In this document: positions 1 to 64,000 of the stretch, piece after piece
Layout of the letters: each line of letters starts with the position of its first letter
Position numbering within the stretch: position 1 is the stretch's first letter
Assembly: GCF_005222225.1 (NCBI RefSeq)
Contig: NZ_CP036536.1
Location: forward strand, 2,256,001-2,320,000
Direction of reading: 5' to 3'
From: Salinimonas lutimaris
GTDB lineage: Bacteria; Pseudomonadota; Gammaproteobacteria; Enterobacterales; Alteromonadaceae
DNA: 64,000 bases
Translations under genes and position numbers: made by a program
Notes under the pieces: generated by a model
Databases searched by the model: none
Told to the model about the DNA's origin: nothing
The model's input: the letters and a program-made list of their open reading frames with translations, nothing else

Positions 1-673
1 CAACATTTCCTTTGCCTACCTGCCGGCCGCCGATAACATGAATTTTATGATCATAAACTACCGCACAGGCACTGTTACGGGGAGTTGGCAGTTCGGTGGC
101 GGTTTTCCATATACCACTGTCAGGTTCATAAATACCGTGCCAGTTGGTATCGGTGTGATCCCGCCATTGCCCATTAGCCTCGGAAGACTGAATCCGACCG
201 CCAATCAGGTGGATATGGCCATCCAGATATACCACCACAGGCTCGGACACCGGCTGCGGCAACTGCCCCTGATGATGCCAGGCATTCTGCTTCGGGTTGT
301 AGCGTAAAATACTGTCAGTGCTGGTCCACGGACCCTCTTGCGTTTCAATAAACCCGCCAAACAGCCACAAATCCTTGTCTCCGGCTGCCAGCACGGCATG
401 ATGCCGGGGTTCAGGTAACGGTGCCAGTGATTGCCACTGTTGCGCAGAAGGCTCCAGGCGATAAACCCCGTCGCTAACGATAAACCCGTTATCTGACTGA
501 TTCAGTCCGCCAGCCACGTAGATATTTTTGTCCAACACCGCCGGATAGATTTCCTGAAGGGGCTCAGGCAAGAAAGGACCAACGCTCCACTGATAATCGG
601 TTACCGGCTCTGTGGCCGAGACTGTGCCGGCACTGAGTATCAGCGCCAGACACCAGCGTACCGGCTTTACCAT
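1..673 (-). CDS. Secreted kelch-repeat protein (3' end outside window)
   Basis: 224 residues are visible and the frame runs off the window edge, so the C-terminus is missing. The N-terminus is a clear Sec signal peptide (basic MVKPVRW, then a hydrophobic core ending near TVSA at residue 20), so the product is periplasmic or exported. Kelch blades are marked by repeated hydrophobic-GG motifs (YVAGGL, WLFGGF, HLIGGR, HVIGGR), the pattern of galactose-oxidase-like or NanM-like beta propellers. The start ATG lies inside the end of the upstream SDR gene (ATGGTAA overlap, 7 bp), and no good Shine-Dalgarno is seen, so translation is probably coupled. A sugar or sialate epimerase role is possible but unproven; propeller folds bind many ligands. 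Confidence 0.8.
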   Translation of the reverse strand, partial: MVKPVRWCLALILSAGTVSATEPVTDYQWSVGPFLPEPLQEIYPAVLDKNIYVAGGLNQSDNGFIVSDGVYRLEPSAQQWQSLAPLPEPRHHAVLAAGDKDLWLFGGFIETQEGPWTSTDSILRYNPKQNAWHHQGQLPQPVSEPVVVYLDGHIHLIGGRIQSSEANGQWRDHTDTNWHGIYEPDSGIWKTATELPTPRNSACAVVYDHKIHVIGGRQVGKGNV

Positions 674-1326
674 GGCAGCGTGTCACCATTGGAATGCACA
701 AACTGTCCGGTAGTGTCCATGTTCAGCTCTTCAAGTCGCTGCACAAGGCGGCTCGCTGCTGTGGCGGTATCAATATCCCCGGCGTTGTTCACCATTTCGG
801 TCTGTACAAAACCCGGATGCAGCAATGCCACAGCAATATTGCGGTCTTTAAGATCATGGGCCAGTGAGACACCCGCAGCATTGAGGGCAGCTTTAGACAT
901 CCGGTAACCATAGTAACCGCCTGAGCCATTATCTGTCATTGAGCCCATGCGACTGGTGATCAGACCGATTTTGGCGCCCTCATGCAGATTTCCCAGCAAT
1001 CGCTGAGTTATCAGCAAAGGCCCCAGTGCATTAACCCGAAACTGATAGTCAATGGTGTTCGGATCCCAGTCTCCTAACGATTCCTTGCCCAGCACACCGG
1101 CATTATTGATCAAAATATCAATGGCTACATTTTTCAGCGGAGCCAGAGCTTCTGTCAGGCCATCGGGGTTTGCCACGTCCACGCCTTTCACTAACGTAGC
1201 GCCGCTTTTATTCAAATCATCACAGCTATTGCGGCATAACGCATAAACCTGATGTCCCTTATCCAGATAAGCCTGAACCAGTGCCAGTCCAATGCCTCTG
1301 TTTGCGCCGGTGATTACAATATTCAT
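667..1326 (-). CDS. Short-chain dehydrogenase/reductase (CsgA/C-factor-like)
   Basis: A 219-residue Rossmann-fold oxidoreductase. TGANRGIG at residues 6-13 is the nucleotide-binding glycine motif, NNAG sits at 74-77, and the catalytic pair is Tyr141/Lys145 in YRMSK, with a serine near 125-129. The length and compact build match the atypical SDRs related to C-factor (CsgA) and sniffer-type carbonyl reductases, usually NADP-dependent; the substrate cannot be read. The start has a strong AGGAGG site seven bases upstream. It overlaps the following kelch gene by 7 bp and lies 26 bp after kdsB, so it may be the tail of the kdsB operon. Confidence 0.85.
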   Translation of the reverse strand: MNIVITGANRGIGLALVQAYLDKGHQVYALCRNSCDDLNKSGATLVKGVDVANPDGLTEALAPLKNVAIDILINNAGVLGKESLGDWDPNTIDYQFRVNALGPLLITQRLLGNLHEGAKIGLITSRMGSMTDNGSGGYYGYRMSKAALNAAGVSLAHDLKDRNIAVALLHPGFVQTEMVNNAGDIDTATAASRLVQRLEELNMDTTGQFVHSNGDTLPW

Positions 1327-1352
1327 GGCAAACCTCCTATGTTAAATCTTAC

Positions 1353-2099
1353 CTATAAAATACTCAGCAAATGAACCAGATCCTCAGGTGTATCAATGCC
1401 CACCGGTGGCGCGGCAACCGCCACATCTACATGGATTTTATCGCCGTACCATAATGCCCGTAACTGTTCCAGCGACTCCAGCTGCTCCAGTACGGTAGAA
1501 GGATATTCAACATACCGGGTGATATAGCTGGCACGATACGCGTATATACCGATATGCCGCAAATAGCCGCCCGGCTCTAACGACTCGGTTCTTTCCAGCA
1601 TCGCTGCCCGGTCAAACGGAATCGCTGAGCGGGAAAAATAAATGGCTTCCTGATGCTGATTAGCGATGACCTTCACCATATTCGGGTTAGACACATCGTC
1701 GGCATTATCAAACGGGGTGGCCAGAGTGGCCATCGGAATATCCGGCCGGTCAGCCAGATTCGCCGCCACCTGCTGAATGTTTTCAGCCGGCACAAATGGC
1801 TCATCTCCCTGTACATTTACCACGATGGTGTCTTCAGGCAGTTGCAGCGTCTTTACCACCTCGGCCAGTCGCTCTGTACCCGAATTATGGTCAGAGCGGG
1901 TCATACATACTGTACAGCGCTCGCCCACGGCTTCACCAATACGCTCGTCGTCGGTCGCCACCACCACCTGACTGGCGCCCGCTTCAAACGCCCGGTCAAT
2001 GACATGGGCAATCATCGGCTTGCCTTTAATGTCAGCAAGAGGTTTACCGGGAAACCGGCTGGACCCAAACCGGGCCGGAATAATTACCACAAAGGACAT
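1353..2099 (-). CDS. kdsB: 3-deoxy-manno-octulosonate cytidylyltransferase
   Basis: 248 residues, the usual size. CMP-KDO synthetase activates KDO with CTP for addition to lipid A in the cytoplasm. The N-terminus reads [19 protein letters not shown], the nucleotide-binding signature of the family, followed by GKPMIAHV and the VNVQGDEPF motif whose Asp helps bind the metal. It starts two bases after the ycaR stop, with AGG-type ribosome binding sequence lying in the end of ycaR, so the two are cotranslated. With lpxK and msbA upstream this forms an LPS core/lipid A operon, the same order as lpxK-ycaR-kdsB in E. coli. Confidence 0.97.
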
Positions 2100-2101
2100 G
2101 C

Positions 2102-2296
2102 TTACTTAACCTGCTCAAGCTGTTCGGTGGTTAAGGTGGTAGCGTGGGCTTCAATTAACACCGGAATACCATCTTCAATAGCATAGGATAAACGGTCAAA
2201 CCGACACACCAGTGACTGTTTGTCCTCGCCTATTTTCAGTTTTCCCTTGCAGACCGGACAGGCCAGCACATCCAGAAGTTTTGTATCAAACACCAT
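2102..2296 (-). CDS. ycaR: Trm112/YcaR-family small zinc-binding-type protein
   Basis: A 64-residue protein with the Trm112 core: [14 protein letters not shown] near the N-terminus, a CxxC pair, and a second region [19 protein letters not shown]. Classical Trm112 proteins carry two CxxC pairs; here the second is reduced to one cysteine (VCRFD), as in most gammaproteobacterial YcaR. Eukaryotic relatives activate methyltransferases, but the bacterial role is not established. It sits between lpxK (25 bp) and kdsB (2 bp), as in E. coli. The start follows an AGGAA site. Confidence 0.9.
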
Positions 2297-2321
2297 GGTG
2301 TATTCCTATTATCTGTATTAT

Positions 2322-3332
2322 TTACTTACGCTTTTTAGTGCGAAGTGTATTATCCAATTGTCGATAAAATGCAGCGGGTAAACCGGCCGAGGCTTTCACA
2401 TACCAACAGTCTTGATGGGCAATGCCCACCAGTTTCACCGCATCTTTTTCGGTCATAATCACGGTTTGAGGCGGAATATCGGCTGCGCTGTACTGATAGT
2501 GGTCCGCAAACCCGGTGGTATCCGTCAGACTGACCCCATGGTCCTTTAGCTGGCGAAAAAAACGTCCCGGATTACCGATACCGGCAATGCCATGTACGCT
2601 GTGAAACTGACCGGAAAATGCTTCAAGAGATAGCTGTTTAGACGGGTCAGCCACATTCACCACGCATTCGTGCGTCAGTGACATTGGATATTGCGGGGGC
2701 ACCACACCTAATAAACGAGCTTCTTTGAAACAGCTGACATTGTGTAATATGGCATCTACCGTATCCAGCCGCCAGATCCCTTCACGAAGCGGGCCCATTG
2801 GCATCAGGTAACCATTGCCATAGCGCCGCTCATCCATCACCACAATTTCCATATCCCGGGCCAGCGCATAATGCTGCAGACCATCATCGCAAATTATTAC
2901 GTCGCAACCGCACTGGTCAGCCAGAAACGCCGCCCCCCGGGCCCGCTGTGGGTCTATGACCACCGGCAGACCGGTGCGGCCGGCCATCAGATGCGGCTCA
3001 TCACCCACCACTGCCGCGCTGTCTTTTGCACTGACCTGGTGAGGAAAGGTGCGGTGACTGCCGCCATATCCACGGCTCAGAATGCCCGGCTGCCAGCCCT
3101 GCTTTTGCAGGTATTCAGCAATATCCACCACCACCGGCGTTTTACCGTTGCCGCCCACACTGATATTGCCCACCACAATGACTTTGGCGTGAGCTGGCTT
3201 GGTGCTGGTTTTAAATCCGGCGGCAAATAAATAGCGCCGGATGCCTGAAATAAGACTGAACAGCACCATCAGCGGCCACAAAAAAAACAACCACCAGCGA
3301 AAGCTGTACCAGGCCTTTTCAATCGCTTTCAC
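2322..3332 (-). CDS. lpxK: Tetraacyldisaccharide 4'-kinase (GTG start)
   Basis: 336 residues. LpxK phosphorylates the 4' position of the lipid A disaccharide at the inner membrane. An N-terminal membrane-associated helix (residues about 14-36) precedes the Walker A loop GNISVGGNGKTP (55-66), and ILSRGYGG and CDVIICDDGLQH follow; the last matches the family Walker B/catalytic region. The start is GTG, preceded by GGAG at seven bases; it lies 11 bp after msbA, so the two are cotranscribed and lipid A is made and flipped by adjacent products. Confidence 0.96.
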   Translation of the reverse strand: MKAIEKAWYSFRWWLFFLWPLMVLFSLISGIRRYLFAAGFKTSTKPAHAKVIVVGNISVGGNGKTPVVVDIAEYLQKQGWQPGILSRGYGGSHRTFPHQVSAKDSAAVVGDEPHLMAGRTGLPVVIDPQRARGAAFLADQCGCDVIICDDGLQHYALARDMEIVVMDERRYGNGYLMPMGPLREGIWRLDTVDAILHNVSCFKEARLLGVVPPQYPMSLTHECVVNVADPSKQLSLEAFSGQFHSVHGIAGIGNPGRFFRQLKDHGVSLTDTTGFADHYQYSAADIPPQTVIMTEKDAVKLVGIAHQDCWYVKASAGLPAAFYRQLDNTLRTKKRK

Positions 3333-3343
3333 AGCAGACTCCG

Positions 3344-5092
3344 TCAGTCTTTTTCACCGAACTGCAGGGCATGCAGCTGCGAGTAAGGCCCTTTACTGGC
3401 CAGCAGTTCATCGTGTCGACCGCGCTCAATAATTTCTCCCTGCTCAACCACCATGATCTGATCAGCATTTTCGATGGTCGACAGGCGATGTGCCACTACC
3501 AGGCTGGTACAGGATTTTTGTAAAGTTTCCAGGGCATCCTGAATCAGTCGCTCTGATTCAGTATCCAGCGCCGAGGTTGCCTCATCCAGAATCAGAATAG
3601 GCGCATTGGCCAGAATGGCCCGGGCAATCGCTATTCGCTGTCGCTGGCCACCAGACAGCATCAGGCCATTTTCACCCACAATACTGTCTAACCCTTCTGG
3701 TAGCTGGTTAACAAATTCCGTGACGTGGGCCATGTCCGCCGCTTTTTGGATCTGCTCTAGGCTGACATGCTGATTGGCACCATAGGCGATATTGTTGGCA
3801 ATGGTATCGTTAAACAGCACCACATGCTGAGACACCAGAGCAAACTGACGGCGCAGTGATTTAAGCTCAATCTCATGCAAGTCATGTCCGTCAATACGAA
3901 TATGCCCCTGCTGCGGCGAGTAAAAGCGGGTCAGCAATGATGAAATGGTCGACTTACCGCTACCAGAACGTCCGACCAACGCAATGGTTTGTCCGGGACT
4001 GGCAGAAAAAGAGATATCTTTGAGAGCCGGGGTTTCTTTATTGGGGTAGGCAAAAGTCACATGCTCAAAGGCAATTTCGCCTTTGGCTCTTTCTATCACC
4101 TTACGCCCGGTATCCGGCTCATTTTCTTTATCCAGAATTTCAAAGATACTGGTACACGCCGCCATGCCTTTTTGAAACTCGTTATTTACCGTGGTCAGCT
4201 GCTTTAATGGTTTTAACAGCATTACCATATAAAACACCACGCTGACAAAGGTACCGGCGGTCAGGTTTTCCATCATTGATGGCATGCTGGCCATGTACAA
4301 CACAAAGGCCAGGGCAATGGAGGCAATCACCTGAATGGAGGACACGCTGAGTATCTGGGTGACATTCAGCTTCATATTCTGCTGTCGGTTGTGATTGTTT
4401 TTTTCCTCAAAACGCTCTTTTTCCACCGCCTGGCCGCCAAACATCAGAATCACTTTATGGCCTTTGACCGCCTGCTCCACCGCCGCGGTGACCGTGCCCA
4501 TTGACTGCTGAATATTACGGCTGACTTTTCTGAAGCGCTTACTGACCAGCGACACGATAACGCCCACAACTGGACCAATCAGCAGGAAAATCATGGACAG
4601 CTGCCATGAGTAGTAGAACATAACCGCCAGCAAACCAATGACCAGCGCCCCTTCCCTGACCAGCGTCAGACAGGCTTTACCCGCAGCATTGGCAACCTGT
4701 TCAGTATCATAGGTCACTTTACTGATCAGCGAGCCGACCGCCTGGGTGTCGTGAAACGCCACCGGCAGGTGCAGGTATTTTTCAAACAGCTGCTGGCGCA
4801 TGGTCATCACCACCTTAGCGCCAATCCAGTTAAGCGTGTAGGTGCCCATAAAATTGAATACACCACGCAGTAAAAACAACGGCACAATGGCATAAGCCGC
4901 CACGCGCAGGAACGAGCTGTCGTTATTGGCCAGTGATTCGTCAATCAGGGTTTTCAAGTGGGCAACCACGTAGGTATCTAATGCTGAATAGCCAATCATA
5001 CCGATAATGGCGACAAAAAATTCTATTTTGTAATCACGTAGATAGCCCAGAAAACGTCGAACCTGGCCTTTAGAGTAGTCAGTTTGCTGCAT
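3344..5092 (-). CDS. msbA: Lipid A export ATP-binding/permease protein
   Basis: 582 residues from the chosen ATG, equal to E. coli MsbA; an upstream in-frame start at 5125 would add 11 residues of unlike sequence and is not favoured. MsbA is a homodimeric ABC half-transporter flipping core-lipid A across the inner membrane. Six membrane helices fill residues about 15-320. The nucleotide-binding domain has Walker A GRSGSGKST, signature LSGGQRQR, Walker B ILILDEATSALD and the switch His in VVAHRLST. It begins 124 bp after the comEC start and leads directly into lpxK, the usual pairing. Confidence 0.97.
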   Translation of the reverse strand: MQQTDYSKGQVRRFLGYLRDYKIEFFVAIIGMIGYSALDTYVVAHLKTLIDESLANNDSSFLRVAAYAIVPLFLLRGVFNFMGTYTLNWIGAKVVMTMRQQLFEKYLHLPVAFHDTQAVGSLISKVTYDTEQVANAAGKACLTLVREGALVIGLLAVMFYYSWQLSMIFLLIGPVVGVIVSLVSKRFRKVSRNIQQSMGTVTAAVEQAVKGHKVILMFGGQAVEKERFEEKNNHNRQQNMKLNVTQILSVSSIQVIASIALAFVLYMASMPSMMENLTAGTFVSVVFYMVMLLKPLKQLTTVNNEFQKGMAACTSIFEILDKENEPDTGRKVIERAKGEIAFEHVTFAYPNKETPALKDISFSASPGQTIALVGRSGSGKSTISSLLTRFYSPQQGHIRIDGHDLHEIELKSLRRQFALVSQHVVLFNDTIANNIAYGANQHVSLEQIQKAADMAHVTEFVNQLPEGLDSIVGENGLMLSGGQRQRIAIARAILANAPILILDEATSALDTESERLIQDALETLQKSCTSLVVAHRLSTIENADQIMVVEQGEIIERGRHDELLASKGPYSQLHALQFGEKD

Positions 5093-5216
5093 GTAATTCT
5101 TTCGTTCTTCCAATCTGCGGCACATTGTACCTGTTCAAACAAAAATTCCATAATCCAACCGGCATTCCGGCACAAATACCCACGCCAAGAGCAGGCATAA
5201 TCCCTCATTATGGGGA

Positions 5217-7553
5217 CTATGCGCCCGGTTTACGATACCAGCGGGGCATAAAATCCTGGCGGGCGGTCTGCGTAACCATCTCATGACTGCGCATAGCAAA
5301 GCGGATATAGCCATGGTTTCCGGTCGACAGCAGTTGTGCGCCCTGCTCCCGGTAACGGGCCACTACCGGTTCGTGAGGAAATTGCCAGCGATTATTATAG
5401 CTTTGAGTAAATACCACAACCTGTGGTGACACCGCCTGAATAAAGGCCTTGCCGGATGATGTTTTGCTGCCGTGATGCGGAGCTATCAGAATATCCACGG
5501 GACTTAACGTCTGGCTGTAAAGCAACTGATACTCTGCATAACGCTCAATATCGCCGGGAATAAGCACCTGCCACTGACCATCGCTGATTTGCAGTACACA
5601 GGAATGGTCATTGTTATCCAGTTTATTTCCTGCCGGTGGCCACAATATTCGAATTGTCAGTCCCTGCCACCGAATCGGCGCTGACTGCTGACAATTATCC
5701 AGTAAACTGGCGATCTGCAGGGAGGAAAACGCTGCGCTGACCGATGCCAGCCCACCGGCGTGGTCCTGATCAAAATGACTGATATACAGCCTGGGAACCC
5801 GGGTGATTTGCCAATAATCCAGAACTGGGCTGACATAGCGGTCAAAGGCTGACAGACCGTCAGCATATCCGCCCGGTCCCGTATCAATCAGCAGGCCCTG
5901 GTTTCCCCTCGACAGTGCCAGCGCACTGCCCTGTCCCACATCAAACACATGTAAGAACCAGCCCTCATCACTGGCCGGTAACCACTGTGTCAGCGCCACA
6001 CATACCATCACAAAACAGCTACGCCGGCGCCAGTAAAACGGCGGTAACAACGCTAACATCAGTGCCAGTTGCCAGGCTACAAAAGCATTTGCACTGAGCG
6101 TTACGGCGACCGGCGATAGCCGGTGACTGAGGTGCTCCAGCGTGGCCATAACACTTAACAGAACCGCATCAAACAGATGTAACAGTGCCGCGCTATCGGT
6201 TACGCTTAACAATAACAGTGCGCCCAATCCAACGGGCAGCAACAGGGTAATCAGGGGGATCATCACGATATTGACAGTAATAGTCAGCAGGCTGAACTGA
6301 CCAAAGAACCAGATGGTGACCGGCAACATGAGTAAAGTTAGCAGGCACTGCAAGCGGATTGCCCAAAGTAGTTTTTGACGCCAGGTTATCAACACCGGCC
6401 TGAAGCGCCACAGACCAAACCAGATTGCACATACGGCGCCAACACTGAGATAAAAGCCTGCGCTGTACAGCGAAAACGGAAAACCCACCACGCAGATAAA
6501 CAGCATCAGCACTGCCAGGTACACGCCGCTGAACCGGTAGCCCGCCATACTCAGCCCACTGGCGATGACAATTAATACCAGCGCCCGGGTAACCGGTAAT
6601 TGCCAGCCGGCCAGCGCGGCAAATATGACGCATCCGGTTATCGCACCCAGCATGGCCTGATGCCGGTGCGCGGGCTGCAAGTGGTAGCGACCAGAGCAGT
6701 ACAGCCATACGCGCAGCATACAGCCACTAATAATATAAAAGACCCCGAACAGAAGCGACAGGTGCATCCCTGAGATAGCAAACAAATGCGCTGTACCGGT
6801 GGACTGTAGCAACGTCCAGTCCTCTTTGGTCAGTAAACTGCGATCACCGGTTAGCAGGGCCAGACTCCAGGCGGAGATATTAAGGTCAGGTGTGTGTTCA
6901 CGCAGTGAACGCACTGTACGGGCATGCAGACTATTGACCGCCACAGGTTTGCTAGTCAGGGCCAATAACGTGCCTTTACCGACCAGTACACGGGCCACCG
7001 CCGCCCGCTCGGCATCAAAAGCACCTGGATTAAGCGGCGCAGCGATGGGTTTTATGCGGACCACGGCCTGGTAGCGGTGAAACGCCAGCGGACACGGGGC
7101 TCCTGCCCGGGTGTATAACTGCACTTTAGGACCAAGTACCTGATCAACCAATCTTTTACTTTCGACTTGCGCTAGGATTTTACAGCCAGTTTGATTAGAA
7201 TGCTGGCCGGTTTGTAATACCTTTAACTGTAAAGTGACAGCTTGGTTAAAGCTGCCTGTCGGGGGTTGCCAGTACAGGTACCAGTAGCCTAAACTCGCCA
7301 TCCATAACACACCGGTCAGAATGCCGTGTAACGCAACAAATAGTAATTTATGCTTTTCGCCAAAAGAACTATTTCCGGATTTATCGGGTACATACTCACA
7401 CGCGGTCTGGTGAAAATACCGCCAGACAAATATTGTCGTAAGTAAGCCCGTTGCCACTGCAACAACCTTTGGTTGGGGTAAAACAGGCCAAATTGTCGAT
7501 GATAATGACGCGACACAAAAAAATGTCATCCAAATAATGGTACTATTGTGCAT
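5217..7553 (-). CDS. comEC: DNA internalization protein ComEC/Rec2
   Basis: 778 residues, the full three-part architecture: an N-terminal soluble segment after the first membrane helices (DUF4131 region, about 60-220), a central multi-helix Competence domain with TGTAHLFAISGMHLSLL (about 255), and a C-terminal metallo-beta-lactamase fold with FDVGQGSALAL, LIDTGPGG, SHFDQDHAGG and APHHGS. ComEC forms the inner membrane channel for single-stranded DNA during transformation; the MBL domain may degrade the second strand. It is upstream of msbA, as ycaI is in E. coli. A GAGG site precedes the ATG by seven bases. Only 39 bp separate it from the divergent DUF2062 gene. Confidence 0.95.
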   Translation of the reverse strand: MHNSTIIWMTFFCVASLSSTIWPVLPQPKVVAVATGLLTTIFVWRYFHQTACEYVPDKSGNSSFGEKHKLLFVALHGILTGVLWMASLGYWYLYWQPPTGSFNQAVTLQLKVLQTGQHSNQTGCKILAQVESKRLVDQVLGPKVQLYTRAGAPCPLAFHRYQAVVRIKPIAAPLNPGAFDAERAAVARVLVGKGTLLALTSKPVAVNSLHARTVRSLREHTPDLNISAWSLALLTGDRSLLTKEDWTLLQSTGTAHLFAISGMHLSLLFGVFYIISGCMLRVWLYCSGRYHLQPAHRHQAMLGAITGCVIFAALAGWQLPVTRALVLIVIASGLSMAGYRFSGVYLAVLMLFICVVGFPFSLYSAGFYLSVGAVCAIWFGLWRFRPVLITWRQKLLWAIRLQCLLTLLMLPVTIWFFGQFSLLTITVNIVMIPLITLLLPVGLGALLLLSVTDSAALLHLFDAVLLSVMATLEHLSHRLSPVAVTLSANAFVAWQLALMLALLPPFYWRRRSCFVMVCVALTQWLPASDEGWFLHVFDVGQGSALALSRGNQGLLIDTGPGGYADGLSAFDRYVSPVLDYWQITRVPRLYISHFDQDHAGGLASVSAAFSSLQIASLLDNCQQSAPIRWQGLTIRILWPPAGNKLDNNDHSCVLQISDGQWQVLIPGDIERYAEYQLLYSQTLSPVDILIAPHHGSKTSSGKAFIQAVSPQVVVFTQSYNNRWQFPHEPVVARYREQGAQLLSTGNHGYIRFAMRSHEMVTQTARQDFMPRWYRKPGA

Positions 7554-7592
7554 TCCATTGCCTCTTAGCGCGAATGTGGTTTTTATTCAGTT

Positions 7593-8120
7593 ATGCCAAG
7601 AAAATTTATACAGCGATTTTTACCCAGCCATCAGTCAATCAAGGAAAACCGCGCGTTGCGTGTATTCGGAAGTCTATTGCATGACCCGAATTTGTGGCAT
7701 TTAAACCGTCGCTCTGCCAGCGGCGCATTTGGTATAGGCTTATTTTTTGCGTTCTGGCCGGTGCCGTTTCAGATGTGGCTGTCAGCCGGTGCCGCCATTC
7801 CGTTTCGGGTAAATCTGCCCTTGTCTGTGGCCACGGTGTGGATCACTAATCCGTTTACCATGCCGCCCATATTCTACGGTGCCTACAAAGTTGGTACGAC
7901 TGTACTGGGGGCCGATCCGGTGCACTTTGAATTTCAGTTTAACTGGCAATGGGTGATTGAGAGCATCAGCACTATCGGGCCGGCGTTTCTGGTGGGATGT
8001 GCGATTTGTTCTGTAGTCGCCGGCATACTGGGTTATATGGGTCTGAATATGATGTGGCGCTTTTCGGTGAAAAAATCCTGGGAGGCACGTCGCCAGGCCC
8101 GGGCTGCCAGACAAAATTAG
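7593..8120 (+). CDS. DUF2062 family inner membrane protein
   Basis: 175 residues. The segment LWHLNRRSASGAFGIGLFFAFWPVPFQMW and the later WITNPFTMPPIFYGAYKVG are the conserved core of DUF2062 proteins, with three or so hydrophobic helices and a basic C-terminus ending in RRQARAARQN. The function of the family is unknown; members often lie next to comEC or glycosyltransferase genes. The start lies 39 bp from the divergent comEC start, so the two probably share an overlapping promoter region. It ends at a strong terminator shared with the convergent ligA. Confidence 0.9.
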   Translation: MPRKFIQRFLPSHQSIKENRALRVFGSLLHDPNLWHLNRRSASGAFGIGLFFAFWPVPFQMWLSAGAAIPFRVNLPLSVATVWITNPFTMPPIFYGAYKVGTTVLGADPVHFEFQFNWQWVIESISTIGPAFLVGCAICSVVAGILGYMGLNMMWRFSVKKSWEARRQARAARQN

Positions 8121-8159
8121 GGGTGCAACACTGACCGGTGATAGCAACCTGACAGAATG

Positions 8160-8197
8160 AAAAAAGGCCCGCTAACGGATGTCAGCGGGCCTTTTTT
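8160..8197. terminator. Bidirectional intrinsic terminator between DUF2062 gene and ligA
   Basis: An inverted repeat (GGCCCGCT / AGCGGGCC around a 10-base loop, 8166-8191) is flanked by A6 on one side and T6 on the other, so it can end transcripts of both convergent genes. Confidence 0.93.
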
Positions 8198-8215
8198 ATG
8201 CGCACAGTCGCCGCA

Positions 8216-10264
<2,049 letters not shown>

Positions 10265-10270
10265 TTACTT

Positions 10271-10302
10271 ATAAATTAAAAGGCCACCCTGTCGGATGGC
10301 CT
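10271..10302 (-). terminator. Hairpin with T-run between zipA and ligA (possible attenuator)
   Basis: On the minus strand AGGCCATCC pairs with GGGTGGCCT (one G-T pair) around the loop GACA, followed by TTTTAATTT. It lies between the zipA stop and the ligA start, so it could be a partial terminator that lowers ligA expression relative to zipA. Confidence 0.55.
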
Positions 10303-10311
10303 GTGTGCCGG

Positions 10312-11547
10312 TTATGTGCGAAGCAGTTGCTGCCGCCGCTCAAATTCGCGAATTTTTTCAATGTATTGCTGCAGGCCCTGTTTGCTGAGTACGCTGCGCC
10401 GGCCATCAAGAACCTGACCATCGAACTCCTCTGCAATTTTTCTGGCTGCATTATGCATCATGTTGAATACCTGGTGGGCATCTGCCTCAATCGGCAGGAT
10501 CATAAACAAAGAGACGCCCTGGGTAGTAAACATTTCCAGATTATCAATATCAAAGTTGCCGGGTTTAAACATGTTCGCCAGGCTGAATAACACCGGGCCT
10601 TTGCCGCTGGCATTCGCGTGCCGGTGAAAAATATCCTGCTCGCCAAATTTAAATCCCAGAGTCAGTAGCATAGGCAATAAAGATGCCCCTGAAATGGGCT
10701 CACCGTCTGGTGCTTTGACATTAATAACCAGCACTTCCTGCTCTGCATCCGCAGTTTGACGGTTCGCAGCCGGTTTAGCTGCAGTCGCGCTTTCAGGCTT
10801 CGCTGAGGGTGTGCCGGCTGGCTTATCAAAATCGATTCGCATCTGGTCATCGCCCAGGCTCGGTTCCTGTCGCTGACGGGTGTAATGGCGCGGTTTACGA
10901 GACACAGCAGCTGCGTCTTCATCCACCTCTGGCGAGTCCAGGCTAAACGACTCAACCTCTTCGTCAGCAGCCCGATGTGAAGCAGGTGCCTGTGCGGGTG
11001 CCACGCCAGAGGTGGCTGAGTCTTCGCCAGACGCTGAATTTTCTTTTAACAAAAAGCCCGGCGGTGGCGGTATATCTTCTTTCTCCCCTTCCGCATGCGC
11101 CGGCTCTGCGGGCGTTTGCATATGCGGTTTAGGGTTAGTGACCACGGAGCCGTATAATTTTTCTTCCTGTTTTGACGCGCTGGACTCTGATTGCACCCTG
11201 GCCTGCGTCTGAGCAGCAGCCGTTTCATCTTTCCCAGCACTGTCGTGGTCATCCGATGATGGTATTGGCGATGACTGGCCTGACTCAACCACGCGCACTT
11301 TACCCACCCCCAGCTCATCAAATGAGTCGGTATCAGATTGTGCAAACCCGCTGCTGAACCGCTGCTCGTTGTCATCGTCAGTGTCTGAACCTGTGAACGA
11401 CGAGGATTCATCCCATTGCTGCGGTTCTACCCGGTTACGTTTTGCCGGCTGGCCATTTTTTCTGATTTTCCAGATTCCATGGGCAAACACAGCCACAATG
11501 ATAATGGAACCGATAATCAGTAGTGACAGACGTAATTGATCTTCCAT
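10312..11547 (-). CDS. zipA: Cell division protein ZipA
   Basis: 411 residues. ZipA tethers FtsZ to the inner membrane. A single N-terminal membrane anchor (about residues 5-25, N-out) is followed by a short basic stretch, then a long disordered linker rich in Asp, Glu, Ser, Pro and Ala (about 40-265), and the C-terminal FtsZ-binding fold beginning near VLVINVKAPDGEPISG with FKFGEQDIFHRH and SLANMFKPGNFD. The linker is longer than in E. coli ZipA (328 residues in total). It sits between smc and ligA, 19 bp after smc, the usual gammaproteobacterial order. Confidence 0.95.
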   Translation of the reverse strand: MEDQLRLSLLIIGSIIIVAVFAHGIWKIRKNGQPAKRNRVEPQQWDESSSFTGSDTDDDNEQRFSSGFAQSDTDSFDELGVGKVRVVESGQSSPIPSSDDHDSAGKDETAAAQTQARVQSESSASKQEEKLYGSVVTNPKPHMQTPAEPAHAEGEKEDIPPPPGFLLKENSASGEDSATSGVAPAQAPASHRAADEEVESFSLDSPEVDEDAAAVSRKPRHYTRQRQEPSLGDDQMRIDFDKPAGTPSAKPESATAAKPAANRQTADAEQEVLVINVKAPDGEPISGASLLPMLLTLGFKFGEQDIFHRHANASGKGPVLFSLANMFKPGNFDIDNLEMFTTQGVSLFMILPIEADAHQVFNMMHNAARKIAEEFDGQVLDGRRSVLSKQGLQQYIEKIREFERRQQLLRT

Positions 11548-11566
11548 CTTTATTCAGTCGCCCTTG

Positions 11567-14500
11567 TTATGCTTCTACGAAAGCCATGGCCTCATCGACA
11601 TCTACCGCTACCATCCGGGAAACGCCGGGCTCGGCCATTGTTACACCGGTCAGATGGGTTGCCATTTCCATAGCAATCTTGTTGTGGGTGATATATATAA
11701 ATTGTACTTGTTCGGACATCTGCGACACCAGGTTGCAAAAACGTCCCACGTTGGCATCATCCAGCGGCGCATCTACTTCATCCAGTAAACAAAATGGCGC
11801 CGGGTTAAGCCGGAAAATTGCAAACACCAATGATAATGCGGTTAAGGCTTTTTCTCCACCGCTTAATAGGTGAATCGTGCTATTTTTCTTGCCCGGTGGA
11901 CGCGCCATAATCGTTACGCCGGTTTCCAGCAAGTCATCATCGGTTAAATCCAGATAAGCCGACCCACCGCCAAACACTTTAGGAAAAAGTGCTTTTAAAT
12001 CAGCATTAACCTGATCAAACGTTTCAGCAAACCGGGATTTGGTTTCTTTGTCAATCTTCCTGATGGCACTTTGCAGGGTTTCCAGTGCGGTTGTCAAATC
12101 CTCGTACTGAATATCCAGATGTGTTTTGCGTTCTGCCTGTGCATCATATTCTTCTACCGCAGCCAGGTTCACCGCCCCGAGACGGGTAATGGCAGCCTGG
12201 GTCTGCTCCAGCTCCTGTTGCCAGCGCTTTTCGTCAGCCTCATCAGGCAGCGATTCCAGCAAAGTGTTCAGATTCTGCTGAGATTCGGCCAGCTGTTCTA
12301 CCACCGTATTGGCCCGGGCGCGGATACTTTCGATCTCTATAGTCATGCGGTCTATTTCCGCCTGACGCGAGGCAATGGTAGCGGTCAGACTGTTATGGCC
12401 TTTTTGCGCCTCGGTTATCAGCGCATCCACTTTTTCCATGTGCTGGCGATGCGACTGTAAGCTGGCCTCCACCGCTTCGCGCTGGCTTAACAGCTCATCA
12501 AGCTGAGCCTGCTGCTGAGTTTGCGGCTGTAGAATGTCGGCCTGCTCCCGGGCCAGCTTTTCGCGGCGACTGTCCAGCTCGCTGAGCCGGTCAAGATGCC
12601 GGGTAACCTGATCCCGGGCTGCGCTGAGCTGACTGGTGGTTTCGCTGGCGCGCAGTTGCAGCTGGTGATGTTCGCTTTGACGCTGATTCAGACTGTGTCG
12701 GGCAGCCACCACCGCCTGCTCCAGGATCTCGCGCTGGCGGTGACTGTCTTCAACCACCCCGGCAAGCTCGTCCTGTTGCTGCTGTGCTTCTTCAAGCTGA
12801 TGTATCAACGTCGTGATTTGCGCTGACTCCTGCTCGTTAAGCACCTGGTAGCGGCTCAGCTCATCCTGCAGTTTTGTGGTACGCGCCTGTAGCTGGGCAT
12901 GCCGGGTCGCACAGGCTTCCAGTTGCTGCTCAATGCCCTGTGCTTCCAGACGGGTTTGCTGTAACTGACGATCAAGCTGGCGCACCGCCTGATTAGCATC
13001 ACTTTGCTGCTGACGGGTCTGCTCAGCCAGCTCAATACCCTGCGCTACGGTCTCTTCCAGACGAGCAATATCCTGTTCCAGCTGCTCAATCATACTGGCC
13101 TGACGCAGCAGATTATGCTGCGGGTCCTGCTCACCGGGAACATAATGCCAGTTGTGGCCAAACAGCTGTCCCTGCGGGGTCACGATCCAGAACCGCCCCT
13201 GCGAGGATTGTTGCAGTGCCCGGGCCAGTGACTCATCACTGGCAATCAGAATCTGGTTAAACAGAGCCGGCACAAAACTACCCGCATCGGCCTGGGCGGC
13301 CAGACTGCCATCGACCGGTTCATCGGTGTGCGCCAGCGCTGACCAAACGAGATATCCGGGTACCTCGGGCGCATCCTCATCATCACTGATAAGCGGGTGA
13401 TGCAAAAAGCTTAATACCGTCTGTGCGGCCTGCTGCCAGTCAGCGGCAAATTGCATGCGCTGCCAGGCCGGCTGTAACCCCGGATAGTCGGTTAAGTCTG
13501 TTGCCGCAGCCTGTTGCAGTGAAATCAGCGCACTGTGACTGGCCCGCGCCTGCTGAAGTTTTTCCCGCTCAGCATCGACCAGCGCCTGCTGCTCACCCGC
13601 CTGCTGATTGATTTGGGCCTGATGCCCGGTTGCCTCGCTCAGGCTATCGGTCAGACTGGCGACCTTTTCACTGGCCTGCTCAAGTGCCAGGGTTAGCGCC
13701 TGCTGTTCTGCTGCCAGCGTTTTATCATCCTGACCACCCAGCTCCTGTTCGATTTCGCTAATCCGCTGCCGGGTTCGCGTCTGCATATCCTGCACCGACT
13801 GCAGCTGTACACGGTGCGACTGCGCCTGTTGCGCAGCCTGCTGATGACGTTCGCTGTGTTGCCGGTCGGTGGCACCAAATGCACGCAGGACTTCCTCTGC
13901 TTCCTCCAGTTGCACCTCGTTTTGCGCCACCTGCTCATTAAGCAGCGCCAGCCGCGGTGCCTGTTCTTCTTTGGTGTCGGTCAGTGCGGTGACTTTACCC
14001 CGGGCAGCATCGGCGGCATCACGCAACTGCTGTTGTTGCTGCGCTATTTCATTGAGCTCGGCGGTAATCTGGGTGGCGCGCTGACGACCATGCAAGGCCT
14101 GCTGTTCAATCCGGGTGATCGATGTGGACAGCGTAAATTTTTGCTGTTGCAGGGAATCCAGGGCAGCTCGGGCATCATCGGCTTGTTGCCGGTAGGTCTG
14201 CAAACCGGCTTCCCCACCTCGCTGCTGGTCTTCCAGGGTATTTAATTCATGCTGACTGGCCTGCTGCTTTTTTTGCAGGGCAACCATCTGAGTATTTTGT
14301 TTTTGCCAGCGCAGTGCGGCCAGCTCACCTTTCAGGCGGCGCTCGGCTGATTTGAGTTCCCGGTAACGCTGCGCGGCAGAGGCCTGGCGCTGAAGCTTTT
14401 CCAGCTGACGCCCCAGCTCACCGCGCACATCCTCAAGCCGCTCAAGATTATCCCGGGTATGCCGGATGCGATTTTCGGTCTCCCGGCGGCGCTCTTTGTA

Positions 14501-15016
14501 TTTGGACACCCCGGCCGCTTCTTCCAGAAACACCCGTAGCTCCTGAGGCTTAGACTCGATAAGCCGGGATATCATGCCCTGCTCGATGATGGCATAGCTG
14601 CGCGGGCCCAGGCCGGTGCCCAGAAACAGATCAGTGACGTCTTTACGCCGGCATTTGGTGCCGTTCAGGGCATAGTGAGACTGGCCTTCCCGCGTGACCA
14701 CCCGGCGTACAGACAATTCATTGAAACTGGCATATTCACCATCAATGCGCCCCGCACTGTTATCAAAAATCAGCTCAACGCTACACTGACCCACCGGCTT
14801 TCGGGCTGACGAGCCGTTGAAAATAACATCGGTCATGGCATCGCCACGCAGATTCTTTGCCGAGCTTTCACCCAGCACCCAGCGCACGGCATCAATCACA
14901 TTCGATTTGCCGCAACCGTTAGGCCCGACGATCGCGGTCATCTCCCCCACAAACGGAATGGTGGTCGGGTCGACAAAGGATTTAAAGCCAGCCAGTTTTA
15001 TTTTTTTCAGACGCAT
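11567..15016 (-). CDS. smc: Chromosome segregation protein SMC
   Basis: 1149 residues. SMC is the ATPase of the bacterial condensin and works with ScpA/ScpB. The N-terminal head has Walker A GPNGCGKSN (about 32-40); two long coiled coils rich in Gln, Glu and Leu flank a globular hinge near residues 510-660; the C-terminal head has signature LSGGEKALTALSLVFAIF and Walker B FCLLDEVDAPLDD. Its presence argues against enterobacterial ancestry, where MukB replaces SMC. It heads the smc-zipA-ligA operon and is divergent from cysZ across about 225 bp. Confidence 0.97.
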   Translation of the reverse strand: MRLKKIKLAGFKSFVDPTTIPFVGEMTAIVGPNGCGKSNVIDAVRWVLGESSAKNLRGDAMTDVIFNGSSARKPVGQCSVELIFDNSAGRIDGEYASFNELSVRRVVTREGQSHYALNGTKCRRKDVTDLFLGTGLGPRSYAIIEQGMISRLIESKPQELRVFLEEAAGVSKYKERRRETENRIRHTRDNLERLEDVRGELGRQLEKLQRQASAAQRYRELKSAERRLKGELAALRWQKQNTQMVALQKKQQASQHELNTLEDQQRGGEAGLQTYRQQADDARAALDSLQQQKFTLSTSITRIEQQALHGRQRATQITAELNEIAQQQQQLRDAADAARGKVTALTDTKEEQAPRLALLNEQVAQNEVQLEEAEEVLRAFGATDRQHSERHQQAAQQAQSHRVQLQSVQDMQTRTRQRISEIEQELGGQDDKTLAAEQQALTLALEQASEKVASLTDSLSEATGHQAQINQQAGEQQALVDAEREKLQQARASHSALISLQQAAATDLTDYPGLQPAWQRMQFAADWQQAAQTVLSFLHHPLISDDEDAPEVPGYLVWSALAHTDEPVDGSLAAQADAGSFVPALFNQILIASDESLARALQQSSQGRFWIVTPQGQLFGHNWHYVPGEQDPQHNLLRQASMIEQLEQDIARLEETVAQGIELAEQTRQQQSDANQAVRQLDRQLQQTRLEAQGIEQQLEACATRHAQLQARTTKLQDELSRYQVLNEQESAQITTLIHQLEEAQQQQDELAGVVEDSHRQREILEQAVVAARHSLNQRQSEHHQLQLRASETTSQLSAARDQVTRHLDRLSELDSRREKLAREQADILQPQTQQQAQLDELLSQREAVEASLQSHRQHMEKVDALITEAQKGHNSLTATIASRQAEIDRMTIEIESIRARANTVVEQLAESQQNLNTLLESLPDEADEKRWQQELEQTQAAITRLGAVNLAAVEEYDAQAERKTHLDIQYEDLTTALETLQSAIRKIDKETKSRFAETFDQVNADLKALFPKVFGGGSAYLDLTDDDLLETGVTIMARPPGKKNSTIHLLSGGEKALTALSLVFAIFRLNPAPFCLLDEVDAPLDDANVGRFCNLVSQMSEQVQFIYITHNKIAMEMATHLTGVTMAEPGVSRMVAVDVDEAMAFVEA

Positions 15017-15184
15017 GGTGTTGTTCAGGTTCTCCGGCCGGGTTGAATACAGGGCATTGCCCTAGAGGCACAACCAGCAGGCAGGATGTCGGAGCTTGTC
15101 ACTGCAGTAATCAGGTGTGTTAAATGCTGAATTTTTTGTTATTTTGCGACTCTACCAGATGTCACAGGCTGTAACAATTGAGAT

Positions 15185-15215
15185 TTGAGTACAGCTGTGC
15201 GATTGACGATATACT
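15185..15215 (+). promoter_or_regulatory. Candidate sigma-70 promoter for cysZ
   Basis: TTGAGT (15185-15190) and TATACT (15210-15215) are separated by 19 bases, longer than ideal. The -10 is good and would give a transcript starting about 20 bases before the chosen cysZ start. It also explains why the upstream TTG in the same frame is unlikely to be used. Confidence 0.35.
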
Positions 15216-15241
15216 ACACTTTTTTGGAATATGGAGTCTGG

Positions 15242-16009
15242 ATGATATCCCGTAGTGGCTTTGCCTACTTCTCCAGCGGTTTTTCACTAATACGCACCAA
15301 AGGGCTCAAGCGCTTTGTTTTAGTGCCGCTGACTGTAAACCTGCTTTTGTTTATTACCGCTTTTTATTTTCTGTTTGCAGAAATTGGCGTGGCTATCGAC
15401 TGGCTGATGAGCCTGATCCCGCAATGGTTTGGCTGGGTCAAAACAGCGCTGGAGTATCTGCTATGGCCTATTGCAGTTATCATTGTATTGCTGATCTTTG
15501 CTCTGATTTTCGGCACCCTGGCTAACTGGATTGCTGCTCCGTTCAACGGCATTCTGGCGGAAAAGGTCGAGCGCCACCTCACCGGACAGGATCTTGGCGA
15601 TGAGGGTGTACTGAGTCTGATCAAAGACATTCCCCGTACACTGGGACGGGAATTTGCCAAGCTTGCCTGGTATTTACCACGGGCGATTGGGTTTTTGCTG
15701 ATTTTTTTATTTGTACCCATTATTGGTCAGGTGGTGTGGTTTATGTTTTCAGCCTGGATGCAGGCGATTCAGTACTGCGACTACCCGTATGATAATCACA
15801 AAGTGCCCTTTTCCACGATGCGCCGTCATCTGGCTCAGCATAAAGGCAAGGCATTCTCCTTTGGAATTATGGTGAACCTGTGCTCGCTTATCCCCATTCT
15901 CAACTTTATTGTGATGCCGGTGGCCATTTGCGGCGCAACGGCAATGTGGGTCAGTGAATTGTCTGGCGATCTGCGGCGGGCACCATTAACTAACCCGCCG
16001 ACAGACTAA
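15242..16009 (+). CDS. cysZ: Sulfate transporter CysZ family protein
   Basis: 255 residues from the chosen ATG, close to E. coli CysZ (253). GGAG lies eight bases upstream; an in-frame TTG at 15185 falls in the promoter. The N-terminus SGFAYFSSGFSLIRTKGLKR matches the start of EI24/CysZ proteins, followed by four or more membrane helices (about 30-55, 70-115, 150-180, 210-235). CysZ brings sulfate in for cysteine synthesis in E. coli. No cysteine biosynthesis gene is nearby here. The stop overlaps the stop of the convergent Sel1 gene. Confidence 0.88.
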   Translation: MISRSGFAYFSSGFSLIRTKGLKRFVLVPLTVNLLLFITAFYFLFAEIGVAIDWLMSLIPQWFGWVKTALEYLLWPIAVIIVLLIFALIFGTLANWIAAPFNGILAEKVERHLTGQDLGDEGVLSLIKDIPRTLGREFAKLAWYLPRAIGFLLIFLFVPIIGQVVWFMFSAWMQAIQYCDYPYDNHKVPFSTMRRHLAQHKGKAFSFGIMVNLCSLIPILNFIVMPVAICGATAMWVSELSGDLRRAPLTNPPTD

Positions 16010-17514
16010 TCGACAGCCACCGGACGGGCAGCAGGGTCATCGGCACCCTGCTCTTGGGCGGCGGGTTGAGCTGACGCTGGCTGGGTAAAAGCATTGTATT
16101 TATCGAGCCATTTTCCGGCGGCCTGCTGGTTACCGGCATAATGAAACGCCTGAAACAGGTTCATATACACCGGACGCTGGGCCTGCGGATTTTCCAGCTG
16201 CTGTTGCCATAAACGCAAGTACACCGGCGGGATCACACCACTGTCATGATGTTCTAAAAAGGTAATTTGCCGGCTTGGCTTGTAGGCCTTCTGACCAATC
16301 GCCTCACAGGATTTTGACTCGCTGATACCGGTCAGCCGGCCACTTTGTTGCCAGCGCAGCGCCGTTGTCACCGGGCGATATGTCATTTTACCATCAACCA
16401 CCAGATTAGGGGCATCGGTCACCTTACAGTGTTTACGGGCAGCAGAACGACTCAGCGGATATTCGTCAACAAATCCGGCAAAATGCGCCAGTTCATGCAC
16501 CATGACCGAGTAGCTGTCAGAGATATCCAGAAACATAGCGCCATTATTAACATTGGCAATGCCTAAATCGCTGACCACAATAATATGCGTGGCTTCTCGT
16601 TTTTCAACTGCATCAGCCAGTGGGCGTAAATCGCAGCCAAGCCGCCCCTGCTGTTTGTAATTAGCGCTACAGGTAAATGCCTCGTCTTCAATCCATAACG
16701 GCGCAGCGATACAGATTCCCACATTATCCAGCCGCGTGTCATTTTGCCAGTCCTGATATAAATGGCTGGCCCGCTCAATTGACGACAATGACGTGGCAAA
16801 CATCTGAATACGCTGATGGCACTGGGACGTCTTTGGCCAGGGCTGTGTGGTAACAGAAGCAAGTGTCTGGGGCTGAAAATGATGCATGACCCGGGTAAAT
16901 CGCTGCGCCTGCTCATGACCGCTGTCGGCTGCGACCTGTAACCAGTGACCAGCCGCTTCGCGTTGATGCTGGCTCCATAACAGCCGCCCTAGTTTAAATG
17001 CGCTTTGCGGGTAATCCTGCGCGGTTTTTTCCAGCCAGGGTAACGCTGCATTCGGTTGTTGCTGTAACAGATACCAGTCGGCTAGAGCGGCCTGAGCAGG
17101 CTGATACCCCTGCTCAGCGGCTTTCATTAGCCACTTTTCCCGCTTTTGCGGTGCGTCAGTATCCATTGCGAATTCGAGCTGCGCTTCGGGTACATTGCCA
17201 CGGGCCGCGAGCCGCATCAGGCTATCGGCAGATTGTTCTGGCCCGGCTTGCTGATATAGCAACCAGGCTGCCTCTGGATCATCTACCGATACCAGTTGTT
17301 CTAGCCAGTAGTCCCGAGCCCGGGCATCATCGGTTGTGGTTGCATAATCAAGCAGGCGAGCCTGGGCTTCACTGTTTCCATGACGAGTCGCCGCCCACAA
17401 CAACGGGCCGGGAGACTCGGCTTCACTGGCATTAGCCAGCAGTTGAGCCGGATACAGACCGCTATCAGTACTGACAATAAGAAATGCCAGTAACGCAAAA
17501 ATAATCGAACGCAT
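16006..17514 (-). CDS. Exported Sel1-repeat protein with M64-like zinc peptidase motif
   Basis: 502 residues. A signal-peptide-like N-terminus (hydrophobic IIFALLAFLIVS) is followed by Sel1/TPR-type helical repeats (about 35-210; for example LMKAAEQGYQPAQAALADWY and WLQVAADSGHEQAQ). The C-terminal half holds HELAHFAGFVDEY at 340-352: an HExxH zinc site with the following Gly and Asp-Glu-Tyr as in peptidase family M64 (HExxHxxxGLADEY), one residue shorter in spacing. Paired cysteines are scattered around it, as expected for a periplasmic enzyme. The repeats may present substrates. It starts 7 bp after nlpI, another periplasmic TPR protein involved in proteolysis in E. coli, and its stop overlaps that of cysZ. 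The family assignment is by motif only. Confidence 0.75.
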   Translation of the reverse strand: MRSIIFALLAFLIVSTDSGLYPAQLLANASEAESPGPLLWAATRHGNSEAQARLLDYATTTDDARARDYWLEQLVSVDDPEAAWLLYQQAGPEQSADSLMRLAARGNVPEAQLEFAMDTDAPQKREKWLMKAAEQGYQPAQAALADWYLLQQQPNAALPWLEKTAQDYPQSAFKLGRLLWSQHQREAAGHWLQVAADSGHEQAQRFTRVMHHFQPQTLASVTTQPWPKTSQCHQRIQMFATSLSSIERASHLYQDWQNDTRLDNVGICIAAPLWIEDEAFTCSANYKQQGRLGCDLRPLADAVEKREATHIIVVSDLGIANVNNGAMFLDISDSYSVMVHELAHFAGFVDEYPLSRSAARKHCKVTDAPNLVVDGKMTYRPVTTALRWQQSGRLTGISESKSCEAIGQKAYKPSRQITFLEHHDSGVIPPVYLRLWQQQLENPQAQRPVYMNLFQAFHYAGNQQAAGKWLDKYNAFTQPASAQPAAQEQGADDPAARPVAVD

Positions 17515-17521
17515 AAATCGG

Positions 17522-18409
17522 CTAGTTCACTGCATCCTGGGGCTGGCGCAGCATATTGAGCTCAAGCCGGGCATACCGATATTCCACATAATCAAATACA
17601 TTGGTACTTAAGGCCAACTTGAAATAATTGGCTGCTTTGCCATTATTGCCCTGGGCGGCGTGGTATTTACCCAGATAAAAATAGGCTTCACACAAACGTT
17701 CTGTCAGCGCCTGCTGCGTACTGACACCTTCAATCAATTTGCTCAGCAGGTCAGCCTCGCTGGCCTGACCTAAAAATAAATCGATGAGCGTTATGGCCCA
17801 GTGGTCGGCTTCAATAGTCTGTTTTGCCTGCTCAAGCTTCGTGCGGGCCTGTTCCGGATTATGTTGCTGGCGGGCGAAGTAAACCCACAGAGCCCGAAAC
17901 GGATCGCTATCATCCTGTTGATAGAATGTGGCCAGGTCATCGGTGGCCAGGTCGGCCCGATCACCATAGTACAACGCAATCCCCCGGTTTAAAAAGGCAA
18001 AGTCATACTCAGGGTCGATATCCAGGGTAGAATCAAACGCTTCATACGCCTGAATAAACTCTTGCTGCTGAATAAAGTGAATACCAATAGAGTTATAGGC
18101 TTCGGCAAAATCCGGTTTAAGCTGCAGCGCCTGGCTGTAATCAAACTGAGCAAGGCCGGTCAGCCCTACGCTGTCATACAGCATGCCACGATGATAGTGC
18201 AGCTCAGCGCGTTCCTCATCGGTCAGTTTGGGACTGGTCAGAATCTGATTATAGCGGGCGATCGCCATTTGTGATCGCGGACTGACCGGAGCTGGCTCGG
18301 CAAGTAATAAATTACCCATCTGACTGGTGCTTTCTGGCTCAGGGACACTGGAACAGGCCGCCAGTCCGGCACATAATGAAAAAAGAATGAGACTTATAAG
18401 ATTTCGCAT
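17522..18409 (-). CDS. nlpI: TPR lipoprotein NlpI
   Basis: 295 residues from the chosen ATG (E. coli NlpI has 294); the open frame extends 41 codons upstream but the lipoprotein signal fixes the start. The lipobox is LCAGLAACSS, giving Cys about residue 19. Tetratricopeptide repeats follow, including RAELHYHRGMLYDSVGLTGLA, AYNSIGIHFIQQQEFIQAYE and AFLNRGIALYYGD. NlpI is an outer membrane lipoprotein that serves as adaptor for the protease Prc and peptidoglycan hydrolases. In E. coli nlpI follows pnp; here cdd and a DUF1244 gene lie between them. The next gene, a putative periplasmic peptidase, is 7 bp downstream. Confidence 0.93.
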   Translation of the reverse strand: MRNLISLILFSLCAGLAACSSVPEPESTSQMGNLLLAEPAPVSPRSQMAIARYNQILTSPKLTDEERAELHYHRGMLYDSVGLTGLAQFDYSQALQLKPDFAEAYNSIGIHFIQQQEFIQAYEAFDSTLDIDPEYDFAFLNRGIALYYGDRADLATDDLATFYQQDDSDPFRALWVYFARQQHNPEQARTKLEQAKQTIEADHWAITLIDLFLGQASEADLLSKLIEGVSTQQALTERLCEAYFYLGKYHAAQGNNGKAANYFKLALSTNVFDYVEYRYARLELNMLRQPQDAVN

Positions 18410-18576
18410 GTTAAAAAAGGCATCATTGATAGTTAAAAACGAAGAGGCCTGGTGACAATTTGTGCAACCCGCAGCAACGTTATACTGCCAGCCTTTCCTG
18501 CGACATTTATGACAGGCGTCACCTTCGCCCATTTGCTATTAAAAGTAAAGCACATCTGATTTGATACAGGTAACAC

Positions 18577-18987
18577 ATGGACTCACAAAAAAAACAAGCT
18601 CTGATAGAACAGGCATTTAACGCTCAGGCCAACGCACACGCACCGTATTCGGGCTTTCAGGTTGGCGCGGCAGTATTGTCGGATAATGGCCAGATTCACG
18701 CCGGCTGCAATGTAGAAAATGCGGCCTACCCGCTGGGCCAGTGCGCTGAAGCAACAGCCATCGGGACTATGGTGGCTGCCGGTGGCAAAGGCATTAAAGC
18801 TATTGTCATTGCCAGCCCTTCTGATGAACTCTGTTTTCCCTGTGGGGGCTGCAGGCAAAAAATTGCTGAATTTGCCCATGATGACGTCGCCGTTATTATG
18901 GCAACCAGAACCGGTACTATAAAACAAGTCAGTATTGGCGAACTGCTACCTTATGCCTTTCGCAACACTGACCTGACCCACCGCTAG
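18577..18987 (+). CDS. cdd: Cytidine deaminase (homotetrameric type)
   Basis: 136 residues, the short tetrameric class and not the long dimeric form of E. coli (294). It deaminates cytidine and deoxycytidine to uridines for pyrimidine salvage. The zinc site is visible as CAEATA (Cys, catalytic Glu) and PCGGCRQ (two Cys); the substrate pocket has YSGFQVGAAV and GCNVENAAYPLG. It stands alone on the plus strand, divergent from nlpI, and its TAG overlaps the stop of the convergent DUF1244 gene. Confidence 0.95.
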   Translation: MDSQKKQALIEQAFNAQANAHAPYSGFQVGAAVLSDNGQIHAGCNVENAAYPLGQCAEATAIGTMVAAGGKGIKAIVIASPSDELCFPCGGCRQKIAEFAHDDVAVIMATRTGTIKQVSIGELLPYAFRNTDLTHR

Positions 18988-19286
18988 GCTTGCTTACCTT
19001 GCTGACGCGCTTCCAGGGCATCCAGCTGTTGCTGGGTGGCCGGAAGCTGATGTTCTGCTTTCCATTGTGAGTATGGCATCTTATACACCACTTCACGGGC
19101 CTGCTCGTAATCCATCTCTTCACCGCGCTCATTGGCTTCTGCCATATACCACTTGGCCAGACAGTTACGACAAAAATCTGCCAGTACCATCAGATCAATG
19201 TTCTGCACATCTTTATTGTTGTCCAGATGGCTTAACAGACGCCGAAATGCGGCGGCTTCTACTTCGGTTTGGGTTTGCTTATCCAT
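18984..19286 (-). CDS. DUF1244 family small protein
   Basis: 100 residues from the ATG that follows GGAG at eight bases; an earlier in-frame start six codons upstream lacks a site. The sequence has the features of the DUF1244 family: AAFRRLLSHLDNNKDVQNIDLM, then ADFCRNCLAKWY with a CxxC pair and YEQAREVVYKMPYSQWK. The fold is small and helical; the function is unknown. It lies immediately downstream of the pnp terminator and its stop overlaps that of cdd. The family call is from remembered motif similarity. Confidence 0.8.
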   Translation of the reverse strand: MDKQTQTEVEAAAFRRLLSHLDNNKDVQNIDLMVLADFCRNCLAKWYMAEANERGEEMDYEQAREVVYKMPYSQWKAEHQLPATQQQLDALEARQQGKQA

Positions 19287-19302
19287 TTTATTCTCCAAAA
19301 AC

Positions 19303-19327
19303 AAAAGGAGGCCGCAGCCTCCTTTTT
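19303..19327 (-). terminator. Intrinsic terminator of pnp
   Basis: AAAAGGAGGC pairs with GCCTCCTTTT around a four-base loop, 30 bp after the pnp stop. The flanking T-run in the minus direction is TTTTGTTTTT. It overlaps the leader of the DUF1244 gene. Confidence 0.88.
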
Positions 19328-19356
19328 CAACATTAAATGTTAGTCAGACTGCGAAA

Positions 19357-21477
19357 TTATTCGCCCTGACCTGCATCGTCCTGTTTTGGCGCTGGCTTTT
19401 CAAGCAGCTCTTTAATGCTCAGACGAACGCGGTTCTGACGGTCAATTTCCATCACTTTCACGTCAGTCATCTGGCCTTCTGACAGATAATCAGTCACCTT
19501 GTTAACACGCTCATGAGCGATTTGTGAAATGTGTACCAGACCTTCTTTACCTGGTAATACTTCAACAAACGCACCAAAATCAACGATACGGGTTACTTTG
19601 CCGTGGTAGGTTTTGCCTACTTCGATTTCTGCTGTTACCTGCTCGATCTTGCTGATAGCAATATCGGCTTTAGCACGTTCAGTAGCAAAAATCTTGATAG
19701 TACCGTCATCTTCGATTTCGATGTTGGTTTCTGACTCTTCGGTGATCTGACGAATCATCGCGCCGCCTTTACCAATGACATCGCGGATCTTGTCCTGATC
19801 GATCTTCATGGTGTAAATGCGCGGTGCAAATTCGCTCAGCTCATCACGGTGACCAGAGATAGCAGCATCCATCACTTTAAGGATGTGTAAACGGGCTTCT
19901 TTCGCCTGTTTCAGCGCAATCTGCATGATCTCTTTGGTAATACCTTCAATTTTGATATCCATCTGCAGCGCAGTGATACCATCAGTCGTACCGGCTACTT
20001 TAAAGTCCATATCACCCAGGTGATCTTCATCACCCAGAATGTCAGACAGAACCACAAAATTGTCGTCGCTCTTAACCAGACCCATTGCAATACCGGCAAC
20101 CGATGACTTGATAGGTACACCAGCATCCATCAGCGCAAGTGAAGTACCACAAACAGAAGCCATTGATGAAGAACCGTTTGATTCAGTGATTTCAGAAACC
20201 ACACGAACAACATACGGGAAATCTTCTTCGCTTGGCATCACTGCCTGAATACCGCGTTTGGCCAGACGACCGTGGCCGATTTCACGGCGCTTAGGAGAAC
20301 CGATCATGCCGGTTTCGCCCACACAGTAAGGAGGGAAGTTGTAGTGCAGCATGAAGCGGCTGTCGCGCTTACCCTGCAGCTCGTCAATCATCTGTGCATC
20401 ACGCTCTGTACCCAGAGTAGCAGCCACAATCGCCTGTGTTTCACCACGGGTGAACAGCGCTGAACCGTGAGTACGCGGTAAAATACCTGTAGCCACATCC
20501 AGTGCCCGAATCATAGCCGGATCACGGCCATCAATACGCGGCTCGCCAGACAAGATGCGTGAACGTACTACGTCACTTTCCAGGTCATGCAGCAGATCCA
20601 GCACTTCTTTTTGTTCCTGCGCTTCGTCCTGCTCCAGAATCTCAGCCAGGGCTTTTTCTTTAACGGCTGTAACTGCGTCTTTACGCGCCAGCTTATCAGA
20701 GATTTGGTAAGCTTCTGTCATACCGCTCAGAGCCGCAGCTTTAACTTTGTCTTTCAAAGATGTGTTTTCAGCAGGCGGCTGCCAGTCCCACGCTGGCGTG
20801 GCAACGTCGGCAGCAAATTCTTTAACCGCAGAAACCACTGACTGCATTTGCTCGTGACCGAACATCACCGCACCCAGCATGACATCTTCAGACAGAACGT
20901 CCGCTTCTGACTCAACCATCAGAACCGCACCTTCAGTACCGGCAACAACCAGATCCAGCTCACTTTCCGCTTGCTCAGACGCACGGGTGTTCAGGATGTA
21001 CTCACCGTTTGAATAACCAACACGGGCAGCACCAATCGGGCCGTTAAACGGAATACCTGAGATGGCCAGTGCAGCAGACGTACCGATCAAAGATACGATA
21101 TCGGTTGGAATTTCAGGGTTGGCAGACATCACAGTTACCACAACCTGAACTTCGTTTTTAAACCCTTCCGGGAATAGTGGACGAATCGGACGATCGATCA
21201 AACGTGCAATCAGTGTTTCGCCTTCTGAAGGACGACCTTCACGCTTGAAGAAACCACCAGGGATTTTACCAGCCGCATAGGCCTTTTCCTGATAGTTAAC
21301 TGTTAATGGGAAGAAGTCCTGGTCTGGCTTGGCTTCTTTCTTACCCACCACAGTTACCAGCACGGCGGTATCGTCCATGCTGGCCATTACAGACGCGGTT
21401 GCCTGACGGGCAATCACGCCGGTCTCTAATGTGACAGTATGCTGACCATACTGGAATGATTTTGTAATAGGAGTCAC
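19357..21477 (-). CDS. pnp: Polyribonucleotide nucleotidyltransferase (GTG start)
   Basis: 706 residues. PNPase is the phosphorolytic 3'-5' exoribonuclease of the RNA degradosome. Two RNase PH-like domains (about 1-230 and 310-545, the second with the catalytic [10 protein letters not shown] region), a KH domain with [10 protein letters not shown] (about 560-610) and an S1 domain beginning [22 protein letters not shown] (about 620-690). The GTG start is preceded by AAAGGA at six bases. The usual upstream neighbour rpsO is absent; instead a divergent HNH gene lies across 356 bp. Confidence 0.97.
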
Positions 21478-21833
21478 TATTTGTCCTTTAAATATCTGTC
21501 TTTTCTATTTTCGCTTTTCAACGCGGCGCATAGTATAGCCCCGAAACAGGCCTAATACCATTGTCGATGGCGAATTCCACCCGCTATTCAACAGGTCAGT
21601 CCGGTCCCCGCCAGCGGCACCGATTCACCGGCTTAGTCAACCGGTGAGAATGCCGTTACCCTATCAGCGAAATGCAGGCATGCCAAGCATCGGTTATCAA
21701 TGCCCTGTTTTTTTAAAAAAGAATCAGTTAACAAATCGCTGGATTCAGGATAAATTAACCTTAACTGGTGGATTTTTCATCAATTTGCAATATTTCGACG
21801 TATCCTAGTAGTAGAAGTATGGGGAGAGCCAAC
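21478..21833. other. Intergenic region between pnp and divergent HNH gene
   Basis: 356 bp with no gene found on either strand. A reading for ribosomal protein S15 (rpsO), the normal neighbour of pnp, found no trace. It holds the pnp leader with a hairpin (21625-21647), an A/T-rich stretch near 21710-21780 and the GGGGAGAG ribosome site of the HNH gene. Confidence 0.6.
21625..21647 (-). promoter_or_regulatory. Hairpin in pnp leader
   Basis: TCACCGG and CCGGTGA are perfect complements around a nine-base loop, about 150 bases upstream of the pnp start. In E. coli the pnp leader hairpin is cut by RNase III as part of autoregulation; a similar role here is only an inference, as no T-run follows. 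Confidence 0.35.
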
Positions 21834-22388
21834 ATGCTGGTACTAAGACTAAACAAAGCGGGTATGCCGCAGGAATGGTTGAATATCGAACAGGCGGCCA
21901 GACTGTATTGTCAGGAGAAGGTGTTATTTGAGCTGGGCCGCAGCCACCGGGTTTTACACGGCGGCTGGAACCGGGCCGGTGAGCAGAGCACCATGCGCTT
22001 ATCAACAATTATTGCCTGTGATGGGAAAATCACTGATTTATCCGGAAAAGTTGCCCTGACCAATCGGTATCTGTTTCGCCGTGACAATAGCCTCTGTCTG
22101 TACTGCGGTCACACTTTTTCACCGTCTGTGCTGACCCGGGACCACATTCTGCCCCGCTCCCGGGGTGGTCAGGACTGCTGGACCAATGTCGCCACATCCT
22201 GCCAGCGCTGTAATCATGCCAAGGGAGCCCGCACCCCCGAAGAAGCCGGTATGCCGCTACTGGCGGTGCCCTTCAGGCCCAATGTTTACGAGCGCTTTTA
22301 TCTGATGAACCGGCGTATCCTGGCTGACCAGATGGAGTTTCTCAGCAGTCACTTCACCCGGCAACGGGAATGGGCGGCCAGCGCTTAA
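21834..22388 (+). CDS. HNH endonuclease family protein
   Basis: 184 residues from the ATG preceded by GGGGAGAG. The C-terminal half carries an HNH zinc-finger nuclease: CLYCGHTF, then TRDHILPRSRGGQDCWTN and CQRCNHAKGARTPEEAG, giving two CxxC pairs for zinc and the DH..N..H-type catalytic set. The N-terminal part (RLNKAGMPQEWLNIEQAARLYCQEKVLFE) is typical of stand-alone HNH proteins found in many Alteromonadales and Pseudomonas chromosomes, whose role is not established. It is not near a restriction methylase. Its TAA overlaps the stop of the convergent MscS-type gene. Confidence 0.88.
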   Translation: MLVLRLNKAGMPQEWLNIEQAARLYCQEKVLFELGRSHRVLHGGWNRAGEQSTMRLSTIIACDGKITDLSGKVALTNRYLFRRDNSLCLYCGHTFSPSVLTRDHILPRSRGGQDCWTNVATSCQRCNHAKGARTPEEAGMPLLAVPFRPNVYERFYLMNRRILADQMEFLSSHFTRQREWAASA

Positions 22389-23266
22389 CCGGCGCTGGTT
22401 TCAGAACCCGCAGCGCTTTCATGCTCAGCCAGCGCTTTGTACCACAGGTTCATCCAGTCAGCTGAGATCTTCTGCTGTAAGTCGTGAGCGGCGTCAGTGG
22501 GGCAAAACAGTTCAATGGTAACCACATTGTGAGCCAGTTCGTTAGTTTCCACACTGATGGTAGGGTCAATGTGAATAAATTCTACGTCCAGATGACGCTC
22601 GATAAGCCCTTTATAACGTTCTGCTACATCACGGTAAAACTCACAATGTGCCTTGGCCCGGGCAACAAAGGCCGGTAACAGGCTATAAGGATTAACCTTG
22701 GCCTCGGTAGTCAGTGAAAACTTATGCAGGTTATATCGGCGCAGGAAGTTAAGATTGCGCACCACTTGAGTTACCAGCTGGTTGTTGGGTACATAAACGT
22801 GTTTACCGGTGTAAGTATAGTTATCCGGGTCCACTTCCAGCAGCGCAGTTTTGGCCCAGTCCATTTCGACCACTTCACCCACTGCCTGATTGATTTGCAC
22901 CCAGTCACCGACTCTGAATGGCTTGGCGCCCAGGTAGTAAATAAAGCCCAGAAAACACTGAATAAATTCCCGCATAGCGATGACAATCGCCACCATAAAG
23001 GCTGCAATCGAAATCGCCAGGCTCTGAATCTCAGAGCTCCACACCATAATAAGAATAATAAACAGTAAGCCGTTGGAGATCTGCTCCAGCAAATTCAGGG
23101 TGTGGCGCCGGTCTTCCCCCTTACGGCGGCTGCGCATGCGAATAAGACGAAGTACCAGCCGCTGCAACGCTAAAAACAAAATAACAATAACAGCGGAAGT
23201 CAGTAGTTTGTAATCAGCGGCAAACGCCAGCGTCTCATTCCACAGACTATGAAGGTCAAACTGCAC
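22385..23266 (-). CDS. MscS-type mechanosensitive ion channel
   Basis: 293 residues. Membrane helices are seen at about 20-40, 65-85 and 88-115; the third contains the pore-lining Ala/Gly-rich segment ending in FIYYLGAKPFRVGDWVQI, the beta-domain entry typical of MscS (PFxVGDWV). The cytoplasmic beta domain (VGEVVEMDWAKTALL and VYVPNNQLVTQVVRN) and a mixed C-terminal domain follow. MscS channels release solutes on hypo-osmotic shock. It is the short form with three helices. It lies downstream of the proBA terminator and is transcribed in the same direction, so it probably has its own promoter. Confidence 0.88.
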   Translation of the reverse strand: MQFDLHSLWNETLAFAADYKLLTSAVIVILFLALQRLVLRLIRMRSRRKGEDRRHTLNLLEQISNGLLFIILIMVWSSEIQSLAISIAAFMVAIVIAMREFIQCFLGFIYYLGAKPFRVGDWVQINQAVGEVVEMDWAKTALLEVDPDNYTYTGKHVYVPNNQLVTQVVRNLNFLRRYNLHKFSLTTEAKVNPYSLLPAFVARAKAHCEFYRDVAERYKGLIERHLDVEFIHIDPTISVETNELAHNVVTIELFCPTDAAHDLQQKISADWMNLWYKALAEHESAAGSETSAG

Positions 23267-23302
23267 GCGCGACTCCTTTTTATTAAATATTTGATGCGCA
23301 AT

Positions 23303-23332
23303 AAAAAAAACACCGGGACAAAGCCCGGTGTT
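23303..23332 (-). terminator. Intrinsic terminator of the putP-proB-proA operon
   Basis: AACACCGGG pairs with CCCGGTGTT around a six-base loop, followed on the minus strand by a run of eight T. It lies about 46 bp after the proA stop. Confidence 0.93.
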
Positions 23333-23378
23333 ATTATGACTAAATCAGGGTCGGCTAACAATGCCGACCAGCTGTTAT

Positions 23379-24626
23379 TTATTCCCTGATCTGACCTTCA
23401 CCATTTACCAGGAATTTTTCTGCGGTCAGCGATTCCAGACCCATCGGCCCGTAAGCATGCAACTTGGTGGTAGCAATACCAATCTCTGCTCCCAAGCCCA
23501 GCTGGCTGCCATCAGAAAAACGCGAAGATGCATTCACCATCACTACGGCCGCATCCACTGCCAACTGGAAGTGCTGCGCTGTCTGCTCATTTCTGGTACA
23601 GATAACTTCAGTATGGTTACTACCAAAATCAGCAATGTGGTCAAGCGCGGCATCAAAATCATCCACTACACGAATGGCAATTTCCAGACCCAGATACTCT
23701 TCACCGTATGCATCCTCAGCCAGTACGTCAGCATTATCAAAGTACTGCGCACCTTTTTCATTAACATGCACGGTGACGCCTTTTTCAGCAAAAGCGGCTG
23801 CTACTTTAGGCAGAAAATCTGCAGCCACCGCCTGATGGACCACCAGCCCCTCCAGCGCATTACATACACCAGTGCGCTGCGTTTTACCGTTAAGCAGCAA
23901 TGCCAGCGCTTTATCCAGGTCAGCATCTTTATCGACATAAAGATGACATACCCCTTTAAAGTGCTGAATAACCGGTACCTTAGAATTTTCAGTCACATAA
24001 TTGATAAGACCTTCACCACCACGAGGGATGATAACGTCGATATAATCACGCTGTTCCATCAACTCCTGCATCAGGCTGCGATCAGGATTAGGGACAACTG
24101 TAATCAACGCCTTTGGCAAACCGTGCTGTTCCAGTACGTCCTGCAGCAGACCTGAAATGGCCAGACTCGTGTCCAGAGCCTCTTTACCGCCGCGTAGAAT
24201 ACAGGCATTGCCCGATTTGAAGCACAATGCACCGGCATCGGCAGTCACGTTCGGACGTGCTTCATAGATCATACATACCACACCCAGCGGAATGCGCATT
24301 TTGCGAATATCAATACCATTGGGGCGCTGCCCCATTGAGCGAGTTGAACCTATCGGATCATCTAATTCAATAATCACTTCGATACCCGCCGCCATATCTT
24401 CAATTCGCTCGTCATTTAAAATAAGACGATCGGTCATGGCCGCGTCAAGATTATTCTCTTTGGCCCGCGCGACTTCCTTTTCGTTTACTGCTTTAATGGT
24501 TTCCTTATTAGCACGGATTGCCGCAGCCATATCCCGCAATATGGCGTTCTTGCTGGCAGTGTCCAGCACTGCCAGTTTTTTTGCTGCCTGTTTTGCCTGT
24601 TGTGCTAACTCAGTAATTACACTCAT
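23379..24626 (-). CDS. proA: Gamma-glutamyl phosphate reductase
   Basis: 415 residues. ProA reduces gamma-glutamyl phosphate with NADPH to glutamate semialdehyde in proline synthesis. The aldehyde-dehydrogenase-like fold is complete; the catalytic cysteine is in GKTQRTGVCNALEGLVV (about residue 255) and the family motif FKSGNACILRGGKEA is near 135. The start ATG overlaps the proB stop by four bases (ATGA), so the two enzymes that pass a labile phosphate between them are translationally coupled. Confidence 0.97.
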   Translation of the reverse strand: MSVITELAQQAKQAAKKLAVLDTASKNAILRDMAAAIRANKETIKAVNEKEVARAKENNLDAAMTDRLILNDERIEDMAAGIEVIIELDDPIGSTRSMGQRPNGIDIRKMRIPLGVVCMIYEARPNVTADAGALCFKSGNACILRGGKEALDTSLAISGLLQDVLEQHGLPKALITVVPNPDRSLMQELMEQRDYIDVIIPRGGEGLINYVTENSKVPVIQHFKGVCHLYVDKDADLDKALALLLNGKTQRTGVCNALEGLVVHQAVAADFLPKVAAAFAEKGVTVHVNEKGAQYFDNADVLAEDAYGEEYLGLEIAIRVVDDFDAALDHIADFGSNHTEVICTRNEQTAQHFQLAVDAAVVMVNASSRFSDGSQLGLGAEIGIATTKLHAYGPMGLESLTAEKFLVNGEGQIRE

Positions 24627-25732
24627 TCCTTCTCCAGATTTGCTATATGCTGTTGTGAAATAATCGGACCGGTTTTTTCCTCAAACTCGGTAGCGAACTC
24701 TTCGTTTTCCTGTTTGGCAATAAAATTCAGCAAACAACTGCTGTAATTAGATTTTGCCTTGACCAGTTTGGTGCCATCATCCTTTCTTACCAGAATGGTG
24801 TCACCCACCGAAAACTCGCCTTTTACATCGATAATTTCACTGCTTGTTAATTTTTCAGTGTCGCTTTCCAGTGAGGCTTCAAAGTTGCTCTCAACAATGA
24901 CTTCGCCCTGTGCGTTTGACGTATGACGCATCCAGTGCACATTTTCTTTCATCGGCACTTCGTAAGCCTGGAAGTGGGTTCCCGGATTCTTGCCATCCAG
25001 CAACATGTTAAACGACAATTCAGTAAATCCATTGATAATAAAAGTATCTATGCCATGCGAAACTGCTTTTTCTGCTGCTTCAATCTTTGTGCGCATACCA
25101 CCGGTTCCCACGCCGCCTTCAACAGCGCCACCGGCCATGGCATAAATACTCTCGTCAATGTTCTCAACCCATGACAATAGCTTCGCATCGTCATGCTCAT
25201 GAGGATTTTTGTTATATAAGCCGTCAATGTCTGAACAGATAATCAACGCGTCTGCATCAGCAGCCGCCGCAACCATCGCTGAAAGGTTGTCGTTGTCACC
25301 CACCTTCAGTTTATCCGTGGTGACGGTATCGTTCTCATTCACCACCGGCAAAATATTGTTGTCCATCAGACTGAACAATGTTTCCCGGATACTTACATAA
25401 CGTTCCCGATCGCGAAGATCGGCGTGGGTCAACAGAATTTGCGACGTTGGAAAGTCGAATAACTTATCCCAGGTCGACATCATTTCCATCTGCCCCGCTG
25501 CTGCCATCGCTTTTTTTACCGCAATATCGGTAGATTCCTGTTCAGGAAACATGTGCGAGCCAGCAGCTACCGAACCTGAAGATACCAGTACAACCTGAAT
25601 ACCTTCTGCCCGACATTTAACAATAAACTGCGCAATGCTAAGCAAGTAATGACTACTACACCCCTGTCGATTAGGGGCAATTAATGCACTCCCTACTTTA
25701 ATTACAATGCGTTTCCAATTTGCACGATTCAT
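24623..25732 (-). CDS. proB: Glutamate 5-kinase with PUA domain
   Basis: 369 residues from the chosen ATG (E. coli 367); a GTG four codons upstream at 25744 is possible. The kinase domain starts IVIKVGSALIAP and has LVSSGSVAAGSHMF, VNENDTV and CSDIDGLY; a C-terminal PUA domain begins around residue 270 (ASLESDTEKLTSSEIIDVKG). ProB is normally feedback-inhibited by proline. The sequence alone does not show whether this copy is desensitised. It follows putP by 13 bp and overlaps proA by 4 bp, forming a proline operon. Confidence 0.96.
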   Translation of the reverse strand: MNRANWKRIVIKVGSALIAPNRQGCSSHYLLSIAQFIVKCRAEGIQVVLVSSGSVAAGSHMFPEQESTDIAVKKAMAAAGQMEMMSTWDKLFDFPTSQILLTHADLRDRERYVSIRETLFSLMDNNILPVVNENDTVTTDKLKVGDNDNLSAMVAAAADADALIICSDIDGLYNKNPHEHDDAKLLSWVENIDESIYAMAGGAVEGGVGTGGMRTKIEAAEKAVSHGIDTFIINGFTELSFNMLLDGKNPGTHFQAYEVPMKENVHWMRHTSNAQGEVIVESNFEASLESDTEKLTSSEIIDVKGEFSVGDTILVRKDDGTKLVKAKSNYSSCLLNFIAKQENEEFATEFEEKTGPIISQQHIANLEKE

Positions 25733-25745
25733 AACTTCAATCACC

Positions 25746-27245
25746 TTAAGACTGTTGTTCTGCTAATTTCCGGGTCGCTTTCAAATATGTTTGTTTAACG
25801 TTGTCTGACGGCGCTTTATCCAGCGCAGAAACAATCCACAACGTTGCCATACTTACTAAAAACCCCGGTATAATTTCATAAACTTCACTGGTCAATGCCT
25901 TACCGTCAGGTAGCACAGGTGCATAAATCCAGAACAGCACCATTGCTGCGCCGGTAATAATGCCCCACAGAGCGGCTTTTTCTGTCAGGTCCTTTTTATA
26001 CAGACAAAACAGGACTAATGGACCAAATGCGGCGCCAAAACCTGCCCACGCGTTGCTTACCAGAGATAAAATGGTATTGCTTGAATCCATCGCTAATAAT
26101 AGTGCAACAAAAGCCACACCGGCTACGCCAAACCGACCAATTTTTACCGTTTTCGCGTCATCCACCTGCTTACTCGACACCACGCGATAAATATCTTCTG
26201 TCAGCGAACTTGCTGAAACCAGCAGTTGCGACGAAATCGTACTCATTATGGCAGCCAAAATCGCAGCCATCAGAAACCCGCTGATTAACGGATGAAACAG
26301 GATCTGCGAAAACAGAATAAAAATCGTTTCTGCATCATTGACCTGCAAACCAAACTGATTGGCATAGGCAATACCCACGAATCCGGTCGCCAAGGCGCCG
26401 ATAATGGTTACCAGCATCCACGACATACCAATGTTCCGCGCTGTGCTCACCGCCCTGACAGAACGGATTGCCATAAAGCGAACGATAATATGAGGCTGAC
26501 CAAAATATCCCAGCCCCCACGCCAGACTCGATAATAAACCAATCGCAGTCAGGCCTTCCCAGGACTCAAGAAAGCCCGGTACCGATTCCATTGCTGCCGC
26601 ATTCATCTGCGCGGCACTATCAAACTGGGTATATGCCACTATAGGTACTAATACTAACGCCACAAACATAATGCAGCCTTGTACAAAGTCGGTCATGCTT
26701 ACTGCCAGAAAGCCGCCAAGTAAGGTGTAAGACACCACAACGCCCAGTGTGATCAGCAATCCTGCCTGATAATTCACATCAAATGCACTGACAAACAGCT
26801 TACCGCCCGCCACCAGGCCTGCTGACGTATACAAGGTAAAAAACATCACAATAATCGCTGCAGAAACCATTCTGACTGCCGAACTTGATTGACCAAACCG
26901 TTTGGCGAAAAACTCAGGCACCGTCAGCGAGTCATCTGCCACCTCGGTGTAAACCCGTAACTTAGGCGCAACCAGTAAGTAATTGGCTAACGCACCGGCC
27001 AGTAATCCAATCGCAATATACATAGCGTCAAAGCCGGTCAGGAACATAGCGCCAGGTAACCCCATTAGCATCCAGCCGCTCATGTCAGAAGCGCCGGCTG
27101 ATAATGCGGTTACCTGCGGACTGACCTGACGCCCACCTAAAATATAGCCCGAAATATCGTCAGTTGAGTTTTTATAAGCAAACAGTCCAATTCCCAGCAT
27201 TGCCAGAAAATAAACTGCCAGCGATATATAACTTTCAATTGGCAT
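25746..27245 (-). CDS. putP: Sodium/proline symporter
   Basis: 499 residues with about 13 membrane helices, matching E. coli PutP (502) in length. The SSS-family motif SAGASDMSGWMLMGLPGA (about residues 48-66, including the Ser of the sodium and proline site) is clear, as is GYFGQPHIIVRFMA. It imports proline with sodium. The gene heads an operon with proB and proA, not with putA, which points to proline accumulation for osmoprotection more than to catabolism. The ATG follows GGAG at a long spacing of about 13 bases. Confidence 0.95.
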   Translation of the reverse strand: MPIESYISLAVYFLAMLGIGLFAYKNSTDDISGYILGGRQVSPQVTALSAGASDMSGWMLMGLPGAMFLTGFDAMYIAIGLLAGALANYLLVAPKLRVYTEVADDSLTVPEFFAKRFGQSSSAVRMVSAAIIVMFFTLYTSAGLVAGGKLFVSAFDVNYQAGLLITLGVVVSYTLLGGFLAVSMTDFVQGCIMFVALVLVPIVAYTQFDSAAQMNAAAMESVPGFLESWEGLTAIGLLSSLAWGLGYFGQPHIIVRFMAIRSVRAVSTARNIGMSWMLVTIIGALATGFVGIAYANQFGLQVNDAETIFILFSQILFHPLISGFLMAAILAAIMSTISSQLLVSASSLTEDIYRVVSSKQVDDAKTVKIGRFGVAGVAFVALLLAMDSSNTILSLVSNAWAGFGAAFGPLVLFCLYKKDLTEKAALWGIITGAAMVLFWIYAPVLPDGKALTSEVYEIIPGFLVSMATLWIVSALDKAPSDNVKQTYLKATRKLAEQQS

Positions 27246-27677
27246 AGTAAGGAACGATCTCCTTTCTTTTGCGAATGTTGGCTGAGTCCGTGAGCCGCAA
27301 GTGTCATAACGACGTCAAATCAGGCACCCAACCTTTAATTTGAACTCAAACTATATCAGCCCAATCATACCAATTGCAAATCTGGTAATGACTTTATAAC
27401 TAATTAAAGACTGGTTCAGGCAGAATATGCACCCACCCTGCTATTAACATTTCCATACCTGCTATAACCCCCTGCAAGCTTCGACTTTAGTGTTTCAAAA
27501 GAACATTTAAGTTAATAAAAACGGTGTTTAAAAAATGTTAAGACAAGCTATTTTCATGCAATTTACTTTGAAAAGTATTCATTTCAATTGAATGTTATAC
27601 AAGTCAGTGAAAATAATTAATTAGCAGGGCTAACGAATGAGTCTTGCTGTGCAAATCCAGAGTTTCACCACTAGTCT
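27246..27677. other. Long A/T-rich intergenic region upstream of putP
   Basis: 432 bp without a supportable gene. It holds the putP leader and a likely promoter (27350-27379). The remainder, toward the topoisomerase gene stop, is A/T-rich with poly-A and poly-T tracts and no clear hairpin terminator. Confidence 0.6.
27350..27379 (-). promoter_or_regulatory. Candidate sigma-70 promoter for putP-proB-proA
   Basis: On the minus strand TTGCAA (27374-27379) and TATAGT (27350-27355) are separated by 18 bases. It would give a leader of roughly 95-100 bases before putP. The -10 matches five of six consensus bases, the -35 four of six. Confidence 0.4.
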
Positions 27678-28676
27678 TTATTGAGATGGGGTAATAACAC
27701 GCGACAACAATAATTCTGAATGGCTCAGAATGTCGTTGTGATCTTTCCCACTTAAATATTCTGCGACCTGTTCGGTAGTTTTTTCTCGCTGTTCATGATT
27801 ATCGACCAGAGAAATAAGCTGAGGATGCAGGTAGTATTTACGACACACCGTCGGGGTGTTGCCCAACATTCGGGCAACATGTGAAGTCAGGCTGGGCGCC
27901 CATTTTCTGCGCTGGTTTTTGGCAATATACTCCCTGACCTCCGGTAAACTTAACAGCCCGTAACGGCTGGCGCCCCAGGTACGAAAATCTTTGCAGGTAA
28001 AGGCCTCTCCCAGATGGCTATGGATAAAGCCGTTGACATCACTGGCATCCACATCATGCCAGCCATTTTTATCTTCGTAGCGAAACAGTGCGTAGCCGCG
28101 TTCATCGGCGCTTTGCGCTACCAGATTTGCCAGCTCAGGATCTTCAATATCCACCCGTCGGTTTTTATTGTGCTTACCAATAAATGCCAGCTGCACGGAG
28201 TTATCATTGTGCTGAACGTGCTTACGTCTGAGCGTGGTAAGCCCGAAGGTATTGTTAGACTGGGTGTATTGCCGGTTGCCTGCGCGTAAGCCGGTATGGT
28301 CGAGCAGTAAACATACCAGCGCCAGCGTTTTTTCTACCGGCCAGTCTGGTTGTTCTACCTGCTTCCAGCAATATTGTCTGAACTCGGGTAAAACCAGGCC
28401 AAACTCACTGAGTCGCTCGAACTTTTTCCGCTGTTGACTGGCATGCCAGTCAGGATGATAAATGTACTGTTTGCGCTGCTTTTCATCGTAACCGGTGACC
28501 TGTAAAGCCTGCTTTGGATCCTTAGCAATCCGGACCTGCTCCCATTTAGGTGGAATCACCAGTTTGTTTATCCGTTGCAATACCCGTTTTGCAGTAATTT
28601 TTGTGCCTGAGGCATACCGGTACACAAAGCCCTTACCGCTTCGTTTGCGGGAAATCGTGAGCTCATTACTATCCAC
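27678..28676 (-). CDS. DNA topoisomerase IB (poxvirus-like), GTG start
   Basis: 332 residues from a GTG preceded by AGGAG; a longer frame starting at 28745 would overlap the upstream gene by 53 bp and is less likely. The catalytic set of bacterial/poxvirus type IB enzymes is visible: Arg in LRAGNRQY (about 131), Arg in KDFRTWGAS (about 232), His in SHVARMLGNTP (about 266) and the DNA-linking Tyr in CRKYYLHP (281 or 282). NTFGLTTLRRKHV precedes the catalytic-lysine hairpin. These enzymes relax supercoils by nicking one strand; in bacteria they are accessory. It follows the flavodoxin-like gene by 16 bp. Confidence 0.92.
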   Translation of the reverse strand: MDSNELTISRKRSGKGFVYRYASGTKITAKRVLQRINKLVIPPKWEQVRIAKDPKQALQVTGYDEKQRKQYIYHPDWHASQQRKKFERLSEFGLVLPEFRQYCWKQVEQPDWPVEKTLALVCLLLDHTGLRAGNRQYTQSNNTFGLTTLRRKHVQHNDNSVQLAFIGKHNKNRRVDIEDPELANLVAQSADERGYALFRYEDKNGWHDVDASDVNGFIHSHLGEAFTCKDFRTWGASRYGLLSLPEVREYIAKNQRRKWAPSLTSHVARMLGNTPTVCRKYYLHPQLISLVDNHEQREKTTEQVAEYLSGKDHNDILSHSELLLSRVITPSQ

Positions 28677-28692
28677 ACTGACTCCTGTTAAA

Positions 28693-29226
28693 TTAGGTCT
28701 GATTGTCACACCATAACCGGGTAACGCACGCAATCTTCTGGCCAAACCGGTAAGCGATCTGCTCTGCCGAACTGTTCAGCGTATCCATTCGGCGTACCGT
28801 ATTTCCTGATATTGCCTGGCTGTTGTACTGATCATGCCCCTCATCCTTTTCGGTGCTGACCCAAATCATATGGTGACGGGCGCAAAACATGGATAAATCC
28901 AGCAGCGCGGTTATTCGCTGCATACCGGATAACTGAAGGGGAACCAGACCCGCCGCCACTTTGTTTTGCCAGGCCCCTGTGTCAGCTAAACTCAGGCTGG
29001 CTTGCTTAAACTGGGAAAACTCATGCTGCTGAATTGACGCTGACGGCCCCTGATTAAAAATAAAACCATCGTAGTGAGCCATCTCAGACAACTCATTTAT
29101 GGCTGATTTTATACTGAGCGAGTTGACCGTTACGCTCTGACTCTGGATGCCTTCCTTAAGCAATTGGGTGGTGGCTAGTCCATCAGCAGCCCCGTCCTCA
29201 CTGATAATTGCCAGGGATGGCTTCAT
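28693..29226 (-). CDS. Flavodoxin-like (WrbA-related) protein, divergent
   Basis: 177 residues from the ATG preceded by GGAG at seven bases; an in-frame start nine codons earlier lacks such a site. The order of elements resembles WrbA/flavodoxin-like NAD(P)H oxidoreductases: an N-terminal beta strand with a loop (LAIISEDGAADGLATTQLL), YDGFIFNQGPSASIQQHEFSQF in the place of the WrbA flavin loop, DTGAWQNKVAAGLVPLQLSG, and a C-terminal ETA-type helix (SSAEQIAYRFGQKIA). The usual phosphate-binding TGxTxxLA motif is not conserved, so FMN binding is doubtful. It is coupled to topoisomerase IB. The call is tentative. Confidence 0.5.
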   Translation of the reverse strand: MKPSLAIISEDGAADGLATTQLLKEGIQSQSVTVNSLSIKSAINELSEMAHYDGFIFNQGPSASIQQHEFSQFKQASLSLADTGAWQNKVAAGLVPLQLSGMQRITALLDLSMFCARHHMIWVSTEKDEGHDQYNSQAISGNTVRRMDTLNSSAEQIAYRFGQKIACVTRLWCDNQT

Positions 29227-29651
29227 ACAGTTTCTCCAGCAGTAGTCAGACAACAGAAAAGCATTTCTGAGGCCTGTTATTAGAATATTTAATTTAGCAG
29301 AAAAAGCGCCAAAGGCCTGTCCGGTGCCTGTCTGAAATGCAACTTATATTATTAAGATAAGCAATTTGTTCGCCAGTTTGAAATACAACTTTTTTGCGCC
29401 GTAACGCCCCCGATATCTTGGCAAGGACCCGACATTACCGGTGTAATAAGCATTCCACAAACCCGAATTTGTGAGGGAAAATATTGCACATGACTCGAAA
29501 ATGTTTCTCACTTTTTACCTTAAACATCCCGCAGCAGCCATGTTCATTCTTTAATTCAACGAGTTAGCGGCCGGCATACATTTTGATTGTTATTCCTCAT
29601 TAACTGCGTTGTATTCGCAACGATGTTGGTCAGATAAAAAAATGGTGTGTT
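29227..29651. other. Long intergenic region between divergent genes
   Basis: 425 bp separating the WrbA-like gene (minus) from the orphan membrane protein (plus). No gene or strong hairpin was found; it presumably carries both promoters. A 25-codon frame with a weak ribosome site near 29490 was judged chance. Confidence 0.5.
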
Positions 29652-30206
29652 ATGAGTTATAAACATACGCTGGAAGACATGCGCTCGAGTTTGCTTGATC
29701 ATTCAGCAACACAAATAGCAGCGGTTTACGATAACGAACAGGATGTACAGGAATCGGTGAATGAGCTGACTGCGGTAGCAGATGTTGGTCAACACCAGAT
29801 TACCGTAATCAATCCTTCCGATATGGATTTCAGTGAAAAACTGGAACAGGATAGTCAAAAGCTGAGCAGCCGGATGTGGTACAGCCACATCATTTCTGGT
29901 GCGGCCGGTTTAGCTGTCGGGTTAATTGTTGCGTGGGTACTGGTAAGCGTGGGTCCGGCGCTGACCCAGAATAATCCTTTGTTCACATTTATAGCAATGA
30001 TAAGTCCCGGCGTGTTTATTGGTTTATTTATGGCAGGCCTGTTTAACCTGCGGCCTGACAGAACTGAAATTATTGATATGGTCCGCCATGCTATCCGCCG
30101 TAAACATTTTGCTGTTGTGGTTAACCTGAAAAAATCACAACAGGTCAGCAAGGTTTCTTCATTGCTGGCAAAACGCAGTCACAAGGTAACTGAAGCGCTG
30201 GCCTGA
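29652..30206 (+). CDS. Membrane protein of unknown function, two predicted helices
   Basis: 184 residues. I do not recognise a family. The N-terminal third is soluble and acidic and has a strand-like SATQIAAVYDNEQDVQESVNELT, which looks like the ferredoxin-type fold seen at the start of general stress 17M-like proteins. Two hydrophobic segments at about 79-101 and 110-132 follow, then a basic stretch (RHAIRRKHFAVVVNLKK) and a C-terminal strand-helix ending EALA. No Shine-Dalgarno is obvious. It stands alone between a 425-bp gap and the convergent chemoreceptor gene 20 bp away. Confidence 0.7.
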   Translation: MSYKHTLEDMRSSLLDHSATQIAAVYDNEQDVQESVNELTAVADVGQHQITVINPSDMDFSEKLEQDSQKLSSRMWYSHIISGAAGLAVGLIVAWVLVSVGPALTQNNPLFTFIAMISPGVFIGLFMAGLFNLRPDRTEIIDMVRHAIRRKHFAVVVNLKKSQQVSKVSSLLAKRSHKVTEALA

Positions 30207-30244
30207 ATAACCAGACCAACGTGTGTCAGGCCAGTTTGAACTGA
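30198..30244. terminator. Inverted repeat formed by the 3' ends of two convergent genes
   Basis: CTGGCCTGA (30198-30206) and TCAGGCCAG (30236-30244) are perfect complements 29 bases apart; both include the last codons and stop of a gene. It could be a weak bidirectional terminator, but no T-run follows. Confidence 0.35.
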
Positions 30245-31710
30245 GATAATTCCTGGCGAATATCCTGACTAATACTGTCTAAATCTTCGCTGAGACGTTC
30301 AACGCTTTCAGCATGACAGGACACCTTGTTGGTGATGGTGATGATAGATGTCACTTTTGCATCTACATCGCCGGCAACTTCTCCCTGTTGCTGGCTTGCA
30401 TGCGCTATCTGCTGGTTCATTTCATTGATAGTAGCAAATTCGGCAATGATTTCCTGCAGCGCACCGATTGCATGGGTTGAATCAGCAATAGTTTCGCTTA
30501 GCAACGCACGGGTTGTGTCCATCAATCCGTTTGCTTCTTCAGTAGATTTTTGCAGGTTATTGATGATCCGCTCAATTTCGGTTGTGGAATCTTGCGTACG
30601 CTGAGCCAGCGCCCGGACCTCATCCGCAACGACAGCAAACCCTCGACCCTGCTCGCCGGCCCGGGCAGCTTCAATAGCCGCATTCAGCGCCAGGAGATTG
30701 GTCTGTTCGGCAATACTTTTGATCACCTCGAGCACAGAAGAGATGTCCTGACTGCGTGATTTTAAATCAGTTATTTTTTCAGACGTCTGGCTGATTTTAT
30801 CGCCCAGACTATGCACCTCATCAATGGTTCTGCGCACTTTCTGGTTTCCCTGCTCGGCCAGCCCGGCACTGGACAGCGTGGTCTGAGAGGTCCGCGCTGC
30901 GCTTTGAGCAACCTGCTGACTGGCAACCGTCATCTGACTGATGGCGACTGAGACCTGACTGATTTCATTTAACTGCTTTTGGGTTTCCTGAGCGTTGGTC
31001 GCAGTATTTTGCTTAATTTTAGCGGTACATTCCTCAAGCAGACCGGCCGCGGCAGATGTACTCACCATCAGCTTATGGATGTGACTGATAAACACATTAA
31101 AACCAGCGGCGAGCTGCCCTATCTCATCATTTGTGGTCACACTGAGTCGGCGGGTAAGATCCCCGCCGCCCCGGGCAATTTCATCCATCGCCGCACCTAT
31201 CAGCTGTACCGGGCGAGTCACAAACCGGGTCAGAATAAACCAGTTCGCCAGCTGCAGACTGAACATGAGTATCACCGCAATTACCAGCAGTGTCAGTGCC
31301 AGTGCACTGAGCAAGGCGGCATTGCTGTTCATATCAAACTGAATCACAACATGCCCGACCACCCGTTCGCCACCCCATAATACCGGCACCCGATTGCTCG
31401 ACAGATGTGGCGCGGCATTAACCAGTTCACCAGCAATGACCTTATCCCGATGATCAAGCACCTGAATAGCAGCGATATGAGGAAACTGTACAAATGAATC
31501 AAGAATATCTGCGGTCAGGGCGCTGTCATAGGCAAATACGGGCTCTTGCAGCACCACGGCCAGCGCTTTACTGGAATTTTGCATCTCATTGTGAAGACGA
31601 TTGTCAAAATAACGGTTGGCCATATAGTAGCTAACCGAAAAAATCACCAGCATAATTATTGCACACAGCGCAGACAGACCCACGAGTGATTTTTTCTGAA
31701 TTGTATTCAT
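30226..31710 (-). CDS. Methyl-accepting chemotaxis protein
   Basis: 494 residues from the chosen ATG; a GTG nine codons upstream is possible but AAGGA fits the ATG, if loosely. Topology: helix 1 about 8-30, a periplasmic domain of about 100 residues (31-130), helix 2 about 131-156, a HAMP domain with [24 protein letters not shown], then a long cytoplasmic coiled coil with the conserved hairpin tip [29 protein letters not shown]. No C-terminal CheR-binding pentapeptide is seen. The periplasmic domain is small (single Cache or four-helix type). A periplasmic binding protein gene lies 35 bp upstream in the same direction, suggesting it is the ligand carrier for this receptor. Confidence 0.93.
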
Positions 31711-31745
31711 AAAGGCGTATATCCTTGTTAGCTGCACCGGTTGAA

Positions 31746-32594
31746 CTAAAGCTGACTAACATCAAGCCAGTATTGCGGTTCATTTACGGGAGTATCCTGA
31801 TGTAAAAATGGATTATCTATGTGAATAATATGGCGCGCAGGCAGGTTTGCCTGGTTAAATATATCTTTGATCATGGGATGACTGAAAAACATGGCATCGT
31901 AGCTGCCATCGGCGATGGCCATTTGCATGCCCTTTTCTATCAGACTGAGCAGACGGCTGTTATCTTTATGCAGATAGAAATGCATAGCGTGCGGGTAAAC
32001 CAGCATAATGCCGGGCTCTACTGCCAGTTTCAGGTTTGCATGCCGGATGATTTCTGTAAAAGGTTCATGTACTGCGCGTGGAAAATAGTCATAGCGCTGA
32101 CCTTCCAGCATGGGAAATAAGTTAGCGTACTTGATGGTGGTCACAGTGGGCAGATCTGCGTTTTGCAATACTGCGGTATCTCCCCAGAAGCGACCTTGCC
32201 CGGCGCTGAATTGTTGTAACTGCGCCAGGGTGGTTACGTTGGCAAACCGGTGCTGCTCACCATCCCGGATGATAAAGATGCGATGGCCGAGTAAGCCTTT
32301 TAAAATAGGAATTCTGACCGCCGCCAGACGCTTATCTTTTTGCTGATCAGCCCCCGCCCACATGATATCCAGCCGCTGCTGCTCAACCTCACTGACCAGC
32401 TGAGCTTCATTCATGGGCTCAGTGGCCTGCTCAAAGGTGATGTCCGGTGCTGATTTGCTCAGCGATAATTTAAGTAGTGAATAAATAAGCTCCTCTTTTT
32501 CACCCTCTGCGTGCCTGACTGAGACCGGCTCTGCCAGCACGGCCTCTGCACAAAACACCATAGCAACTAATAGCTTTATCCATTTGCCCAACAT
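31746..32594 (-). CDS. Periplasmic solute-binding protein (type 2 PBP fold)
   Basis: 282 residues with a signal peptide ([19 protein letters not shown], cleavage near residue 21). The mature part resembles extracellular solute-binding proteins of family 3 without a neighbouring permease: [57 protein letters not shown], and [12 protein letters not shown] are in the positions of the two-lobe fold, and ALA-type amino acid signatures are weak. The substrate cannot be read. Adjacent to a chemoreceptor and to no transporter, it probably feeds signalling. Confidence 0.75.
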
Positions 32595-32677
32595 CTTTTC
32601 ATAAATCCTGCTGTTAACTTCTTAAAAGATTGTTCAAAAAGTCATTTTGCGCAAGCAAGGTGAACGAGAAATGGCAC

Positions 32678-32704
32678 AAAAAAAGAGCCTGAGCGGCTCT
32701 TTTT
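32678..32704 (-). terminator. Intrinsic terminator of the SDR/DUF2878 operon
   Basis: AAAAAGAGCC pairs with GGCTCTTTTT around TGAGC, 14 bp after the SDR stop on the minus strand, with further T in the run. Confidence 0.9.
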
Positions 32705-32717
32705 CTGGGCAGGAGAT

Positions 32718-33407
32718 CTACCAGTTAATTTTTTCCTTATCACGAAAGAACTGACCAGTGGGTCCGTCTTTCTCCAGCTGCCCGAGCCACAGTGCAGTTG
32801 CGGCACCCTGTTCCGGGGTACGCGGCGCATCTTTCCCCCCCATCCGGGTATGTACCCAGCCAGGACACATGGCATTTATTTTAACATTTTTGTCGTCACC
32901 CACGTCATTAGCCAGTTTGAGGGTTAATGCGTTAAGCGCGGCTTTACTGACCGCATACGCCACCGGACCTTCCATTTTTTCGGCAAAGGCTCCCCAGCCC
33001 GATGTCACATTGATGATTCGTCCGTAGTCCCGCTCAATCATGCCAGGCAGTATTTCTTTGATTAGTGTCAGCGGACCATTCACATGGACTTGCATTGAGC
33101 GCTTGAACTTAGCTATATCCAGCTCCTCCCAGCTGCCGTCATCAAGTACGCCGGCATTATTCACCAGCACATCTATTCGCCCATAAACCGCCAGCGCCTG
33201 GGTGATCTGATCTTTCACATTCTGATCGTCAGACAAATCCATCTCAATGACATGAATGTCGGCACCGACAATATCTTTTTTTACCTCTTCGCCCGCTTCT
33301 TCATCGCGGCAGCCCATCAGTACTTTAAAACCGGCCTGAGCAAAGCCGCGGACCATCTCCAGTCCAATTCCACGGTTACCGCCAGATACGAATACAATAG
33401 GTGTCAT
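32718..33407 (-). CDS. Short-chain dehydrogenase/reductase
   Basis: 229 residues from the ATG preceded by GGAGGG; the open frame runs 25 codons further but without a site. Classical SDR motifs: VSGGNRGIG at residues 7-15, NNAG after VDVLVNNAG, the Ser of NVTSGWG, and Tyr/Lys in VAYAVSKAALN. The C-terminus contains PGWVHTRMGG as in NADP-dependent carbonyl reductases. Gly-Asn-Arg in the first loop and a cluster of Cys-Arg at the end of strand 2 (MGCRDEE) suggest NADP. The substrate is unknown. Downstream gene of a two-gene unit with DUF2878. Confidence 0.9.
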   Translation of the reverse strand: MTPIVFVSGGNRGIGLEMVRGFAQAGFKVLMGCRDEEAGEEVKKDIVGADIHVIEMDLSDDQNVKDQITQALAVYGRIDVLVNNAGVLDDGSWEELDIAKFKRSMQVHVNGPLTLIKEILPGMIERDYGRIINVTSGWGAFAEKMEGPVAYAVSKAALNALTLKLANDVGDDKNVKINAMCPGWVHTRMGGKDAPRTPEQGAATALWLGQLEKDGPTGQFFRDKEKINW

Positions 33408-33417
33408 AAACCCTCCG

Positions 33418-33942
33418 TTATTTTGTTGATGACATGCTTGTGTGGGTTTTGCTTTCAATAAACATACATAATGGAAATACACCGGCCCAGACGACAGCCA
33501 GCAAACCCAGCGTAATACTCAGCTCCTGGTCAAAGGACACCGCGCCAAAGCGCGCCCCTGCCCAGTAGCTCAATGGTCCGAAAATGGCGCCCAGCAGTGC
33601 ACAGATCACAGGGTGGCCCTGTAAATAATTCAAGCTATACGGCAAGGTGAGCGAAAAACCCGCCCATAATGCAAGCAGCCACAATGGTATAGGCAGCCCG
33701 AATCCGGGGGATGAAAAGACAAAGATACCGGCCACGGTAAGGAGGCTGTCGACCACCAGCCCAAGCAACACAACCAATACCATTAAAACAAGATCCGGCC
33801 CGCGCCGGGCGCTGAAAACAAAGAAAGCGGCCAGCAAGCCAACCAACAGCCAGCTGTACGCGTACTGAGTAAAAATAGCCAGAAACCAAATGGTCTGAAA
33901 CCAGATAAAATTGACAACTTTATTAAGCGTCTGACTATTCAT
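33418..33942 (-). CDS. DUF2878 family membrane protein
   Basis: 174 residues, almost wholly hydrophobic with five to six helices. The segments LWLLALWAGFSLTLPYSLNYL, ALLGAIFGPLSYWAGARFGA and the N-terminal NFIWFQTIWFLAIF are typical of DUF2878. The family has no known activity; members often lie beside short-chain dehydrogenases, DUF1365 and cyclopropane-fatty-acid synthase genes, suggesting a lipid role, of which only the SDR is present here, 10 bp downstream. Confidence 0.85.
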   Translation of the reverse strand: MNSQTLNKVVNFIWFQTIWFLAIFTQYAYSWLLVGLLAAFFVFSARRGPDLVLMVLVVLLGLVVDSLLTVAGIFVFSSPGFGLPIPLWLLALWAGFSLTLPYSLNYLQGHPVICALLGAIFGPLSYWAGARFGAVSFDQELSITLGLLAVVWAGVFPLCMFIESKTHTSMSSTK

Positions 33943-34076
33943 GGCAAATAAACTGCATTAGACATGACCAAAACAATCCTGTTTGTTCATTTATACGCTG
34001 AAATTACAGATTGTTACGAGGTTGTAGCGGCTTGGTTCACCGCCAGTCCTGACAAAAAGATTAAGGAGAAGTCATT

Positions 34077-35699
34077 TTGAAGATGGTCAAGTATTATCTG
34101 TTGGGTATGCTGATAGCAGCACTGGGTGCTGTATTTTTACCTCTCATACCAGCAATTTTATGTGGCTGGATAGCGTTTTCTCTACTGGCAGTAAGTGTGG
34201 CTTACCTGTGCAACCTGCCTTCTCTGTTCCGAAAACAGGAGGATGGCTCGATTCCCTTTTATGTTCGCTGGCTTTATATTCCGTTTTTACTCGGGACAGG
34301 CGCTTACAACCATTTCGCGCGCAAGTACGATAAAGTGCCGGCTATTCAGCAAATTGATGACAACCTGTTTCTTGCCTGCCGTTTGTTCGGTAAAGATGTA
34401 GAGCAGATGAAACAGGATGGCGTATCGGCCATTCTTGATGTGACCGCCGAGTTTGATGGTCTGGACTGGTCTGCGTATCAGCAGGACCTGGCCTATCTGA
34501 ATATTCCGGTGCTGGATCATACCAGTCCCACCGAGACCCAGCTTAATACCGCGATTAACTGGATTGAACAGCAGATTGACCAGGGCCGTAAAGTGGTCGT
34601 GCACTGCGCACTGGGGCGCGGACGTTCTGTGCTGACGATGGCAGCTTATCTGCTGGCCCGTGATAACACGTTATCGGTGATGGACGCGCTTAATCAGATT
34701 CGCTCAGTGCGTTCAACAGCCCGGTTAAATAAACGACAACTGCGCTCCTTGACCAAAATCAAACAGGGCGGCCGGCTCAAACTGACCCGAACACTGGGTC
34801 TGATTGCCAACCCTGTTGCCGGTGGCGGCAAGTGGAAGCAGGAAAAAGACACCATTTTATCGATGCTTAATCCGCATTTTAAAGTGCAGGTATATGAGAC
34901 AACTGAAGAGATAAATGGTGAAGCGCTGGCAGAACAGGCATTTAACGATGGATGCAAGATCATTGTGGCTTGCGGGGGTGACGGTACTATTACAGAAGTG
35001 GCCCACCAATGCGTGGATCGTAATGTAAAACTGGGCATCATTCCGCTGGGCACGGCCAACGCCCTGAGTCAGGTGGTACATGGCTACTACTCAAAAATTG
35101 TTCCGATTACCCATGCCTGCGAAGTCATCATTGACGGTCATACCACCAAAATGGATACCGCCCGATGTAATGATAAGCTGATGCTGTTGGTGGCCGCTGT
35201 GGGCTTTGAGCAACAAATGATAAGTTCGGCCGACCGGGAAGAAAAAAATAATGGTGGTCAGATGGCTTATCTGCGCGGCTTATGGGATGCCATTAGTCAA
35301 AACGAAGCGGTGGACCTGAAAGTGACCTTCGATGATGAGCCAGAGCAGACCATTCATACCCCCAGCTTTGTGGTTGCCAATGCCGCCCCGCTGACCACCG
35401 CACTGGCGCAGGGCGGCGACGAGCCGGATGTGACCGATGGCAAGCTGGATATTACCTGGCTTACGCCTCAGGAAAGCGCGGAGACCCAGTTTTTATCGCT
35501 GGCCGAGCTGGTGTTCAATAACGCCAGCGAGAAAAAACAATCTCAGCGCATCAAACATAAACGGGTAAGCCGGGTTTCGCTGCAATTTTCTCAGCAACGG
35601 GAATATGCACTGGATGGTGAGATAATCGAAGCTGACCACATGACCGTTGAGGTCGACCCGGCCAGCCTGATGATATTAAGTTACAGACAGACTCAGTAA
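34077..35699 (+). CDS. Fusion of dual-specificity phosphatase and diacylglycerol kinase-like lipid kinase
   Basis: 540 residues in three parts. Two or three membrane helices (about 5-45 and 62-76) anchor the protein. A dual-specificity protein phosphatase follows (about 85-230): Asp147 in VLDHTSPTE as general acid and HCALGRGRS (176-184) as the HCx5R loop. The C-terminal part (238-540) is a DAGK/YegS-type lipid kinase with NPVAGGG (245-251), CGGDGT (299-304) and PLGTANAL (323-330) and the C-terminal beta-sandwich signature ALDGE. The kinase phosphorylates a lipid such as diacylglycerol, and the phosphatase may act on a lipid phosphate or a protein. The TTG start fits AGGAG at eight bases; ATG two codons later is possible. 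Alone, upstream of gdhA. Confidence 0.88.
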   Translation: MKMVKYYLLGMLIAALGAVFLPLIPAILCGWIAFSLLAVSVAYLCNLPSLFRKQEDGSIPFYVRWLYIPFLLGTGAYNHFARKYDKVPAIQQIDDNLFLACRLFGKDVEQMKQDGVSAILDVTAEFDGLDWSAYQQDLAYLNIPVLDHTSPTETQLNTAINWIEQQIDQGRKVVVHCALGRGRSVLTMAAYLLARDNTLSVMDALNQIRSVRSTARLNKRQLRSLTKIKQGGRLKLTRTLGLIANPVAGGGKWKQEKDTILSMLNPHFKVQVYETTEEINGEALAEQAFNDGCKIIVACGGDGTITEVAHQCVDRNVKLGIIPLGTANALSQVVHGYYSKIVPITHACEVIIDGHTTKMDTARCNDKLMLLVAAVGFEQQMISSADREEKNNGGQMAYLRGLWDAISQNEAVDLKVTFDDEPEQTIHTPSFVVANAAPLTTALAQGGDEPDVTDGKLDITWLTPQESAETQFLSLAELVFNNASEKKQSQRIKHKRVSRVSLQFSQQREYALDGEIIEADHMTVEVDPASLMILSYRQTQ

Positions 35700-35776
35700 T
35701 TTTATCGGTCTGCGCTGATCATCCTGTGGACCACTCAGGTACACAGGTTATCAGTTAACCGGCAAAGGAATTACTT

Positions 35777-37117
35777 ATGAGTCGCGAATCTAATCTTGAT
35801 CAGTTAACTAACTGGCTGCAGGCACGCTATCATGATCAGACCGAATATTTACAGGCCACCAGCGAAATTGCCCGCGATGTCATTGACGTATTTAATGCCA
35901 ATGAAGCTTATAAACAGTACGATGTCTTGCGCAGACTGAGTGTGCCTGAACGGATTATTCATTTTACAGTGCACTGGCTTAATGATGATAATCAGGTTGA
36001 AATTCATCAGGGCTGGCGGGTACAGCACAGTGGCTTGATTGGCCCGTACAAAGGTGGCCTTCGATTCCATCCTACGGTCAATGAGTCTATTTTAAAGTTT
36101 CTGGCCTTTGAGCAAAGTTTTAAAAACGCCCTGACTGGACTGCCTATTGGCGGTGCTAAGGGCGGCTCAGATTTTAACCCCCGAGGTCGTTCCGAAACCG
36201 AAATTATGCGCTTTTGTCAGGCGTTCATGACTGAACTCTACCGTCATATTGGTCCTAATACCGATGTTCCGGCGGGTGATATTAATGTGTCGGGCCGCGA
36301 AATTGGCTTTTTATATGGTCAGTACCGGCGCATTTTGAATCAGTTTGGCGGTACACTCACCGGCAAAGATATCAGTTTCGGCGGCAGTCATGTACGTACA
36401 GAGGCAACCGGATTTGGGTTGATTTACATGTTGGAGGCGGTGCTTGAAACCCATCAGACCCCGCTCAAAAACAAAGTGGTAGGTATTTCCGGGGCCGGTA
36501 ATGTGGCCCTACATGCAGCGTTACGTGCTACACAGCTCGGCGCGCGGGTGGTCAGTTTGTCAAACAGCCGGGGCGCCTTGCTCAATGAGTCAGGGTTTAG
36601 TGAAAACAGCCTGACCCAGGCGATTGAGACCAAAGACCAGCACAACAATATTCTGAAAGCCTTAAGTGACGACGGTCATGGCGATTACCAGGCCGACGCC
36701 AGCCCCTGGCAGCTGAATATGGACATTGCCCTGCCCTGTGCCACACAAAACGAAATCGATGAGCCAGCAGCACAAAAGCTGGTTGATCATAATGTACGCT
36801 TTTTGCTGGAAGGCGCCAACATGCCCTGTACCACCCGCGCGCACCAGGTGCTGGCCGAAAACAAGATTGTTTATGTTCCGGGCAAAGCGTCAAATGCAGG
36901 CGGGGTGGCCATTTCCGGTTTGGAAATGTCCCAAAATGCGGCCTTTCGCCGGGATTCTTACTCGGATATCGATACAACCCTGAAACACATTATGCGTTCA
37001 ATTCACCAGCAGTGTTTGCAGGAAGGTCAGCGTGACGGTGAAATTAATTATGCCAAAGGTGCCAATATTGCGGGCTTTCGCCGCTTAGCTGACGCCATCG
37101 TCATGCAGGGGTTGTAA
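35777..37117 (+). CDS. gdhA: NADP-specific glutamate dehydrogenase
   Basis: 446 residues, the hexameric small-type GDH. It aminates 2-oxoglutarate to glutamate with NADPH. The active site is seen in GGLRFHPTVN and LPIGGAKGGSDFNP (catalytic Lys in GGAKGG) and the phosphate-binding NADP loop in GISGAGNVALHA (about residues 235-246). The start has AAAGGA six bases upstream. Followed by a hairpin (37179-37201) and 201 bp before the hemerythrin gene. No gltBD is nearby. Confidence 0.96.
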   Translation: MSRESNLDQLTNWLQARYHDQTEYLQATSEIARDVIDVFNANEAYKQYDVLRRLSVPERIIHFTVHWLNDDNQVEIHQGWRVQHSGLIGPYKGGLRFHPTVNESILKFLAFEQSFKNALTGLPIGGAKGGSDFNPRGRSETEIMRFCQAFMTELYRHIGPNTDVPAGDINVSGREIGFLYGQYRRILNQFGGTLTGKDISFGGSHVRTEATGFGLIYMLEAVLETHQTPLKNKVVGISGAGNVALHAALRATQLGARVVSLSNSRGALLNESGFSENSLTQAIETKDQHNNILKALSDDGHGDYQADASPWQLNMDIALPCATQNEIDEPAAQKLVDHNVRFLLEGANMPCTTRAHQVLAENKIVYVPGKASNAGGVAISGLEMSQNAAFRRDSYSDIDTTLKHIMRSIHQQCLQEGQRDGEINYAKGANIAGFRRLADAIVMQGL

Positions 37118-37178
37118 TTCAGTTTACCGGTCACCCATTTGCACAGTACTGTGTAAGAACTTCCTTTTTCTACATGAA

Positions 37179-37208
37179 GCAGCGGTAATCATCACCGCTG
37201 CGTATCTT
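37179..37208 (+). terminator. Probable terminator after gdhA
   Basis: GCAGCGGT pairs with ACCGCTGC around AATCATC, then GTATCTTTA with few T. The stem is perfect but the T-run is poor, so Rho-dependent ending or RNA protection is also possible. A 12-base palindrome CACAGTACTGTG (37142-37153) lies just before. Confidence 0.55.
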
Positions 37209-37318
37209 TACCTCCCTGTTTAACCTAGCTTTTTTTGAAAAGTCCTGAGCTGGAATAGTTTTGGCATTACTCATCATGAACTGGTTGGTATGTCATGTTG
37301 AAATGGAGTTAGACGAAG

Positions 37319-37762
37319 ATGAAAATTTTTGAAGTACTGCGAGAAGATCACGATAAGCAGCGTTCATTGCTCAATATTCTGGCTGAAACCAGTGGGGATA
37401 CAGAAGTACGCCGGGAGTATTTTCAGCAGCTGAAAGACGAACTTGAAAGTCATGCAGTTGCCGAAGAACGGCATTTTTATTCACCGTTGATGAAGTCTGA
37501 CAGCGCGATAGAGTTATCACGACACGGCATTGCCGAACATCATGAAATTGATGAGTTAGTTGAGACACTGGAGAACACAGACATGAGTTCACCAGCCTGG
37601 CTGACGCATTTAAAAACATTAAAGGAAAAAGTAGAGCATCATCTGGCCGAAGAGGAGAAAGAGTTTTTTCAGGTTGCCGGAAAAGTGCTTTCAGAAGCCG
37701 ATAAAGACGAACTGGCCCGGGAATATCGCAAGGAAATCGAAAAGGAAAAAGAAAAACACTAA
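37319..37762 (+). CDS. Hemerythrin HHE-domain protein
   Basis: 147 residues, nearly all helix. The HHE cation-binding domain has LREDHDKQRSLL, ESHAVAEERHFYSPL, HGIAEHHEIDELV and EHHLAEEEKEFF, giving the His and Glu ligands of a di-iron centre, as in DNRLRE-type and YtfE-related proteins. Such proteins bind oxygen or nitric oxide or repair iron centres. The C-terminus is highly charged (KEIEKEKEKH). It is the first of three plus-strand genes with tight spacing (18 bp, then an overlap). Confidence 0.9.
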   Translation: MKIFEVLREDHDKQRSLLNILAETSGDTEVRREYFQQLKDELESHAVAEERHFYSPLMKSDSAIELSRHGIAEHHEIDELVETLENTDMSSPAWLTHLKTLKEKVEHHLAEEEKEFFQVAGKVLSEADKDELAREYRKEIEKEKEKH

Positions 37763-37780
37763 GTATGTAGAGGTAAGATT

Positions 37781-37963
37781 ATGCTTCTCTGGGTAGTCAT
37801 TATTCTGGCAATTGCGGCGTTTATCGGGTTAATCAGTCTGGCCGGACTCTCCGGGACATTCACCGCCGTTGCACAGTTCATGTTGCAGATTATTGTGTTA
37901 CTTGTTGCTTTTGGCATGATAGCGTCAATGATCTTTAAGGGCCGTTTTAAGCAGTATAAATGA
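37781..37963 (+). CDS. DUF1328-like small membrane protein
   Basis: 60 residues, with two hydrophobic helices (about 2-22 and 30-52) and a basic tail (KGRFKQYK). The pattern WVVIILAIAAFIGLISLAGLSGT resembles DUF1328 (YtjA), though the match is partial; it may be another small stress membrane protein. GAGG precedes the ATG. Its stop overlaps the start of the DUF2254 gene (ATGA), so the two are translationally coupled. Confidence 0.7.
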   Translation: MLLWVVIILAIAAFIGLISLAGLSGTFTAVAQFMLQIIVLLVAFGMIASMIFKGRFKQYK

Positions 37964-39279
37964 TCAAAAAAACATCGGTAATGTTGTCACAGTTCAAAAC
38001 TGTGTGGGAAGGAATTAGTACCAGCTACTGGTTTATACCGGTGTGCATGATGCTCTTTTCACTGGCTTTATGTGCATTTTGTTTAGGTACAGTTAACAGT
38101 ATTAGTATTGCCGACTGGGCCCGCCTTATCTTCCCCAGCGTAAGCCAGAGCAGTGCGCAGCAGATTTTATCTACTATCGCCAGTGCGATTATCACTGCAA
38201 CCAGCATCGCATTTTCTATGACCCTGGTGGCTCTGACTATGGCCTCCTCACAGTTCGGCCCTCGCCTGCTGCGCACGTTTATGCTGGATAAGGGCACGCA
38301 GGTAGTGCTGGGCTTACTGGTTTCAACATTTTTGTTTTGTCTGATTGCACTGCATCATCTGGGTACTGACTCCCCGTCGCCTAAAAGTCTGGATTTACTC
38401 AGTGGTATTTCGGTCATTCTGGCTATTATCGACGTGTTTTCAATCATATATTTTATACACCACATTGCCCGCTTCATTCAGGCCGATGAGATTATTCATC
38501 GCTGTTACCGGGACTGTCTGAACGACATTGCCGTGTTGCTGCCCCATGAGCAGTCCAAAGCAATCCGGGCTTTGCCAGAAGAGTTACTGGACAAGCGTGG
38601 CGTTGAGACAAAACTGTTTGCCCGCCAGGCGGGTTATGTTCAAACCATCAACTATACCGGCCTGACCAGCAGTAAAACATTGTCTGGCCTGACCGGCATT
38701 ACGCTGCTGGTACGTTCCGGCGATCATGTTTTTCCCGGAGCTCATATTATGACCATTCACGGCGATCATGAGTATGATGATAACGAACTCAATGAATTTC
38801 ATCAGAACATAATTCTGGGGTCACGCCGCACGCCAGTGCAAGATCCTGAATTTGCTGTAGGACAGCTGGTTGAGCTGGCGCTGCGGGCTCTCTCCCCCGG
38901 TATTAATGATCCGGTCACTGCGGTTACTTGCCTGGACAAGCTGGCGGCCTGTTGTATTGCAATGGAAGAAAGGCCCTTTCCGGCGGCACATATCCTTAAC
39001 ACTGACACACAGATATGGTTAAGCCGCCGTACCTTTACCCTGCAAAGTGTGGTAGACACCACATTTGACCAGATTCGTCAGGCCGGCAGGACACATGTCG
39101 CCATAGCCCTTAAAATTCTGGATTGCCTGAAAAAAATGGAAGCCCATTTTACTACACACCATCACAAGTTGCTGTATCAGCAGGCACAGGCTACGTATGA
39201 ACTGGTGGCCGAGGAGTCTGTCAGCCAACGGGATATTCAGAGTCTTAAACAGGCATACAGTCATTTTAAGTCAATATAA
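37960..39279 (+). CDS. DUF2254 family membrane protein
   Basis: 439 residues. Four N-terminal membrane helices (about 23-45, 62-85, 108-130, 143-165) are followed by a large cytoplasmic part. ITATSIAFSMTLVALTMASSQFGPRLLRTFMLDKGTQVVLG is the DUF2254 signature, together with GDHVFPGAHI and ALSPGINDPVTAVTCLDKL. The function is unknown; the resemblance of the membrane half to channel or sensor proteins is only general. It ends the hemerythrin-DUF1328-DUF2254 unit and is followed by a strong terminator. Confidence 0.9.
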   Translation: MIKKTSVMLSQFKTVWEGISTSYWFIPVCMMLFSLALCAFCLGTVNSISIADWARLIFPSVSQSSAQQILSTIASAIITATSIAFSMTLVALTMASSQFGPRLLRTFMLDKGTQVVLGLLVSTFLFCLIALHHLGTDSPSPKSLDLLSGISVILAIIDVFSIIYFIHHIARFIQADEIIHRCYRDCLNDIAVLLPHEQSKAIRALPEELLDKRGVETKLFARQAGYVQTINYTGLTSSKTLSGLTGITLLVRSGDHVFPGAHIMTIHGDHEYDDNELNEFHQNIILGSRRTPVQDPEFAVGQLVELALRALSPGINDPVTAVTCLDKLAACCIAMEERPFPAAHILNTDTQIWLSRRTFTLQSVVDTTFDQIRQAGRTHVAIALKILDCLKKMEAHFTTHHHKLLYQQAQATYELVAEESVSQRDIQSLKQAYSHFKSI

Positions 39280-39306
39280 AAAAAACGGCCGAAGCCGTTT
39301 TTTTTT
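39278..39306. terminator. Bidirectional intrinsic terminator
   Basis: AAAACGGC pairs with GCCGTTTT around CGAA, with A8 before and T9 after. It ends the plus-strand DUF2254 unit and, from the other side, the minus-strand Pmp3 gene 13 bp away. Confidence 0.94.
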
Positions 39307-39318
39307 ACTCGTGTCAGA

Positions 39319-39480
39319 TTAGTCACGGGTGGCAATAATGTACACCGCATGAATAATGCCCGGAATGTAGCCTAGCAGGGTAAGCAGGATATTTATCCAG
39401 AACTGAGCGCCAATACCCACCTGCAAAAATACACCTACTGGCGGAAGTAAAATTGATAACAATATACGAATGATGTCCAT
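39319..39480 (-). CDS. YqaE/Pmp3 family membrane peptide
   Basis: 53 residues from the ATG preceded by AAGGAA; the frame extends upstream without a site. Two helices with ILLSILLPPVGVFLQVGIGAQFWINILLTLLGYIPGIIHAVY, the Pmp3/YqaE signature (LPPxGVFL and GYxPGxxHA). Members respond to salt and other stress and bind membranes. It is separated by 59 bp from the start of the truncated hemoglobin gene, running in the same direction, so it could be the last gene of that operon. Confidence 0.93.
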   Translation of the reverse strand: MDIIRILLSILLPPVGVFLQVGIGAQFWINILLTLLGYIPGIIHAVYIIATRD

Positions 39481-39539
39481 GCTAAATTCCTTAGTTATTG
39501 ATTTATACTCACTGGAATGTAGCAAGACCCTTGCCATCA

Positions 39540-39965
39540 TCATCGATACAACATGGATGCGCGCATTGGCGCTAACTCAGCCAGGATTTTATTTCTTGTA
39601 GTATAGGGAACTCCGGCGTCCTGCATGGCATTTATTAATAACTCAACGGTCAGGTTAAAATCGCTCTCACTGATATTCATACCCTGATGCACCACCTGCA
39701 TCGACTCTCCCTGGTATTCACAGGGCCCGCCGGTTTCAACACACAGATGCTGAGCAAAATGGGTCCTGAAGCGCGCCACATCACTGCCTTTGAAGAATTT
39801 CAGAATTCTGGGCTCCTGTTCAATCCGGCTGATAAAGCGATCGGTAATGGTATAAATACCGGATAATCCGCCGACTTGCTGGTATACCGTTTCAGACTGT
39901 TGAGGCATTGCTGAACAAGCCAGAAGCAGGCCGGTTAGTAAAAGTGTTAGGCCAGGCTTCACCAT
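39540..39965 (-). CDS. Truncated hemoglobin (group 1) lipoprotein
   Basis: 141 residues. The N-terminus is a lipoprotein signal (LLLTGLLLACSAM, lipidated Cys about 17), so the globin is membrane-anchored in the periplasm, unusual for globins. The globin core reads YQQVGGLSGIYTITDRFISRI, HFAQHLCVETGGPCEYQG and VVHQGMNISESDFN, where the His of VVHQGM is the proximal F8 ligand. A pair of cysteines in LCVETGGPC is common in this subfamily. Group 1 globins bind O2 or NO. It overlaps the DUF3034 gene by seven bases, the third step in a four-gene overlapping operon. Confidence 0.88.
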   Translation of the reverse strand: MVKPGLTLLLTGLLLACSAMPQQSETVYQQVGGLSGIYTITDRFISRIEQEPRILKFFKGSDVARFRTHFAQHLCVETGGPCEYQGESMQVVHQGMNISESDFNLTVELLINAMQDAGVPYTTRNKILAELAPMRASMLYR

Positions 39966-40834
39966 AACTGGCCCCCTAAAGACAGGTAGATTCCCTGCTG
40001 ATCATCCAGTCCGGCAACCGAGCCCAGGTCTACCCAGGCCATCGTAATATTGAATAATTTGGAGGGAATATATGTAACAAATACATCCCTGATAGCAGAT
40101 TCTCCTATTGCCAGATTATCTGGCCGCTGGCGGTATTCAATGCCAATAGCAAGATGATCTGATAACAGCACCGCCGCACTGCCTTCGCCGACCAGTTTGC
40201 GGTTGTGCCCCTGTTGATTGCCAAAACCCAGTAAGCCCAGCTGATTAGCATCGGTATAGCGAATGGTTGCATTCCACACCAGGTTGTAACCGGCCACCAT
40301 GCCAAGATGCACCCGTGTGGCCGCCAGATACCAGTCTGTGCCGCTGGTGTGCAATACGCCCAGGCTGGAAGCAATGTGACTGTCCTGCAGGTGTTTATAT
40401 TGAATACCAGCGCTGACCTGTGGCCAGGCAGAGTAGACAACATCGCCATAAAGCCGGATTTTTGCGCCGGCCACGGTTTGTGCAATATTGGTATTTAATG
40501 GTTTTACATCCAGATTAAGCCGGGCCAGAGAGATCTCTACCCGATCATAAAACGACAACGCAGCACCAAAACTGTTCAATCTGAAGTCATCAACACTCAG
40601 GCGGGTAGCATAGGCGGTAGCAGACGTTTGTGAGCGGCTGTCATAACCGGTCAGCGTGGCCCAGGGCACCACACCACCGCCGCCGCTGCCCTCAATCTGG
40701 AGCAGACCGGCTGTAGCGATAATTTTACCGGTACCGGCGCAGGCATTGAAGCCACAAAAAAGCAACAGCCAAATTAGTGCGTAGCCGGCACTTTTTCGGC
40801 TTGCTGTTTCAGGTATGGTGTACGCTTGAGCCAT
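39959..40834 (-). CDS. DUF3034 family outer-membrane-type protein
   Basis: 291 residues. A signal peptide (ALIWLLLFCGFNACAGTG) is followed by the DUF3034 pattern: LLQIEGSGGGGVVPWATLTGYDS, RLSVDDFRLNSFGAALSFYDRVEISLARL, and later KIRLYGDVVYSAWPQVSAGIQYK and HLAIGIEYRQRPDNL; it ends in YLSLGGQLW, an aromatic end typical of beta barrels. Probably a small outer-membrane barrel of unknown role. The first 60 bases overlap the end of the GGDEF/EAL gene, a long overlap; AAGGA sits nine bases before the ATG. Confidence 0.88.
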   Translation of the reverse strand: MAQAYTIPETASRKSAGYALIWLLLFCGFNACAGTGKIIATAGLLQIEGSGGGGVVPWATLTGYDSRSQTSATAYATRLSVDDFRLNSFGAALSFYDRVEISLARLNLDVKPLNTNIAQTVAGAKIRLYGDVVYSAWPQVSAGIQYKHLQDSHIASSLGVLHTSGTDWYLAATRVHLGMVAGYNLVWNATIRYTDANQLGLLGFGNQQGHNRKLVGEGSAAVLLSDHLAIGIEYRQRPDNLAIGESAIRDVFVTYIPSKLFNITMAWVDLGSVAGLDDQQGIYLSLGGQLW

Positions 40835-43113
40835 AAAAGCATGTCCTTAACCGACTGTGGCTTGCTGATATAATAACCTTGCGCCATGGTGCATCCCCAG
40901 TCCTGTAATATGTTGAGCGCCTGCTCATCTTCCACGCCTTCGGCAATGACATTGAGCTCAAAAATAGCCGCCAGAGACAGCACTGTATGCACAATACGCT
41001 GATCATCAGTATCATTAGACAGATTCAGTACAAAGCTTTTATCAATTTTTAGTGTGTCTACCGGCAGGTTTTTCAGGTAGGCCAGTGATGAGTAGCCTGT
41101 ACCAAAGTCATCTATTGCCAGTTTGTGGCCGGCTTCTTTCAGTCTGCTCAACGTTTCACTGGCTTGCCTGGCATCAGCCAGCAAATCACTTTCGGTGATT
41201 TCAAGTGCCAGATCTGCCGGGGTGAGCCCATGCTCTTCCAGTGTTCTGCTCATCATTGTCAGCAGAGCCTCATTCTGAATATCCTGAGAAGAAAGATTAA
41301 TTGCAACGGTGAAGGTATATCCTGCCCGCCGGAACTCAGCCAGTTCCCTGATGGTGCGGCGAATAACCCACTGGCTGACTTGCTCAATCAGGCCGGCTTT
41401 TTCTGCGATGCCAATAAATTCATCCGGCGGTACAAACCCCAGCTTGGCGTTATTCCAGCGAATCAATGCTTCCATGCTCACTACCTGCATCGTGCGTAAT
41501 GCCAGTTTAGGCTGATAGACCATGGATAATTCATCCCCATCCGCCGCCAGAGACTGTTTGAGTTCGGTAATAATAGACAAACGCCGCAGATATTGTTCCT
41601 CCAGCGACGTTTCATATCGCACCAGCCAGCGATTGCTACGATAGGCTTCATCAAAAATAATATTAATCTTACGAAATACATCTTCCGCATCATCAATATT
41701 TTGTGGACACCAAATTTCGGCGATCTGAATTTTGACCGGAATAATTAATGTGGAACGCTCAATGGGCTGTTCAAGAATCAGTCTGAGGGTTTCCAGCTGT
41801 ATTTCCTCAAGTGGCTCATCAGGGATATACAAAATCTCCCCACCGGACAAACGGGCACAAATTCCAGGCCAGCGTAGTAAGCGTGTTGAAAGGGTTTTAA
41901 TACAAAAATCCCCGTTTGCATAACCGTATAAGTCGTTGATGGTCCTGAAACCGACAACTTTGATAGCCAGCACCTGAAATGAGCGGCTGTTCTGCAGTTT
42001 TTCATTGACCATGACCTCCGCTCTGGCCCTGTTGATCATCCCGGTTAACGCATCATGCTCAGCCTGATAGCGTATCCGAGTTTCACGCTCACGGATCTGT
42101 ACCTGCATCTTTTCAAAGGTAGTGGCAAAATGGGCTAGCTCGCTGACGTTGGCATCAATAGTCACGCTCTGGGTATAATCCCCCCGGGCGATGTTGTGCG
42201 CCGCAGCTAATAACTGATCGACCGGCTCGCTAAGCTTTCGCGCCTGATACATGCCAACCGCGAGCGCCAGTGCAATGCCGGAAAGTGCCATCAACAGCAC
42301 ATTAAGTTGCAAATCCAGAAACTGATCCAGTACAGGGCGAACATCATGGGCAATATACACATTAATGCCATCAGGCAAGCTTCCACCAGTCAGCGCTGCC
42401 CGCACCATATAGCCTGACGTCTGTTGCAAGGTAACATCAATCCAGTTCAGACTCTGGCTTCCCTGTAGCACGGTCATGGTAGTAAGCTGAGTGAGACTTG
42501 AGGCAATCACCGCTTCAGGCTGGCTGTTACTGCCCAGCACAATCATAATCTCAGAATGCACAACCTGTGACAGACGACGCAAAAATATGTCATCCAGTTT
42601 AAATCCGACACCGGCAATCTGAGTGACACCGGCCTTTTTCACCGGCAACATTATCAGCTGATAAAGTTGACCATCTAAAAACCGGTATGCCTGTGTGCCA
42701 CCGGTGCTGTAAATATTCTCAATGAAGGTTTGATCGCGAAGCATACCGTTGTAATCAAAACATGGCGATACCGAACAGGTCATAGAATAGTTACTGTTAA
42801 TGGTAAACAAAATATCGGCCCCAATCCGGCCAGCATGATTACCCAGAGCCGACTGAAGGGTGTCTGCATCCTGTGTGGCCAGGGCCTGAATAAAGCCAAA
42901 GTCGGCAGTCAGCACATGGGCAGCCGTGAGCAGCTGATTTTGACGCTCAATCAAAGTTTCATTTAATACGGTAGAGGCAATTTCGAGACTTTCGCCAGTC
43001 TGTGTTTTGACCAGATTGGTGGCTGCGCTCCAGACCACAAATAAAATCACGGTGGCGGTGATAATAATACCACCGAGCAAAATACGTATTATCCGTTGAT
43101 TAAAACTGAGCAT
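40774..43113 (-). CDS. Membrane c-di-GMP phosphodiesterase: sensor-HAMP-degenerate GGDEF-EAL
   Basis: 779 residues. Helix 1 about 9-30; a large periplasmic sensing domain (31-265, Cache-like, with two cysteines in CSVSPC); helix 2 about 269-290; HAMP (291-345); a GGDEF-like domain (345-500) whose active motif is SGGEIL at 423-428, so cyclase activity is unlikely; and an intact EAL domain (515-770) with MEALIRW (EAL 548-550), INLSSQDIQ, LEITESDLL, DDFGTGYSSL (668-677), LKIDKSF and EGVEDEQ, so phosphodiesterase activity is expected. The start overlaps the cupredoxin gene by 14 bp and the end overlaps DUF3034 by 60 bp. It would turn a periplasmic signal into lower c-di-GMP. Confidence 0.92.
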   Translation of the reverse strand: MLSFNQRIIRILLGGIIITATVILFVVWSAATNLVKTQTGESLEIASTVLNETLIERQNQLLTAAHVLTADFGFIQALATQDADTLQSALGNHAGRIGADILFTINSNYSMTCSVSPCFDYNGMLRDQTFIENIYSTGGTQAYRFLDGQLYQLIMLPVKKAGVTQIAGVGFKLDDIFLRRLSQVVHSEIMIVLGSNSQPEAVIASSLTQLTTMTVLQGSQSLNWIDVTLQQTSGYMVRAALTGGSLPDGINVYIAHDVRPVLDQFLDLQLNVLLMALSGIALALAVGMYQARKLSEPVDQLLAAAHNIARGDYTQSVTIDANVSELAHFATTFEKMQVQIRERETRIRYQAEHDALTGMINRARAEVMVNEKLQNSRSFQVLAIKVVGFRTINDLYGYANGDFCIKTLSTRLLRWPGICARLSGGEILYIPDEPLEEIQLETLRLILEQPIERSTLIIPVKIQIAEIWCPQNIDDAEDVFRKINIIFDEAYRSNRWLVRYETSLEEQYLRRLSIITELKQSLAADGDELSMVYQPKLALRTMQVVSMEALIRWNNAKLGFVPPDEFIGIAEKAGLIEQVSQWVIRRTIRELAEFRRAGYTFTVAINLSSQDIQNEALLTMMSRTLEEHGLTPADLALEITESDLLADARQASETLSRLKEAGHKLAIDDFGTGYSSLAYLKNLPVDTLKIDKSFVLNLSNDTDDQRIVHTVLSLAAIFELNVIAEGVEDEQALNILQDWGCTMAQGYYISKPQSVKDMLLWLKRTPYLKQQAEKVPATH

Positions 43114-43753
43114 CAGGCCGATTCCAGGTCAATGAAACATCGCCAAAAGAACGGCTGCCGAAGGTACGCGAAGCAGGTTTAATTTCGGGTTTTAGCGCAA
43201 TCACAATTTGCTGACTAATCGGGACAGTCACCGATTCAGTGCCACTCACCGATAGCCGGGGATGCCAGACACTGGCCTGGGTGAGAGTATCCGGTATTAT
43301 CGCCTCTCCCTGCTGATTAGTCTGCCAGGCTTGGGAGCCAGGGCTGACAAAAATGAATCCTTTCATCTGATCATGAATATTGCAGGCGAGCGACACCACG
43401 CCGGGCTGATTAAAAACAACGTCAGGTTCGCGTGAATCGCCATACAACGACAGCTCAAATGTTTTTGTCTGCGAAAAGCTGTAAACATGATGTCGGATAT
43501 TGTCGCTATTGGGAAAACGAACCGTCTGGCCTTGCTGTATCAACAAAGTGGAAGGAAGAAACTGTTTATTTTTCTGATCCATTACGCGCAGCCTAGAAGA
43601 TTCATCCACCGCACTGTTGGCAACAAAAATAATCGCATCAGGCACCGGCAACCCTTGCTCATCAAGCACCGATATCGACCGCGTAGCCGCACTGACACTG
43701 CAAACACTTAGCAGGCAAAAGGACACCAATAACCTTAGAATACACCACCTCAC
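43100..43753 (-). CDS. Secreted cupredoxin-like (methylamine-utilisation type) copper protein
   Basis: 217 residues with a signal peptide (LLVSFCLLSVCSVSAA). The first domain (about 25-70) is a beta sandwich with SVLDEQGLPVPDAIIFV; the cupredoxin follows (70-140), with the type 1 copper set His88/89 (IRHHVYSF), Cys124, His127 and Met130 in ACNIHDQM. A further beta region (145-190) ends in TWNRPDAQF. Such proteins are annotated as methylamine utilisation MauL-type electron carriers, but no methylamine dehydrogenase is nearby. The start is GTG at 43753 by default; a GTG nine codons later after AAGG is possible but would damage the signal peptide. First gene of the EAL/DUF3034/globin operon. Confidence 0.85.
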   Translation of the reverse strand: MRWCILRLLVSFCLLSVCSVSAATRSISVLDEQGLPVPDAIIFVANSAVDESSRLRVMDQKNKQFLPSTLLIQQGQTVRFPNSDNIRHHVYSFSQTKTFELSLYGDSREPDVVFNQPGVVSLACNIHDQMKGFIFVSPGSQAWQTNQQGEAIIPDTLTQASVWHPRLSVSGTESVTVPISQQIVIALKPEIKPASRTFGSRSFGDVSLTWNRPDAQF

Positions 43754-44117
43754 TCACAACAACAGCCACACCAGTGCACCGCAAAACTCCAGTAACAGCT
43801 TTAAATATAGAACAAGATTATGGGTTAGCGAGAAAGAAACTAAGAATTGCCGCAACGCCGCGAGATAGCTCAGTATAGCTGCTTTAAAGCAGGGTGAGTA
43901 ACGTGGAGTAACGTGGACAGTCACTTCGAACGCTTTGAAGCAGGGTGAGTAGCTTGGAGTAACTTGGACAGTCACTTCTCTGAGCAAATCGGACAGTCAC
44001 TTTTTAATCAAGATGAGCGAAGCATTAACCAAGACATTCGCCCCTACTGACGTACAGTTGGATTTTTAGTCAACTCATGCACAATCGTTCAATGGTACTT
44101 TTCTTTCTTCAAACGAT
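43754..44117. other. Intergenic region with repeats upstream of the transposase
   Basis: 364 bp. It holds the leader of the cupredoxin operon on one side and, from 43879, tandem repeats thought to belong to the RAYT element. The AUG-less stretch from 44003 to 44117 has no clear ribosome site before the transposase ATG. Confidence 0.5.
43879..44003 (+). repeat. Tandem REP-like repeats beside the RAYT gene
   Basis: Two 47-base units (43881-43927 and 43932-43978) differ at few positions. Each begins with GCTTTAAAGC or GCTTTGAAGC, continues CAGGGTGAGTA, contains a duplicated ten-base block (GAGTAACGTG twice, or its GAGTAGCTTG/GAGTAACTTG variant) and ends GGACAGTCACTT. A third, partial copy (GGACAGTCACTT, 43991-44002) follows. 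The first unit sits in a 14-base palindrome CTGCTTTAAAGCAG. Confidence 0.8.
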
Positions 44118-45068
44118 ATGCCCAGACCTCGTAAGTGTCTTATCAATTTAGCAGATACATCTTATTACCACTGCGTGTCTCGCTGTGTTCGAAGGGCATT
44201 TCTATGTGGTAAAGATAAGTTGACCGGAAAATGTTACGAGCATCGCCGCCAATGGGTAGAGGACAGAATACTGCTGCTGGCTGAAATATTCTGTGTGGAT
44301 GTGTGTGCTTATGCCGTCATGAATAACCACACTCATCTGGTATTACGCATTAATAAAGTCAAAGCAGATGCGTTATCTGTCGATGAAATTATCCACCGAT
44401 GGCGCAAATTGTACAAAGGTGTGCTGTTAATCCAGCGGTATAGTGACCCTTGTCAACGCGAAGTATTATCGGAGGCAGAAATTGCGACAGTAAAGAGTAT
44501 CGCTGAGGTTTATCGTCACCGTCTCTACGACATTAGCTGGTTTATGCGGTTACTTAATGAATATATTGCTCGCCTGGCCAATAAGGAAGATGATTGTACT
44601 GGCCACTTCTGGGAAGGGCGATTTAAATCGCAGGCCTTACTAGATGAAACTGCGCTGGCTGCCTGTATGGCCTACGTGGATTTAAATCCAGTCCGGGCTC
44701 AACTGGCGGATACAATCGAGAAGTCTTCACACACAAGCATTTGTAAACGCATCAGAGCTGCCAGGGTGAAGCGCCAACCAACCCAACTGCTTCCCTTTGC
44801 GGATAAACTGAAAAATACAAGGTCCGATGGATTACCTTTCCAACTTGAGGACTACTTCGCATTGGTAGAGTCAACCTGCCGGCACTTTCGTCCTAAAAAG
44901 CGAGATAAAATTGATGATACAGTCTCACCCATTCTTACTCGTGTTGGGTTAGAGCATACTGACTGGCATGCGATAGTATCTGGAATCGAAACAGAGTTTA
45001 GAACAAACGTCAGTCATGAAGATTTTATACGTAACCGTAACAAGCAACGAACATATAACTCAGTCTGA
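44118..45068 (+). mobile_element. REP-associated tyrosine transposase (RAYT, Y1 family)
   Basis: 316-residue Y1 (IS200/IS605-like HUH) transposase. The start MPRPRKCLINLADTSYYHCVSRCVRRAFLCG is the typical opening of Alteromonadales and Shewanella members. The HUH motif is in MNNHTHLVLRI (His-x-His) and the catalytic Tyr is in AYVDLNPVRA or just upstream; FWEGRFKSQALLDE is the family core motif. RAYTs process nearby REP sequences and are usually single-copy and domesticated. Tandem repeats precede it and a matching GCTTTAAAGC lies 143 bp after it. Length is intact, so activity is possible. It is flanked by the cupredoxin operon and tRNA-Leu. Confidence 0.9.
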
Positions 45069-45333
45069 AATCGATAGATCATTTATGAACGTGAACAATT
45101 CAAACACTCATGCTTTAAGCTGAATGATGCACGGACCTGCCCCATATAAAAAATTATCAAGCTTTTTGTCCTGCAAAACAGGTTTTTGCGGTATTGATTA
45201 ACGCTACTTAGCTTTAAAGCAGGTAATGTTACACATCAATATGCGTGAGACAGGCTTTCACTTAAATATAAGAAGATAAGTGTCTGTCTATAGGTAAGAA
45301 AACCAACAGATATGGTTCGAAGCAAAAAGTAAA
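45069..45333. other. Intergenic region after the transposase
   Basis: Holds GCTTTAAAGCAGG (45211-45223), a copy of the repeat head found before the transposase. A weak CCTG-CAAAA-CAGG hairpin with five T (near 45170) may end the transposase transcript. No gene is seen. Confidence 0.5.
45211..45223 (+). repeat. Downstream copy of the repeat head
   Basis: GCTTTAAAGC followed by AGG, identical to the first 13 bases of the upstream repeat unit at 43881, apart from a single G instead of GGG afterwards. The palindrome is perfect at 10 bases. It could be the right boundary of the RAYT module. Confidence 0.55.
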
Positions 45334-45362
45334 AATAAAAAAACCGGCATTAAGCCGGTTTT
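45334..45362 (-). terminator. Intrinsic terminator after tRNA-Leu
   Basis: AAAACCGGC pairs with GCCGGTTTT around ATTAA; a T-run follows on the minus strand. It lies directly after the tRNA CCA end and ends the secG-tRNA transcript. Confidence 0.92.
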
Positions 45363-45367
45363 AGTAT

Positions 45368-45452
45368 TGGTGCGGAAAGCGGGACTTGAACCCGCACGGC
45401 CGAAGCCACCACCCCCTCAAGATGGCGTGTCTACCAATTCCACCACTTCCGC
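45368..45452 (-). tRNA. leuU: tRNA-Leu (anticodon GAG)
   Basis: 85 bases including the encoded CCA. The minus strand starts GCGGAAG and pairs with TTTCCGC before ACCA. The anticodon arm is CCATC, loop TTGAGGG, GGTGG, giving GAG, which reads CTC and CTT codons. A long variable arm (TGGCTTCGGCC) and a T-arm GCGGGTTCAAGTCCCGC are present, both typical of class II tRNA-Leu. It lies 7 bp after secG, as in E. coli (secG-leuU), so it is probably cotranscribed. Confidence 0.96.
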
Positions 45453-45459
45453 GAGAAAC

Positions 45460-45867
45460 TTAGTTTGGTGTATCACCTGCAGACTTGTCGTCTGAGCCAG
45501 GGATATCAGAGTTAGCTGGCGCAGACTGCTGAGCAGGAACATCACCTGCTGGTGCAACGTCGTCAGATGCTGGTGCAGATTGCTGCGAGCTGGCTGGAGC
45601 AGATAAATCATTCCAGTCATCACCCTGGCTTTCACGATTTGCACTCAGATTGCCCAGAACCAGGCTAATCAGGAAAAACAGTGTGGCCAGAATTGCTGTA
45701 GTACGAGTCATGAAATTGCCTGAACCGCCCGAACCAAATACGGTGTTCGAACCGCCAGCACCAAATGACGCGCCCATGTCAGCGCCCTTACCCTGTTGTA
45801 GCAGGACAAATCCTACCAGAACCAGAGCAACAATCAGATACGCTACTAAAAGCACTTCGTAAATCAT
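45460..45867 (-). CDS. secG: Protein translocase subunit SecG
   Basis: 135 residues from the ATG preceded by GAGGAAG. The two-helix SecG core is complete: [32 protein letters not shown] and [23 protein letters not shown], with the [15 protein letters not shown] loop between. A long C-terminal tail (about residues 82-135), rich in Ser, Ala, Pro, Asp with repeated QQSAPA blocks, goes beyond the E. coli protein (110). SecG supports SecYE in export. It lies 10 bp after tpiA and 7 bp before tRNA-Leu. Confidence 0.95.
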
Positions 45868-45877
45868 AACTTCCTCG

Positions 45878-46618
45878 TCAAATTGCCGCTTGGCAAATTG
45901 CAATAAAATCTTCTGTTTTCAGGCTGGCACCGCCAATCAGACCGCCGTCGATATCGGGCTGAGCAAAAAGTTCAGCCGCATTGTCGGCTTTTACGCTGCC
46001 GCCATACAGAATCCGTAATTTGTCTGCCATTTCAGCATCAACATCACGTAAATAACCGCGAATAAACTGATGCACATCCTGCGCCTGTTCAGGAGAGGCT
46101 GTTTTGCCTGTACCGATAGCCCAGATTGGCTCATAAGCGATAACACACTTAGCCAGCTCTGCCGGTGAGAATTCTCCAACCAAAGCGCCTAACTGCTTAC
46201 CTACAAATTCGTTAACATCGCCCGCCTCACGTACACTTAGCGACTCGCCCACACAAATAATGGGGGTCAGGCCTGCATTCAGTGTTTTACGCGCTTTCGC
46301 CGCTACATTTAAATCACTTTCGTTGTGATCTTCGCGACGCTCAGAATGGCCAACAATAACATATTCTGCCCCCAGTTCAGATAACATATCCGTAGATACA
46401 TCACCGGTATGCGCGCCATTGTCTAAATGACTGACATCCTGGGCACCGAGACGGAAGGTCTGGGCGGCAAACATCGATAAATACCCAACTGGTGGGCAAA
46501 CTACGACCTCAACACCATTAAATGATTCGCTGTTAAGCGCATTAGAAAATTGCTCAACCAGAGAACGGTTACCGTTCATTTTCCAGTTACCAGCGACGAA
46601 TGGAGTTCTTGTTGCCAT
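45878..46618 (-). CDS. tpiA: Triosephosphate isomerase
   Basis: 246 residues. TpiA interconverts glyceraldehyde-3-phosphate and dihydroxyacetone phosphate in glycolysis and gluconeogenesis. The active site is complete: GNWKMNG (Lys 12), VGHSERRE (His), the catalytic Glu in [15 protein letters not shown], and [10 protein letters not shown]. The insertion of tpiA between glmM and secG is seen in Vibrio, Shewanella and Alteromonas, not in E. coli. It follows glmM by 96 bp. Confidence 0.97.
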
Positions 46619-46714
46619 ATGCTTCGACCTTACCCTGTCTCTAAAGCGGGCGTGATATTAACGATTCCCGCTACATTATACAAGCAGAAAAATAAATTAA
46701 CGGCGACAATTCAA

Positions 46715-48058
46715 TTAATTGGCCACTTTACGCACAACTTCGGCGATCTTTTCTGCATACTCTATGGAAGCCTTCTCTTCCTGACACTCAACCATAACCC
46801 GAATCAGGGGTTCAGTGCCACTCTTGCGCAGCAGAATCCGGCCGGTTTTGCCCAGCGCCTGCTCAGCATCGAGTTTAGCCTGCTCAACATCCGGGTGGTC
46901 CAGCGGATTACCTGCACTGGCGTCATAACGGATATTAATCAGTTGCTGCGGGTATTTATCAAAACCGCCACTAAGCTCATGCAGATTCATATTGGCCCGT
47001 AACATGGCAGTGAGTACCTGCAGGCCAGCCACAATACCATCACCGGTAGAAGCAATATTCAGATTCAGTACATGACCTGAGTTTTCGCCGCCAATAGCCC
47101 AGCCTTTTTGCTGCAACAACTCCATGACATAGCGGTCACCTACTTTACTGCGGGCAAACGGAATCCCCAGTTTAGCCAGGCCATTTTCCATGCCCAGATT
47201 GGTCATCAGAGTGCCAACGACCCCACCATTCAGGCGGCCACTTTTGAGCGCTTCACGAGCGATAATATAAATAATCTGATCACCGTCCAGCACATTACCC
47301 AGATGGTCAACCATCATGATTCGGTCGCCATCACCGTCCAGCGCAAAGCCCAGATCAGCGTTGTGCTCTTTGACCGCCGCTACGGTAGCATGCATTGAAG
47401 TTGCACCGACTTTATCGTTGATGTTTAGGCCGTTAGGTGAAGTGCCCACTTCCACCACATCTGCTCCCAGCTCAGCCAGAACATTGGGGGCGATATGATA
47501 AGTAGCACCATGGGCGCAGTCGACCACGATTTTCAGACCTTTCAGAGACAAATCTGATGGGAATGAACCTTTACAGAATTCAATATAGCGACCGGCAGCA
47601 TCGTTGATACGAGTGGCTTTGCCCAGCTTGTCAGATGCCACACACTCCATGGGCTTGTCCATCATCGCTTCAATAGCAAGCTCAATATCATCGTCGAGCT
47701 TAAACCCATCGGCAGAGAAAAACTTGATGCCGTTATCATAATACGGGTTATGTGATGCACTGATAACAATCCCGGCCTCAGAGCGGAATGTTTTAGTCAG
47801 ATAGGCTATTGCCGGAGTTGGCATTGGCCCCAGCAGGCCACTGTTAATGCCAGCAGCAGCCAAACCTGCTTCCAGGGCAGATTCAAGCATGTAGCCAGAA
47901 ATCCGCGTATCTTTACCAATTAATACTTTATTGGTTCCACGGCCGCCCAGCACTTTACCCGCTGCCCAGCCTAGTTTTGTTACAAATTCCGGGTTAATGG
48001 CGCTTTGACCTACTTTTCCCCGAATACCATCGGTACCAAAATACTTACGTTCTGACAC
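46715..48058 (-). CDS. glmM: Phosphoglucosamine mutase (GTG start)
   Basis: 447 residues. GlmM converts glucosamine-6-phosphate to the 1-phosphate for UDP-GlcNAc, needed for peptidoglycan and LPS. The phosphoserine loop is [17 protein letters not shown] (Ser about 102), the metal loop [11 protein letters not shown], the sugar loop GGENSGH and the phosphate site [11 protein letters not shown]. The GTG is preceded by AAGGAG at six bases. It lies 15 bp after folP, the classic folP-glmM pair. Confidence 0.97.
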
Positions 48059-48073
48059 GGTGGTCTCCTTTAT

Positions 48074-48904
48074 TTATTTTTTTACTGCCAGATACTGACG
48101 GACAATTTTGACAACATCCACGGTTTCAGCAACATCATGCACACGAATGATGTTGGCACCAGCCTGAGCGGCCAGTGTTGCCAGGGCCAGACTACCAGCC
48201 AGGCGTTCGTGAACGTTATTGTTCAGTACATTACCAATCATAGATTTACGGGACATCCCCACCAGAACCGGGTGCCCTAATGCCTGAATATCGGCAAGTT
48301 GCGCCAACAGCTGATAATTATGCTCAACTGTTTTGCCAAAGCCATAGCCAGGATCAACAATTATGTTGTTTTTATCGATACCTGCGTCTACACAGGCGGT
48401 AATACGGTGCCGCAAAAAGTCGTTTACCTCATCCACTACATTAGCGTAATCAGGGACATTTTGCTGCATGGTTTGTGGCTGTCCACGCATGTGCATCAAA
48501 CACACCGGCACATTCGCTTTCGCAGCGGCGGCAAGGGCGTCAGGCTCCTGCAATGCTCGCACATCGTTGATTAAGCCCGCGCCGGCGGCTACCGCCTCTC
48601 TAATGACCTGCGCTTTGCTGGTATCCACTGAAATTGCCACATCAAATCGCTGACGTACCGCTTCTACTGCGGGTATGACCCGATGCAGCTCTTCCTCCAC
48701 CGCGACTTCCGGCGCGCCTGGCCGGGTTGACTCCCCGCCAATGTCAATAAAAGTGGCACCGGCTTTAACCATCTGGGCTGCGTGTTCGATAACCTGTGTC
48801 AGCGAGTGATGCTGACCACCATCTGAAAAGGAGTCTGGTGTCACATTCAAAATGCCCATTACCTGGGGCAACTGAATGTCGACAGTATGCTGATTAAACT
48901 TCAT
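48074..48904 (-). CDS. folP: Dihydropteroate synthase
   Basis: 276 residues. FolP joins dihydropterin pyrophosphate with p-aminobenzoate for folate; it is the sulfonamide target. The two signature motifs are present: MGILNVTPDSFSDGG and FIDIGGESTRPGA, together with VDTSKAQVIREAVAAGAGLINDV, MHMRGQPQTMQ and IIRVHDVAETVD. No resistance-type insertion is seen in the loops. It lies downstream of ftsH behind a terminator, followed by glmM. Confidence 0.97.
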   Translation of the reverse strand: MKFNQHTVDIQLPQVMGILNVTPDSFSDGGQHHSLTQVIEHAAQMVKAGATFIDIGGESTRPGAPEVAVEEELHRVIPAVEAVRQRFDVAISVDTSKAQVIREAVAAGAGLINDVRALQEPDALAAAAKANVPVCLMHMRGQPQTMQQNVPDYANVVDEVNDFLRHRITACVDAGIDKNNIIVDPGYGFGKTVEHNYQLLAQLADIQALGHPVLVGMSRKSMIGNVLNNNVHERLAGSLALATLAAQAGANIIRVHDVAETVDVVKIVRQYLAVKK

Positions 48905-48970
48905 AGCATTGAATATCTTATTGGGTGGGACTAATACCTGAAACAGAACATTTCAGATCGTTAACAATAA

Positions 48971-49000
48971 AAAAAACGCCAGCTTAAGCTGGCGTTTTTT
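48971..49000 (-). terminator. Intrinsic terminator of ftsH
   Basis: A perfect 30-base palindrome: AACGCCAGC pairs with GCTGGCGTT around TTAA with A4 and T4 extensions. It lies immediately after the ftsH stop, separating it from folP. Confidence 0.94.
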
Positions 49001-49002
49001 AT

Positions 49003-50943
49003 TTAGCTTGGCAGGTCGCCGGGCTTACCTACTGATGGCTTATCAACGCCATCACTGGTAATTTCACCTTCTCTGGAAGGTTTGCCGCCACTAGGCTTGT
49101 CGCCATCTTTTGGCGTGCGGTCTTCCCAGTCAGACGGTGGACGAACGTCGGTACGATTCATCAGATCATCAATTTGTTTCGCATCAATAGTTTCGTACTT
49201 CATCAGTGCGTCACGCATTGAGTGCAGAATGTCGATGTTGTCTTCCAGAATCTTGTAGGCGCGATCATAGTTGTTATCAATAATCGCCTTGATTTCAGCA
49301 TCAATGGCCCGGGCTGTATCATCAGACATGCTCGATGCCTTCGACATAGATTTACCCAAGAATACTTCGCCTTCTTCCTCAGCGTAAAGCATTGGTCCCA
49401 TTTTGCTAGACAGACCCCATTGAGTGACCATCTTACGGGCAATATCAGTGGCCCGCTCAATATCGTTTGACGCCCCTGTAGTTACCTTATCGTCACCATA
49501 GATGATCTGTTCAGCAATACGACCACCAAACAAGCTTGAAATCATACTTTCAAGATGCTGTTTAGAGTGACTCACACGATCCTGCTCTGGCAAATACATG
49601 GTCACACCCAACGCACGACCACGCGGAATAATCGACACTTTATAAACCGGATCATGCTCTGGAACCAGGCGACCAACAATAGCGTGGCCGGCTTCATGAT
49701 AAGCGGTCATAGATTTTTCATCTTCCGACATCACCATCGACTTGCGCTCAGCGCCCATCATGATTTTATCTTTTGCCTTGTCGAACTCTTCCATCGATAC
49801 CAGACGCTTGTTAGCACGGGCTGCGAACAGAGCTGCTTCGTTAACCAGGTTAGCTAAATCAGCACCTGAGAAGCCAGGCGTACCACGGGCAATCACAGCA
49901 GGTTCAACGTTATCGCCAATAGGCACCTTACGCATGTGCACTTTAAGGATATGCTCACGACCACGGATGTCCGGCAGGCCAACGACTACCTGGCGGTCAA
50001 AACGACCAGGACGCAGAAGTGCAGGATCCAGTACGTCAGGACGGTTAGTGGCTGCAATTACAATAATGCCTTCATGACCTTCAAAACCATCCATTTCAAC
50101 CAGCATCTGGTTCAGGGTTTGCTCACGCTCGTCGTGACCACCACCCAGACCGGCGCCACGCTGACGACCGACAGCATCGATTTCATCGATAAAGATGATG
50201 CAAGGCGCTGATTTTTTCGCCTGCTCGAACATGTCACGAACCCGGGATGCACCCACCCCTACGAACATCTCAACAAAATCTGAACCAGAGATAGTAAAGA
50301 ACGGCACTTTAGCTTCACCGGCAATGGCTTTTGCCAACAATGTTTTACCGGTACCCGGTGGGCCTACCATCAGTACGCCTTTAGGGATTTTACCACCCAG
50401 CTTCTGGAATTTTGACGGATCACGCAGGAAATCGACCAGCTCAGAAACATCTTCTTTAGCTTCGTCACAACCAGCCACATCAGCAAATGTCGTTTTAATC
50501 TGATCTTCGCCCAGCAAACGTGCCTTACTCTTACCGAAAGACATCGCGCCACGGCCACCGCCGCCCTGCATCTGGCGCATGAAGAAAATCCACACGGCGA
50601 TCAGAAGTAGCATTGGGAACCAGGAAATGAAAATTGACGTTAGAATTGAAGGTTTCTCAGGCGGCTCGCCATAGATGCGAACGTCCTTGGCAGCAAGATC
50701 AGAAACCAGTTTATCGTCAAAGTAAGGAATATAAGTGACAAAAGTTTCGCCGGACCGTTTGGTACCGCGAATCTCCCGTGATTCACTGTCTATTTTTACT
50801 TCACGGATATTGCCCTGATTAGCTTCTTTCAGGAATGTGGTGTAATCAGTCTGTGCCCGTGTTGATTCACCCGGAGAAAAACTCTGGAAAACCGACATCA
50901 GAACCACAGCGATAACTAACCATAAAATTAAGTTTTTTGCCAT
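49003..50943 (-). CDS. ftsH: ATP-dependent zinc metalloprotease FtsH
   Basis: 646 residues from the chosen ATG (E. coli 644; a TTG three codons upstream is less likely). FtsH degrades membrane and regulatory proteins such as LpxC and sigma-32. Helix 1 ([19 protein letters not shown], matching E. coli) and helix 2 (about 100-120) enclose a periplasmic domain. The AAA module has Walker A GPPGTGKT, Walker [10 protein letters not shown], and the arginine-finger region; the protease site is HEAGH (about 415) with a distal Asp. The C-terminus is low-complexity (DKPSGGKPS-type repeats). It lies 145 bp after rlmE. Confidence 0.97.
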
Positions 50944-51088
50944 ATCGCTCAATGCTACTAACCTCTAAAAAAAACCGGATTAAGGAGAAAGACCGGATAC
51001 TCACAGCATAGCAACCTAATGCCTGAACGCCACCTTAATCTTTCTTAAACCGGACGAATTTGTTCCTATTTCGCTATTTGCTAGCCTA

Positions 51089-51718
51089 CTACATTTTGTA
51101 GCCGCAAGCCACCAGATAGACTTCCCGCGAACGCGCCCGCGATGAATCGGGCTTTCGGGTTTTAACAACAGTAAATGTTTGTTTTAGCTGTTTAAGATAT
51201 TCATCAAACCCTTCGCCCTGGAAAACTTTTATTACAAAATCTCCACCGGGCTTGAGTACCTGATGACACATATCCAGCGCCAAATCACACAAATACATAG
51301 ACTGGGCCTGATCGACCGCATTATTGCCAGATAAATTTGGTGCCATATCTGACAATATAACTTCTACGTTGCGACCTCCGATTCTGTTCAACAGCGCATC
51401 TAACACTGCATCTTCGCGAAAATCGCCTTTAAGAAAATCAACGCCGGCAATCGGATCCATATCCAGAATGTCACAGGCAATGACCTGACCGTTATCGCCG
51501 GTCAGCTTGGTGGCAAGCTGCGACCAGCCGCCCGGAGCAGCCCCCAGGTCGACCACTGTCATCCCCGGTTTGATTAATTTATCTTTTTCCTGAATCTCTT
51601 CCAGTTTAAAGATTGCCCGGGACCGAAACCCTTGTTTCTGAGCCTGTTGGACATAATGATCATCAAAATGTTCTTTCAACCAGCGTTTACTGCTCGCGGT
51701 ATGCTTCTTTTTTGTCAT
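51089..51718 (-). CDS. rlmE: 23S rRNA 2'-O-methyltransferase RlmE (RrmJ/FtsJ)
   Basis: 209 residues. RlmE methylates U2552 of 23S rRNA using SAM and is needed for 50S assembly. The K-D-K-E catalytic set is present ([12 protein letters not shown]..., Asp in ILSDMAPN, Lys in VIKVFQGEG, Glu near the end), and the SAM site is [15 protein letters not shown]. In E. coli it is cotranscribed with ftsH; here a 145-bp gap separates them. It is divergent from yhbY (92 bp), another ribosome factor. Confidence 0.96.
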
Positions 51719-51810
51719 TGTGTCACTTTGTCATTGGGAATGTGGTGAAGATGGCGTTAGAATATGCCTTTTCAAGATCTAAACGCTAATTAATTAAAGA
51801 AATTCGAGTA

Positions 51811-52104
51811 ATGAAACTTTCCAATAAACAAAAGCAATTTCTCAAAGGCCTGGCCCATTCATTAAAACCGGTTGTACAACTGGGCGGCAATGGACTAACC
51901 GAAGGAGTTGTTGCTGAAATCGACAACGCGCTAAACCACCATGAACTGATCAAAGTGAAGGTACCTACCGACGACAGAGAAGAAAAAACCCTGATCATTG
52001 ATGCCATTGTACGTGAAACAGAGGCAGTCAAAGTTCAGGTGATCGGCCACACGCTGATTATCTATCGCCCTTCTGAAGAGCGTAAAATTCAGTTGCCAAA
52101 ATAA
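51811..52104 (+). CDS. yhbY: Ribosome assembly RNA-binding protein YhbY
   Basis: 97 residues, a single CRM domain. It binds pre-50S particles. The GxxG RNA-binding loop is seen in QLGGNGLTEGVV, with the family opening LSNKQKQFLKGLAHSLKPVV. As in E. coli, yhbY is divergent from rlmE. No terminator is visible behind it, and the SDR gene starts 92 bp later. Confidence 0.95.
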   Translation: MKLSNKQKQFLKGLAHSLKPVVQLGGNGLTEGVVAEIDNALNHHELIKVKVPTDDREEKTLIIDAIVRETEAVKVQVIGHTLIIYRPSEERKIQLPK

Positions 52105-52196
52105 ATCAACCTGACTGGTTACCACAGCGTTAAAAAATAGTTATTTTTTTGAAATGCGCGTAGTATCGTTGCTATGTTGCACTATGAAGAATAACG

Positions 52197-52973
52197 ATGG
52201 AATTGAAAAACTTAACTGCTGTTGTAACTGGTGGCTGCTCTGGTCTGGGACATGCCACCGCGGTTGCCCTGCGGGCCGCAGGGGCTAATGTTGCCCTGCT
52301 GGACCTGAATCATGAACAAGGCGTCCAGCGCGTCGCCGAACTGGATGAACAGCACACTCTGTTTTGCCAGGTTGATGTTCGTGATGAGGGCAATATTGAG
52401 CAAGCACTGAATCAGGTCACAGAGCGCTTTGGTGCTATTCACCTTTGTGTAAACTGCGCCGGTATTGCACCGGCTTCCCGCACCCTTGACCGTGATGGCC
52501 AGCCCGCGCCATTATCCGGTTTTCAAAAAACCATTGATATTAACCTTGTCGGTACTTTTAACGTGGCTCGTCTGGTAGCGGCTAAAATGGCTGCGCAACC
52601 ACCACTGAATGATGCCGGGGAACGCGGGGTCATTATTAACACGGCTTCTATTGCCGGCTATGAGGGTCAAATCGGACAAACCGCCTACGCTGCCAGTAAG
52701 GGTGGGATCATCGCTTTAACCTTGCCAATGGCCCGGGATCTGGCGCCGCTGGGGATCAGGGTAAATACCATTGCACCGGGTGTGATGGGTACGCCCTTGC
52801 TGCTGGCTATGCCAGATAAAGTTCAGGATGCCCTGTCTGCCAATGTTCCCTACCCTAAACGGCTGGGCTTACCCGAAGAATTTGCCAGCCTGGTCTGTCA
52901 TATCAGCCAGAACACTTATATAAACGGGGAAACGATTCGTCTGGATGGCGCTTTGCGCATGCCACCGAAATAA
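52197..52973 (+). CDS. SDR, 3-hydroxyacyl-CoA dehydrogenase type (HSD10-like)
   Basis: 258 residues. The Rossmann motif TGGCSGLG (11-18) and Asp/Leu after strand 2 (LLDLN) suggest NAD. NCAGIAPA, the Ser of NTASIAGYEG and Tyr/Lys in AYAASKGG form the active site. GQPAPLSGFQKTIDINLVGTFNV and RLDGALRMPPK are typical of the 3-hydroxy-2-methylbutyryl-CoA/HSD17B10 group of acyl-CoA dehydrogenases, used in isoleucine and fatty acid breakdown. No other beta-oxidation gene is near. It ends at a strong bidirectional terminator. Confidence 0.9.
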   Translation: MELKNLTAVVTGGCSGLGHATAVALRAAGANVALLDLNHEQGVQRVAELDEQHTLFCQVDVRDEGNIEQALNQVTERFGAIHLCVNCAGIAPASRTLDRDGQPAPLSGFQKTIDINLVGTFNVARLVAAKMAAQPPLNDAGERGVIINTASIAGYEGQIGQTAYAASKGGIIALTLPMARDLAPLGIRVNTIAPGVMGTPLLLAMPDKVQDALSANVPYPKRLGLPEEFASLVCHISQNTYINGETIRLDGALRMPPK

Positions 52974-52981
52974 TTCCGCGC

Positions 52982-53018
52982 AAAAAAGCCCGGCTTATAG
53001 CTTAAGCCGGGCTTTTTT
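52982..53018. terminator. Bidirectional intrinsic terminator between SDR and Lon-like gene
   Basis: GCCCGGCTTA pairs with TAAGCCGGGC around TAGCT, flanked by A6 and T7. It serves both convergent genes. Confidence 0.95.
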
Positions 53019-55411
53019 TATTCTTCACCGCCATTAACAATCAGTGAAATATTATACAACCGGTTTACCGCATGGTAATTAATGCTGTTTTTCGGATAAC
53101 GCCCCCGGGCCGACAGCACACCAGGCTCTTTTTCCATTAACAAACCAAGCGCCTCATCCACTGTAGCGACGGTGTAAATATGAAATTTTCCTCGTTTCAC
53201 GGCATCAATTACGGTTTTATCCAACACCAGATTCACCGCATTGGACTTTGGAATTACCACCCCCTGTTCGCCGGTCAGTCCCCGATGCTGGCATAAATCA
53301 AAAAAACCTTCGATTTTCTCATTTACACCACCTACAGCCTGTACCTCACCATACTGGTTTATCGATCCGGTAATGGCCAGACTCTGATTGGCCGGTAAAT
53401 CGGTCAGCGCCGAAATCAGGGCAACCAGCTCACCGAGTGACGCACTGTCCCCGTCGATATGACCATAGGACTGCTCCAGCGCAATATTGGCTGACAGCGT
53501 CAGCGGAAAATGCTGGGCATATTTATTACCCAGATAACCGGTCAGCAGCATCACCCCTTTCGAGTGAATGGACTGTCCCAGTTCCACTTCCCGCTCAATA
53601 TCCACTACACCATTAGAGCCGGCATAAACCGTTGAGGTAATTCTGGCGGGCGTGCCAAATGCGGTATCTCCAATATCCAGTACGGTCAGGCCATTGACCT
53701 TCCCCACCGCATGGCCCTGAGTATCAATCAGCACATGGCCTTCTTTTATATCATCAAGTAATGACTGACTAACCCGCCCGGTGCGACGTTTTTTAGCCTG
53801 CAATGCAGTTTCAATATGGGTATTTTCAAGCTCCGCAGTGCCGGCCCGCTGACTATAAAAGGCCGCTTCATTTACCAGCTCCAGAATCTCTGCAATATGG
53901 GCAGATAACTTGTCCCGATGCTCTGCCATACGCAATGAATACTGGACCAGACGCACCATGGCCCCGGAACTGATCTGGTTCAGGCCAATGGATGCGGCGT
54001 GCTGGCGCACCTTGCCCACAAAATCAAATAAAGCCTGACGGGTGACCGGAATATCGTGGTCAAAATCCACTAACACCCGAAATAGCTCCTCAAACTCGTC
54101 ATCATAATCCTGCAAGGTGTAGTACAGGTCCCGTGAGCCAAGCAGCACCACCTTAACATTCAGCTCCATCGGCTGCGGATTCAGGGTGATGGCATTCACC
54201 ATACCAAAGTCCTGCTGTGGTAAGTCCATTTTCAACACACCGGATTTAATCGCCAGTTTCAGGGTTTCCCATACATATGGCTGCTCCACCACCTGATCCA
54301 CATCCAATAGCAGATAACCGCCGTTGGCTTTATGCAGGGCTCCGGCCCGAATCATCCTGAAATTGGTAAATACACTGCCATGAACATTGGTGTACTCAAT
54401 TTTGCCAAACAGGTTCTGATAAGTCGGATTGGGCTCATAAACAATCGGGGCACCGGCGTCATACTGATGAGAAACCAGAATATTGGGCAGATAGGTTTCT
54501 TCAAGGTATGCGCGGCGATCAAGCTCATCCGGTTTATCTTCCCGGGCTTCTTCTACCAGCAGCGACACGATCGTGTCGGTCAGATGAGTACGCAGTTTGC
54601 GCAAATACTTCAATATCACCAGATTGCCCGAGTAATCGTGCTCCAGCCTTTTCAGTAACGGGCGAATTCCGTTTTCCGCAGTTTCACGGTCCAGCTTACT
54701 CAGTTTTTCGGCATTTTCGCGTTTCCACACCGGCAAACTCAGCAAACTTTCGCTCAGACGATTTTCCAGCTCATCAACCAGATCATAGTAATATTTGCGC
54801 TCGCTGTCAGCCAGCCCGGCAAACTGCGTTTCATTAATGGGCTTGCCCTCAACCATCGGGGCAAACGAGATATTACCGCCTTCTTCAAGCATCGCCACCT
54901 GATTAGCATTAGCATAGCGCTCTACGCTATCCAGCGCTTCATCGTAACGCTGGTCATACTCGCGGTTAATGGCGGCTTTACGGCGCTGGTAGCCAGGGTT
55001 GTCGAACGCGGCCGGAAAGGTCGCCAGCAAATCATTAATCAGGCTTTGCATTACTTTATGAAACTGGCGGGCCTCGCCGGCCGGTAAACGTAACAGCACC
55101 GGTTCTCGCTCATCTTCCAGGTTCGCGATATAACACCAGTCATCCGGCGACGGCAAAGTCGCCGCAGCCCGTTCAATATGGTCCTGAACCAGTGTAAACC
55201 GGCCCGTGGCGGCCTCACCCATCACATACAGGTTATAGCCTTTGGCACGAATGGCCAGGCCAAAATCCAGCGCTTCACGAGCGCGCTCCTGGCCAATAAA
55301 GGTCGCATTTAAAGCCGCATCGTCTTTCAGGGCCTGCGTGATCATGCGCTTATTAATTCGCGGCGCTAACTGCTCAGAGTTCAGCTTCAACGGGTTTACT
55401 GCATCGGTCAT
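53018..55411 (-). CDS. ATP-dependent protease of the Lon family (YcbZ/AAA_32 type)
   Basis: 797 residues from the second in-frame ATG (the longer start at 55429 is possible; neither has a clear ribosome site). The N-terminal half is an AAA_32 module with a Walker A-like GEAATGRFT (65-73; the usual Lys is replaced), coupled to helical segments and MDLPQQDFGMVNAI. The C-terminal Lon protease domain has the Ser of DGDSASLGEL (about 656) and Lys of GVNEKIEGFF (about 699), the catalytic dyad. YcbZ-type Lon proteins lack the Lon N domain and may lack ATPase activity; this is a full-length member. Convergent with the SDR gene. Confidence 0.92.
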   Translation of the reverse strand: MTDAVNPLKLNSEQLAPRINKRMITQALKDDAALNATFIGQERAREALDFGLAIRAKGYNLYVMGEAATGRFTLVQDHIERAAATLPSPDDWCYIANLEDEREPVLLRLPAGEARQFHKVMQSLINDLLATFPAAFDNPGYQRRKAAINREYDQRYDEALDSVERYANANQVAMLEEGGNISFAPMVEGKPINETQFAGLADSERKYYYDLVDELENRLSESLLSLPVWKRENAEKLSKLDRETAENGIRPLLKRLEHDYSGNLVILKYLRKLRTHLTDTIVSLLVEEAREDKPDELDRRAYLEETYLPNILVSHQYDAGAPIVYEPNPTYQNLFGKIEYTNVHGSVFTNFRMIRAGALHKANGGYLLLDVDQVVEQPYVWETLKLAIKSGVLKMDLPQQDFGMVNAITLNPQPMELNVKVVLLGSRDLYYTLQDYDDEFEELFRVLVDFDHDIPVTRQALFDFVGKVRQHAASIGLNQISSGAMVRLVQYSLRMAEHRDKLSAHIAEILELVNEAAFYSQRAGTAELENTHIETALQAKKRRTGRVSQSLLDDIKEGHVLIDTQGHAVGKVNGLTVLDIGDTAFGTPARITSTVYAGSNGVVDIEREVELGQSIHSKGVMLLTGYLGNKYAQHFPLTLSANIALEQSYGHIDGDSASLGELVALISALTDLPANQSLAITGSINQYGEVQAVGGVNEKIEGFFDLCQHRGLTGEQGVVIPKSNAVNLVLDKTVIDAVKRGKFHIYTVATVDEALGLLMEKEPGVLSARGRYPKNSINYHAVNRLYNISLIVNGGEE

Positions 55412-55532
55412 AGTTTTGATTATCATCACTTTTGCTTAAGTGAAACGTGAATTTCAGACCCTGTCAATCAACCTGTCTTGCAGTCTGGCAAAAAGGCGCT
55501 TAATCTGCACAAAAAACCATCGGTAATTAAAT

Positions 55533-56057
55533 ATGAAACCTGCTTCGCTATTTTTTCCTCTGTTACTGGGCGCTGCAGTCCCCGCTGCTCACGCTCATGT
55601 GGATGCGGTTGGCAGCCAGGGCTTTGTGCTGACCAATACGGCGGTAACTACCGTCAGTGCACCTCAGCTATGGGAATATCTGGTAAATGATGTGGATCAA
55701 TGGTGGCCTGAGGATCACACCTGGTGGGAAGGCACCTTATCGATTGACCCGCAGGCCGGCGGCTGTTTCTGTGAAAAAAACGACAGCAACGAAGCGCTGC
55801 ATATGCAGGTCAGCTACGTACAGCCACCGTTTTTACTGCGGATGACCGGCGGGCTTGGTCCGTTACAGCAGCTGGGCCTGCAAGGTACTTTGAACTGGCA
55901 GATAACGCCGGCAGAGGATGGCAGCCATATTAGTTTGTCATACCATGTTTCCGGCTTTTACCCGCAGGGATTTGAGAAACTGGCTAACATCGTGGATCAG
56001 GTCCAGGCCGGTCAGTTACAGGCACTGGCCACTTATGCCGACCGTCAGCAACAGTAG
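55533..56057 (+). CDS. Exported SRPBCC-like protein, function unknown
   Basis: 174 residues with a signal peptide (FFPLLLGAAVPAAHAH, cleavage near residue 21). The mature part looks like an SRPBCC/AHSA1-type beta-alpha fold: LTNTAVTTVSAPQLWEYLVNDVDQWWPEDHTWW, then CFCEKNDSNEALHMQVSYVQPPFLLRMTGGLGPLQQLGL and LNWQITPAEDGSHISLSYHVSGF, close to the pattern of polyketide cyclase/START-like proteins. The periplasmic location is unusual. The Cys pair CFC may form a disulfide or bind a metal. Stands alone upstream of leuS. Confidence 0.75.
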   Translation: MKPASLFFPLLLGAAVPAAHAHVDAVGSQGFVLTNTAVTTVSAPQLWEYLVNDVDQWWPEDHTWWEGTLSIDPQAGGCFCEKNDSNEALHMQVSYVQPPFLLRMTGGLGPLQQLGLQGTLNWQITPAEDGSHISLSYHVSGFYPQGFEKLANIVDQVQAGQLQALATYADRQQQ

Positions 56058-58807
<2,750 letters not shown>

Positions 58808-58808
<1 letters not shown>

Positions 58809-59317
58809 TGAAAAAGCACGTTTTACTTGCTGTTGCACTGCTGACCGGTCTGCTGATGGCAGGCTGCGGCTTTCACTTGCGCGGGTCACAGGCACTGCCA
58901 CCGAATATTGAGTCGGTGGCAGTGACGGCAGTAAAGCCCCATGCATTATTAGAACGGGCGCTGAACGAGCGGCTGGATGTTTACCAGATCAATCGTGTAG
59001 CCCTGTCCCAGCTGACCGGGAATAATGACACCGCCATTATTCAGCTCATGCCTGAGACCCTGGAGCGCCGGCTGTTGTCGGTGTTCTCCACCGGTCAGGT
59101 GGCAGAATATGAACTGATTTATGGGGTGACTTATCAGGTGACCTTCCCGGATCATGAACCGATTCGCGGTTATTTTGAAATTTTGCGTGATTATCAGGAT
59201 GATCCCGATCAGGTGCTGGCTAAGTCCAGAGAACTTGATTTGGTTGTAGGTGAGATGCGTAATGAAGCCGCAGACCGGATTATCCGGCAGCTGGCCCGAC
59301 AGGCCAGTGAACTGTAA
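58808..59317 (+). CDS. lptE: LPS-assembly lipoprotein LptE
   Basis: 169 residues. LptE is the outer membrane lipoprotein that plugs LptD in LPS transport. The lipobox is LLMAGCGFHLRG (Cys about 20), followed by the family motif GFHLRGSQALPPNIESVAVTA. The ATG overlaps the leuS stop (TAATG). The leuS-lptE-holA order is the standard gammaproteobacterial one. Confidence 0.94.
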
Positions 59318-59322
59318 TACCC

Positions 59323-60345
59323 ATGCAGGTTTACCCGAATAAATTTGATGCAGAACTCAGGCAGGGCCTCAAGCCCTGCTATTTGCTGTTTGGCGATGAG
59401 CCACAGCAAAAGTTTTCAATGGTCAACGCACTACGCGCCAGGGCAAAAAAGAACGGGTTTGATGAGCGCACCGTACTGGTCGCCGACAAAGACTTCAACT
59501 GGAATCAGTTATACGAAGTCACCCAGAGCATGTCTTTATTTTCTAATGCTCAGCTGGTCGAGCTGGAGTTACCCTCAGGTAAACCTGGCACCGAAGGCAG
59601 TAAAGCATTACAGGAAATAGCACCTTTACTGGGGCCTGATACCCTGTTACTGGTTCACGGTCCCAAAATTGGCAAAGATATTCAAAAAGCCAAATGGTTT
59701 AAAGCACTGGATGCCATCGGTGTTTTTTCTATTTGCTATCCTCTTGAGGGAAAACAGCTTCATAGCTGGATTGGCCAAACCCTCAAAGCGTTTGACTTAC
59801 ACGCTGACCAAAGCTGCGTGCAACTGATTGCCGATTTTACCGAAGGTAATATGATGGCGGCATATCAGGAGATGGAAAAGCTCGCGCTGGTTTATGCCGG
59901 GCAAACCATCGACCGTGCGCAAATGGAAAGTATCATTGTTGATCAATCACGCTTTACCGTATTTCAGATGGTGGATGTGATGCTCAGCGGGGATCAGCAG
60001 CGCTGTATCAAAATGCTCTACCGGCTGGAAAGTGAAGGCATTGAGCCTACTATTGTGGTCTGGGCGCTCGCCCGGGAGTGGCAGCTGCTATGGAAACTGA
60101 AAAAACAACTGAGTCGGGGCGAACAGATACAGTGGCAGCGTCACGGTATCTGGCGTAATCGCCAGCCGGCTTATCAGGCCGCGCTGAACCGCTTATCCTT
60201 ACCCCAGCTTGAACAGATTCGCGATCAGGTACGTGATGCCGATATTGCGTTTAAACAAAACCAGATTATTCGCCCTTATGTTAAACTGGCGCATCTGTGC
60301 TTGTTATTCACCGGGGTTCCCCTGGCAATGGAATTAGGAGCCTGA
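59323..60345 (+). CDS. holA: DNA polymerase III subunit delta
   Basis: 340 residues. HolA opens the beta clamp as part of the clamp loader. The N-terminal segment LRQGLKPCYLLFGDEPQQKFSMVNALR fits the AAA+ domain that has lost its P-loop; the C-terminal domain is three-helical and ends in LCLLFTGVPLAMELGA. It lies 5 bp after lptE, and its TGA overlaps the nadD ATG. Confidence 0.95.
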   Translation: MQVYPNKFDAELRQGLKPCYLLFGDEPQQKFSMVNALRARAKKNGFDERTVLVADKDFNWNQLYEVTQSMSLFSNAQLVELELPSGKPGTEGSKALQEIAPLLGPDTLLLVHGPKIGKDIQKAKWFKALDAIGVFSICYPLEGKQLHSWIGQTLKAFDLHADQSCVQLIADFTEGNMMAAYQEMEKLALVYAGQTIDRAQMESIIVDQSRFTVFQMVDVMLSGDQQRCIKMLYRLESEGIEPTIVVWALAREWQLLWKLKKQLSRGEQIQWQRHGIWRNRQPAYQAALNRLSLPQLEQIRDQVRDADIAFKQNQIIRPYVKLAHLCLLFTGVPLAMELGA

Positions 60346-61019
60346 TGGTGCCGGTCACCTGTTTGTTTGGCGGCACGTTTAATCCGCCACATCAGGGCCA
60401 TATTGGCGCAGCGCTCCATACCCTGAGTGAACTGGGGTTTGACCGGCTGGGGTTGATGCCATGCAAAATACCCCCACATAAGAGCACCGCGGGCATCAGT
60501 GAACATCATCGGGTTGAAATGGTCAAACGGGTATGTGAGGTTGACTCCCGGCTGTACCCTGAACTTGTTGAGCTGTCGTTGCCCGAACCTTCCTACACCG
60601 TAAAAACCTTGCAGGCCATTCGCCAGCAACAGGCTGACGAGCCGTTATGTTTTTTTATGGGCGAGGATTCATGGCAATCACTGACCGCCTGGTTTGAATG
60701 GCCTGAATTACTTAAACTTGCGCATCTGGTGGTGATGCGCAGACCCGCTGGGCACCGTTCGCAGACAGCCGCTGAGCCGGTTTTGTCATCCGAACTTACC
60801 CGGCTTAAACAGCTGCATCAGGTTGAAAGCCCGATACAGCTGACCACCAGACCGTCAGGTCAGATTTATTTTACTCAGTCGCCGTTGTTTGATGTGTCTT
60901 CAACACAGCTTCGACAGGCACTGGCAACACCGGACAACGATTCATCCGCTATTAATGTCGATGATTGGCTGTCCCCAGCAGTCATACACTATATTAGAGA
61001 GAAGAGACTTTATGTCTGA
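60345..61019 (+). CDS. nadD: Nicotinate-mononucleotide adenylyltransferase
   Basis: 224 residues from the ATG in TGATG, shared with the holA stop. NadD transfers AMP to nicotinate mononucleotide in NAD synthesis. The nucleotidyltransferase motif [11 protein letters not shown] (with the HxGH) is near residue 8, and [21 protein letters not shown] and the ISSTxLR-like [11 protein letters not shown] follow. It overlaps the rsfS start by eight bases. Confidence 0.96.
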
Positions 61020-61362
61020 TACCGTTACTGTTAAAGGAGACCTTTTGGAGAACACCAAACTCAAGCAGTTTGTCGTAGACAAAATTGATGATATGAAAGG
61101 CCGCGACATCATTGAAATGGATGTACAAGGCAAATCTAGCATCACCGACACCATGATTATCTGTTCTGGTAACTCAAAGCGCCACGTTATGGCCATTGCA
61201 GACAACCTGATGGTTGAAGCAAAGCATGCTGGCCATGCTCCACTGAGTGTGGAAGGTAAAGAAAGCGGCGAATGGGTGCTGGTCGATCTGGGCGAAATTA
61301 TTGTGCATGTTATGCAGGATGAAACCCGCGACTTTTATCAGCTGGAAAAACTCTGGGCGTAA
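61012..61362 (+). CDS. rsfS: Ribosomal silencing factor RsfS
   Basis: 116 residues from the chosen ATG; a longer frame within nadD is not favoured. RsfS binds L14 and blocks subunit joining when nutrients are low. The core motif is [31 protein letters not shown] with a C-terminal [28 protein letters not shown] precedes the ATG; it overlaps the nadD stop by eight bases. rlmH follows 66 bp later. Confidence 0.95.
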
Positions 61363-61428
61363 ACGCGTTTAACGGATAGCCAGAGGGTTATCCGGTGTTT
61401 TTCGTTACACAGAATCAAAAGGTGAAGT

Positions 61429-61899
61429 GTGCGTATACAGATAGTGGCGGTAGGCACTAAAATGCCTGCCTGGGTAAGTGCGGGCGTCGATGAGTTCATC
61501 CGCCGTTTTCCGTCCGATTTACCGGTAAGTTTTACCGAAATTGCGGCGCAAAAGCGGGGCAAGAATGCAGATATCAAGCGAGTTCTGCACAAGGAAGGCC
61601 AGCTGACGATGGCAGCCATCCCCAAAGACAACCGCATTGTGACTCTGGAAGTCACCGGTAAATCGTGGGATACCCCGCAACTGGCTAAACAACTCGACGC
61701 CTGGAAAATGGATGGCCGGGATGTCAGTCTGCTAATTGGTGGCCCGGAAGGCCTGGCCCCGGAATGTATTGCTGCGGCTGAGCAAAAATGGTCACTATCT
61801 GCCCTTACCCTGCCGCATCCCCTGGTGCGGATTATTGTTGCAGAGAGCCTGTACCGGGCCTGGTCGGTAACGCAAAACCACCCCTATCACAGAGAATAA
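61429..61899 (+). CDS. rlmH: 23S rRNA pseudouridine1915 N3-methyltransferase RlmH (GTG start)
   Basis: 156 residues. RlmH is a SPOUT methyltransferase that methylates pseudouridine 1915 of 23S r[15 protein letters not shown] is the SAM-binding knot and [29 protein letters not shown] the conserved C-terminus. The GTG follows AAGGTGAA. It lies 6 bp before mrdA. Confidence 0.96.
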
Positions 61900-61905
61900 C
61901 CGGAC

Positions 61906-63810
61906 ATGGCAAGGAAACGTCAGCATATCCGGGACCACAGCGCCGAAGCAAACCTATTTGCGCGCCGCGCACTTATCGCCATGCTTATTGTTATCGGCAT
62001 GCTGGCGATTGTAGTGAGTAACCTGTACGTATTGCAGGTTAAGCACCACGAAGACTACCAGACCCGCTCTAATGGCAACCGCATCAAAGTGCTCCCTGTT
62101 GCGCCGAACCGCGGCCTTATTTTTGACCGTAACGGCATATTACTGGCCGAAAACCGCCCGGTTTTCAGTTTGGAAGTCATTCCTGAACAAATAGATGATT
62201 TAAATACCACGCTTGATCGCCTGCAACGCTTGATGGGCATCAGTGATGAAGAGCGTCAGGACTTTATGGACGACCTTAAGGGTCAGCGCCGGTTCAAACC
62301 GGTTGCTCTGCGTACTCAGCTAAGCGAAGACGAAGTCGCTCGCTTCTCCGCCCATCAGCACAGATTTCCGGGCGTGTCGATTGAAGCTCGCTTGTCACGC
62401 CATTACCCGTATGGCGACACCCTGACACATATGCTGGGCTATGTGGCCAAAATCAATAAAAAAGACATGCAGAAAATATCTGAAGCCGGTGAAGCCGATA
62501 ACTACGCAGCCACCCATGATATTGGCAAACTGGGTATTGAAAAATACCATGAGGATATTTTGCATGGCGAGGTGGGTTATCAGCAGGTCGAAGTAAACAG
62601 TCAGGGCCGGATCATCCGAACCCTGAGCGTGGAGCCGCCGGTGCCGGGTAAAGATATTGTACTGAATATCGATTTACGCCTGCAGCAGGCGGTTCAAAAG
62701 ACCCTGGAAAGTCAGCGTGGTACGGTGGTGGTCAGCGACCCGAACTCGGGTGGCGTACTGGCGCTGTATTCTAATCCCAGTTACGATCCGAACCTGTTTG
62801 TGCATGGTATCAGTAGTAAAAATTACAGTGGCCTGCTTAATTCGCCGGACCGCCCGCTGATTAACCGGGCCACGCAGGGCCAGTATCCGCCCGCCTCCAC
62901 CATCAAGCCCCATCTGGCACTGGTGGGTCTGGATTCAGGGACCATTGATAAGCAGTACACCATCAACGACACCGGCCGCTACCGCTTGCCGAATGTATCT
63001 CATGTCTGGCGCGACTGGCGTAAATGGGGACATGGTAAGGTCAATGTCACCAAGGCAATCGAGGTGTCCTGCGACACCTTTTATTACGACCTGGCCTATA
63101 AACTGGGTATAGATAAAATCAACGAAACTATGACTGAATTTGGTTTTGGTGACTACACGGGTATCGATTTGTACGAAGAGTCTGATGGCAATATGCCCAG
63201 CCGGGGCTGGAAACGGGCCCGCTTTAATCAGCCCTGGTACATTGGAGATACCATACCGGTGGGCATTGGCCAAAGCTTCTGGACAGCCACACCCATACAG
63301 CTGAATCAGTCAGTCAACACCCTGATTAATCACGGTACACGGTATGTGCCGCAATTGCTGCGCGGGTTTATGTATGATGACGGCAGTGTGGCGCTGGAAG
63401 CCCCTAAAACCCTGCGCCCGTACCAGGTGCAAAGCGATAAACACTGGGACACGGTGTTAGACGGCATGTGGCATGTGGTGAACGGATCAGAAGGAACCGG
63501 ACGCAAAGCCTTTGAGGATGCCAACTATGTCTCAGCGGGTAAATCCGGTACCGCCCAGCTGTTTTCTATTGGTCAGAATGAGTCGTATCAGGCCGATAAG
63601 GTGGCCGAGCACTTGCGAGACAACGCCATGTATATTGGCTATGCGCCCTATAAGGACCCTCAGGTTAACGTGACCGTGGTGATTGAAAATGCAGGTGGTG
63701 GTAGCTCCAATGCCGCGCCGGTTGCCCGTCAGATTATGGATTATTATTTTGAAAATATTTCGGCCAATCCTCCGGCAAACCAGGACACTGACCAGGAGGC
63801 TGCACCATGA
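61906..63810 (+). CDS. mrdA: Penicillin-binding protein 2
   Basis: 634 residues. PBP2 is the transpeptidase of the rod complex with RodA. A single N-terminal anchor (about 22-45) is followed by the pedestal domain and the transpeptidase with PPASTIKPHL (SxxK; Ser about 330), SCDTFYYD (SxN-like) and KSGTAQ (KTG-like). The C-terminus is acidic (QDTDQEAAP). Its stop overlaps the rodA ATG (ATGA), so the two are translationally coupled. Confidence 0.96.
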   Translation: MARKRQHIRDHSAEANLFARRALIAMLIVIGMLAIVVSNLYVLQVKHHEDYQTRSNGNRIKVLPVAPNRGLIFDRNGILLAENRPVFSLEVIPEQIDDLNTTLDRLQRLMGISDEERQDFMDDLKGQRRFKPVALRTQLSEDEVARFSAHQHRFPGVSIEARLSRHYPYGDTLTHMLGYVAKINKKDMQKISEAGEADNYAATHDIGKLGIEKYHEDILHGEVGYQQVEVNSQGRIIRTLSVEPPVPGKDIVLNIDLRLQQAVQKTLESQRGTVVVSDPNSGGVLALYSNPSYDPNLFVHGISSKNYSGLLNSPDRPLINRATQGQYPPASTIKPHLALVGLDSGTIDKQYTINDTGRYRLPNVSHVWRDWRKWGHGKVNVTKAIEVSCDTFYYDLAYKLGIDKINETMTEFGFGDYTGIDLYEESDGNMPSRGWKRARFNQPWYIGDTIPVGIGQSFWTATPIQLNQSVNTLINHGTRYVPQLLRGFMYDDGSVALEAPKTLRPYQVQSDKHWDTVLDGMWHVVNGSEGTGRKAFEDANYVSAGKSGTAQLFSIGQNESYQADKVAEHLRDNAMYIGYAPYKDPQVNVTVVIENAGGGSSNAAPVARQIMDYYFENISANPPANQDTDQEAAP

Positions 63811-64000
63811 AACAAAAGAAAACGCAGATACAGAATAAAACCAGTCTGCTGGAACGATTGCATATTGATGGTGTGCTGATGGCCGGTTTGCTGGTGTTAA
63901 TGGCAGTCGGTCTGGTGACCCTGTACTCCGCATCCGGGCAGGATGTAGGCCAGATTGATCGTCAGCTGGCCCGTCTGGGTGTGGGCACGCTAGTCATGTT
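63807..64000 (+). CDS. rodA: Rod-shape determining protein RodA (5' part only)
   Basis: About 64 residues are visible before the window ends. RodA is the SEDS glycosyltransferase that polymerises glycan strands with PBP2. The basic N-terminus (KQKKTQIQNK) is followed by the first helix (DGVLMAGLLVLMAVGLVTLYSASG) with the YSASG motif seen in RodA/FtsW. Overlapping mrdA supports the identity. Confidence 0.93.
   Translation, partial: MKQKKTQIQNKTSLLERLHIDGVLMAGLLVLMAVGLVTLYSASGQDVGQIDRQLARLGVGTLVM

Follow-up and report, generated by a model that had tools for sequence, protein, structure and literature searches.

Why would a secreted blue copper protein, a membrane enzyme of c-di-GMP turnover, a DUF3034 protein and an exported globin be encoded side by side? 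The question is raised by four genes at positions 39540-43753 of a window of Salinimonas lutimaris DNA (by which we mean the whole 64,000-nt stretch analysed, NZ_CP036536.1 2,256,001-2,320,000; position 1 is its first letter, and all coordinates given here are those of the window). All four open reading frames listed in the original prediction were found, each on the minus strand: the cupredoxin, or blue copper protein, gene (43100-43753, 217 aa from a GTG start), the EAL protein gene (40774-43113, 779 aa), the DUF3034 gene (39959-40834, 291 aa) and the globin gene (39540-39965, 141 aa), the last three also recognized by Pfam. The genes had been said to overlap at every junction, and this holds for the outer overlaps of 14 and 7 bp, while the middle one is 61 bp rather than the 60 bp reported earlier. 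This 61-bp overlap between the EAL and DUF3034 genes looks genuine because the ATG at 40834 is the sole ATG, GTG or TTG that preserves the RK n-region of the DUF3034 signal peptide and is preceded by AAGGA 9 nt upstream. The export signals (signal peptides and, for the globin, a lipobox) were read from the sequence.

For the copper protein, the cupredoxin Pfam match by sequence alone (19.5 bits) fell under its cut-off of 27, and a sequence profile searched against the PDB gave nothing decisive; the predicted fold gave cupredoxin matches instead. The model (pLDDT 89) aligned to cupredoxin structures with a best Z of 11.9 and an rmsd of 1.9 Å over 90 residues, and its top matches were the NirK cupredoxin domain, plastocyanins and amicyanins (Z 10-12). 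The protein is thus predicted from its model to have a cupredoxin fold, at approximately residues 53-138. In the homologue alignment, the candidate type-1 copper ligands H88, C124 and H127 were each present in 115/115 distinct homologues (window included) and M130 in 114/115. This stretch, with its CxxHxxM loop, lies at 43364-43492 on the minus strand, and the protein carrying this His-Cys-His-Met set is predicted to bind copper. Beta strands flank the cupredoxin domain on both sides and suggest a second, Ig- or carboxypeptidase-regulatory-like unit; weak CarboxypepD_reg matches were seen in 2/35 family members and weak Big_1 matches likewise in 2/35. Most annotated plasmid homologues bear the RefSeq label ‘methylamine utilization protein’. 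Among the window genes scanned, no methylamine dehydrogenase (mau) family was detected, and no methylamine gene that would back the label was seen nearby.

The EAL protein had been described as a membrane phosphodiesterase with a large periplasmic domain. Pfam bears out the EAL (E 1.3e-69) and dCache_3 (E 6.9e-7) parts of that description and adds the HAMP (E 2.7e-6) and GGDEF (E 1.6e-11) parts that it had omitted. The putative periplasmic dCache_3 sensor domain spans residues 41-241 (42391-42993, minus strand); its residues T85, L90 and R96 were kept in 104/104 homologues, and the region gave no match to solved structures at E 1. In the EAL domain (residues 519-752; 40858-41559, minus strand), E548, N606, E638, E641, D668, D669, K689, E725 and Q745, which we take to be the catalytic or metal-binding positions, were each present in 104/104 homologues. 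The protein is therefore expected to be an inner-membrane c-di-GMP phosphodiesterase with an intact catalytic site. Its GGDEF signature is degenerate (SGGEI) and lacks the GG(D/E)EF motif of active diguanylate cyclases, a motif kept in 35 of the 104 homologues and not in the other 69.

The remaining two products may be partners at the outer membrane. DUF3034 (PF11231) matched with 329.3 bits (cut-off 25, E 2.3e-98) and has a conserved EGxxGGGxxPWA segment near its N-terminus; its model (pLDDT 75, 12 strands) predicts a 12-stranded outer-membrane beta-barrel. Fold matches included FapF, the porins KdgM and NanC, and FadL-type channels, with identities of at most 14% among the barrels listed. 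FapF was the best of them (Z 19.6), with other barrels close behind, and at 9% identity this was not taken as homology. The globin matched Bac_globin with 63.8 bits (cut-off 21, E 2.2e-17) and has the lipobox LLLAC (C17) with Ser at +2. C75, C82 and H93 were conserved in 132/132 homologues and C17 in 120/132, and with this profile match and H93 as the proximal His F8 the protein belongs with the group-1 truncated hemoglobins.

The heme pocket of this globin is apolar. Positions B10, E7 and E11 were assigned from an alignment to HbN and the residue numbers in PMC7082302, and all three were apolar in 132/132 homologues (Ile, Val or Leu at B10; Phe, Leu, Val or Ile at E7; Leu, Phe, Ile or Met at E11). 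The Tyr at B10 and the polar E7 and E11 of HbN-type NO-dioxygenating globins are thus lacking. Position E14 was His or Gln in 121/132, and is described as a highly conserved Phe in the same paper (PMC7082302). LysE10 is stated there to coordinate heme in algal THB1 (PMC7082302). Among the 132 globins E10 was Lys in 64, Gly in 31, Leu in 11 and His in 8, with His in the window protein, and since its identity varies, Lys or His at E10 as sixth heme ligand cannot be a mechanism common to these globins.

How widely the four genes stay together was examined in 152 fetched DUF3034 loci, which were selected for holding DUF3034, so that percentages of gene order are not population estimates. The 80 named loci are the closest of 575 confirmed. 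Because some loci appear in both the named and the unnamed set, the 153 loci (window included) reduce to 139 distinct sequences. Locus L111, with a DUF3034 fragment under the score threshold, was left out. A gene was scored as a partner if it lay no more than 5.5 kb from the DUF3034 frame start, and conservation counts cover distinct sequences above 80 (globin), 100 (copper protein), 700 (EAL) and 200 (DUF3034) bits and above length thresholds, which leaves out weaker relatives, above all divergent EAL proteins. All four genes occurred in the same order in 98/139 loci, and the globin lay within 140 bp of DUF3034 in 132/139. Copper protein, DUF3034 and globin were found with no adjacent EAL gene in 13/139 loci; eight named Marinomonas loci are of the kind without adjacent EAL. 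DUF3034 and globin with neither partner within 5.5 kb made up 12/139, and a class apart from these, with no copper gene within 5.5 kb, made up 8/139; measuring from the frame middle moves one locus (L179) and gives 13 and 7. Of 13 plasmid records that matched the copper protein, five were opened, and permuted but complete sets were present on beta- and alphaproteobacterial plasmids. The conservation of order is far beyond chance. Confinement of the four genes to one genus, which the original prediction had named as grounds against itself, did not occur; the set spans Pseudomonadota. An AhpD-like gene comes next in the three Marinomonas loci inspected.

A sample of 299 Pseudomonadota genomes, less biased than the fetched loci, was scored with the best eight copper-protein and 12 globin candidates per genome, so that absence from it is not proof. 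The copper protein was detected in 23/24 genomes with DUF3034 vs 16/275 without (odds ratio 372), and within ~4 kb of DUF3034 in 19 of the 23; the remaining genome (G535) had none at E ≤1e-10 among the eight candidates scored. A strong globin (E below 1e-30, a threshold chosen after seeing gaps in the list) was present in 24/24 DUF3034 genomes, within ~210 bp, vs 1/275 others, for an infinite odds ratio.

Split loci tended to retain their missing members elsewhere. In 16 same-family genomes without a copper gene beside DUF3034, the copper gene was found elsewhere in 16/16, adjoining an EAL gene in 12/16, and for the type with copper protein, DUF3034 and globin only, the same EAL family was present elsewhere in 2/3 same-family genomes checked (851 and 924 bits). 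Five loci (L198, L204, L205, L206 and L211) have the copper protein-EAL pair with neither DUF3034 nor globin at the locus. In some loci the pair sits with DUF4394 or another barrel-like protein, and the globin is therefore dispensable for it; the barrel-like proteins at L204, L205, L206 and L211 are 400-420 aa long, and their Pfam barrel matches were all sub-cut-off. Strong EAL-family matches (E below 1e-45, again set after viewing the gaps) occurred in 10/88 same-family genomes without DUF3034, with a copper gene adjacent in 2 of the 10. The EAL gene is loosely tied to DUF3034. The copper protein is the member found with either partner, that is, with EAL alone or with DUF3034-globin alone. 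Distance-matrix correlations among the four proteins were 0.69-0.86 across the 98 loci, which shows shared inheritance only.

Judged from these sequence comparisons, the predicted DUF3034 barrel and the putative exported heme globin are paired almost without exception, the predicted copper protein and the dCache-EAL phosphodiesterase make up a second pair, and the two pairs have evidently been kept together across Pseudomonadota. The shared function that the original prediction had proposed gains from the order seen in 98/139 loci, the plasmid permutations and the components of split loci retained in the genome. Given the conserved order, the co-occurrence and the near-invariant copper, heme and EAL residues, a single envelope-facing system with an intact predicted phosphodiesterase is well supported.

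What signal might such a system read? Copper redox state and bound O2 or NO had been offered as candidates, and this specific part of the prediction is not supported. Among 196 same-family genomes, no association was found for NnrS (74/108 DUF3034 genomes vs 62/88 others) or NirK (3/108 vs 7/88), and the globin pocket is apolar. The regions upstream of 113 loci were scanned for FNR/Dnr, Fur, NsrR, CueR, sigma-54, ArcA, NarL and CRP boxes and compared with five block shuffles. Boxes for FNR/Dnr, NsrR, sigma-54 and CRP were within or below the shuffle counts in these 113 regions, while those for Fur (4, shuffles 0-4), CueR (6, shuffles 2-6) and NarL (100, shuffles 88-100) matched the highest shuffle. 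ArcA alone was above every shuffle (37, shuffles 18-33), a slight excess. At E 0.001, Pfam gave no H-NOX or FIST heme domain for any of the four products. Sensing of the copper redox state is a candidate consistent with these results.

We tentatively favor, at somewhat under an even chance, an envelope-sensing operon that tunes c-di-GMP breakdown by a metalloprotein relay that starts at the outer membrane and reaches the sensor domain by way of the copper protein. Anchored next to the DUF3034 barrel in the outer membrane, the globin would encounter a small ligand that is redox-active or binds heme; the soluble copper protein would ferry the result over the periplasm, as electrons or as copper bound or unbound, and would then bind the dCache domain and switch the EAL phosphodiesterase. 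The change in c-di-GMP could in turn shift the balance between motility and attachment. A specific redox version, in which electrons pass from the barrel-held globin to the copper protein, whose oxidised or reduced form binds the dCache domain and thereby controls how fast c-di-GMP is degraded, is by itself unlikely. In this version the globin would have DUF3034 as its docking site in the outer membrane. We know of no case in which a cupredoxin serves as a signalling shuttle into c-di-GMP.

The same genes could instead serve solute uptake, with DUF3034 as a substrate-specific channel, the dCache domain sensing the substrate or its product, and the globin and copper protein acting as redox processors or carriers. 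Channel proteins (KdgM, NanC and the FadL type) are indeed among the structures that the DUF3034 model resembles, alongside FapF; small molecules are the usual ligands of dCache domains; and at L204, L205, L206 and L211, which lack DUF3034, the copper-EAL pair adjoins other barrel-like proteins. We nevertheless consider uptake rather unlikely: the barrel matches have low identities, they point to no substrate, no catabolic or transport gene recurred across lineages beside the loci inspected by eye, and one would not expect a globin and a blue copper protein in a simple uptake system. Copper handling, with the copper protein as a store or carrier of the metal, the barrel as its way in and c-di-GMP following supply, would account for the strict copper ligands and for PcoB, titled a copper transporter, among the DUF3034 fold matches (Z 12.6). 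PcoB was, however, rank 38 among generic barrels, CueR-type boxes merely equaled the top shuffle, and the globin is left without a role, which makes this reading improbable.

Carrying electrons is the usual task of type-1 copper proteins, and at the outer membrane the globin, exchanging electrons with the copper protein, might reduce or scavenge O2, NO, peroxide or nitrite, the phosphodiesterase being merely co-regulated. The 13 loci that have every member except an adjacent EAL gene fit such an electron-transfer or detoxification chain, as does the suggestion, in PMC11976967, that exported truncated-hemoglobin domains are periplasmic terminal oxidases in cable bacteria. The uniformly apolar pocket, unlike that of NO-dioxygenating HbN, the lack of an NnrS or NirK association and the close copper protein-EAL pairing even at loci without the globin all argue against it, and we regard it as quite unlikely. 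A chance or passive neighborhood with no shared function would accommodate the split loci and the lone EAL genes, but given the odds ratios of 372 and infinity in 299 related but diverse genomes and the permuted complete sets in other classes, it is very unlikely, with a probability close to nil.

If the metalloprotein relay is correct, three poorly understood families, namely DUF3034, the so-called methylamine utilization cupredoxins and exported group-1 globins, could each be assigned to a functional class. Envelope metal proteins may influence the choice between swimming and settling, and the relay names a testable link between the metal or redox state of the envelope and this decision in marine bacteria. 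The complete set occurs in many named cultured strains, for example isolates of Pseudoalteromonas, Colwellia and Alteromonas, and deletion tests are therefore feasible. Our literature search, which had most subscription papers outside its scope, found no description of this four-gene system and no paper joining truncated hemoglobin, cyclic di-GMP and cupredoxin, an EAL phosphodiesterase and a cupredoxin operon, or methylamine utilization protein and c-di-GMP; the matches for cupredoxin with c-di-GMP appeared unrelated.

Each part of the system has relatives. The copper protein has the cupredoxin fold and the H-C-H-M ligands of amicyanin, plastocyanin and pseudoazurin, the short CxxHxxM loop being like that of amicyanin, but its cupredoxin is flanked by strands of a putative second beta unit, and its gene accompanies that of a c-di-GMP enzyme. 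The globin aligns without gaps to Mycobacterium tuberculosis HbN over 114 residues and shares its proximal His; unlike HbN, it is predicted to be exported and has the invariant C75/C82 pair, the apolar B10, E7 and E11, and His or Gln at E14. LapD and DibA share the GGDEF-EAL architecture, though the EAL protein falls under their curated cut-offs (115 of 1020 and 288 of 980 bits), and its EAL site is intact, whereas that of LapD is not. H-NOX- or NosP-coupled c-di-GMP enzymes, DosP and globin-coupled cyclases likewise tie a heme protein genetically to c-di-GMP turnover. In those systems the heme domain lies in the cytoplasm and either comes from another family or is fused, in contrast to the separate, exported group-1 truncated globin here, and the EAL protein scored 230 bits against the DosP profile (cut-off 857). 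In YfiBNR (TpbB) of Pseudomonas aeruginosa, an outer-membrane lipoprotein, a soluble periplasmic switch and an inner-membrane HAMP-type c-di-GMP enzyme are encoded together and carry an envelope signal inwards. The resemblance is one of working plan only. YfiN synthesizes c-di-GMP, whereas the EAL enzyme is expected to degrade it and scored 58.7 bits against the YfiN (DgcN) profile (cut-off 325); no YfiB or YfiR family was among the matches of the three exported products, and YfiBNR has, to our knowledge, no copper protein, globin or barrel. Our best guess is that the operon would reach the same end, envelope-to-c-di-GMP signalling, by a new combination of parts and through a mechanism that we infer.

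The original prediction of four overlapping minus-strand genes is confirmed by the ORF coordinates, with successive overlaps of 14, 61 and 7 bp across 43753-39540, in a source genome of 4.12 Mb on a single contig. The genes encode a secreted copper protein (217 aa, 43100-43753, minus strand), a membrane EAL protein (779 aa) in which the domain scan found dCache_3, HAMP, degenerate GGDEF and EAL domains, a DUF3034 protein (291 aa, domain scan) and a globin with a lipobox (141 aa, domain scan and sequence reading), the last three likewise on the minus strand. The neighbours are ordinary genes: on the opposite strand, a DUF2254 membrane protein gene lies downstream and a REP-associated-transposase-like gene (44118-45068; 40 bits in NCBIfam, under the cut-off of 80) upstream; beyond the latter come secG and a triosephosphate isomerase-like gene, judged by eye. 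Between the copper-protein gene and the transposase-like gene, 43881-44002 holds a 47-nt imperfect direct repeat in two copies, 91% alike, and a 21-nt unit occurring three times; this region near the operon promoter is possibly a REP-type element. Next after the globin, a short minus-strand gene (39319-39480) encodes a small membrane peptide, which presumably resembles the YqaE/Pmp3 peptide, and a GC-hairpin with a T run was read in the sequence beyond it, near 39280-39310. Further on, a plus-strand gene at 37319-37762 weakly resembles ribosome-binding persister proteins of the PA2171 family, scoring 57.6 bits where the cut-off is 190.

DUF3034 was present in 108/196 genomes of the same family, 15/274 of the class and 24/299 of the phylum. 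In the phylum sample, which we consider less biased than the fetched loci, the copper protein (E <= 1e-10) was found in 23/24 genomes with DUF3034 vs 16/275 without it (odds ratio 372; the genomes are related, and Fisher p-values are thus not those of independent samples), and a strong globin match in 24/24, at most ~210 bp from DUF3034, vs 1/275. The copper gene lay within ~4 kb of DUF3034 in 19 of these 23 genomes (G697 through a second, weaker match) and, by coordinates, away from it in G317, G665, G677 and G712. We also fetched 72 loci plus 80 named loci, the closest 80 of 575 confirmed, and ran a profile of each of the four products against them. Among the 139 distinct DUF3034 sequences, window included, the order copper protein-EAL-DUF3034-globin occurred in 98 loci, in some cases alongside additional EAL genes or with a short flank. 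The EAL gene was absent from 13 loci that had the other three, and the copper gene from eight that had EAL-DUF3034-globin (short flanks in two). A further 12 held just the DUF3034-globin pair (a short flank in one); the remaining eight comprised five with DUF3034 alone (two short flanks), two inverted and one ending before the globin. The globin was within 140 bp of DUF3034 in 132/139. Genera represented among the 80 named loci include Alteromonas, Paraglaciecola, Colwellia, Pseudoalteromonas, Marinomonas, Methylophaga, Hahella, Thalassolituus, Pseudomonas, Rheinheimera and Pseudoxanthomonas. The predicted shared function is strongly supported.

Of 13 plasmid records matching the copper protein, gene order was read in five. 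Three from Caballeronia have DUF3034-globin-copper protein-EAL, with the EAL gene reduced to a fragment in SBC1. In one from Novosphingobium the pairs DUF3034-globin and copper protein-EAL stand back to back, and in one from Comamonas the order is DUF4394-copper protein-EAL, the stretch read having no annotated DUF3034. From the plasmid and locus arrangements, DUF3034-globin and copper protein-EAL are therefore mobile modules that mostly stay together. DUF3034 is a fragment in G451 (L111, left out of the distinct set because it scored below the threshold) and interrupted by a stop in G360 (L110); loss of the system may be under way in some genomes.

A search for the copper gene elsewhere covered 20 genomes in which DUF3034 has none next to it; the locus was read for 16, and the missing neighbour was deduced from coordinates for G358, G417, G426 and G462. 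Sixteen of the 20 belong to the same family, and every one of these carries the copper gene elsewhere, with an EAL gene directly beside it in 12 (L234 judged by position). Four more distant genomes with a lone DUF3034 (G026, G156, G259, G267) gave one weak copper-protein match (5.5e-15) and none in the other three. L055-L058 are loci of a distant DUF3034 branch with neither globin nor copper protein nearby, and at E 1e-10 three of their four genomes lacked a copper-protein match. In L212, L227 and L232 the EAL gene stays with DUF3034-globin, and the separate copper gene is flanked by a thiol peroxidase-like gene (by eye) and a divergent gene for an exported-looking protein of ~420 aa. L145 and L179, both scored above as having no copper gene, do carry it ~6-7 kb upstream of DUF3034, an EAL gene likewise lying further upstream, with other genes in between. 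Strong matches to the dCache profile of the operon's EAL family (E < 1e-45) occurred in 92/108 DUF3034 genomes and 10/88 others. Three same-family genomes that have copper protein-DUF3034-globin and no adjacent EAL gene were examined: G291 and G432 keep a gene of this EAL family elsewhere, and G347 has a remote relative only. In just 2 of the 10 genomes with the operon-type EAL and no DUF3034 (L243, L245) was the copper gene beside it; the phosphodiesterase can thus apparently work without the rest of the set, which counts against a one-system model.

The copper-protein structure model is confident (pLDDT 89), and residues ~53-138 match the cupredoxin domains of NirK, plastocyanin and amicyanin (best Z 11.9). 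The ligands H88, C124 and H127 are kept in 115/115 distinct homologues and M130 in 114. Further strands before and after this part suggest a cupredoxin inserted in a second beta unit, carboxypeptidase-regulatory or Ig-like; among 35 homologues, CarboxypepD_reg and Big_1 each matched weakly in two. W163-H164, after the cupredoxin part, is nearly invariant (114/115 and 105/115). At four loci without DUF3034 (L204, L205, L206, L211), copper protein-EAL stands beside barrel-like proteins of 400-420 aa, all of whose Pfam matches are under the cut-offs, and a DUF4394 gene directly precedes the copper-protein gene in L198 (the Comamonas plasmid) and L210 (G595). From this gene content we infer that the copper protein is a joint between partners in the two membranes, for which reason our proposed mechanism centres on it; it would link the inner-membrane EAL signalling enzyme with an outer-membrane protein. 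The DUF3034 model (pLDDT 75, 12 strands) resembles outer-membrane barrels generally; FapF is the best match (Z 19.6, 9% identity), and KdgM, NanC and others come after it.

Nine catalytic or metal-binding positions of the EAL protein are each kept in 104/104 homologues, and the GGDEF signature is degenerate in the window protein and in 69/104; the expected output is therefore c-di-GMP breakdown. Redox or gas sensing by the operon products, as originally proposed, is plausible. The globin keeps its proximal His, C75 and C82 in 132/132 homologues and the lipobox Cys in 120 (the Caballeronia plasmid copies are apparently secreted, without a lipobox), and the window genome has a single additional globin gene (genome position 30944-31300). 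By ungapped alignment to HbN and the residue numbers in PMC7082302, all 132 have apolar residues at B10, E7 and E11, and E14, described in that paper as a highly conserved heme-shielding Phe, is His or Gln in 121; the pocket is unlike that expected of an NO dioxygenase. NnrS was equally frequent with and without DUF3034 (74/108 vs 62/88 same-family genomes) and had no match in the window genome, and NirK above the cut-off was rarer with it (3/108 vs 7/88). The NO-sensing version is unsupported. Among eight promoter boxes compared upstream with shuffles, ArcA alone exceeded every shuffle, slightly.

No description of the four-gene set was found in the literature searched, and we class it as a new form of signalling from the envelope to c-di-GMP. 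It would work in the manner of YfiBNR; the operon here, in contrast, is built from metalloproteins.
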